A stretch of DNA of 33,139 bases, from NCBI GenBank assembly GCA_009377835.1, contig WHTG01000010.1, positions 1-33,139 on the forward strand, written 5' to 3'. Shown piece by piece: positions 1-33,139 of the stretch (position 1 is its first letter; each line of letters opens with the position of its first letter). Position numbers and translations under genes: made by a program. The DNA comes from Nitriliruptorales bacterium (GTDB taxonomy: Bacteria > Actinomycetota > Nitriliruptoria > Euzebyales > Egibacteraceae). The notes beneath the pieces were generated by a model, which searched no databases, had not been told where the DNA came from, and saw only the letters and a list, made by a program, of their open reading frames with translations.

Positions 1-264
1 CAACTGCTGGAAACGATTGTTGACATCCAGCGACTGACGAACCGAGAGTTGGAAATCGCCGGTTTCGTCGCCACGATGTTCGCCGGCCGTGCGAGTCGAC
101 GGGCGCGTCAGCGCCAGGATGGCGGGTATGAGAGGTCCCAGGACCGGCACCAGCCAGTACAGCCGCCGTATGCGCACCGAGCGCCCCTGGGCGTAGTCGG
201 CTCCGCCCGGATGCCGTGCCGGCCAGTAACGATCGAACATCATGCCGGGAAGACGCGCGCTCAT
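1..264 (-). CDS. Partial CDS, unknown protein with one hydrophobic segment (runs off left edge)
   Basis: An open minus-strand frame starts at an ATG at 264 and stays open to position 1, giving the first 88 residues of a longer protein. The N-terminus is basic and aromatic (FDRYWPARHPGG near residues 10-20). One hydrophobic stretch follows at about residues 37-52 (LYWLVPVLGPLIPAILAL), flanked by arginines, which suggests a membrane segment. The rest is hydrophilic. It diverges from the cupin gene at 317 with a 52-bp gap. A CATGCT hexamer sits 6 nt before the ATG and could be a weak -10. I do not recognise the family. The call rests on the open frame, the transmembrane-like segment and the lack of a better frame here. 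Confidence 0.45.
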   Translation of the reverse strand, partial: MSARLPGMMFDRYWPARHPGGADYAQGRSVRIRRLYWLVPVLGPLIPAILALTRPSTRTAGEHRGDETGDFQLSVRQSLDVNNRFQQL

Positions 265-303
265 GTGCCCAGCATGCCCGCGGGCCGGCGCGATCGCGGT
301 GCC

Positions 304-309
304 TACACT
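304..309 (+). promoter_or_regulatory. -10 hexamer TACACT, predicted leaderless promoter
   Basis: TACACT ends exactly 7 nt before the ATG at 317. That puts the expected transcription start at or next to the start codon. No Shine-Dalgarno sequence precedes this ATG, which fits leaderless translation. No clear -35 box is visible. Confidence 0.5.
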
Positions 310-316
310 CGGCGCG

Positions 317-760
317 ATGGACACCCCCGCTGCCGGACCCACCGCCGTCGACCTTCGCGACTACGTCGACTTCGAGCTCGCCGCGGCTGCCGGGCGGCGC
401 GTCTTCACGACCGACGTGGTCGCCGTGGACCTTGTCTGCCTCGAGCCGGGGCAGGTCGTCGACGCGCGCACGCTGGCCGGAGCGGACACCATCTACACGG
501 TGCTGGGCGGCAGGGCATGGGTCGTGACGGACGAGGCGGAGGTCACGCTTGAACCCCTCCAGGCGGTCGTCGTGCCGGCGGGTGTTCCGCACGGCCTTCG
601 TAACGACGCCCCCGACCCGCTGATCCTCCAGGTGGTGGTAAGCCCCCCCGACGAGATGCCCGAGTCGGTGTACGGGCCCGCGCCGATCGACGAACCGGTG
701 GTTCCGGTGGCGGACAAGCCGTCCACACTCGACCGGCTGCGTCGGGCGCTGGGCGGCTGA
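317..760 (+). CDS. Small cupin-fold protein with a degenerate first metal motif
   Basis: 147 residues. A beta-rich core at about residues 25-110 reads as a single-domain cupin. The second cupin motif is kept (PAGVPHGLRN near residue 92). The first motif, which usually carries HxH and a glutamate after PG, reads PGQVVDARTLAGADTIYTVL here and has no histidine. The usual three-His/Glu metal site is therefore incomplete, and a binding or regulatory role is as likely as catalysis. The C-terminus ends in a basic helix (TLDRLRRALGG). I chose the ATG at 317 because a TACACT hexamer lies 7 nt upstream; a longer frame from 242 has no supporting signal. It precedes the riboswitch-controlled transporter by 28 bp but probably has its own transcript, because a separate -10 lies at 775. 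Confidence 0.7.
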   Translation: MDTPAAGPTAVDLRDYVDFELAAAAGRRVFTTDVVAVDLVCLEPGQVVDARTLAGADTIYTVLGGRAWVVTDEAEVTLEPLQAVVVPAGVPHGLRNDAPDPLILQVVVSPPDEMPESVYGPAPIDEPVVPVADKPSTLDRLRRALGG

Positions 761-774
761 GGCGCCACATCCAC

Positions 775-780
775 TAGGAT
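775..780 (+). promoter_or_regulatory. -10 hexamer TAGGAT for the TPP-riboswitch transcript
   Basis: TAGGAT lies 7 nt upstream of A788. A788 is the first base of the riboswitch P1 helix deduced independently from pairing. The agreement supports both the promoter and a 5' end at about 788. Confidence 0.55.
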
Positions 781-787
781 GCGTCCC

Positions 788-876
788 ACGCCGGGGGAGC
801 CTCACGGCTGAGAGTGCGGCAACCGCCGCAGACCCCATGAACCTGATCCGGTTGACACCGGCGGAGGGAGAGCGTC
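788..876 (+). ncRNA. TPP riboswitch (THI element) controlling the downstream transporter
   Basis: All hallmarks of the thiamine pyrophosphate aptamer are present in order. P1 is ACGC (788-791) with GCGT (872-875). Then come GGGGGAGCC (793-801), P2 as GCC (799-801) with GGC (806-808), and the conserved CTGAGA (808-813). A variable P3 hairpin follows, TGCGGC (815-820) with GCCGCA (825-830) and an AACC loop. The pyrophosphate arm contains GAACCTGATCCGG (839-851), with P5 as CCGGT (848-852) and ACCGG (857-861), closing in GCGGAGGGAG. Only one base separates P1 from the ATG at 877. GGAGGGAG (863-870) is both the conserved 3' core and the only Shine-Dalgarno sequence, so ligand binding should block translation directly. 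No terminator hairpin is present. Confidence 0.93.
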
Positions 877-2301
877 ATGGTCAGCGGTGAAGTCGTCGCC
901 GTCGTCGTGGTTGTCACACTCGCGGTCTTCGTGTGGATCGGAATCCGGGCCATGCGTCGGGACGGTGACCTCGAGGACTACGTCGTCGCGAGAAACTCGC
1001 AGCCGGGTTCGACGCTGGGGCTGTCGTTCCTGGCCGCCGGCATGGGCGCGTGGGTGCTCTTCGCGCCACCCGAGGTCGGCGCGACAGTGGGACTGCTGGG
1101 CGTCCTCGGCTACGCCCTGGGAGCGGCGGCACCGTTCGTGGTGTTCGGGCTGCTCGGGCGCCGCATCCGCACCGTGCTGCCGGCTGGCCACAGCCTGCCG
1201 GAGTTCCTGACTTTGCGATTCGGACGCGGCTTCTCCATGTACGTCGCCGTCATATCGCTGCTGTACATGCTGTGTTTCGTCACTGCCGAACTCACCGCGG
1301 TGGGTGCGGTGACGTCGATCCTGTCGGGGTTCCCCGCCGCGGGCGTGATCGTGGCGGTGACGGCCGCGACGCTGATCTACACCGCGATCGGCGGACTGCG
1401 CGCCTCGCTGCAGACCGACCGGTTCCAGGCGTGGCTCATCATTGCCCTGCTGGCGGCCGCGGCGTACGCGATGCTGGGGACCGGGTCGGCAGCCACGGCC
1501 GATGCAGCGCCTGCGGCCCCCGACACCCCCGTCCGAGTCGGGCTGGAGGTCGCCCTCACGCTGGTCATCGCGGTGACGGCCGCGAACATGTTCCACCAGG
1601 GATACTGGCAGCGGGTGTGGGCCGCCAGGGATCATCGCGCGTTGCGGCGCGGCGTCGGCACCGGCGCGCTCGCGACGATCCCCGTGGTCGCAGTCCTCGG
1701 TTTCATCGGGTACGACGCCGCTGCGCGCGGACTGGCGTTGGGCACACCGCCGGCGCCCTTCTTCGCCCATCTCGCGGCGGCCCCGACCTGGCTGACCCTT
1801 CCGGTCCTGATCCTCGCCATCGCGCTGGTCACCTCATCCGTGGACACACTGGAGAACGGGCTGGCCTCGCTGGTCGCACCCGAACGTCGCGGCGTCACGC
1901 TCACCACGGCCCGTGTCCTCACGGTCGCGTTCATGGTCCCGGCGGTACTGATCGCGCTGCAGGGATTCTCCGTGCTGCGGCTGTTCCTGGTCGCCGACCT
2001 GCTGTGCGCCGCCACGGTTGTGCCGGCACTGGCGAGCCTGTGGCGGCGAGCCACCGGTGGTGCGGCCCTCGCAGGCGCCGTGGCGGGTCTGCTCGGCGCG
2101 GGTCTCGGAGGCATCGTGGCGACGGGGTCGCTGCGGGGCGTCGAGATGGTCACGATGCCCGGCGCGGTGCCGACGCTGCCACCATTTCTGGGCGCGATCA
2201 TCGCCTCGGTCGCGGTGACTGTGGCGGTGTCGCTGACGAACAGATCGGCGACGAACATCGAGCAGATCGGCGCGGGTGTCCCGGCCTTGAGCAACCGGTG
2301 A
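877..2301 (+). CDS. Sodium:solute symporter (SSS) family transporter under TPP control
   Basis: 474 residues, very hydrophobic, with about 12-13 predicted membrane helices beginning at residues 2-22 (VVAVVVVVTLAVFVWIGI). Family-like features include DYVVARNSQPGSTLGLSFLAAGMGAW near residues 34-59, where SSS proteins carry the first sodium-site helix, and IYTAIGGLRASLQTDRFQ near residue 170, which matches the conserved helix 5 region (TxxGGLxAxxxTDxxQ). It is likely a Na+-coupled importer in the cytoplasmic membrane. The TPP riboswitch immediately upstream implies a thiamine, HMP, thiazole or related precursor as substrate. An SSS protein under TPP switches has been proposed as a thiamine-related transporter in other bacteria (ThiV). 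The substrate is inferred from regulation, not from residues. It converges on the lipoprotein gene with an 11-nt gap. Confidence 0.85.
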   Translation: MVSGEVVAVVVVVTLAVFVWIGIRAMRRDGDLEDYVVARNSQPGSTLGLSFLAAGMGAWVLFAPPEVGATVGLLGVLGYALGAAAPFVVFGLLGRRIRTVLPAGHSLPEFLTLRFGRGFSMYVAVISLLYMLCFVTAELTAVGAVTSILSGFPAAGVIVAVTAATLIYTAIGGLRASLQTDRFQAWLIIALLAAAAYAMLGTGSAATADAAPAAPDTPVRVGLEVALTLVIAVTAANMFHQGYWQRVWAARDHRALRRGVGTGALATIPVVAVLGFIGYDAAARGLALGTPPAPFFAHLAAAPTWLTLPVLILAIALVTSSVDTLENGLASLVAPERRGVTLTTARVLTVAFMVPAVLIALQGFSVLRLFLVADLLCAATVVPALASLWRRATGGAALAGAVAGLLGAGLGGIVATGSLRGVEMVTMPGAVPTLPPFLGAIIASVAVTVAVSLTNRSATNIEQIGAGVPALSNR

Positions 2302-2312
2302 GCAGCGGGTGG

Positions 2313-2858
2313 CTACGGCTGGACCGGGCGTGGGACCACCTCGAAGGTCCCGGAGAAGGCGCCGTCGGGCAGCGTCAGGTGGAGCGTGCCGGCGTACCGC
2401 CTGCCCTTTTCCACCGTGGTCAGGCGCAGGCGGCCGCCGGTCGCACGGACCCGCGGCGCACCAGGGGCGAACTGCACCTCGACCACCGCGCCGTCGGTGA
2501 CGTCGTCGCAGTGCGGCGACGCACATCGCGATTGCGTGACCTCAACCACCCCGGGCCGCACCACGTCTGGATTCTCGACGACGATGCCGAAGAAGCCGCC
2601 CTCCAGTTCACGCGTGAAGAAGCACAGGTCGACGTCGGCGCCGTCGTTGACGTCGCAGTCGCCCAGACGCAGCACCGGCGCGCCGTCGTTGACCGCGAAC
2701 TGGCGCCCGTCGAGCGTGCCGGACAGCTGCAGCCCCGAACGGCCGTCCCGCGGTTGGATCGCGGCAACCCCGGAGCCCGCCTCGCCCGTCCCACACGCGG
2801 CAAGCAGCGCGCACAGCATCACCGCCGCCGCCGCGGCGCGGTGCGCGGCGTGGATCAC
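2313..2858 (-). CDS. Small secreted lipoprotein, unknown function
   Basis: 181 residues from a GTG at 2858. The start is set by a GTGA overlap with the thiolase stop codon (TGA at 2857-2855), so the two genes look translationally coupled. A signal sequence of about 21 residues ends in a lipobox, LAAC, with the lipidated cysteine at residue 22. The mature part of about 160 residues contains paired cysteines (GDCDVNDGADVDLCFF and RCASPHCDD), probably disulfide-bonded outside the cell, and is beta-rich toward the C-terminus (YAGTLHLTLPDGAFSGTFEV). I do not recognise the domain. A secreted lipoprotein fused by overlap to a catabolic thiolase gene is unusual. A longer frame starting at 2906 would run inside the thiolase gene and bury the signal sequence. 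Confidence 0.75.
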   Translation of the reverse strand: MIHAAHRAAAAAVMLCALLAACGTGEAGSGVAAIQPRDGRSGLQLSGTLDGRQFAVNDGAPVLRLGDCDVNDGADVDLCFFTRELEGGFFGIVVENPDVVRPGVVEVTQSRCASPHCDDVTDGAVVEVQFAPGAPRVRATGGRLRLTTVEKGRRYAGTLHLTLPDGAFSGTFEVVPRPVQP

Positions 2859-4069
2859 CGGACGGATTCGACCAGCAACGACTGCCCCTGGCCCACACCG
2901 ACGCACAGCGTGACAAGCCCGCGCCGCAGCGTGGTGTCGCGCCGCAGCCGGTGCAGCAGTGTGGCGGTGAGACGCGCTCCCGTCGACCCGAGCGGATGAC
3001 CGATCGCTATCGCGCCGCCCTGCGGGTTGACGATCGCCTGGTCCAGTGGAAGTTCCCTGAGCACCGCCAGGCTCTGCCCCGCGAACGCCTCGTTGAGTTC
3101 CACGGTGTCGACGTCGTCGAGTGTCCAGCCGGCGCGTCGCAGCGCGACCTCCGTCGCGCCCACCGGCGCGATCCCCATGAACGACGGGTCGGCCCCGACG
3201 ACACCGCTGGCCACGATCCGGGCCGCAGGCTCCAAGCCGTACCGGTCGACAGCCGCCGCGGATGCCACCAGCACGGCCGCGGCACCGTCGTTCAGACTCG
3301 ACGAGTTGCCGGCGGTGACGGATCCTCCCTGGCGGAAGACCGGGCGCAGCTTGGCCAGCGACTCCATCGAGGTGTCGGCGCGCGGCCCCTCGTCACGGTC
3401 GAACACCGTTACGGCACCGCGCCGGCCCGGGACATCGACCGCCACCGTTTCGGCGTCGAACTCGCCGGCGTCCCAGGCCGCGACGGCGCGTTCGTGCGAC
3501 CGCAGCGAGAACGCGTCCTGCTCCTCGCGGCTGATGTCGTACTTCTCGACGAGATTCTCGGCCGTCTCGCCCATGGCCAGCGGCGGGTGCATGGCTGCCA
3601 GTTTCGGGTTGACGAACCGCCAGCCGAACGACGAGTCGACCAGTTCGGGGACACCCCTGGGCGGCAGCGACTCGGGCTTTGCCATCACCCACGGGGCGCG
3701 TGTCATGGACTCGACGCCGCCGGCGATCAGGACGTCGCCCTCGCCGACCATGACGGCGCGCGCGGCCTGCACCACGGCGTCCAGACCCGAGGCGCAGAGG
3801 CGGTTGACGGTCGACCCCGGGACACTGATCGGCAGGCCCGCCAGTAACAGGCTCATGCGGGCGACGTTGCGGTTGTCCTCCCCGGCCTGGTTCGTGCAGC
3901 CCGCGATCACCTCCTCGACGGCCCCGCCCTCCAGGCCGCTGCGTTCGACCAACGACCGCAGCACGCCGGCCAGCAAGTCGTCGGGACGCACCGCTGACAG
4001 CGCCCCGCCGAACTTCCCGACGGGTGTACGGACGGCGTCGACAAGGAACGCTTCGCGCAATTCAGTCAT
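2855..4069 (-). CDS. paaJ: Beta-ketoadipyl-CoA thiolase (acetyl-CoA acyltransferase)
   Basis: 404 residues, the normal thiolase length. Catalytic residues are visible: nucleophile Cys92 in NRLCASGLDAV, His358 in IGHPLGSTGAR and Cys389 in CVGVGQG. The stretches NQAGEDNRNVARM (60-72) and GWRFVNPK are typical of PaaJ/PcaF-type thiolases rather than general FadA. The reaction would be 3-oxoadipyl-CoA plus CoA giving succinyl-CoA plus acetyl-CoA, the last step of the phenylacetyl-CoA and beta-ketoadipate routes. The position, divergent from paaX and the paa oxygenase genes, favours a phenylacetate role, though PcaF activity cannot be excluded. The ATG at 4069 has a TACCCT hexamer 7 nt upstream and no Shine-Dalgarno sequence, so it is probably leaderless. 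The frame stays open upstream to 5023, across paaX, but that extension is not coding. Confidence 0.88.
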   Translation of the reverse strand: MTELREAFLVDAVRTPVGKFGGALSAVRPDDLLAGVLRSLVERSGLEGGAVEEVIAGCTNQAGEDNRNVARMSLLLAGLPISVPGSTVNRLCASGLDAVVQAARAVMVGEGDVLIAGGVESMTRAPWVMAKPESLPPRGVPELVDSSFGWRFVNPKLAAMHPPLAMGETAENLVEKYDISREEQDAFSLRSHERAVAAWDAGEFDAETVAVDVPGRRGAVTVFDRDEGPRADTSMESLAKLRPVFRQGGSVTAGNSSSLNDGAAAVLVASAAAVDRYGLEPAARIVASGVVGADPSFMGIAPVGATEVALRRAGWTLDDVDTVELNEAFAGQSLAVLRELPLDQAIVNPQGGAIAIGHPLGSTGARLTATLLHRLRRDTTLRRGLVTLCVGVGQGQSLLVESVR

Positions 4070-4076
4070 GCGGGCA

Positions 4077-4082
4077 AGGGTA
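4077..4082 (-). promoter_or_regulatory. -10 hexamer TACCCT, predicted leaderless promoter of the thiolase
   Basis: Read on the minus strand, TACCCT is followed by exactly 7 nt and then the thiolase ATG at 4069. The promoter lies between the gene and the inverted repeat at 4109-4153. Confidence 0.5.
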
Positions 4083-4108
4083 CCGGCCGCCGCGGGCGAC
4101 CCTCCCCC

Positions 4109-4153
4109 ACGTGTTACACTTTCTTTCGGTCTGTCCTGGTTCCCGTAACACGT
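4109..4153. promoter_or_regulatory. Perfect 9-bp inverted repeat over the paaX promoter (candidate operator)
   Basis: ACGTGTTAC at 4109-4117 and GTAACACGT at 4145-4153 are exact reverse complements, with centres 36 bp apart in the 102-bp gap between paaJ and paaX. The left arm overlaps a -10-like TACACT (4115-4120) that would start paaX transcription near 4128. Protein bound here would block paaX and could reach the paaJ promoter. This is a plausible autoregulatory PaaX operator or the site of another regulator. It does not resemble the GATTCG-containing operator known for E. coli PaaX. Confidence 0.45.
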
Positions 4154-4171
4154 TGCCGAGGGGGTATCCGC

Positions 4172-5059
4172 GTGAAGGCCCGGTCCGCCTTGTTCACCCT
4201 GTTCGGCGATGTCGTGCGCCCCGCCGGCGGTGACGCCTGGCTGAGCACGATCACCACCTGCATGGGCGCGCTGGGGTTCACACCGGAAGCGACCCGCACG
4301 GCCCTGCACCGCATGGCGGCCGAGGGGTGGGTCGTGCCGCGGCGCAGTGGGAGATACTCGGCCTACCGTCTCACCGACGCGGGCGTGGAACGTCTGGAGG
4401 AAGCGGCCGCGCGCATCTACCGGCTGCGCGCGGCCGACTGGGACGGCCGCTGGCACGTGCTGGTGTGCCCGGCGGCCGGGCGTGTCGGCGAGGTCGCTCG
4501 GGAACTGCAGTGGAGCGGGCACGGCCGACTGTCCGCCGACGTGTGGGTCAGTCCACACCCGCAGGGCCGGCGGCTGACACGGTTGCTCACCACGCACGAA
4601 CTGGGCGACGCCGCGGTCCGGTTCGACACCGTGACGGCCGCCGATCCGGTTGAGAACCAGCGCATCGTCGCCGCCGCGTGGGACGTCAGCGAACTGCGCC
4701 ACGCCCATGAGACATTCATCGAGCAGTGGAGCCGTGCGACCGCTCCGCACGACCCGCAGACCGCCTTCACCACGCGGATCCGCCTCGTTCATCACTGGCG
4801 GTCGTTCCTGTTCATGGACCCGGGTCTGCCCCGGGAGCTGCTGCCCGACGACTGGCTCGGTGAGCTCGCGGCAACGGTGTTCCGGTCGCTGTACGAAGCC
4901 GTCGACGCGCCGGCGTGGCGCTTCTACGACTCGGTCGTGCAGTCCGCTCCCCCGCTGGGCGACACCGAGGGTGACGCGCCGGTCCGCCCGCTGCGGCTGC
5001 ACGAGAGCAACCCCTTCGTCCACGGGCTGGACGCAATGACAACCACCCGACCCGCCTGA
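4172..5059 (+). CDS. paaX: Phenylacetic acid degradation operon repressor PaaX
   Basis: 295 residues, matching the PaaX family in length and order. An N-terminal winged helix (about 3-75) contains LFTLFGDVVRP and the recognition-helix region PEATRTALHRMAAEGWVVPRRSGRYSAYRLT. A central domain follows (WDGRWHVLVCP near 90), then the PaaX-like C-terminal part with RIRLVHHWRSFLFMDPGLPRELLPDDW. PaaX repressors generally release DNA on binding phenylacetyl-CoA, so induction by the pathway's own substrate is expected. The GTG start at 4172 is set by GAGGGGG at 4158-4164. paaA begins 14 bp after the stop, so repressor and oxygenase genes are probably co-transcribed. The perfect inverted repeat upstream suggests autoregulation. 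Confidence 0.92.
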   Translation: MKARSALFTLFGDVVRPAGGDAWLSTITTCMGALGFTPEATRTALHRMAAEGWVVPRRSGRYSAYRLTDAGVERLEEAAARIYRLRAADWDGRWHVLVCPAAGRVGEVARELQWSGHGRLSADVWVSPHPQGRRLTRLLTTHELGDAAVRFDTVTAADPVENQRIVAAAWDVSELRHAHETFIEQWSRATAPHDPQTAFTTRIRLVHHWRSFLFMDPGLPRELLPDDWLGELAATVFRSLYEAVDAPAWRFYDSVVQSAPPLGDTEGDAPVRPLRLHESNPFVHGLDAMTTTRPA

Positions 5060-5073
5060 TCCAAGGAGCCGCG

Positions 5074-6021
5074 ATGAGCACGACCAACCGCTTCGCGTCC
5101 AGCCAGGCCTACGCCGAGCGCAATGCGAAGTTCAAGGCGCACATCGACGCCGGCGGCATGGTCGAGGCGACCGACTGGATGCCCGACGAGTACCGCGAGT
5201 CGGCGCTGAAGTTCATCGAGATGCACGCCAACTCCGAGATCATGGGCGCGCTGCCTGAGCGCGAGTGGATCGCGCGCGCCCCATCGTTGCGGCGGAAGAT
5301 GTCCCTGACCGCCAAGGTGCAGGACGAGGTGGGTCACGGTCACATGCTGTACCGCGTCGCCGAAGATCTCGGAAAGTCACGAGACGCGATGATCACCGAT
5401 CTCATCCACGGCCGCACCAAGTTCCACAACGTCTTTCACTATCCCACCTACACGTGGGGCGACGTGGCGGTCATCGGCTACCTCATCGACGGCGCCGCGC
5501 TGGTGACACAGAAGGCGCTGCTCGAGTGCTCCTACGCTCCGTACGTCAGGGTGCTCAAGCGCATCTGCGCCGAGGAGAGCCTGCACCAGCGCCACGGTGA
5601 GAACCTGGTGCTCGAACTGTGTTCCGGCACGCCCGAGCAGCGGCAGATGTTCGCCGAGGCCGTGGATCGCTGGTGGGAGCCAATCATGCAGTTCTTCGGC
5701 ACCCCCACCACCGGCCGGCGCGATGTGCTGCTCGAGTGGCGCCTGAAGGTCAAGTCCAACGAGGAACTGCGCCAGCGGTTCTTCGACATGTTCGTGCCGA
5801 AACTGTGGGACCTGGGCATCTCGGTGCCCGACGACAAGCTGGCCTACAACGCCGAGAAGGGCGAGTGGGACTGGACGGAACCGGACTGGGAGAGCTTCTG
5901 GAGGGTGGTCAAAGGTGATGGGCCGATGACCGAGACACGGCTGGCGTGGCGCCGCTGGATGCACGACGCGCACGCGTGGGTGCGTGAGGCGATGGACTCA
6001 CCGACGAGGATCGCCGCATGA
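5074..6021 (+). CDS. paaA: Phenylacetyl-CoA 1,2-epoxidase catalytic subunit PaaA
   Basis: 315 residues, full length. This is the ferritin-like di-iron subunit of the multicomponent monooxygenase that converts phenylacetyl-CoA to its ring 1,2-epoxide using O2 and electrons from PaaE. Recognisable stretches are EMHANSEIMGALPEREWIAR near 49-68 and the helix with the iron-ligand region KVQDEVGHGHMLYRVAEDLG near 80-99. A later ligand helix is CAEESLHQRHGENL near 167-180. The ATG at 5074 is preceded by AAGGAG (5063-5068). It follows paaX by 14 bp. Unlike the other paa genes here, it is separated from paaB by a 154-bp structured spacer, so paaA may be expressed at a different level from paaBCD. Confidence 0.96.
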   Translation: MSTTNRFASSQAYAERNAKFKAHIDAGGMVEATDWMPDEYRESALKFIEMHANSEIMGALPEREWIARAPSLRRKMSLTAKVQDEVGHGHMLYRVAEDLGKSRDAMITDLIHGRTKFHNVFHYPTYTWGDVAVIGYLIDGAALVTQKALLECSYAPYVRVLKRICAEESLHQRHGENLVLELCSGTPEQRQMFAEAVDRWWEPIMQFFGTPTTGRRDVLLEWRLKVKSNEELRQRFFDMFVPKLWDLGISVPDDKLAYNAEKGEWDWTEPDWESFWRVVKGDGPMTETRLAWRRWMHDAHAWVREAMDSPTRIAA

Positions 6022-6037
6022 CCCCCCACCCACCTCC

Positions 6038-6160
6038 CGAATCCAAAGATCTTCGGATTCGTTTCCCTGAGGGACCGAATCCGAAGATGACGCTGGCGCG
6101 CGGAACCCACCGCCCAATCGAAGTTCGGATCCTCCGCATGGGACCGTATTCGAATCCGGG
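6038..6160. repeat. Structured paaA-paaB spacer with three matching 13-nt arms
   Basis: Arm 1 CGAATCCAAAGAT (6038-6050), arm 2 ATCTTCGGATTCG (6049-6061) and arm 3 CGAATCCGAAGAT (6076-6088) compete for pairing. Arm 2 is a perfect reverse complement of arm 3 (13 bp), with an inner TCCC/GGGA stem (6064-6067 with 6071-6074). Arm 2 can also pair with arm 1 with one A-C mismatch. A weaker second cluster has TTCGGATCC at 6124-6132 and CGAATCCGG at 6151-6159. CGAATC/GATTCG occurs four times. No U-tract follows, so a simple intrinsic terminator is unlikely. Possible roles are an mRNA processing or stabilising hairpin, an attenuator, or operator sites for PaaX. Confidence 0.75.
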
Positions 6161-6175
6161 TCACAGGGAGTGCTG

Positions 6176-6550
6176 ATGTCGGAGCGGTGGGAGGTGTTCG
6201 GGAAGCGGACCCTGGACGATCCGTGGACCTCGGTCGGGGCGGTGCACGCCCCCGACCGGGAGATGGCGCTGCTGCTCGCCAAGGAGTCGTTCTTCCGCCA
6301 TGGCGAGGGCGTCGACTTCGCCGTCGTGCGGCTGGACGACCTGCATGTCTTCGGCCGGCCGGACCTGCTGGAGTTCGCCACGGACAAGAGCTACCGCCTG
6401 CAAAGCGGCTACACCGGCATGGGCGACAAGCGGCGGCGGGCCATCGACATGGCCCGCGAGGCAGGAGCTGTGATCGACCGCCCGCGGCCCGCCGACAAGC
6501 GCGTGCCGAATCCGACGCACCGCAGCAGAGGAGGTGGAGCGGGTGAGTGA
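6176..6550 (+). CDS. paaB: Phenylacetyl-CoA epoxidase subunit PaaB
   Basis: 124 residues. The family core spans residues 1-95: WEVFGKRTLDDPWTSVGAVHAPD, then LLLAKESFFRHGEGVDFAVVRLDDLHVF, ending in YRLQSGYTGMGDKRR. PaaB is a small subunit that bridges PaaAC heterodimers. The ATG at 6176 follows GGGAG (6166-6170); a GTG at 6170 in the same frame overlaps that site and is less likely. The C-terminus carries about 25 residues of polar, arginine/glycine-rich extension (KRVPNPTHRSRGGGAGE) beyond the usual length of about 95. Part of this extension encodes the paaC ribosome binding site, so it may partly reflect the paaC overlap. The gene overlaps paaC by 8 nt. Confidence 0.93.
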   Translation: MSERWEVFGKRTLDDPWTSVGAVHAPDREMALLLAKESFFRHGEGVDFAVVRLDDLHVFGRPDLLEFATDKSYRLQSGYTGMGDKRRRAIDMAREAGAVIDRPRPADKRVPNPTHRSRGGGAGE

Positions 6551-7382
6551 TCCCCGCCTGCACCTGCTGCTGGCGCTAGCGGACGACGAGCTGATCATGG
6601 GGCACCAGCACGGTCACTGGACCGGCGTGGCGCCTCACATCGAGGAGGACCTCGCGTTCTCGTCGATCTCGCAGGACGAGATCGGCCACTCGGTGGTGTG
6701 GTACGGCATCGCCGCCGAACTGAGCGGCAAGGATCCGGACACCCTCGCCCTGGGCCGCCCGCCGGACGGATACCTCAACGCGATCCTCGTGGAGCGCCCT
6801 CCGCGCGACTGGGGCTACACCCTGGCGCGGCACTACCTGTACGACACCGCCGAGGACGTGCGCCTGGCCACGTTGGCCGAGTCGTCGTGGACAGCCGTCG
6901 CCGGCGCGACCGGCGCCATCCGCCGCGAGGAGCGATACCACCTCCTCCACGCGCGGCTGTGGCTCGACCGCCTAGCGAAGGGTCCGGTCGAGGCACGCAG
7001 CCGGCTCGTCGACGGCCTCCTGGCCGCGCTCTCCGAGGCGCCGGGCCTGTTCGAGGCCCTGCCCGGGGAGGACGAGCTCGTCGCCGAGGGCGTGCTGCCG
7101 GTGACCCACGAGCAGCAGCGCCGGCGGTGGCTGGAGATGATCACGGCCGACCTGTCGGGGCTGGGCCTGGATCACGTCCTCGATGGCGAGTCCCACCACA
7201 CGGGTGGCGAGTTCGTCCCGACATCCTCGGGTGAGCTGCTCACGGACGAGCGCGGCGACGCGGCGAATGGCACCACCGGCGGCGGCCTGGGCGGCCGCCA
7301 TGGACGCCACAGCGAGGACTTCGCTCAGGTGTGGGAAGAGATGACCGGGACCTACCGCGCCCACCCGGGAGCGAGCTGGTGA
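6543..7382 (+). CDS. paaC: Phenylacetyl-CoA epoxidase structural subunit PaaC
   Basis: 279 residues. This is the ferritin-like partner of PaaA that forms the heterodimeric core of the epoxidase. Family features include LLALADDELIMGHQHGHWTGVAP near residues 8-30, EEDLAFSSISQDEIGHSVVWYG and LARHYLYDTAEDVRLATL. I chose the GTG at 6543 because AGGAGG (6529-6534) lies 8 nt upstream; the alternative GTG at 6534 overlaps that Shine-Dalgarno sequence. The start lies inside the end of paaB, implying coupled translation. A glycine/histidine-rich linker (TTGGGLGGRHGRHSEDF) precedes the last helix. The stop overlaps the paaD start as GTGA. Confidence 0.94.
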   Translation: MSDPRLHLLLALADDELIMGHQHGHWTGVAPHIEEDLAFSSISQDEIGHSVVWYGIAAELSGKDPDTLALGRPPDGYLNAILVERPPRDWGYTLARHYLYDTAEDVRLATLAESSWTAVAGATGAIRREERYHLLHARLWLDRLAKGPVEARSRLVDGLLAALSEAPGLFEALPGEDELVAEGVLPVTHEQQRRRWLEMITADLSGLGLDHVLDGESHHTGGEFVPTSSGELLTDERGDAANGTTGGGLGGRHGRHSEDFAQVWEEMTGTYRAHPGASW

Positions 7383-7876
7383 CGCTCCGCACCGCGGTGG
7401 GCCCCGACGACGTCCGCGCCGTGCTGGAGAGCGTCCCCGACCCCGAGATGCCGCCGGTGTCGATCGTCGAGCTCGGCATGGTCGTCGACGTGCGCGTCGA
7501 CGCAGACGCCGTCCAGGTGGACCTGGTGCCCACGTATTCGGGGTGTCCTGCGATCGCGGTGATCCGCGAGGACGTCGAGAAGGCCCTGCACGCGATGGAC
7601 GACGTCGCCTCGGTGGAGGTCCGCTTCGTCAGCAGCGTGGTGTGGGAACCCGAGCGCATCACCGGGCCGGGCCGTGAGAAGCTCAAGTCGTTCGGAATAG
7701 CGCCTCCGGGTTCGGGGCAGGTGCTGGTGCAGATCGGAGCCCGTCCCCGGGCGGTCGTCTGCCCCCTGTGCGGCTCCACCGACACCGTCGCGGACAGCCC
7801 GTTCGGCCCCACACCGTGTCGGTCTTCGTCGTACTGCAACGCCTGCCGCAACCCGTTCGAGGTGATCAAGCCCTGA
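7379..7876 (+). CDS. paaD: Phenylacetate-CoA oxygenase maturation protein PaaD (DUF59 / MIP18 type)
   Basis: 165 residues. The N-terminal DUF59 domain (about 10-90) contains VPDPEMPPVSIVELGMV and YSGCPAIAVI with its conserved cysteine. The C-terminal zinc-ribbon-like part has four cysteines, CPLCGSTDT and CNACRNPFEVIK, with the family's FGPTPCR stretch before the second pair. PaaD is thought to help assemble or mature the iron centres of the epoxidase. The GTG at 7379 overlaps the paaC TGA as GTGA, and GGGAG precedes it. In most paa operons paaE, the FAD/[2Fe-2S] reductase, follows here. In this window the next gene is an unrelated membrane protein. Confidence 0.93.
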   Translation: MTLRTAVGPDDVRAVLESVPDPEMPPVSIVELGMVVDVRVDADAVQVDLVPTYSGCPAIAVIREDVEKALHAMDDVASVEVRFVSSVVWEPERITGPGREKLKSFGIAPPGSGQVLVQIGARPRAVVCPLCGSTDTVADSPFGPTPCRSSSYCNACRNPFEVIKP

Positions 7877-7894
7877 GCTGCGGAAAGTAGAGCG

Positions 7895-8620
7895 GTGTCG
7901 GACGCGGAGCGTGCACAGTCCCGGCTGCGTACACGGCGCATGATCCGCCATCTGAGGGCTGCCCTGCTTCTCGGCGCCGTTCTCCTGGCGGTCGTGGGTG
8001 AGGCGAGGAACATCGCCTGGGCGAGGCCGGCCGCTGCCGTCCTGGCAGGGGCAGTGGTCGTGGTCGCGCTGCTGCTCGACTCGTGGCTGAGCCGGGGGCT
8101 TCGCGACCAGGCGCGGACCGCCTTCAACCAGTGGGCTGCCCGTCGAGGTTTGCAACCCGACCCGGAACCTGTCCCGAAGCACGGCATTGCCGAGGCGATC
8201 CGCCAGAAGCGCAGCCGGCCCTCGCTGTTAGCACATCCTTCGTCGGTCACCCTGGCCGCGACCCGCAACCACGCAGACGGCCGGCTCACGTACATGGACT
8301 GGGACCGCTCCCAGACCGAGGGCCCGAGTTTGCGCTACAGCGGGTTTCTCATCCAGACCATACCGCTGCTCGACGACGTCTACGCCATTTCGGGCCCCCT
8401 CACGTCCCCGTACACGGGCGCCCCCTATTCCGCTCCCACCTGGATCGACGCCGCCATTGCCGAGGCCTTGCTGCCGTTCGCCGCCCGGGGAGCACGCGTC
8501 GAGGTCGACGACGACCTCGTTGTGGTCGCGTGCTCGCGGGTCCCGCCGGCCGAGCGCGATGTACTGCTCGACGAGGGGGTGCGCCTGGCGGCTGCGCTGG
8601 GGGCTCGAGTGGTCCCCTAG
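7895..8620 (+). CDS. Two-helix membrane protein of unknown function in the paaE position
   Basis: 241 residues from a GTG at 7895 preceded by GGAAAG (7882-7887). Two hydrophobic helices at about residues 22-37 (LRAALLLGAVLLAVVG) and 44-63 (ARPAAAVLAGAVVVVALLLDS) follow a basic N-terminus. A cytoplasmic-looking domain of about 175 residues comes next. The soluble part contains RTYMDWDRSQTEGPSL-like beta segments and ends in VDDDLVVVACSRVPPAERDVLLDEGVRLA. I see no FAD, NAD or [2Fe-2S] cysteine motif, so it is not PaaE. The 18-bp gap after paaD suggests co-transcription. It resembles the common actinobacterial DUF type with two helices plus a membrane-proximal domain, but I cannot name the family. 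A role with the paa genes is only positional. Confidence 0.75.
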   Translation: MSDAERAQSRLRTRRMIRHLRAALLLGAVLLAVVGEARNIAWARPAAAVLAGAVVVVALLLDSWLSRGLRDQARTAFNQWAARRGLQPDPEPVPKHGIAEAIRQKRSRPSLLAHPSSVTLAATRNHADGRLTYMDWDRSQTEGPSLRYSGFLIQTIPLLDDVYAISGPLTSPYTGAPYSAPTWIDAAIAEALLPFAARGARVEVDDDLVVVACSRVPPAERDVLLDEGVRLAAALGARVVP

Positions 8621-8705
8621 CCGCTCCTCGGCCGCCGAACGCGCGTTGGACCCTCGCCAGGTGGCGGTGCGAGGATCGATCTTCCCCCGCCAACGAGGAG
8701 ACGCC

Positions 8706-10211
8706 GTGTCCGACTTCCAGCTGTTCATCGACGGCCGGTTCCGCGACGCGGAATCCGGCGAGACCTTCCAGTCCATCAACCCCGCGACCGGTGAGGCCAT
8801 CGGCACCGTCGCGAAGGCTGGCGCCGAGGATGCCGCGCGCGCGATCGACGCGGCGCGTGCTGCGTTCGACGACCATCGCTGGTCCGGCCGGCGCGGCAGT
8901 GATCGGGGGAGGGTGCTGGCGGCGATCGCCAAGGGCATCAAGGAGCGCGCGCCGGAGCTGACGGAGCTGGAGAGCCGCGATTCCGGCGCGACGTTGGCGA
9001 AGGCAAAGGCGGATGTCGGCGGCGCCGGCTTCTGGTTCCGTGTCATGGGCGAGTACGCCGCCCGCCTCGACGACCCCGAGCCGCTCCCCCAGACGATCGC
9101 GCCCGGTCCGTCGTACAACTACGTCAAGCGCGATCCCGTCGGCGTGTGCACGGCGATCATCCCGTGGAACTTCCCGCTGCAGATGGCGTCGTGGAAGCTG
9201 TCCATGGCGCTGGCCGCCGGCAACTCGGTGGTGCTCAAGCCGGCGGAGGAGACGCCCTGCTCGGCGACGGTGCTCGCCGAGATCATCCGTGATGCCGGTG
9301 TGCCCCAGGGTGTGTGCAACGTCATCCAGGGCCCGGGCCCGGTGACGGGCGAGGAGCTGATCACCAACCCGAGCGTCGACAAGGTGGCCTTCACGGGGTC
9401 CACCGAGGTCGGCAAGCACATCATGAAGCTCGCCGCGAACACGGTGAAGAAGACGACCCTGGAACTCGGCGGCAAGTGCCCGCAGATCGTGCTCGACGAC
9501 GCGGACCCGGAACTCGCCGTGGACGGCGCGATCTACGGCGCGTTCTTCCACCAGGGGCAGGTGTGCACCGCAGGCAGCCGCCTGCTGGTCCCCGACGCGA
9601 TCCACGACGAGTTCGTCGGTCGCCTGCTCGAACGGGTGGCCACGATGCGCGTCGGCCTTCCCACCGAGAAGGGGACGACCACGGGCCCGGTTGTCAGCCA
9701 GAAGCAGCTGGACACGGTGCTGAACTACATCGAGATCGGCCAGAAAGAGGGGGCCACCCTCGCCGCCGGCGGCCAGCGTGTCACCGACGGGGAGCTGGAG
9801 AACGGCTTTTTCGTCGCTCCCACGGTCTTCACCGACGTGACCGCCGACATGACGATCGCCCAGGAGGAGATATTCGGGCCGGTCGTGACGGTGCTGCGGT
9901 ACTCCGACGACGAGGACGCCGTGCGCATCGCCAACGGGACCGTCTACGGCCTCGCCGCCGGCGTGTGGGGGTCACCCGCCCGTGCGATGAAGCTGGCCGA
10001 CCGCCTCCAGGCGGGGACCGTGTGGATCAACGAATACCACCTGCTCAACCCGCACTACCCCTTCGGGGGCTACAAGCAGTCGGGAATCGGACGCGAGCAC
10101 GGCTACCTCGGCCTGCTGGAGTACACCGAGGCCAAGCACGTCCACCTCGGTGTCGACAACCGTCGGTCCACGAAGCGCTGGTTCGACGGCACCATCCCGC
10201 AGCCGCGCTAG
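8706..10211 (+). CDS. NAD(P)-dependent aldehyde dehydrogenase, possibly phenylacetaldehyde dehydrogenase
   Basis: 501 residues, standard class I/II ALDH length. Catalytic Cys287 sits in GQVCTAGSR and general base Glu253 in LELGGK. The oxyanion and cofactor regions PWNFPLQMASWKL, LKPAEETP and FTGSTEVGKHIM, and the C-terminal EEIFGPVV and PFGGYKQSGIGRE, are intact. The sequence type is close to betaine, phenylacetaldehyde and similar aldehyde dehydrogenases. The position behind paaABCD suggests oxidation of phenylacetaldehyde to phenylacetate (from phenylalanine, phenylethylamine or styrene). It is not the PaaZ/PaaN ring-opening type, which carries a hydratase fusion. The GTG at 8706 follows AGGAG (8696-8700). 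Substrate assignment is inference. Confidence 0.88.
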   Translation: MSDFQLFIDGRFRDAESGETFQSINPATGEAIGTVAKAGAEDAARAIDAARAAFDDHRWSGRRGSDRGRVLAAIAKGIKERAPELTELESRDSGATLAKAKADVGGAGFWFRVMGEYAARLDDPEPLPQTIAPGPSYNYVKRDPVGVCTAIIPWNFPLQMASWKLSMALAAGNSVVLKPAEETPCSATVLAEIIRDAGVPQGVCNVIQGPGPVTGEELITNPSVDKVAFTGSTEVGKHIMKLAANTVKKTTLELGGKCPQIVLDDADPELAVDGAIYGAFFHQGQVCTAGSRLLVPDAIHDEFVGRLLERVATMRVGLPTEKGTTTGPVVSQKQLDTVLNYIEIGQKEGATLAAGGQRVTDGELENGFFVAPTVFTDVTADMTIAQEEIFGPVVTVLRYSDDEDAVRIANGTVYGLAAGVWGSPARAMKLADRLQAGTVWINEYHLLNPHYPFGGYKQSGIGREHGYLGLLEYTEAKHVHLGVDNRRSTKRWFDGTIPQPR

Positions 10212-10224
10212 CAGCTCGGCCCTT

Positions 10225-10250
10225 GAACCTCCCGCACAACGAGAGGGTTC
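10225..10250 (+). terminator. Weak hairpin after the aldehyde dehydrogenase
   Basis: GAACCTC (10225-10231) can pair with GAGGGTTC (10243-10250) with one bulged base and an 11-nt loop. There is no T-run, so this is at best an actinobacterial U-less terminator. Confidence 0.3.
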
Positions 10251-10279
10251 GATCGGGCGTCAAGCGGTAGAACTCGCAC

Positions 10280-10759
10280 ATGCCTGAGAAACCGCTTCAG
10301 ATGCACGGTGTCTCCGAAACACTGCTCCCGCCTGAGCGGGACTCGTCGCGACACGCGCTGGAGGAGGCGCTGAGCGCGCACGACGAGGGGCCGCTGCACC
10401 TCGGCCGCAGACTCCGCCGCATCGTGACCGACAACCCGGCGTTCCTCGAGGGATGGGCGCAGCTTGCGGGCTGGGCGATCGAGGAAGGCGACGCCGTCGC
10501 CGCGTATGCGTTCGCACGCACCGGTTATCACCGCGGATTGGACAGGATCCGCAGTGCGGGCTGGAAGGGACAGGGGCCGGTGCCGTGGCACCACGAGCCC
10601 AACCGCGGCTTCCTGCGCAGCGTCCACGCGCTGATGCGCGCCGCCGCGCTCCTCGATGAGATGGACGAGGCCGAACGGTGCCGCAGCTTTCTGCTCGAAC
10701 TCGATCCCGACGACCATCTGGGTGCGGGGCGCGTCGAGGTCGACAAGCTCCACCGCTGA
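10280..10759 (+). CDS. DUF3151 family protein (TPR-like, actinobacterial)
   Basis: 159 residues, all-helical. The core AWAQ-like repeat FLEGWAQLAGWAIEEGDAVAAYAFARTGYHRGLDRIR, followed by GWKGQGPVPWHHEPNRGFLRS, matches the conserved DUF3151 signature found across actinobacteria. The helix-turn-helix repeats (ALMRAAALLDEMDEAERCRSFLLELDP) are TPR-like, suggesting protein-protein contact. Function is unknown. The ATG at 10280 has a TAGAAC hexamer 6 nt upstream and no clear Shine-Dalgarno sequence, so it may be leaderless. It stands alone between the ALDH and sbcD, with a hairpin after each of its neighbours' boundaries. Confidence 0.8.
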   Translation: MPEKPLQMHGVSETLLPPERDSSRHALEEALSAHDEGPLHLGRRLRRIVTDNPAFLEGWAQLAGWAIEEGDAVAAYAFARTGYHRGLDRIRSAGWKGQGPVPWHHEPNRGFLRSVHALMRAAALLDEMDEAERCRSFLLELDPDDHLGAGRVEVDKLHR

Positions 10760-10773
10760 GCGCGGAGTCGGTC

Positions 10774-10804
10774 CACCGGCGCAGTGGTTCTCCGGACGCC
10801 GGTG
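10774..10804 (+). terminator. Hairpin between DUF3151 gene and sbcD (possible U-less terminator)
   Basis: CACCGGCG (10774-10781) and CGCCGGTG (10797-10804) are perfect reverse complements around a 15-nt loop, starting 15 bp after the stop at 10759. No T-run follows. Confidence 0.4.
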
Positions 10805-10880
10805 CGCGGCCGTCGGGTGTGACGAAACTGCAGGTGCGCCGTACGTGCGGCAAATCCGGGATTCTGTCGCACCCTCGCCG

Positions 10881-10886
10881 TACGGT
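10881..10886 (+). promoter_or_regulatory. -10 hexamer TACGGT, predicted leaderless promoter of sbcD
   Basis: TACGGT is followed by exactly 7 nt and then the sbcD ATG at 10894. No Shine-Dalgarno sequence is present. The transcript start should coincide with the start codon. Confidence 0.5.
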
Positions 10887-10893
10887 GAGCCCC

Positions 10894-12045
10894 ATGCGGT
10901 TCCTGCACACATCCGACTGGCACCTCGGCCGCACCTTTCACGGCGCCGGGCTGCTCGACGAGCAGGTTGCGGCCATCGACGCGATGGCCGAGATGGTGCG
11001 TGCAGAGGGGATCGACGTCGTCGTCGTCGCCGGCGATCTCTACGACCGGCAGATCCCGCCGGCTGACGCGGTGACGGCTCTGTCCGAGGGCCTCAGCCGG
11101 TTGCGTTCGGCCGGCGCGACGGTGGTCGCGATCACCGGCAACCACGATTCGCCCGTGCGGCTGCGGTTCGGTGACCGGCTCCTGGCGCAGGCCGGGGTGC
11201 ATCTGCGTGGCGACGTCCGGGGCGCGGGCACTCCCGTCGTCGTGCCTGCCAGCGACGGTGGATCCGACGTGTTTGTCTACCCGATTCCATACCTGGAGCC
11301 CGAGGTTGCACGGCACCAACTTGCCGCTGGGTCCGAGCGCACGCATGAGGCTGTCCTGGGCCTGGCGCTGGACCGTGCGCGTGCCGACCTGGCGACAAGG
11401 GGGCCGGCGCGCTCACTGGCAGTGGCACATGCCTTCGCCGCGGGTGGCGTGCCGTGCGACAGTGAGCGCGTTCTGCGCGTCGGGGGGGGCGATCGCGTGA
11501 GCCTCGGGTGCTTCGATGGCTTCGACTACGTCGCCCTGGGCCATCTGCACGGCAGACAGGTGTTCGGCGACGGCCGCATGCGCTACTCAGGGTCGCCGCT
11601 GCCGTACTCCTTCTCCGAGCGCGCGCATCGCAAGGGCGTGTGGGTGGTCGACATCCCGCCCGAAGCCCCGCTGCACGTCGAGGCTGTCGATCTGCCGGTG
11701 CAGCGGGAACTCGCGGCAGTGCGCGGGACGTTGGACGAGCTGCTGCGGTCGCCGGAGTTCGCCGAGGCAGAGGAGTGCTGGGTGCAGGCGACGCTCACCG
11801 ACGTCGTGCTCCCCCGCGACTGCATGGGGCGCCTGCGGCAGCGGTTCAAGTGGGCAGCGTCGCTGCTGCACGACCCCCCGCTGACCGCGCTGGACCACCG
11901 CACGTACCGCGAACGCGTCGCCGGCCGCGGCGACGTCGAACTGGTGGCCGACTTCGTGGCGCACGTCACCGGCGAACCCGCTGCGGACGACGACCTGTCG
12001 GTGTGCCGCGAGGTCGTCGACGAGGTGTCTGCCGCCGTCGCGTGA
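10894..12045 (+). CDS. sbcD: DNA double-strand-break exonuclease subunit SbcD
   Basis: 383 residues. This is the Mre11-type metallophosphoesterase. Motifs in order are TSDWHLGRTFHG (residues 6-17), VVAGDLYDRQIPP near 48-60, ITGNHDSP near 78-85, a histidine in AHAFAAGG, and GHLHGRQ near 217-223. These supply the two-metal nuclease site. The C-terminal part (about 255-383) is the capping and SbcC-binding region. With SbcC it forms an ATP-dependent nuclease that opens hairpins and processes blocked DNA ends in the cytoplasm. The ATG at 10894 is the natural start of MRFLHTSDWH and has a -10 hexamer 7 nt upstream. sbcC follows after 10 bp. Confidence 0.95.
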   Translation: MRFLHTSDWHLGRTFHGAGLLDEQVAAIDAMAEMVRAEGIDVVVVAGDLYDRQIPPADAVTALSEGLSRLRSAGATVVAITGNHDSPVRLRFGDRLLAQAGVHLRGDVRGAGTPVVVPASDGGSDVFVYPIPYLEPEVARHQLAAGSERTHEAVLGLALDRARADLATRGPARSLAVAHAFAAGGVPCDSERVLRVGGGDRVSLGCFDGFDYVALGHLHGRQVFGDGRMRYSGSPLPYSFSERAHRKGVWVVDIPPEAPLHVEAVDLPVQRELAAVRGTLDELLRSPEFAEAEECWVQATLTDVVLPRDCMGRLRQRFKWAASLLHDPPLTALDHRTYRERVAGRGDVELVADFVAHVTGEPAADDDLSVCREVVDEVSAAVA

Positions 12046-12055
12046 GGGCACTGAC

Positions 12056-15049
12056 GTGAGACCGCGATACCTGGGGCTGACAGCGTTCGGTCCGTACGCC
12101 GGGACGGTGCGAATCGACTTCGACGATCTTGCAGCCGACGGCCTGTTCCTCGTCCACGGAGCGACCGGCGCGGGCAAGACGTCCATCCTGGACGGGATGA
12201 CGTATGCGCTGTACGGCGGAGTCGCCGGTACCCGCCGCAACGATCGGTTGCGCAGTGACCACGCCGACCCCCGCGTGCAGACCGCCGTGGCGTTCGAGTT
12301 CTCGTTGCACGGCAACGACTACCGCCTGACACGCGTCCCGCCGCACGAGCGGGCGAAGAAGGCCGGTGCCGGCACGACCAGGCAGAAGCCGAAGGCCACC
12401 CTGTCGGTGCGCAGGGACGGCGCGTGGGAGCCCCTGGCTGAAGGTGTGGAGGAGGTAGGCGAGCACGTCGTGGACCTGGTCGGGTTGAATCGCGAGCAGT
12501 TCCACCAGGTGGTCGTGCTGCCCCAGGGCGATTTCGCCAACGCGCTGCACGCCGATGCCAACGAGCGGCGACGGCTGCTGTCGTCGCTGTTTCGCACCGG
12601 CCGGTTCGAGGATTACACGCAGCGCCTGCTTGCACGCGCCAAGGACGCCGAGAGCCATGCCGTCGCAGCGTCGTCGATGGTCGACCGCGTCGTAGAGCAG
12701 GCTGCCAGCCGATGGTCGTGCATCCTCACCAGCGTCGAGAGGGTCCCGGACACGGTCGACGAGATGGCCCTGTACGCCGCCGTCGCCGCAGAGGCCGCGC
12801 GGCGGGACGCCGTGGACGCAGCCGCGGCCGAGGACGCGGCCACCGTGGCGCTTCAGGAGGGGCGGATCATCCAGGAGCGAAGAGAGAGGGTCGATCGGGC
12901 CGTCGCTGTCCTGGCAGAACTCGACGAGGCGCACGAGGAGATGGAAGCGATCCGCAGCCGGGTCGCGGGGGCCGAACGCGCACAGCCACTGCAGGACTAC
13001 CTCGACGTGGCCGCTGCGGCGGCCGCAGCGGTGAGGGACACCGCGGTGGCGACGGCGCAGGCACGGGCGGCCGTCCGTGGCCTGGCGCGCCGAGCGTCAG
13101 ACGCGCTGCGCGAATGCGCTGACGCCGCCGCCTCAGCCGAGTCCGCTGAGCAAGTCGTGACAGCCCGAGACAACGTGCAGGCGGCCATCGCCTCACTGCA
13201 GACGGCGGCGCAGGCGCACGGCGACGCGCAGCGCGTAGTCGAGCATGCGGCGGCCCGGAAGGCCACCGCCTGCGCCGCTGCCGTCGCGCTGACACGCGCC
13301 CAGGAGCGCATCACCGCTGTCAAAACCGAGCGTGACGACCTCCGCAAACGGCGGGAGGATGCATGCCGCGCCGCAGAGCGCCTCGGCACCCTCCGCCAGG
13401 AGCACAAGCGTGCGCGACACCGCGCCGAGGCGGTTGCGGCCGTCGCCAGACTCGGGCCGCAGGTGGAGACCGCGGGTGCTGCGACGGTTGCGGCGAAAGA
13501 GCGGCTCAACGCCGCGCTGGACTCTCAGCGTCGCCTGCTGGAACGGCGGATCGACGGGATGGCCGCGGAGCTCGCAGCGGCCCTGACCCCGGGTGAACCC
13601 TGCACGGTCTGTGGAGCGACCGAGCACCCCGCGCCCGCGGTCGACGCCGCGCCGGGCGTCACGGCACAGGCGCTGGACGACGCCGCTACCGCCGTGCACG
13701 ACGCCCGGTCCGCAACAGCGGCGTGCGAGACCTGTGAGTCGGCACTGCGAGCGGAACTGGCGGCGGCGACCGCAACCGCCGGACCCGCCGGCGCCGTTGA
13801 CGTCGCCGGAGAACTGGAGGAGATCGCAGAGCGCCTGGCGACGGATACCCGCGCCGCACAGGAACTCGACGACCTGGATGCCCGACTGTCAGCCGTGGCG
13901 GCCGAGCTGGAGGGTCTGCACGCCGCTGCTGCACGTGCCACAGAGGAGCAGGCGGGGGCAAGGGCGGATGTCGTCCAGGCGAACCGGCGGTATCGGGAAC
14001 TGCTGGACGCGGTGACGCAGACGACCGGCGATCGAGATCCGACGGCCGCGTTGGAGGAGGCGGACGCGCTGCTCTGCGCGGTCACCGCGCTGGGAACAGC
14101 CGTGGACGCCCAACAACGCGCCGTGCGTGACGCTGCGGCGGCGCGGCAGCGGCTGGAGCACATGCTGAAACGACACGGGTTCGACGACGAGGTCCAGGCG
14201 CGCGACGCGCTCCTGCCCCCGGACGTCGTCGCCCAGTCGCGTGACACGCTCGAAGCACTGGATCGCCGGCAGGTCGCTGCCGAAGCCGTCCTGAGCGAGC
14301 ACGAGCAGGCTGACACCGGGGAGTTGGCATCGCAGGATCTGGAGCAGCTGCAGCAGGACAAGGCAGCTGCGGACCAGGCGCTGCAGGTCGCCCAGGTGCG
14401 GCTCGGAGTCGTCACACAGGCGGCGGACGACCTTGCGGAGCTGGCGACGCGATGGCGGAAGGCGTCCGCTGACGCCCGCCGGGCCGATTCGGGGGCCGCA
14501 AACCTCCGACGCCTGGCCGACGTCTGCAACGGCACCGGCAACGCCCAACGCATGTCGCTGGAGCGCTACGTCCTCGCGTCGTACTTCGAGGAGATCGCCG
14601 AGGCGGCATCACAGCGGCTACAGGGGATGACCGACGGGCGGTACACGCTGCACCACAGCGACCAGCGGGTCCGCGGCGGGGCGGCATCCGGGCTGTCGAT
14701 CATGGTGCGTGACGCCTACACCGGCACCGAACGGGAGGCGGGCAGCCTCAGCGGCGGCGAGACGTTCCAGGCATCGCTGAGCCTCGCGCTCGGTGTTGCG
14801 GACGTGGTGCAACGCCACGCCGGCGGCGTGCACCTCGACATGCTGTTCATCGACGAGGGGTTCGGCGCGCTGGACGCGGAGGCCCTGGAGCAGGCGATGG
14901 CGGAGCTTGACGCGTTACGCGAGGGTGGCCGTATGGTCGGTGTCATCAGCCATGTCCCCGCGCTTCGCGAGCGCATCACCAGCGGCATCGAAGTCACCAA
15001 GACGGCTACGGGCTCGGACGCGCGAGTCGTCGTCGTCACGGAGGTGTGA
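12056..15049 (+). CDS. sbcC: DNA double-strand-break repair ATPase SbcC
   Basis: 997 residues, the Rad50-like SMC-type ATPase that partners SbcD. Walker A is GATGAGKT at residues 35-42. The N-terminal lobe continues through GLNREQFHQVVVLPQGDFANAL near 142-163. Long alanine/glutamate-rich coiled coils follow on both sides of a zinc hook, CTVC (Cys516 and Cys519). The ABC signature is LSGGETFQASLSLALG (Ser899 to Glu902), and Walker B is LDMLFIDEGFGALD near 926-939. All elements are intact. The GTG at 12056 follows GAGGG at the sbcD stop, implying a two-gene operon. The coils are unusually rich in alanine, as expected at this G+C. Confidence 0.95.
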   Translation: MRPRYLGLTAFGPYAGTVRIDFDDLAADGLFLVHGATGAGKTSILDGMTYALYGGVAGTRRNDRLRSDHADPRVQTAVAFEFSLHGNDYRLTRVPPHERAKKAGAGTTRQKPKATLSVRRDGAWEPLAEGVEEVGEHVVDLVGLNREQFHQVVVLPQGDFANALHADANERRRLLSSLFRTGRFEDYTQRLLARAKDAESHAVAASSMVDRVVEQAASRWSCILTSVERVPDTVDEMALYAAVAAEAARRDAVDAAAAEDAATVALQEGRIIQERRERVDRAVAVLAELDEAHEEMEAIRSRVAGAERAQPLQDYLDVAAAAAAAVRDTAVATAQARAAVRGLARRASDALRECADAAASAESAEQVVTARDNVQAAIASLQTAAQAHGDAQRVVEHAAARKATACAAAVALTRAQERITAVKTERDDLRKRREDACRAAERLGTLRQEHKRARHRAEAVAAVARLGPQVETAGAATVAAKERLNAALDSQRRLLERRIDGMAAELAAALTPGEPCTVCGATEHPAPAVDAAPGVTAQALDDAATAVHDARSATAACETCESALRAELAAATATAGPAGAVDVAGELEEIAERLATDTRAAQELDDLDARLSAVAAELEGLHAAAARATEEQAGARADVVQANRRYRELLDAVTQTTGDRDPTAALEEADALLCAVTALGTAVDAQQRAVRDAAAARQRLEHMLKRHGFDDEVQARDALLPPDVVAQSRDTLEALDRRQVAAEAVLSEHEQADTGELASQDLEQLQQDKAAADQALQVAQVRLGVVTQAADDLAELATRWRKASADARRADSGAANLRRLADVCNGTGNAQRMSLERYVLASYFEEIAEAASQRLQGMTDGRYTLHHSDQRVRGGAASGLSIMVRDAYTGTEREAGSLSGGETFQASLSLALGVADVVQRHAGGVHLDMLFIDEGFGALDAEALEQAMAELDALREGGRMVGVISHVPALRERITSGIEVTKTATGSDARVVVVTEV

Positions 15050-15238
15050 AGTGGCGGCTCGTCGCGTCTTCACGCGCCGGTCTGCGCTGGAGCGGGAGTT
15101 CCCGCGAAGGTGTGCGCCATCGACGAGTCGTGGTCGGGCTCGCGGTTCGTCGTGCGCCTGCGCGACCGCTGACATGCGATGCGTGATCTGGTCGCAATTG
15201 GGGAAGGTGCCCTACGTTCCTCTGGAAGGATCACAGGC

Positions 15239-15421
15239 ATGCCGGTGACCATCGAGACGAAGACAGCGGCGCGAATCGCTGAGCTGCTCGACCTGTTCGC
15301 GGAACTGCCGTCCACGCCTCCAGTGCTTACCGACGAGGCGCGCAACCACGCGGTGACGCTGCTGGACCGCATCGACGAGGAAGGCGAGGAACGGACTCGC
15401 CGGCCGGACACCGCCCGCTAG
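15239..15421 (+). CDS. Small acidic-helical protein of 60 residues, unknown function
   Basis: 60 residues from the ATG at 15239, preceded by AAGGAT (about 9 nt spacing) and a TACGTT hexamer at 15213-15218. The sequence is mostly helical and charged (KTAARIAELLDLFAELPSTPP, then NHAVTLLDRIDEEGEERTRRP). I do not recognise it. Its stop TAG at 15419-15421 overlaps the stop of the opposing SRPBCC gene by 4 bp (CTAG). The same arrangement occurs for other real convergent pairs in this window, which supports it being a gene. The frame stays open upstream to 15179 and beyond, so the start is uncertain. Confidence 0.5.
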   Translation: MPVTIETKTAARIAELLDLFAELPSTPPVLTDEARNHAVTLLDRIDEEGEERTRRPDTAR

Positions 15422-15879
15422 GCACCCCCTGCACGGACTTCGGATTCACTGATCCGTTTCAGGCGCGCGAGACTGCGACGGAACACCTTCGTCACCCACG
15501 GAACGATCACCAATCCGGCGACGGCGTCGCCGATCCCGCCCAGCGGTGCGTCGACCTCTTCCCACCACACGAGACGCGTTCCCAGTTCGGTGGGCGTCAA
15601 CTCGAATGCGGCGACACCTGCGATCAGGCGGCCGATGTGACGGACGCCGAGCACCTCCGAAGGCTCCCACTCGGTCACGACCATGTCGTCACGGACGGCA
15701 ACGCCCAGTATGTCCGTGTAGCAGCGCACGGCGACACCGACGCCCGCCCGCTGCTCGCTGAGCATCTTGATGCTGCGGAGGTCGACCATCCAGTCACCCT
15801 GGCGCTCGAATTCCGTCAGCACCTCCCACACCCGTTCAGGCGGCGCTTCGACGTGCGTCACGACTTCGATCCGCGCCAC
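15418..15879 (-). CDS. SRPBCC (START/polyketide-cyclase-like) family protein
   Basis: 153 residues forming one helix-grip domain: a beta strand and helix at the start (RIEVVTHVEAPPERVWEVLTEFERQGDWM), strands such as GVAVRCYTDILGVAVRDDMVVTEWEP, and a long C-terminal helix (VFRRSLARLKRISE). This fold holds a hydrophobic cavity for lipids, aromatic compounds or coenzyme-like ligands. No catalytic residues identify an enzyme. It may be a ligand-binding or chaperone protein. The GTG at 15879 is preceded by GGAAGGGAG with about 7 nt spacing. A GATACT hexamer (15911-15916 on the opposite strand) is a possible -10. It diverges from the alpha/beta hydrolase with a 187-bp gap and converges on the 60-residue ORF. 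Confidence 0.8.
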   Translation of the reverse strand: MARIEVVTHVEAPPERVWEVLTEFERQGDWMVDLRSIKMLSEQRAGVGVAVRCYTDILGVAVRDDMVVTEWEPSEVLGVRHIGRLIAGVAAFELTPTELGTRLVWWEEVDAPLGGIGDAVAGLVIVPWVTKVFRRSLARLKRISESEVRAGGA

Positions 15880-16066
15880 GGGGTGGCTCCCTTCCGTCGG
15901 GTGTGCCCGGCAAGTATCACCGCCGAGGCAGTAGCCTGACGCGCAACGACGACGGTCGCCGCCACGCGCGCAGACCGCCGGAGCCGCTGAGCCGGCGCTG
16001 GAGCGCCCCGCTCGGCGGGCGGGTGCTGCCACCAGGCCGCGCCCTCCGAGTCACTTGGAGATCTGG

Positions 16067-16840
16067 ATGTTCATCGAACTCAACGGGGTCCGGCACCACT
16101 ACATCAGCAAAGGCGAAGGTCCTCCCGTCGTGCTGGTGCACGGACTTGGCGGAACGCTGCACGCCTGGTACGGCGTCATCGAGAACCTGTCGCTGCACCA
16201 TCACGTCGTCGCGCTCGACCTGCGCGGCCACGGCCGCAGCGCCGCCGGCAACGGCTCGCTGTCGATCCAGTCGCTCGCGGACGACGTCCGAGCCCTGATA
16301 GCGGCTCTGGAGTTGCCGGCGGTCACGCTGGTCGGCCACAGCCTCGGAACCCTGGTCGCGCAGCATCTCGCCGCCACACGTCCCGAGCTGGTGGACCAGC
16401 TTGTGCTCGTCGGCGGCATCTCCTACTTCGAACCGGCGGCAAAGGACGCCTATGTCAAGCGCGCCGAGATGGTTGAGGCGGACGGCATGGACGCGCTGGT
16501 CGACGACTGGCTGCCGGGTGCGCTGGCGCCTCGTACCACGGCGCACTCGCCCCAGCTGGTCGGGTTGCTGCGCGAGATGTTCCTGCGCAACGATCCGGCC
16601 AATTACGCCGCGACTTGCCGGGCGCTCGCGAAGGCCCCTGCGATCAGGCGCGAGGGGATCGGGCAGCGCACGCTGCTGATCGTCGGCGACCACGACCGCT
16701 CCACCCCGATTGCGATGGCGGAGGAGCTGCACCGCGACATTCCCGTGTCCCTGGTGCGCGTGATTGCCAGTGCGTCTCACTGGGTGACGTTGGAGCAACC
16801 GGACGAGGTGGCAGCCGCGATCCTGGAGTTCCTGACGTAG
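16067..16840 (+). CDS. Alpha/beta-fold hydrolase
   Basis: 257 residues, a single alpha/beta hydrolase domain. The oxyanion-loop motif is VHGLGGT (24-30), the nucleophile elbow GHSLGT has Ser92, the acid is Asp208 in GDHDRSTP, and the base is His236 in ASHWVTLEQP. The sequence resembles 3-oxoadipate enol-lactonase (PcaD) and related esterases and haloperoxidase-like hydrolases. With a paa/beta-ketoadipate thiolase in the same window, a PcaD-like role is possible but unsupported by close neighbours. The ATG at 16067 follows GGAG (16057-16060). A TTG at 16055 would overlap that site. It converges on the RDD gene with a 5-bp gap. Confidence 0.85.
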   Translation: MFIELNGVRHHYISKGEGPPVVLVHGLGGTLHAWYGVIENLSLHHHVVALDLRGHGRSAAGNGSLSIQSLADDVRALIAALELPAVTLVGHSLGTLVAQHLAATRPELVDQLVLVGGISYFEPAAKDAYVKRAEMVEADGMDALVDDWLPGALAPRTTAHSPQLVGLLREMFLRNDPANYAATCRALAKAPAIRREGIGQRTLLIVGDHDRSTPIAMAEELHRDIPVSLVRVIASASHWVTLEQPDEVAAAILEFLT

Positions 16841-16845
16841 GTCGG

Positions 16846-17712
16846 TCAGCGGGGCGGCGCGAAGTCCTGCCACTCGCCGGGTGGCGGCACCGGCGCTTCC
16901 TCCGGCCGCTGGGCGGCCGCGGACGACAGTCCTCCCTCCGGTACCGGTCGCTGCCGCTCCTGGTACCGGGCCGCAAGACACGTCAGGTACACCACGGCGC
17001 CGATGTCCTTCGGTGGCCTGTGTCCGAACTTGTCCGCGAGCGCGGACGCGAGGCGGAGGGCGATGCGGTCGCGCTGGACACGGACGAGCGAAGGTTCGCG
17101 AAGCAGGAACTCGCGGACGATCTCGTAGTCACGGGACGACATTGCCGACGCGTCGACGGTGGCCGCGTACGGCTCGGCGCCGCGAGGTATCTCGAAATGC
17201 GCGACCTGCGGTTTCGTGGCGGCCGTGCGCTCCCGCAGGACGACGGTGCCGGCAACCCTGTCGCCCAGCCGCTGGTGGCGTTTGCTGAGCAGTGTCGCCA
17301 GCACCGCAGCGACACCGGCGGTCGCGAAGAAGTCGATGATCCAGAAGGCCGCGCGGATGGCGGTGTGGCGGAATCGCACCGGCGCACCTGCGGTCGTGAC
17401 GACCCGTAACCCCATAGCCGCCTTGCCCGGCGTCTTCCCGTGGGTCAACGTCTCAAAGGCGATCGGGTAACCGAACAGCAGGAGAAAGTTGAGCAGGATG
17501 AGCACGGTGACGGCGATCCACCCGCCGGTGCCGACTCCCGTGCCCTCCGCGACCCAGCTGATCGTCTGGTTCAGAAGCCAGAGCGCGAGCCCGAGAATCA
17601 GGAAGTCGAGAAGCAGCGCGACGGTGCGTGAGCCGACATTTGCCTCCTGGAACCGCAGCTCGACCGCCTCCGGCGTCACAACGCCGGTCGCGTCGTTCCA
17701 CCGCCTCGCCAC
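16846..17712 (-). CDS. RDD family membrane protein
   Basis: 288 residues. Three hydrophobic helices lie at about 31-51 (VALLLDFLILGLALWLL), 64-86 (IAVTVLILLNFLLLFGYPIAF) and 118-140 (FWIIDFFATAGVAAVLATLL). The RDD signature residues occur as GSRTVALLLDF and HGKTPGKAAMGLRVV and RLGDRVAGTVVL. A long cytoplasmic C-terminal tail (about 170-288) is charged and ends in proline-rich sequence. RDD proteins are poorly understood; some act in ion transport. It diverges from the SpoIIM-like gene with a 41-bp gap. The same pairing of RDD, SpoIIM-like, DUF58 and MoxR genes is known from mycobacteria. The GTG start at 17712 has AAGGA about 8 nt upstream. Confidence 0.88.
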   Translation of the reverse strand: MARRWNDATGVVTPEAVELRFQEANVGSRTVALLLDFLILGLALWLLNQTISWVAEGTGVGTGGWIAVTVLILLNFLLLFGYPIAFETLTHGKTPGKAAMGLRVVTTAGAPVRFRHTAIRAAFWIIDFFATAGVAAVLATLLSKRHQRLGDRVAGTVVLRERTAATKPQVAHFEIPRGAEPYAATVDASAMSSRDYEIVREFLLREPSLVRVQRDRIALRLASALADKFGHRPPKDIGAVVYLTCLAARYQERQRPVPEGGLSSAAAQRPEEAPVPPPGEWQDFAPPR

Positions 17713-17740
17713 GACCTCGTCCTTCCCTTCGCGTCAGCCA

Positions 17741-17746
17741 TATCCT
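17741..17746 (+). promoter_or_regulatory. -10 hexamer TATCCT, predicted leaderless promoter of the SpoIIM-like gene
   Basis: TATCCT is followed by exactly 7 nt and the GTG at 17754. On the minus strand the overlapping bases read GATATG, a possible -10 for the divergent RDD gene, so this may be a bidirectional element. Confidence 0.5.
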
Positions 17747-17753
17747 GCCAACC

Positions 17754-18773
17754 GTGAACATCGACCGCTTCATCCAGGCAAACCGGGCCCGCTGGGAGCG
17801 ACTGGACCAGCTGACGCGTACAGCGTCACGGAATCCCGCGCGGTTGTCGACGGATGAGCTGGAGGAACTCGTCACGCTGTACGAGCGGGTGAACACGCAC
17901 CTGTCACTGGCGCGCACGCAACTGCGCGACCCCGGTCTGGTCGCGCACCTGTCCCGCCTGACGGCCGCTGCAGGGGCGGTCGTCTATGGCGGACGCGCAC
18001 GCACCTGGAGAGCGTTCTCGCGGTTCGTTGCCGACACGTTCCCAGCGGCCATGTGGCACACGCGTCACTTCATCGTCATCGCGGCGGCTCTCTTCTGCGT
18101 TCCGGCTGCGGCGGTCGCGCTGTGGTTCGGCAACTCACCCCGCGCGATGGAGCTTGCGTTCCCGGATGTCGTTCGCGAGGCGTACGTCGAGGACGACTTC
18201 GAGGCCTACTACTCATCGGCGCCGGCTGCGCAGTTCGCGTCTGCGGTCACCACCAACAACATCCGCGTGGCCGTGTTTGCGTTCACCGGTGGTGTCCTGC
18301 TGTGCGTCCCGACGGTCCTGGTGCTCATCCAGAACGGCTTGAACCTTGGGGTTCCGATCGCAGCATTCGCGGCGGTGTCGCAACTCCCCCGTTTCTGGGG
18401 CCTGATCCTCCCCCACGGACTGCTGGAACTGACGGCCGTCTTCGTCGCCGGCGCCGCGGGTTTGCGTCTGGGATGGACGCTGATCGACCCGGGCGACCGC
18501 CGGCGCGGAGAGGCGCTGACCGAGGAAGGGCAGCGGGCGATGGCCATCCTCATCGGACTGGTGGCGGCGTTCGTCGTGGCCGGGCTCATCGAGGGCTTCG
18601 TCACCGGCTCCGGTCTTCCGACCTTCGTCCGTGTCGGTATCGGCGCACTGGTGGAGGTGGTCTTCGTCCTCTACGTGGTCGTCCGGGGGCGTTCTGCTGC
18701 GGCGCGCGGCTTGACAGGCGCACTGGGCGAGGATCGAGGCGCCGGGTGGGCGCGGGACGTGCCGGCGGGTTAG
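17754..18773 (+). CDS. Stage II sporulation protein M (SpoIIM)-like membrane protein
   Basis: 339 residues. A soluble N-terminal domain (1-95) starts MNIDRFIQANRARWERLDQL, typical of this actinobacterial family, and contains ELEELVTLYERVNTHLSLAR. Five or six membrane helices follow, for example HFIVIAAALFCVPAAAVALWF near 103-123, FTGGVLLCVPTVLVLIQNG and ILPHGLLELTAVFVAGAAGL. The HGxxE stretch and the NNIRVAV loop are family hallmarks. The name does not imply sporulation; non-spore-forming actinobacteria carry it next to MoxR/DUF58. It is encoded opposite to the MoxR operon and its stop overlaps the DUF58 stop by 4 bp (TTAG). The GTG start has a -10 hexamer 7 nt upstream. Confidence 0.9.
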   Translation: MNIDRFIQANRARWERLDQLTRTASRNPARLSTDELEELVTLYERVNTHLSLARTQLRDPGLVAHLSRLTAAAGAVVYGGRARTWRAFSRFVADTFPAAMWHTRHFIVIAAALFCVPAAAVALWFGNSPRAMELAFPDVVREAYVEDDFEAYYSSAPAAQFASAVTTNNIRVAVFAFTGGVLLCVPTVLVLIQNGLNLGVPIAAFAAVSQLPRFWGLILPHGLLELTAVFVAGAAGLRLGWTLIDPGDRRRGEALTEEGQRAMAILIGLVAAFVVAGLIEGFVTGSGLPTFVRVGIGALVEVVFVLYVVVRGRSAAARGLTGALGEDRGAGWARDVPAG

Positions 18774-20116
18774 AGCCGGCCCGTCGCCTTGACGTTGAGG
18801 TAGGCGTCGGCGAGTTCCGGGGCGAGACGGCCCGGCAAGGCGTCGACCACGACCGCGCCCAGGCTCCGCAGCCATGAGATCGTGCGCGTCCGCTGGTCGA
18901 GCGCCTGCACGGCTGCAGCCTTGCGGAATGCCGTGGCTGCCTCCGTCGGCACCTGACGCGCCCAGTACTCGACCTCCGGGTCCCGCACCGCCGCGATCAC
19001 AACGAGGTGGGTGCGGACCACCATCGGCAGGGCGGGAATCAGCGTCTCGGGAAGCGCCTGTGACGCCAGCTCGGTGAGGACGACCAGCAGCGCGCGGCGA
19101 CGGAACCGGGTGAGGGTATCGGCGAAGGCTCCGCGGTAGTCGCTCTCCGCCAGCTGGGGTTCGAGTTGGTACATGGCGTCGGTCACGGCCGACAACTGGT
19201 GTCGTCCCGTGTGCGGCGGCACGACCGCCCGTACACGGTCACCGAAGCAGACCAGACCCGTACGGTCGCCCAGCCGTGTCGCGACGGCGGTCATCATCAT
19301 CACGGCGTCCATGGCGTGGTCCAGCCGCGGAATGGAATCGGTGTTGCCTACTGCGGCCTCGGAGACCTCGGCGGAGAGTGCCACTCGACCGGCCATGGTC
19401 CGCCCGGTGTCCAGTAGCACGAGAACGGTCTGGTTCCGTTCGGCGCGATAGGTCCGCACGATCGGCTTGCGGGCCCGCGCGGTTGCGGCCCAGTCGATGC
19501 GGCGGAACTCGTCATCGATCCCATACTCGCGCAGGCTGTCGAACTCCGTGCCGCCGCCGCGGCCCTGCGCCGCCCGCAACCCGACCTGCAACTGGCGGTT
19601 GCGGTCCATCCGCAGCTCGGCTTCACGACGAGACCTGAACGGCGGGTACACACGCAACGCGCCGGCAAGCTCCAGCGTCCGCTGACGGCCCGCGAGCCGG
19701 ATGGGGCCCTCGGTGCGAACGGTGATGCGATGAAGCGTGAACAGTCCTCGACGCGACGGGTTGATCTGGGTTCGTGCCGTGGCACGCGCCCCACGAGGGA
19801 CGGTCATCGACGCACGACGGCTCGTAGGTCGCAGCGACGGGACCAACTCGTCGGCGATGTGCAGGTGCACGCGCCGCCGGGACGGGTTGCGCACCCGCCA
19901 GACGACCTCTGCCGTCGTGTCGAGCGCGACCACCGCCGGCATCTCACGTTCAATCTCCAGCCGCCGTGGCGATACCGTCAGCAGCCAGTCCACGGCGGCC
20001 AGCAGCACCACGCCGACGTTCACCAGCCAGAAGCCGTACACCGGCCTTGGCGCGAAGAAGACGGCCATGGCGCCCGCCGCAGCCAGTATTCCCAGGCGGT
20101 GCGTGAGGATCGGCAC
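18770..20116 (-). CDS. DUF58 domain protein (VWA-like), partner of MoxR
   Basis: 448 residues from a GTG at 20116, 4 bp after the MoxR stop. Two N-terminal hydrophobic helices lie at about 8-22 and 27-45 (LGILAAAGAMAVFF and FWLVNVGVVLLAAVDWLL). A beta-rich region follows, then the DUF58 core GTEFDSLREYGIDDEFRRIDWAATAR near 190-215. A von Willebrand factor A-like part contains VLVLLDTGRTM, where a MIDAS-like DxGxxM replaces the common DxSxSM. DUF58 proteins are regularly encoded with MoxR AAA+ ATPases and are thought to be their membrane-tethered partners in assembling or inserting cofactors or complexes. A TTG at 20137 in frame would overlap moxR and lacks an RBS. Confidence 0.88.
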   Translation of the reverse strand: MPILTHRLGILAAAGAMAVFFAPRPVYGFWLVNVGVVLLAAVDWLLTVSPRRLEIEREMPAVVALDTTAEVVWRVRNPSRRRVHLHIADELVPSLRPTSRRASMTVPRGARATARTQINPSRRGLFTLHRITVRTEGPIRLAGRQRTLELAGALRVYPPFRSRREAELRMDRNRQLQVGLRAAQGRGGGTEFDSLREYGIDDEFRRIDWAATARARKPIVRTYRAERNQTVLVLLDTGRTMAGRVALSAEVSEAAVGNTDSIPRLDHAMDAVMMMTAVATRLGDRTGLVCFGDRVRAVVPPHTGRHQLSAVTDAMYQLEPQLAESDYRGAFADTLTRFRRRALLVVLTELASQALPETLIPALPMVVRTHLVVIAAVRDPEVEYWARQVPTEAATAFRKAAAVQALDQRTRTISWLRSLGAVVVDALPGRLAPELADAYLNVKATGRL

Positions 20117-20120
20117 CCCG

Positions 20121-21083
20121 TTACCGCGGCACCGCAACGGTGGCGAGCAGCCCCTTCAAGACGGCGTCGACCGATCCGCCCTCAAGTTCCACCTCTGGGC
20201 GCAACTGCACGCGGTGACGCAGAACCGGCAGGGCGACCGCCTTCACCTCGTCGGGGGTGACGAACGGCCGGCCCGTGAGGAACGCCCACGCCTTCGCGGC
20301 GTGCAGCAGCATGGTCGTCCCGCGGGGGCTGACGCCCAGGGAGAAGGAGGGCGACGTCCGTGTCGCGCCGGTCAGATCCACCATGTACCGCAGCACCGGA
20401 TCCTCGACGGTCACGCTGGTGGCCGCGCGCTGTGCCGCCGCGAGGTAGCGGGCGTCCACCACCGCCTGAACGCCGAGCGAATTCATGTCGTGCGGGTTCA
20501 TCCCCGCATGGTGACGGGCGAGCACCTCCTGCTCCTGCTCGGGCGTCGGATAGTCGACGACGAGCTTGAACAGGAACCGGTCCAGCTGCGCCTCCGGAAG
20601 CGGATAGGTGCCCTCGTACTCGACGGGGTTCTGCGTCGCCACGACCATGAACGGCTCCGGCAGCCGATGCGCGTCCCCCTCAACCGACACCTGGCGCTCC
20701 TCCATAGCCTCGAGCAGCGCGGCCTGTGTCTTGGGCGGCGTACGGTTGACCTCGTCGGCGAGCAGCATGTTGGTGAAGACGGGGCCTCGCCGGAAGCGGA
20801 ATTCACCGGTGCTGTTGTCGTAGAAGATCTGGCCGGTGACGTCGGACGGCATGAGGTCTGGCGTGAACTGCACCCGTTTGGACTCCAGCGACAGCGACGC
20901 GGACAGCGCCTTCACGATCAAGGTCTTGGCCGTTCCCGGAACGCCCTCGAGCAGGACGTGACCCCGGACCAACAGGGCGGCAAGCAGCCCGGTGATCACG
21001 CTGTCCTGGCCGACGATGGCCTTCGCAAGTTCTTCACGAACTGCCACCGCGCGCTGGCGGACGTCCTCATTCGTTGTCGACAA
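20121..21083 (-). CDS. MoxR-family AAA+ ATPase
   Basis: 320 residues. Walker A is GVPGTAKT (47-54), Walker B is LLADEVNR (Asp110, Glu111), then sensor-1 VVATQNPVEYEGTYPLPEAQLDRF near 142-165 and the lid domain with SPRGTTMLLHAAKAWAF and sensor-2 region near 250-290. MoxR ATPases are chaperone-like and usually act with VWA-domain proteins, here most likely the DUF58 protein that follows. The start is a TTG at 21083 placed 5 nt after AGGAGA; it gives MSTTNEDVRQRAVAV and overlaps the end of the DUF4350 gene by 17 nt. The longer frame to 21203 lies entirely inside DUF4350. Confidence 0.93.
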   Translation of the reverse strand: MSTTNEDVRQRAVAVREELAKAIVGQDSVITGLLAALLVRGHVLLEGVPGTAKTLIVKALSASLSLESKRVQFTPDLMPSDVTGQIFYDNSTGEFRFRRGPVFTNMLLADEVNRTPPKTQAALLEAMEERQVSVEGDAHRLPEPFMVVATQNPVEYEGTYPLPEAQLDRFLFKLVVDYPTPEQEQEVLARHHAGMNPHDMNSLGVQAVVDARYLAAAQRAATSVTVEDPVLRYMVDLTGATRTSPSFSLGVSPRGTTMLLHAAKAWAFLTGRPFVTPDEVKAVALPVLRHRVQLRPEVELEGGSVDAVLKGLLATVAVPR

Positions 21084-22245
21084 GGTGGTCTCCTGATTCG
21101 GGTGGTGCGAGAACGGCGTGACGGATCGTCTCGGCGCGTTGCGCCAAGAGGACAAGTTCTGCGTCGGACCCGGGATCCGGGCCGGCCAGGGCGTCCATGA
21201 CACGCGTGTGCTCGACGCCGCTGCGGGCGGCGACGGCGTCCGCCAGGACCGACGCGTCGGACTCGACGGTACTCAGACGACGCGACAGGGCACCGCGCAG
21301 ATCCGCACGGAGCAGGGTGGCGGCGTGGGACCGCGCACCGGTGCGCTGCAGGAGGTTGCCCACGGCAATGACCAGTTCGGACCCGGCGAGCCGCACCGGC
21401 TGTGCTTCGCCCAGCGGCTTGCCGAGGCGCCGTCCCCGCCACAGCACGATGAGACAGAACGCCACGAACAGTTGTGCCAACGCCAGCTTCACCGACATGG
21501 GGATGAGGTCTGAGATGGAGGTGGGGGGCGACCCATCGCCACCTGCGGGAACCAGGCCCGGCCTGACGATTCCGACTTTCGTCCCCGGTCGCGGCGCGAG
21601 CAACGCACCCGCGAGCACGGCGTTGTCGGCTGAGCGTATGCCACGGTTGGTGAGCCAGCCCGCCCCCCCTGTGGAGACGACGGTGCCCGAGCCCAGCGGC
21701 CGGGCGACCAACCACGCCAGGTTCCCGTCCCGGTAACAGCCGGTTGCGCGTGCCGGGACCCTGAACACAGGCTCGGACCCGACACGGATCTGGGCGGCAT
21801 CCCGCAGAGCAGGCAGGTTGCAGCGGCGCGCCAACGGCAGGTCGCCGAATCCCGAGCCGGTCCTCCCCGCCGGCCGCAGCCTCGGGGTCAGCGGCCCGCC
21901 CGGATCGGTCACGACGAGAACCCCGCCGGCGCTGACATGCCGGCTCAGTCCGTCGACCGCGGTCTCGTCGAAGTTGTCCACCAGGACCAGCACCGTGTCC
22001 AGGGGCTCGTCCGGTGCGCCCGTGAGGATCTCGACGTCCGCCCCCACCTCCTCCAGGATCATCCGCAGCGCCTTCGTCCCAAGAGGGCCCGTCCCGTCGG
22101 GGTCCAGCGGCAGAGTCGAGTCCGGGGACCGGCTGGTGGCAACTCCGACGATCCCGAGGACCGCGAGCACGACCAGTGGCAGGGCACGGCGCAGCCGCCC
22201 AGCAGGTGACTGCCGCGGCGGGGCCGCATCCGCGGGCCCGGTCAT
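21067..22245 (-). CDS. DUF4350 domain membrane protein
   Basis: 392 residues. An N-terminal helix (about 21-37, LPLVVLAVLGIVGVATS) is followed by an outward domain with PLGTKALRMILEEVGADVEIL, GGVLVVTDPGGPLTP and related strands, similar to the GATase-like DUF4350 fold. A second membrane helix is near residues 255-272 (LALAQLFVAFCLIVLWRG). The cytoplasmic tail carries GRRLGKPLGEAQPVRLAGSE, conserved in this family, and then helical sequence. It sits between DUF4129 and MoxR in a minus-strand operon with overlapping ends: ATGA with DUF4129 (4 bp) and 17 nt with MoxR. Function is unknown; the context suggests envelope stress or protein-complex assembly. Confidence 0.86.
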   Translation of the reverse strand: MTGPADAAPPRQSPAGRLRRALPLVVLAVLGIVGVATSRSPDSTLPLDPDGTGPLGTKALRMILEEVGADVEILTGAPDEPLDTVLVLVDNFDETAVDGLSRHVSAGGVLVVTDPGGPLTPRLRPAGRTGSGFGDLPLARRCNLPALRDAAQIRVGSEPVFRVPARATGCYRDGNLAWLVARPLGSGTVVSTGGAGWLTNRGIRSADNAVLAGALLAPRPGTKVGIVRPGLVPAGGDGSPPTSISDLIPMSVKLALAQLFVAFCLIVLWRGRRLGKPLGEAQPVRLAGSELVIAVGNLLQRTGARSHAATLLRADLRGALSRRLSTVESDASVLADAVAARSGVEHTRVMDALAGPDPGSDAELVLLAQRAETIRHAVLAPPESGDHLVDNE

Positions 22246-22883
22246 TCGTGGGCCGCCGCTACCGCACGCCGAAGCCCCGCATCGTCCAGCGTGCTGCGGG
22301 CGACCTCGGAGAAAGCAGCGACATCATCGGCCGTCACGGGGGTGTGGCCGTACCAGGCGGTGTCGAAGATGTCCGTCGCCGTTGCGAACGACGCCGACGC
22401 CGACGGCAGTTCGACGGCAACGGCGGAGCGGTATTCGCCCGACGTCCTTCCCGCCACTTCCTCAACCAGACCCGCGGACGCCAGATCGGCGAGGACGGCG
22501 CGGTACCGGCACCGCACAGCCGCGCGCCACCGGCCCGACTGCTCGTGCTGCTCGGCCTCGTCGAGCCAATCGCGTGCGTTGCGGCCGATCTGTGTGTCGA
22601 CCGCTACCGGGACTGCGGGGTCGGCGCGGACCGTGCGGGCGAACCGCAACACGACCAGACCGAGCACGACGACGACCGCGACCAGGACGAGCGTGCCGAT
22701 GATGGACCCACGACCGCCTGCAGCCACCGCCGCGAGCACCTCGGCGACGAAGTCGCTGACGGCGTCGAGGATCCGCTCCCACCACGCAGGTTCCGCTGGC
22801 GCGAACTCGGGTCGTGCAAGCACCTCCTCGGTGACACGTCGCACCTCCTCCGCGCTGGTCTGCGGAACCGGCAGATCAGCCAA
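22242..22883 (-). CDS. DUF4129 domain membrane protein
   Basis: 213 residues. One strong membrane helix lies at about 60-81 (GSIIGTLVLVAVVVVLGLVVLRFA). The C-terminal DUF4129 domain (about 105-205) has RDWLDEAEQHEQSGRWRAAVRCRYRAVLADLASAGLV, then GEYRSAVAV and FDTAWYGHTPVTADDVAAF. This domain is often found beside MoxR/DUF58 or fused to transglutaminase-like proteins. The start is a TTG at 22883, which overlaps the upstream membrane-protein gene by 8 nt and has GGAG about 8 nt before it. An ATG/GTG start inside would cut the conserved N-terminal region. Function is unknown. Confidence 0.85.
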   Translation of the reverse strand: MADLPVPQTSAEEVRRVTEEVLARPEFAPAEPAWWERILDAVSDFVAEVLAAVAAGGRGSIIGTLVLVAVVVVLGLVVLRFARTVRADPAVPVAVDTQIGRNARDWLDEAEQHEQSGRWRAAVRCRYRAVLADLASAGLVEEVAGRTSGEYRSAVAVELPSASASFATATDIFDTAWYGHTPVTADDVAAFSEVARSTLDDAGLRRAVAAAHE

Positions 22884-23883
22884 ACGGCGGCTCCGTGGCG
22901 GCCGGAGGTTGTGGCGTCACCTGCTGCGTCATGATGTCCAGGTCGTACGCCTCCGCTCGGATCCTGCTGTCGAAGTACAGCAGGGTCGCAGCGTTGATCA
23001 CCAGCGGGGTGGTCAGCAGGCCCAGGACGATCGACCCCAGGAAGGCCCCGACGATGGCGCCGCTCGCGCCCAGGGGCGCCCCCAAAAGCGCGAACCCGCC
23101 GATCAGGACGGCTGACACGACCATCAGGATGATCATGATCAACAGCCAGGTCCCCAGCAGCCGCCAGAACCGGCTGCGCACCAGGTTCCAGGAGCGACCA
23201 AGCGCCGCGCCGGGCCCGATCCGTTCAACGATCATCGCGGGTAGCGAGAAGCTCATGAGCTTGACGAACATCCACGCACAGAACGCCGCAGCAGCGAGCA
23301 CCGCCACAACGACGGCCGTCACGGCCGCCGCGGCCCCCGTCGCTGCCGCCGCCGCGCCCGCGACGCCGACGACCAGCGCCGCCGCCAGCACGATCCCGAT
23401 GGAGACGAGAAAGTACAGCACCATCAACCCGAGCAGCGCCCAGTACCGCTGCAACGTCGAGCGCCACACACCCGCGACGGTCGGCGTCCCACCCTGGTAC
23501 GCCCCCGCCGCGATGTGGGTGGCCAGACCCCAGGAGATCGGGGTCACGACGAAGATCGACAGGAGTTGCACCACCGCATAACCGACACCGATCGTGGCCG
23601 GCATATCCGTGGGTCCGGGACCGGGATCCGCCGGGTCCCGGATCAGGTTGACCCACATATCCAGGCCGCCCATCGCCTCGGTCGTCACCCACCCCGCCAC
23701 CGCGTTGAACGGGATGACGAGGACGCCGAGCGCCACCAGGTACACCCGCCAGTTCGAGATCAGCAGGCGGAACATCCCGTCAAGTGCGTCACCCAGCGTC
23801 AGCGGGGTGTGCTGCCGTGCCGCCGCCTGTGCCGCGGACCAGGTGCTTCCTTGCGTTTCAACTCCGCTGCCCCATGCATCCAT
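22876..23883 (-). CDS. Polytopic membrane protein, glycerophosphodiester-phosphodiesterase membrane-domain type
   Basis: 335 residues with about six helices: 51-66 (LVALGVLVIPFNAVAGW), about 100-122, 145-172, 175-205 (an alanine/valine-rich run), 240-265 and 273-300. The N-terminal sequence HTPLTLGDALDGMFRLLISNWR and the central LPAMIVERIGPGAALGRSWNLVRSRFWRLLGTWLL match the membrane domain seen in proteins annotated as glycerophosphoryl diester phosphodiesterase membrane-domain. No catalytic phosphodiesterase domain is present. It is first in the DUF4129-DUF4350-MoxR-DUF58 operon. The ATG at 23883 follows GAGGGGG. A TATCCT hexamer at 23915-23910 is a likely -10. Confidence 0.82.
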   Translation of the reverse strand: MDAWGSGVETQGSTWSAAQAAARQHTPLTLGDALDGMFRLLISNWRVYLVALGVLVIPFNAVAGWVTTEAMGGLDMWVNLIRDPADPGPGPTDMPATIGVGYAVVQLLSIFVVTPISWGLATHIAAGAYQGGTPTVAGVWRSTLQRYWALLGLMVLYFLVSIGIVLAAALVVGVAGAAAAATGAAAAVTAVVVAVLAAAAFCAWMFVKLMSFSLPAMIVERIGPGAALGRSWNLVRSRFWRLLGTWLLIMIILMVVSAVLIGGFALLGAPLGASGAIVGAFLGSIVLGLLTTPLVINAATLLYFDSRIRAEAYDLDIMTQQVTPQPPAATEPPFG

Positions 23884-23909
23884 GTGGCCCCCTCTGCGAG
23901 AGATTCAGC

Positions 23910-23915
23910 AGGATA
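23910..23915 (-). promoter_or_regulatory. -10 hexamer TATCCT for the membrane protein-DUF4129-DUF4350-MoxR-DUF58 operon
   Basis: Read on the minus strand, TATCCT would start transcription near 23902, leaving a short leader with a GAGGGGG ribosome binding site before the ATG at 23883. The hexamer lies just downstream of the stop of the preceding gene (23924). Confidence 0.4.
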
Positions 23916-23923
23916 GCGTCGGT

Positions 23924-24382
23924 TCAGCCGATGTTGTCGCTGTGCGGTGAATCCAGATCCGCAAGCGCCGCTTCCGCCCGCAACGCCTCGGCGTCTGCTC
24001 CCTCACGGGTCGCGGGTGGTCGTCGCGACGAGAAATCGACGTGGCCGCGCACGTCGTTGGGGGCCCTGTCCAGGGTCTCGTCGCGCGGTCCCATCCCGTG
24101 ACGAAGAGCCGCCCGTTGCCGTGCCCGCGCGACAACGTCCGGTGGCGCAAGCGAGAGCAGGTCGGCATACGCGCTGTTCAGCGCCTCGAAGTGCGCCTCG
24201 ACCGTGGCCGGGTCGTAGCCCAGGTGTGCCAGGGGAAAGGCCGTGCGGCCGACATCACCGGGGTCGGGGAGCATGCCCCACGAAGGCCGGATCACCTCTC
24301 GCTGCTCCACCGGCTCGTCGCGGTAGTAGGCAAGGAGCACGACGACGAGGCCGAGCAGGCTGGCGGTAATCGCGACGACCAT
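23924..24382 (-). CDS. Membrane-anchored protein with a DivIVA-like motif
   Basis: 152 residues from an ATG at 24382. One N-terminal helix (1-20, VVAITASLLGLVVVLLAYY) anchors the protein. Residues about 50-70 read AFPLAHLGYDPATVEAHFEAL, which fits the DivIVA-type pattern F....GYD...V...... seen at the start of cell-pole and septum scaffold proteins. The remainder is hydrophilic, charged and low in complexity (FSSRRPPATREGADAEALRAEAALADLD). Function is unknown; a place in envelope growth or division is an inference from the motif. It is divergent from the FolP2-like gene, only 25 bp away, and both appear leaderless. A longer frame from 24481 would run inside the FolP2-like gene. Confidence 0.7.
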   Translation of the reverse strand: MVVAITASLLGLVVVLLAYYRDEPVEQREVIRPSWGMLPDPGDVGRTAFPLAHLGYDPATVEAHFEALNSAYADLLSLAPPDVVARARQRAALRHGMGPRDETLDRAPNDVRGHVDFSSRRPPATREGADAEALRAEAALADLDSPHSDNIG

Positions 24383-24389
24383 GGGGCGA

Positions 24390-24399
24390 ACTTTACGAT
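24390..24399. promoter_or_regulatory. Bidirectional promoter with overlapping -10 hexamers
   Basis: On the minus strand TAAAGT (24395-24390) is followed by 7 nt and the ATG at 24382. On the plus strand TACGAT (24394-24399) is followed by 8 nt and the ATG at 24408. The two hexamers share the TA at 24394-24395. The whole gap is 25 bp, so each promoter's -35 region must lie inside the other gene. Confidence 0.55.
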
Positions 24400-24407
24400 G
24401 TCCGCCC

Positions 24408-25277
24408 ATGCATCTGTCGCTGAGGACACGCTCCTTCGACCTCGACCGGACTGTGGCCCTGATGGCGATCGTCAACCGCACACCGGATTCCTTCTACGAC
24501 CGGGGTCGCACTTTCGACCTGTCCGCGGCGGTGGACGCTGCGCTGGAGCATGTGGCGCAGGGTGCGCACATCATCGATGTCGGCGGCGTGAAGGCAGGCC
24601 CCGGTGCCGAGGTGACGCCGGAGATGGAACGCGAACGCATCCTCCCGTTCGTCGAGGCCTTCCGGCGCGTGAGCGACGCCCCGCTGTCGGTGGACACGTA
24701 CCGGGCGGCGGTTGCGGCAGCGGCGTTGGACGCCGGCGCGGACATCGTCAACGACGTCTCGGGCATGGTCGAACCGGAGATCGCCGACGTCGTAGCCGCC
24801 CGCCCGGGTACGGTGTTGGTCGTGATGCATACGGGCGGGCCGCCGCGCACGCGGCCCTTCCGCCCGACGTACACCCCGGATGTGACGACCGTCGCCGTGG
24901 AGGCGTGCCGGCGCCTCGCCCGGGAGGCACAGCGCCGCGGTGTGCCAGCCGGTGGCATCGTCGTGGATCCTGGCCACGACTTCGGCAAGAACACCCTGCA
25001 CTCGCTGGAGTTGACCCGCGAGCTGCCACAGTTCTGCGCGCTGGGCTATCCCGTCCTCGTGGCGCTGAGCAACAAGGAATTCCTCGGCGAGACGCTCGGG
25101 GGGCTCGGCGTGGACCAGCGGGTCGAAGCCTCGCTTGCCGCCGTCGTCACCTCGGTCATGCTCGGCGCGCGAATCGTGCGCGTGCACAATACCCAGGCCA
25201 TGGCTCGCGCGGTCCGCACTCTGGAGGCCATCCTCGGCTGGCGCCAGCCCGGCATGACGGCCCGCGGACTTGAGTAA
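24408..25277 (+). CDS. Dihydropteroate synthase paralogue, FolP2-like
   Basis: 289 residues with the TIM-barrel layout of DHPS: MAIVNRTPDSFYDRG (19-33), DVGGVKAGPG (57-66), SVDT (94-97), NDVSG (115-119), DPGHDFGKNT (187-196), LSNKEFLGE (220-228) and RVHNT (258-262). Compared with true DHPS, the pABA/pterin loop normally reading DxGGESTRPG lacks ESTR, the SRK motif is SNK, and RVHDV is RVHNT. These differences match the mycobacterial FolP2 type, which was reported not to replace FolP1 as DHPS. Its true substrate is unknown. The ATG at 24408 has a -10 hexamer 8 nt upstream. The next gene begins 129 bp after the stop. Confidence 0.82.
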   Translation: MHLSLRTRSFDLDRTVALMAIVNRTPDSFYDRGRTFDLSAAVDAALEHVAQGAHIIDVGGVKAGPGAEVTPEMERERILPFVEAFRRVSDAPLSVDTYRAAVAAAALDAGADIVNDVSGMVEPEIADVVAARPGTVLVVMHTGGPPRTRPFRPTYTPDVTTVAVEACRRLAREAQRRGVPAGGIVVDPGHDFGKNTLHSLELTRELPQFCALGYPVLVALSNKEFLGETLGGLGVDQRVEASLAAVVTSVMLGARIVRVHNTQAMARAVRTLEAILGWRQPGMTARGLE

Positions 25278-25369
25278 CACGAGTTCGCGTTCGTGCGCCC
25301 ACGGATCACGAGCGACAACGAGAGCGTCCCCAGCCCGCGTCGAACGGTTGGTCCGTGCACGTCCGCGGT

Positions 25370-25375
25370 TAGGCT
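25370..25375 (+). promoter_or_regulatory. -10 hexamer TAGGCT for the ferredoxin-hppD pair
   Basis: TAGGCT predicts a transcript start near 25383. The resulting leader of about 24 nt carries AAAGGAG (25391-25397), an ideal ribosome binding site 9 nt before the ATG at 25407. Confidence 0.45.
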
Positions 25376-25406
25376 AGGCCGTGGCCCGTCAAAGGAGACC
25401 GCCGCG

Positions 25407-25745
25407 ATGCCGATGCCAGACAAGTTCGCGTTCGTGTGCATCAACCAGCGCGATCCGGCGCACGCGCGGCCCAGCTGTATCCACAACGGCGCCGGCGATG
25501 TGTTCAACGCGCTGCGTGAGGAGCAGGGCCGCCGTCTCGCCACCGGCGTCAAGATCGTCGCCGGCGGCTGTCTGGAAGCCTGCATGGTCGGCCCGGTGAT
25601 GGTCGTGTACCCCGACAACGTCTGGTACGGCGGCGTCACGGAGGACGACGTACCCGCGGTCATGGACCACCTCGAGGGTGGCCCTGTCGTCGATTACCTG
25701 CGGATCGGCGACGCCGAGTTCGACCTGCGGCCACCGGCCGAGTGA
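25407..25745 (+). CDS. Thioredoxin-fold [2Fe-2S] ferredoxin-like protein
   Basis: 112 residues. Four cysteines, Cys11, Cys24, Cys55 and Cys59, fit the C-x12-C ... C-x3-C pattern of the (2Fe-2S) thioredoxin-like ferredoxins, with family context FVCINQRD, SCIHNGAG and AGGCLEACMVGP. The C-terminal YPDNVWYGGVTEDDVPAVMDHL is also typical. It is a soluble small electron carrier or cluster protein. The ATG at 25407 follows AAAGGAG. hppD starts 15 bp after the stop, so the two are one operon. A paired role is not obvious, because 4-HPPD takes its electrons from its own substrate. It might serve another oxygenase, or the FolP2-like protein upstream. Confidence 0.85.
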   Translation: MPMPDKFAFVCINQRDPAHARPSCIHNGAGDVFNALREEQGRRLATGVKIVAGGCLEACMVGPVMVVYPDNVWYGGVTEDDVPAVMDHLEGGPVVDYLRIGDAEFDLRPPAE

Positions 25746-25760
25746 GGAGATGTCCCAGTC

Positions 25761-26897
25761 ATGCCCGACCTGATGCCCCTGCAGGGATACCACCATCTCG
25801 AGTTCTACGTCGGCAACGCCAAGCAGGCGGCGCACTACTACTGCACGGCTTTCGGGTTCACCCCGGTCGCGTACGCCGGCCCGGAGACCGGTATTCGGGA
25901 CCGTGCCTCATGGGTGCTGGCGCAGGGGGAGATCCGCTTCGTCGTCACAGCGGGATTGGGGCCGGAGTCGCAGATCGTGCAGCACCAGACGCTCCACGGC
26001 GACGGTGTGAGGACGGTGTCCTTCGCCGTACCGGACGCCGAGCATGCCTTCGCCGTCGCGGTCGAACGCGGCGCGACCGCCGCATTCGAGCCGCGGGTGA
26101 CCGAGGACGACACGGGAAAGGCCGTCATCTCCGGGATCTGCGCGTACGGCGAGACGCTGCACACCTTCGTGGACGCCTCGAACTACTCGGGTGCATTCCT
26201 CCCGGGCTACCAGGCGCTGGAGAGGGCACCCGCCGCGGGCACCGGAACGAAGACGCCGCTGTACGCCGCGGCCGGTGAGGACGTCGGCCTGAAGCTGGTC
26301 GACCACATCGTCGCGAACGTCGAGTTGGGCAGGATGAACGACTGGGTCGACTTCTACGCCAACATCATGGGGTTCCGGCAGCTGGTCCACTACGACGACA
26401 AGGCCATATCCACCGAATACTCCGCCCTCATGAGCAAGGTGCTGTGGGACGGTGAAGGTCGCATCAAGTTGCCGATCAACGAGCCGGCGAAGGGCAAGCG
26501 CAAGTCACAGATCGAGGAGTATCTGGACTTCTACCGCTCCCCCGGGGTGCAGCACATGGCGCTGGCGACCGACGACATCGTCGCGACTGTCAAGGCTCTG
26601 CGCGCGAACGGGGTGCGGTTCATGCGGGTGCCCGACACCTACTACGAGGAGCAGCGTGAGAAGCTGGACTGGTCGACCATCGACGAGGATCTCGCGGCCC
26701 TGCGGGAACAGAACATCCTCATCGACACGGACGACGAGGGGTATCTTCTGCAGATCTTCACCGAGCCGGTCCAAGACCGGCCGACTGTGTTCTACGAGGT
26801 GATCGAACGGCACGGCTCGAAGGGGTTCGGCGAGGGCAACTTCAAGGCCCTCTTCGAGGCCATCGAGCGCGAACAGGAGTTGCGCGGCAACCTGTAG
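25761..26897 (+). CDS. hppD: 4-hydroxyphenylpyruvate dioxygenase
   Basis: 378 residues, the usual bacterial length, made of two VOC-fold halves. The iron ligands are His182 (VDHIVANV), His265 (VQHMALATDDI) and Glu346 (FYEVIER), spaced as in the family. Other matches are NAKQAAHYYCTAFGF near 19-33, SGAFLPGY and the C-terminal FGEGNFKALFEAIEREQ. It turns 4-hydroxyphenylpyruvate into homogentisate with O2, the first ring-modifying step of tyrosine breakdown. Hydroxymandelate synthase is a close relative but usually differs near the C-terminal helix. GAGGAG lies 12 nt before the ATG at 25761, which is rather far; an in-frame ATG at 25773 is an alternative. No homogentisate dioxygenase gene is in the window. 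Confidence 0.93.
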   Translation: MPDLMPLQGYHHLEFYVGNAKQAAHYYCTAFGFTPVAYAGPETGIRDRASWVLAQGEIRFVVTAGLGPESQIVQHQTLHGDGVRTVSFAVPDAEHAFAVAVERGATAAFEPRVTEDDTGKAVISGICAYGETLHTFVDASNYSGAFLPGYQALERAPAAGTGTKTPLYAAAGEDVGLKLVDHIVANVELGRMNDWVDFYANIMGFRQLVHYDDKAISTEYSALMSKVLWDGEGRIKLPINEPAKGKRKSQIEEYLDFYRSPGVQHMALATDDIVATVKALRANGVRFMRVPDTYYEEQREKLDWSTIDEDLAALREQNILIDTDDEGYLLQIFTEPVQDRPTVFYEVIERHGSKGFGEGNFKALFEAIEREQELRGNL

Positions 26898-26970
26898 CCC
26901 ACGTGCGGCTCTCGCCACCGCCGGTGCCCCGACCCGCCGAATCCGGTCTCGACCGCCGGGGCGGCTGCCG

Positions 26971-26976
26971 GTAGCC
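26971..26976 (+). promoter_or_regulatory. -10 hexamer TAGCCT for the deaminase gene
   Basis: TAGCCT predicts a start near 26984 in the 140-bp gap after hppD. The leader of about 54 nt holds GAGGAAAGG (27022-27030), placed 7 nt before the GTG at 27038. Confidence 0.35.
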
Positions 26977-27037
26977 TCCGGGCTCGTCCACCGGTGTCCG
27001 CCGCTTCCCCGGACTTCTTGCGAGGAAAGGCCGCGCC

Positions 27038-27565
27038 GTGTCCGACCACCCCTACCAACCCAGTGGTGGGCGGCAGAGCTGGGACGAGTACTTCCTGTCG
27101 CTGTCGAACGCGACAGCGACGCGGTCGAACTGCAGTCGCCGCAAGGTCGGGGCGGTCGTGGTGCAGCAGCGCCACATCCGCTCGACCGGCTACAACGGAC
27201 CGCCGTCGGGGTACGGTCACTGCGACGCCGGCGCGTGCCCCAGGGCGCAGACAGAGTCGGCGATGTCGTTCGGCTACGACAACTGCGTCGCGCTGCACGC
27301 CGAGGCGAACGCATTGCTGTTCGCGTCGCCACAGGATCGCGACGGCGCCACCCTCTACACGTCCGCTGCCCCGTGCTTCTCGTGCGCGAAGCTGATCGCC
27401 AACTCCGGAATCGCCGAGGTCGTCGCGAGCGGCGGCCGGTACGACGGTTGGGAGGACACGCGCCGCTTCCTACTCGACTGCAAGGTACGGGTGCGGCTGC
27501 TCGACGGCCATGAGCATGCTGTCTCGCTGCCGTTGCACACCCGGGATCCGGCCGGGGCGCGCTGA
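27038..27565 (+). CDS. dCMP-deaminase-type cytidine/deoxycytidylate deaminase
   Basis: 175 residues. The zinc site is His87 and Glu89 in HAEAN together with Cys113 and Cys116 in PCFSC. The N-terminal stretch WDEYFLSLSNATATRSNCSRRKVGAVVV and the loop GYNGPPSGYGHCD are characteristic of the dCMP deaminase/ComEB group. Likely reaction is dCMP to dUMP plus ammonia, feeding thymidylate synthesis. Other zinc deaminases of the same fold cannot be fully excluded. The GTG at 27038 has GAGGAAAGG 7 nt upstream. It converges on the phosphomutase gene with a 6-bp gap. Confidence 0.88.
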   Translation: MSDHPYQPSGGRQSWDEYFLSLSNATATRSNCSRRKVGAVVVQQRHIRSTGYNGPPSGYGHCDAGACPRAQTESAMSFGYDNCVALHAEANALLFASPQDRDGATLYTSAAPCFSCAKLIANSGIAEVVASGGRYDGWEDTRRFLLDCKVRVRLLDGHEHAVSLPLHTRDPAGAR

Positions 27566-27571
27566 CCGCGG

Positions 27572-29266
27572 TCAGATCCCGACGGCCGAGAGCAGGGCCG
27601 TGACCAGTTCGTCGAGGCGCTGCCGCCCCCGTTCGTGGGCGACGAGGACGGCCTCGCCTGTGCCGACGGTTTCGATCACCTCGGCGTAGAACTTCAGCAG
27701 GGGCTCGGTTCCGCTGGGGCGCACCTGTAGGCGCGATCCGTCGGCGAGCAGCAGACCGACCAGGTCGGTGGGGGGCGTGGTCAGCGTCTCGCCCGTTCCG
27801 TCGCTGCGGCGCGTCGTGCCCGCCGCGTAATCGGCGACGGCCACCACGTCAACTCCGGCAACCTGATCCGGCGGCGACGAGCGCAGGCGTTCCAAGGTCG
27901 TCACGACCAGCGCGGCACCTTCGTCGCCCTCGAGGCGGATGTTGCGTCCACCTGTGACGTGCGCGCCGTGTCGGCGCGCGAGGTCGTCGAGCACATCGGT
28001 CAGCGACTGTTCCTTCTCGCGCAGGCTTGCCGCCATGTCGCTGAGCACCAGGGCTGCCGAGATCCCGTCCTTGTCAAGGACGGCGGTGCCGCACATCGCG
28101 CCCAGCGCCTGCTCGTACGCGAGAACCATCCGCTCACCGCGTTGGTCTGCCTCCAGGGCCGCACGCGCAAGCCATTTGAACCCGGTCAGCGTCTCGACGT
28201 ACCCGACGTGGCGTTCGTGGGCGATCGCGGCCAGCAGTCGCGACGAAACGACGGTTGTGCCCACGAGGCGCCCGTCGTCATCGGGCCCGTTCGTCAGCAG
28301 CCACTCGGCAAGCAGGCACCCGATCTCGTCGCCGTTCAACGCCCGCCATCGGCCCTCGTACACCGCGGCCGCGATCCGGTCCCCGTCCGGGTCGTGCGCC
28401 AGGATCAGATCCGCGTCGACCTCGTCCGCAGTTTCGAATGCAAGGTCGAGCGCGCCAGGCTCCTCGGGATTCGGGAACGACACCGTCGGGAAGTCCGGAT
28501 CCGGGTCCGCCTGGGCTGCGACGATCGTTACATCGGAGAATCCCGCACGGTCGAAGACCGTGTGCATCAACTGCCCCGCGACACCGTGCATCGGGGTGTA
28601 GACGATCCGCAGGCGGGTCGCGCCGCCGGTTGCCAGGGGCAGGATCGCGTCGCAATAGCGATCCACGATCGTCGGGTCCACTTCGCTGATGCCCTCGTCG
28701 GCCATGGGCACGTCGGCGTCGGCCGCGACCGCATCGATGGCTGCGCTGATCTCGGCGTCCAGCGGCGGGAGGATCTGAGCGCCGTCGGACCAGTAGACCT
28801 TGTAGCCGTTGTCAGCCGCGGGATTATGGCTTGCCGTGATCTGGACGCCCGCGGCTGCGCCCAGGTCGCGGACGGCGAAGGCGACGAGGGGCGTCGGCGT
28901 GGTCCCCGGCAGGCAGTGCACCGGGATTCCAGCCGCGGCCAGGACCGCAGCGGCATCCCGCGCGAACACAGCAGACTTGTGGCGAGCGTCGTGTCCTACC
29001 ACCACGCCACGTTGACTGTCCACGTCACCTTCGAGCAGGCGCGCCGCCAGACCCGCGGTCACACGCCGCACCACCATGCGGTTGAACTGCGCCGGCCCCG
29101 CGCCCATGGGACCACGGATGCCGGCGGTTCCGAACTCCAGGCGGACACCGAACCGGGCGCGGAGGCCGTCGACGTCGCCGGCGTCGAGCAGCGCCTGCAG
29201 CTCGGCACGGGTATCGGGATCGGGGTCGGCGTCCAGCCAGCGCCGAGCGTCCTCAACGATGTCCAC
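27572..29266 (-). CDS. Phosphoglucomutase/phosphomannomutase
   Basis: 564 residues, the longer PgcA/ManB-type alpha-D-phosphohexomutase. The phosphoserine is Ser146 in TASHNPA; the metal loop is DPDGDR with Asp292, Asp294 and Asp296; sugar-binding EQALG and the phosphate-binding RPSGTEP near the C-terminus are present. It interconverts hexose 1- and 6-phosphates, feeding cell wall and glycogen precursors. The GTG at 29266 is preceded by GGAGG with 7 nt spacing, and a TACTCT hexamer (29300-29295) is a likely -10. The frame stays open upstream to 29665 over the HAD gene, which is a shadow. It diverges from the HAD phosphatase with a 126-bp gap. Confidence 0.93.
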   Translation of the reverse strand: MDIVEDARRWLDADPDPDTRAELQALLDAGDVDGLRARFGVRLEFGTAGIRGPMGAGPAQFNRMVVRRVTAGLAARLLEGDVDSQRGVVVGHDARHKSAVFARDAAAVLAAAGIPVHCLPGTTPTPLVAFAVRDLGAAAGVQITASHNPAADNGYKVYWSDGAQILPPLDAEISAAIDAVAADADVPMADEGISEVDPTIVDRYCDAILPLATGGATRLRIVYTPMHGVAGQLMHTVFDRAGFSDVTIVAAQADPDPDFPTVSFPNPEEPGALDLAFETADEVDADLILAHDPDGDRIAAAVYEGRWRALNGDEIGCLLAEWLLTNGPDDDGRLVGTTVVSSRLLAAIAHERHVGYVETLTGFKWLARAALEADQRGERMVLAYEQALGAMCGTAVLDKDGISAALVLSDMAASLREKEQSLTDVLDDLARRHGAHVTGGRNIRLEGDEGAALVVTTLERLRSSPPDQVAGVDVVAVADYAAGTTRRSDGTGETLTTPPTDLVGLLLADGSRLQVRPSGTEPLLKFYAEVIETVGTGEAVLVAHERGRQRLDELVTALLSAVGI

Positions 29267-29294
29267 GTTCAATCCTCCGATCGGTGCGCGGCGC

Positions 29295-29300
29295 AGAGTA
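29295..29300 (-). promoter_or_regulatory. -10 hexamer TACTCT for the phosphomutase
   Basis: TACTCT on the minus strand would start transcription near 29287, giving a leader of about 20 nt that contains the GGAGG ribosome binding site. Confidence 0.4.
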
Positions 29301-29392
29301 CCGGGGCATGGAAGCGCTGCAGCGCGCGACGACAATGCGAGAGTCGTGAGGGGAGCCGTTAGCCCTCGTCGCCAATTGGGCAGACCGGCGGC

Positions 29393-30028
29393 ATGACCGC
29401 TCCGACGCCTTCTGTCCTGCTCGACCTCGACGGCACGCTGGTCGATTCCGTGTTCCTCCATGTCGTGACGTGGCACCATGCGTTGAAGGACGCGGGCCGC
29501 GGCGTGCCGATGTGGCGCATCCACGAGGGCATCGGCATGGGCGGCGAACGGCTCGTCCCGTGGCTGCTGGGCGAGCACGTCGACGAGGCGGACGATCTCA
29601 CAGACGCGCACAGGAAGCTGTTCCTGGAGCGTGCGGAGGATCTCGTGCCCACGCCCGGGGCTCACGCGCTGCTGGCGGACCTGCGTCTTCGTGAGGTCCC
29701 TTTCATCGTCGCAACCTCGGCCGGCGGGGAGATCGCGGAGGCGTTGCTGGGTGCCCTGGGAAACCCCGAGGTCGACGTGTTCAACGCCGACAACGTCGGT
29801 TCCCCGAAGCCGGCCCCGGATCTGCTGGCGGCGGCGATGGAGAAACTCGGCACCGCCGGCGACGACGTGACGCTGGTCGGCGACAGCCCGTGGGACGCGG
29901 AGGCCGCGCAGCGCCTGGGCGTGCGGATGCTTGCCGTGCGTTGTGGCGGGTTCGGTGACGACCGACTGCTGGACGCTGGCGCCGCGGCCGTGGTCGACGA
30001 CCCGCGTGCCCTGGTCGGCCGGTTGTGA
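29393..30028 (+). CDS. HAD-family phosphatase (phosphoglycolate phosphatase-like)
   Basis: 211 residues. Catalytic motif DLDGTLVDS has Asp11 and Asp13; motif II is in FIVATSAG; the lysine is in GSPKPAPD; and motif IV is LVGDSPWD. A helical cap domain lies between residues 16 and 80 (subclass IA). It belongs with phosphoglycolate phosphatase, beta-phosphoglucomutase and similar sugar phosphatases; the substrate cannot be told from the sequence. Its divergent neighbour is a hexose phosphomutase, so a sugar phosphate is a reasonable guess. The ATG at 29393 has no strong ribosome binding site and no clear -10 at 7 nt. It converges on threonine synthase with a 2-bp gap. Confidence 0.88.
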   Translation: MTAPTPSVLLDLDGTLVDSVFLHVVTWHHALKDAGRGVPMWRIHEGIGMGGERLVPWLLGEHVDEADDLTDAHRKLFLERAEDLVPTPGAHALLADLRLREVPFIVATSAGGEIAEALLGALGNPEVDVFNADNVGSPKPAPDLLAAAMEKLGTAGDDVTLVGDSPWDAEAAQRLGVRMLAVRCGGFGDDRLLDAGAAAVVDDPRALVGRL

Positions 30029-30030
30029 GG

Positions 30031-31278
30031 CTACGGCCCGGCGGCGAGGTTGAGCAGTCGGTCGACGTCGTCTTCGTCGGCCGCGACGACCGCCGGCTCG
30101 GGAACGTCGGGGGGCGGCGGGTACTTGTGCCCCACACCCGTGTCGAACATCACCACCTGGTCATCGCGTGACAGCCAGCCGCTGGAACGCAGCTGGCCAA
30201 CCGCCGCCAGCGCGGCAGCGGTTTCCGGGCTGACGTAGCCCAGTCCGCAGCGGCCGGCCAGTCCCTGCGCGTCGTCCATCTCGGCCTCGTCCACGGCGAT
30301 CGCGGTGCCTCCGGATGCACGGAGCGCGTCGAGAATGAGAAAGTCGCCCACGGCGCCCGGAACCCGGATCCCGGCAGCTCGTGTCCGCGCGCCCTCCCAC
30401 GGCCGTGCAAAACGCTGGCCGTCCGTGAACGCCCTCACGATCGGCGCACACCCGGCGACCTGGACGCCGACCATCCGGGGGCGCTCCCCACCGATCAGTC
30501 CCAGGGCCTGCAGTTCGTCGAATGCCTTCCACATGCCGACCAGGCCCGTCCCGCCGCCCGTCGGGTACACCACAACGTCCGGCAGGCGCCAGCCCAGGTC
30601 CTCCGCCAGTTCCAGCCCCATGGTCTTCTTGCCCTCGACTCGATACGGCTCCTTGAACGTGCTGACGTCAAACGCGCCGGTCGCCTGCGCGATCCTCCCC
30701 GCAATCAGGCCGCAGTCGCTGATCAACCCGTCGACAAGCAGGACCCGCGCGCCGGCCAGGATGCTCTCGACGCGGTGAGCAACAGGGACGTCCGACGGCA
30801 TCACGACCGTGACCGGCAGTCCAGCCGCGGCGCCGTACGTCGCAAGGGCGCCGGCGGCGTTGCCGGCCGACGGCGCGATGAACGCCGACGCGCCCAGCTC
30901 CGCGGCGCGGCTCACCGCGGCAGCCATCCCGCGCGCCTTGAACGATCCGGTCGGATTCCCGCCCTCGCACTTCACCATCAGTCGTGGCACGTCCAGCGCC
31001 CGCCCCGCGCCGGGCGCCGACAGCAGAGGGGTCGCGCCCTCACCCAGGTAGATCCGCCGCCCCGGCGAACGGACCGGCAGCAACTCCGCCCAGCGCCACA
31101 TGCCGTTGGTCCGACGGGTCGCCATCGCCGCCTTGGTCAACGTGCGCGCCGCGACCTGGGAGTCGTAACGCGCCTGCAGCGGCCGTCCGTCGACCGGATC
31201 GGTTCGCCACAGGCGGTCCGCGTCGTAGACCGCGCCTGACAGGGACCCGACCAGGTGCGTCATCGTCGAAAGCGTCAT
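30031..31278 (-). CDS. thrC: Threonine synthase (PLP-dependent)
   Basis: 415 residues. The PLP-binding lysine is Lys114 in GNPTGSFKARGM. APSAGNAAGALATYGA follows, then the phosphate loop TGGGTGLVGMWKA and a C-terminal DTGVGHKYP. The sequence is of the long threonine-synthase type that acts on O-phospho-L-homoserine; threonine dehydratase or other fold-II enzymes are less likely given LYLGEGATPLLSAP-like context near 77-90. The ATG at 31278 has a TAGGGT hexamer 7 nt upstream and no Shine-Dalgarno sequence. It diverges from pdxH, whose product makes the PLP cofactor, across only 38 bp. Confidence 0.85.
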   Translation of the reverse strand: MTLSTMTHLVGSLSGAVYDADRLWRTDPVDGRPLQARYDSQVAARTLTKAAMATRRTNGMWRWAELLPVRSPGRRIYLGEGATPLLSAPGAGRALDVPRLMVKCEGGNPTGSFKARGMAAAVSRAAELGASAFIAPSAGNAAGALATYGAAAGLPVTVVMPSDVPVAHRVESILAGARVLLVDGLISDCGLIAGRIAQATGAFDVSTFKEPYRVEGKKTMGLELAEDLGWRLPDVVVYPTGGGTGLVGMWKAFDELQALGLIGGERPRMVGVQVAGCAPIVRAFTDGQRFARPWEGARTRAAGIRVPGAVGDFLILDALRASGGTAIAVDEAEMDDAQGLAGRCGLGYVSPETAAALAAVGQLRSSGWLSRDDQVVMFDTGVGHKYPPPPDVPEPAVVAADEDDVDRLLNLAAGP

Positions 31279-31285
31279 GGCCCAA

Positions 31286-31308
31286 ACCCTAAGGCGCGCC
31301 GCTATCGT
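31286..31308. promoter_or_regulatory. Interleaved divergent leaderless promoters of thrC and pdxH
   Basis: Minus strand: TAGGGT (31291-31286) plus 7 nt before the thrC ATG at 31278. Plus strand: TATCGT (31303-31308) plus 8 nt before the pdxH ATG at 31317. The intergenic region is 38 bp, so the two polymerase footprints overlap and cannot both be occupied. Confidence 0.5.
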
Positions 31309-31316
31309 CGGCGGCC

Positions 31317-31970
31317 ATGCCCGACCATCCCCCCCTCGATGTCGCTGCGCTGCGCCGCGAATACGCCAACCTCGGACTCGACGAGCAGGAGGCCGGCCGT
31401 GAGCCCTTCACGTTGTTCCGGTCGTGGCTGCAAGCCGCCCTCGCGGTCGGCATAGCCGAACCCAATGCGATGGTGCTGGCCACCGTCGGCCACGCCGGCG
31501 CCCCGTCCGTTCGCACCGTGCTCCTCAAGGGTTTCGACGATCGGGGCTTCGTCTTCTTCACGAACTACACGAGTCGCAAGGCGCGAGAACTCGCCGACAA
31601 CCCGCGGGCGGCGCTGGTGTTTCCGTGGATCGCCGTGGGGCGGCAGGTGACCGTGCGCGGGACCGCGAGCAGGCTGACGGGTGCCGAATCGGACGAGTAC
31701 TTCGCCACCCGACCACGAGGCAGTCAGGTGGCGGCGTGGGCGTCGCGGCAGAGCGACCTGCTGAGCGGCCGTGCGGAACTCGACGCGGCGGTCGCCGCCG
31801 TCGCCGAACGGGTGGGGCAGGATCCTGTCACGCGCCCTGCGTACTGGGGAGGTTTCCGGCTGTCGCCGGAGGAGGTCGAGTTCTGGCAGGGCCGCGGCGA
31901 CCGGCTCCACGACCGTCTGCGGTTCAGCCGCACGTCCGAGGGGTGGCGGCTCGAACGGCTGTGGCCCTAG
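31317..31970 (+). CDS. pdxH: Pyridoxine/pyridoxamine 5'-phosphate oxidase
   Basis: 217 residues, the usual PdxH length. FMN-binding segments RTVLLKGFDDRGFVFFTNYTSRKARELADNP (near 61-91) and AALVFPWIAVGRQVTVRG follow the family order. Next come the substrate region RPRGSQVAAWASRQSD and the C-terminal EFWQGRGDRLHDRLRFSR with a closing WRLERLWP. It oxidises PNP or PMP to pyridoxal phosphate. The ATG at 31317 has a -10 hexamer 8 nt upstream. Its stop overlaps the stop of the phosphodiesterase gene by 4 bp (CTAG). Confidence 0.95.
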   Translation: MPDHPPLDVAALRREYANLGLDEQEAGREPFTLFRSWLQAALAVGIAEPNAMVLATVGHAGAPSVRTVLLKGFDDRGFVFFTNYTSRKARELADNPRAALVFPWIAVGRQVTVRGTASRLTGAESDEYFATRPRGSQVAAWASRQSDLLSGRAELDAAVAAVAERVGQDPVTRPAYWGGFRLSPEEVEFWQGRGDRLHDRLRFSRTSEGWRLERLWP

Positions 31971-33043
31971 CCGCGTTCGGCGAGGAGCGGAACCAGCATC
32001 TCCGCCTCTGTCAAGCTCCCATGGTGCGAACGCATCATCCGTTCCATCGGCACGTCGGGATCCAGAAAGACCACGTCGTCGCGCGCCGCCAGAACCACGT
32101 CGCCGACGCGCCCGCGGACCGCAAAGGTCGCGGACTGCCCCATCCAACCTTCGTCGAACAACCGGTCGCGCGTGAAGACCCAGGCGCGACCGCCGTAGAT
32201 CTCCTCGCATGCCGCTGTCAGCTCCCGGCTCGCACCGGCCCGTGCGTGCAAGGTCCGGAAGCGACCTTCCCCCGAGTAGCCGGCCACCAGCCCGTCCACG
32301 GCGTGCAGGCCGATGACGTCCTCCTCCTCGACGTGAACCTGTCCGTGGTCAGCCGTGACCAGCAGCGCCCAGTCTGCAGGAAGCACGCCGAGCAGGTCGG
32401 CGACCAGACGGTCCGCTGCGGCAAGTTCCATGGTGAGGAATCCGTTGTGCAGCCCGTACTCGTGGGCGATCTTGTCGATGCCGTCGTAGTACCCGTAGAC
32501 CAGTGGATGGCGATCGGTCGCAAGGCGGCGGCAGTGCTCGACCAGGGCGGAGGGGGTGCGCCATCCGATCAGGGTGCTGTTGCGCAGATGCGCCTCGGAG
32601 AAGCCGCTGTGGCGGAACTCGGTGCGCGTAACAACCGGGACGTCGCGTCCCATGAACGGCGGTATCGGCTGCACGACTGCCGGGTCCGGTCCTGCCCGCG
32701 ACTCCCAGCGCAGGACGTTCAGCGACTCGCCGCCGACGCGGATGCGGTAGCCCACCAGTCCGTGCTCGCTCGGAGGCGTGCCCGTCGAGATCGAGGTGAG
32801 GGCGGCGGCAGTGGTGGAAGGAACCACGCTGGTGATGGGCCCACCAGCCATCGCTCGGAGCGTCGGAAGGTGCTCGGCGTGCTTGGAGACCAGTTGCCAG
32901 CCCAGGCCGTCGAGCACCAGCAGCAGGATGCCCCGCGCCTCCTTCACGGGTGCGGGGAGCCACGCCGGGGTCTCCCCGTGGCTCAGCGCCGGGACGATGC
33001 CACCGATCCAGGCGCCGCCGTAGTCGGGGCGGACGGGTTCCAT
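31967..33043 (-). CDS. Alkaline-phosphatase-superfamily phosphodiesterase/nucleotide pyrophosphatase
   Basis: 358 residues. Metal-site pieces are LLLVLDGLGW (Asp45), the nucleophile region VPSTTAAALTSISTG (Thr78 probable), YYDGIDKIAHEYG near 215-230 and TADHGQVHV near 267-275. These match the type I phosphodiesterase/nucleotide pyrophosphatase branch. Substrates of this branch include nucleotides, phosphodiesters and glycerophosphates, so the exact one is unknown. No signal peptide is visible, so it is probably cytoplasmic. The ATG at 33043 has TACGCT 6 nt upstream. The frame is open to the right edge, so a longer N-terminus from a GTG at 33094 is possible but unlike the family. Confidence 0.88.
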   Translation of the reverse strand: MEPVRPDYGGAWIGGIVPALSHGETPAWLPAPVKEARGILLLVLDGLGWQLVSKHAEHLPTLRAMAGGPITSVVPSTTAAALTSISTGTPPSEHGLVGYRIRVGGESLNVLRWESRAGPDPAVVQPIPPFMGRDVPVVTRTEFRHSGFSEAHLRNSTLIGWRTPSALVEHCRRLATDRHPLVYGYYDGIDKIAHEYGLHNGFLTMELAAADRLVADLLGVLPADWALLVTADHGQVHVEEEDVIGLHAVDGLVAGYSGEGRFRTLHARAGASRELTAACEEIYGGRAWVFTRDRLFDEGWMGQSATFAVRGRVGDVVLAARDDVVFLDPDVPMERMMRSHHGSLTEAEMLVPLLAERG

Positions 33044-33139
33044 TGATGCAGCGTAGAGGCAGCACCGCACGTTCAGACGACGAAGGTGGGACACCGAGCA
33101 CTCCCACGACCCATCGTGCTCGATGGCCTCGACAACGCC
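33044..33139. other. Right edge, no gene supported
   Basis: Positions 33050-33055 hold the TACGCT hexamer of the phosphodiesterase on the minus strand. Beyond it, minus-strand frames are open to the edge, and a plus-strand GTG at about 33078 opens a short frame. Neither is long enough to call. Confidence 0.5.
33050..33055 (-). promoter_or_regulatory. -10 hexamer TACGCT, predicted leaderless promoter of the phosphodiesterase
   Basis: TACGCT on the minus strand is followed by 6 nt and the ATG at 33043. No Shine-Dalgarno sequence is present. The spacing is one base shorter than in most other examples in this window. Confidence 0.4.

Follow-up and report, generated by a model that had tools for sequence, protein, structure and literature searches.

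The riboswitch locus

The window, i.e., the whole stretch of 33,139 nucleotides that was analysed, carries near its beginning a TPP riboswitch aptamer (788-875 on the + strand, from P1 to P1) directly followed by the gene of a sodium:solute symporter (877-2301, + strand). The sole Rfam match that cmscan returned for the window was RF00059 (TPP) at 783-887, with 63.2 bits and an E value of 2.5e-10. A sequence-only reading of this DNA had named a covariance-model search with RF00059 as a check on the aptamer, and the match lies above the gathering score of 54.3 bits and covers the whole model (positions 1-105 of 105). In the sequence, the Rfam model, and the fold alike, P1 is formed by ACGC (788-791, + strand) and GCGT (872-875, + strand), and the minimum-free-energy fold of 788-876 is that of a TPP aptamer with P1, P2, P3, P4, and P5. 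Within P4, the fold and the Rfam model pair CCU (842-844, + strand) with A865, G866, and G867, so that CCU serves as a putative internal anti-Shine-Dalgarno strand; the pair probability of these bases in the folded 788-876 transcript was 0.67. The stability of this fold is by itself unexceptional (z -0.81) and, therefore, it is the covariance model and the conservation that carry the identification. On these grounds the element is a TPP aptamer, with TPP binding itself predicted.

On its upstream side the switch is adjoined by a cupin ORF (242-760), and a similar C-terminal coding sequence ends shortly before the switch in the relatives L023, L029, and L042. Further downstream, at 4172-6021 of the window, a PaaX-like regulator and a PaaA/PaaC-family gene mark the start of a phenylacetate degradation region.

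Promoter and predicted transcript start

A -10 element of the TANNNT form, TAGGAT, is located at 775-780 (+ strand), and the seven bases GCGTCCC (781-787) separate it from A788, the first base of P1 and the predicted transcription start (788, + strand). In a single sequence TANNNT is a weak motif. Across the class Nitriliruptoria it begins 4-16 bases 5' of the model start in 58 of the 86 TPP aptamers. Two control bins of that width gave 0 of the 86, and bins of that width between -300 and -100 gave about 0.7 each. In the leaders of the symporter orthologues, 21 out of 22 carry TANNNT at the spacing seen in the window or a few bases further upstream; counting seven bases on from the -10 element leads exactly to the first base of P1 in 11 symporter leaders and mostly to a point 4-6 bases earlier in the others. 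In Corynebacterium glutamicum, the 5' ends of five TPP leaders obtained by RNA-seq fall between 9 nt upstream and 5 nt downstream of the start of the Rfam match (PMC3890552 Table 2). The start at A788, which had been proposed from TAGGAT plus 7 nt, is thus backed both by the conserved spacing of the -10 element and by the starts mapped in Corynebacterium (PMC3890552), and we consider it a well-supported prediction that transcription begins at A788 or no more than a few bases away.

Read-through of the cupin gene could instead produce a message that originates upstream, with the TAGGAT box being incidental. The cupin ORF stops only 27 bases 5' of A788, similar reading frames terminate just upstream of the switch in several relatives, and a scan for the sigma-70 consensus found no recognisable -35 element before A788. 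Nevertheless, the distance between TANNNT and P1 is nearly constant in the orthologous leaders and in the aptamers of the class counted above, regardless of what lies upstream, which makes this origin very improbable; moreover, a translational mechanism would be unaffected by read-through from upstream.

The ribosome-binding site lies within the aptamer

The segment GGAGGGAG occupies 863-870 and the start codon ATG occupies 877-879. The only visible Shine-Dalgarno sequence, GGAGG (863-867, + strand), belongs to this segment; it sits in the conserved 3' core of the aptamer, 9 nt 5' of the ATG, with its AGG inside P4. As the sequence-only reading had it, P1 stops one base short of the start codon and GGAGGGAG of the 3' core provides the only Shine-Dalgarno sequence; the positions of both P1 strands and of the ATG at 877 agree with this, and the Shine-Dalgarno segment is conserved in relatives. 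Direct translation attenuation is recognised by a start codon no more than 15 nt from the end of P1 (PMC2258182), and here P1 ends at 875 and the ATG starts at 877. The other two marks of this type are also present: the ribosome-binding site is within the aptamer core, and the stretch from P1 to the ATG, one base long, contains neither a terminator nor a sequestering hairpin of its own. A short reading frame that overlaps the start codon (837-890) was rejected as unconserved, its ATG being ACG in several relatives.

The terminator scan found no terminator-like site in positions 1-3000 of the window. When longer transcripts were folded singly, folds lacking P1 became energetically favoured once coding sequence was appended to the leader, which hinted at an expression platform that reaches into the coding region. 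This candidate was rejected, as pairing between the aptamer and the ORF in 22 orthologues was no greater than in shuffled sequence (mean z -0.32). As neither a terminator nor conserved pairing to the coding region was found, a single RNA appears to be both sensor and expression platform, a claim of the sequence-only reading that stands on both counts.

Proposed mechanism

We are highly confident that this TPP riboswitch works by direct translation attenuation, with a transcript start near A788, a GGAGG held in P4, and a probably HMP-importing symporter as its target. The 5' leader, about 89 nt long, would essentially be the aptamer. As long as no TPP is bound, P1 and the three-way junction would be loose, and the 30S subunit could melt the short P4 helix between CCU 842-844 and AGG 865-867, base-pair with GGAGG, and initiate at the ATG at 877. 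Upon binding of TPP the junction would close and P1 would lock one base 5' of the ATG, which would keep the Shine-Dalgarno sequence trapped in P4 and the symporter untranslated. In the simplest mechanism, TPP and the 30S subunit would in essence compete for the 3' strand of the aptamer. In the predicted ligand-free state, opening the partly P4-paired Shine-Dalgarno sequence costs 2.7 kcal/mol; since it is partly paired even then, the ON state that we infer needs the ribosome to melt P4. The control by TPP would accordingly be a translational OFF control.

Conceivably, the aptamer could act mainly through transcription: once its translation is blocked, the mRNA would be exposed to Rho or decay, and the level of the message would change. 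A precedent exists in mycobacteria, where a Mg2+ riboswitch is reported to combine a translational platform with Rho-dependent termination (PMC12810186). However, with the Shine-Dalgarno sequence and the start codon inside or against the aptamer, translation is necessarily hit first, and Rho would be an added layer and no alternative sensor. As there is no intrinsic terminator, any transcriptional effect must be secondary. We therefore hold a mainly transcriptional action to be unlikely, while the direct translation attenuation that we favour may be accompanied by secondary message loss through Rho or decay.

Conservation across the class

The comparison covered 66 genomes of the class Nitriliruptoria, in which the symporter was counted on strong matches only, the aptamers of the relatives were taken from the RF00059 hits of each genome, and the genes behind other aptamers were identified by their translations or by family matches at the same coordinates. 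The symporter is present in 23 of the 66 genomes, the window genome included, and its orthologues in the 22 other genomes are 49-70% identical. In 21 of these 22 a TPP aptamer overlaps the start codon, and GGAGG lies nine bases 5' of the start codon in most symporter orthologues. The lone exception is L027, in which a decayed aptamer of 13 bits (1142-1238) precedes an intact symporter orthologue. Beyond the symporter, an in-frame start directly follows P1 in 75 of the 80 class aptamers that have a homology-supported reading frame, compared to 21% in equal control intervals. Direct masking, as predicted from this placement of aptamer and start codon, is the rule in the class and no curiosity.

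It is possible, and we suggest it tentatively, that the class default goes further and fuses promoter, sensor, and ribosome-binding site, with the +1 on the first base of P1 and the 30S subunit competing with TPP for the P4 strand without any alternative RNA structure. If so, the fused leaders of the class would be the smallest possible TPP switches and would offer a clean test of the competition between ribosome and ligand.

Several departures from the common arrangement were observed. The aptamer of L027 has lost the conserved 3' core with GGAGGGA, which could reflect either faulty assembly or a switch that was lost naturally. In L028, ahead of the symporter start (minus strand), the 5' strands of P1 and P2 have apparently been replaced by tandem repeat copies containing GGTCACTCACGTAGCG; this aptamer scores only 45 bits and the promoter box is lost too. 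A decayed aptamer was sought in the symporter orthologues of Marinobacter and none was found. In six of the eight Marinobacter orthologues without an aptamer (L005, L006, L008, L010, L012, and L021), CGGCGGAG occurs at the position of the Shine-Dalgarno sequence, which may be left over from the aptamer core or be due to chance. Direct-type TPP switches also precede thiamine pyrophosphokinase in L060, L104, and about 24 more genomes of the class, largely those without the symporter.

Symporter and thiamine gene content

The ORF at 877-2301 matches the SSF domain PF00474 with 30.7 bits against a threshold of 22.8, which is a weak match, and its orthologues carry the aptamer at their start codon in 21 of the 22 other genomes. 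The window genome, a 3.34-Mb draft that is 93.9% complete, has matches to ThiD, ThiE, and ThiG. No match to ThiC was found in 63 of the 66 class genomes, including the window genome, whose missing part could hold ThiC; thiamine pyrophosphokinase likewise had no match in this incomplete draft. A second TPP switch of the window genome (G000:C197:10881-10987; L001 1501-1607, minus strand) precedes a thiO-like gene, with the matches to ThiG and ThiE downstream of that gene; here too the start codon, a GTG, directly adjoins the aptamer, and upstream there is a TAGCAT box at nearly the distance seen in the switch of the window.

Across the class, ThiG occurs in 22 of the 23 genomes with the symporter and in 15 of the 43 others (Fisher p 1e-6), whereas thiamine pyrophosphokinase is rarer with the symporter (4 of 23 compared to 27 of 43, p 6e-4), both by a test that ignores shared ancestry. 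The window genome, with no ThiC match, appears unable to make HMP and can probably use it. The sequence-only reading had expected an SSS transporter that imports thiamine or a precursor; the PF00474 match agrees with the family, and the gene content narrows the substrate. Because the genome has matches to ThiD, ThiE, and ThiG and none was found to ThiC or thiamine pyrophosphokinase, HMP is the most likely substrate, and since a cell that makes thiazole but no HMP needs HMP, the symporter is probably a ThiV-type HMP importer. Proteins of the SSF family transport many solutes and the PF00474 match is weak, so the protein may carry thiamine itself or another solute. Nevertheless, the presence of ThiG in nearly all of the symporter genomes and the lack of thiamine pyrophosphokinase in 19 of the 23 are the reverse of what thiamine salvage needs, which makes a substrate other than HMP quite unlikely. 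In much of the class, HMP import and not synthesis is, then, the likely source of the pyrimidine half of the vitamin.

Comparison with known systems

The arrangement in the window is already known and is not unusual. In direct translation attenuation, the purine-rich conserved 3' region of the TPP aptamer is itself the ribosome-binding site (Barrick and Breaker 2007, PMC2258182, citing Rodionov et al. 2002), and this type was described by 2007 as the most frequent in Actinobacteria (PMC2258182). The present analysis adds a comparison across the class and a narrower choice of substrate for the transporter. The locus is a clean minimal example of one RNA that would be sensor and ribosome-binding site together, and throughout the class the predicted transcription start and the start codon appear to be locked to the two ends of the aptamer.

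The switch is like those of PMC2258182 in kind, with a start codon only 1 nt from P1 and a transcript that is predicted to open with P1. In the TPP leaders of thiC, thiM, thiE, and cg1227 of C. glutamicum (PMC3890552), the leader ends at the 3' edge of the aptamer as it does in the window; the genes are other ones, the host is distant, and the transcript is mapped there and predicted here. The closest likeness for the transporter is ThiV of SAR11, an SSF-family protein with a TPP riboswitch upstream and HMP as its substrate, in a genome that is unable to make HMP (PMC11452348). The symporter of the window resembles it in family, in the upstream TPP riboswitch, and in HMP as the likely substrate. 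The residues of the ThiV substrate site are Tyr78, Asp139, and Phe254-His in SiaT numbering (PMC11452348); the symporter of the window has Phe239-His240 and an acidic Glu138 and no evident tyrosine in the cTMD2-like stretch, these positions having been assigned by eye.
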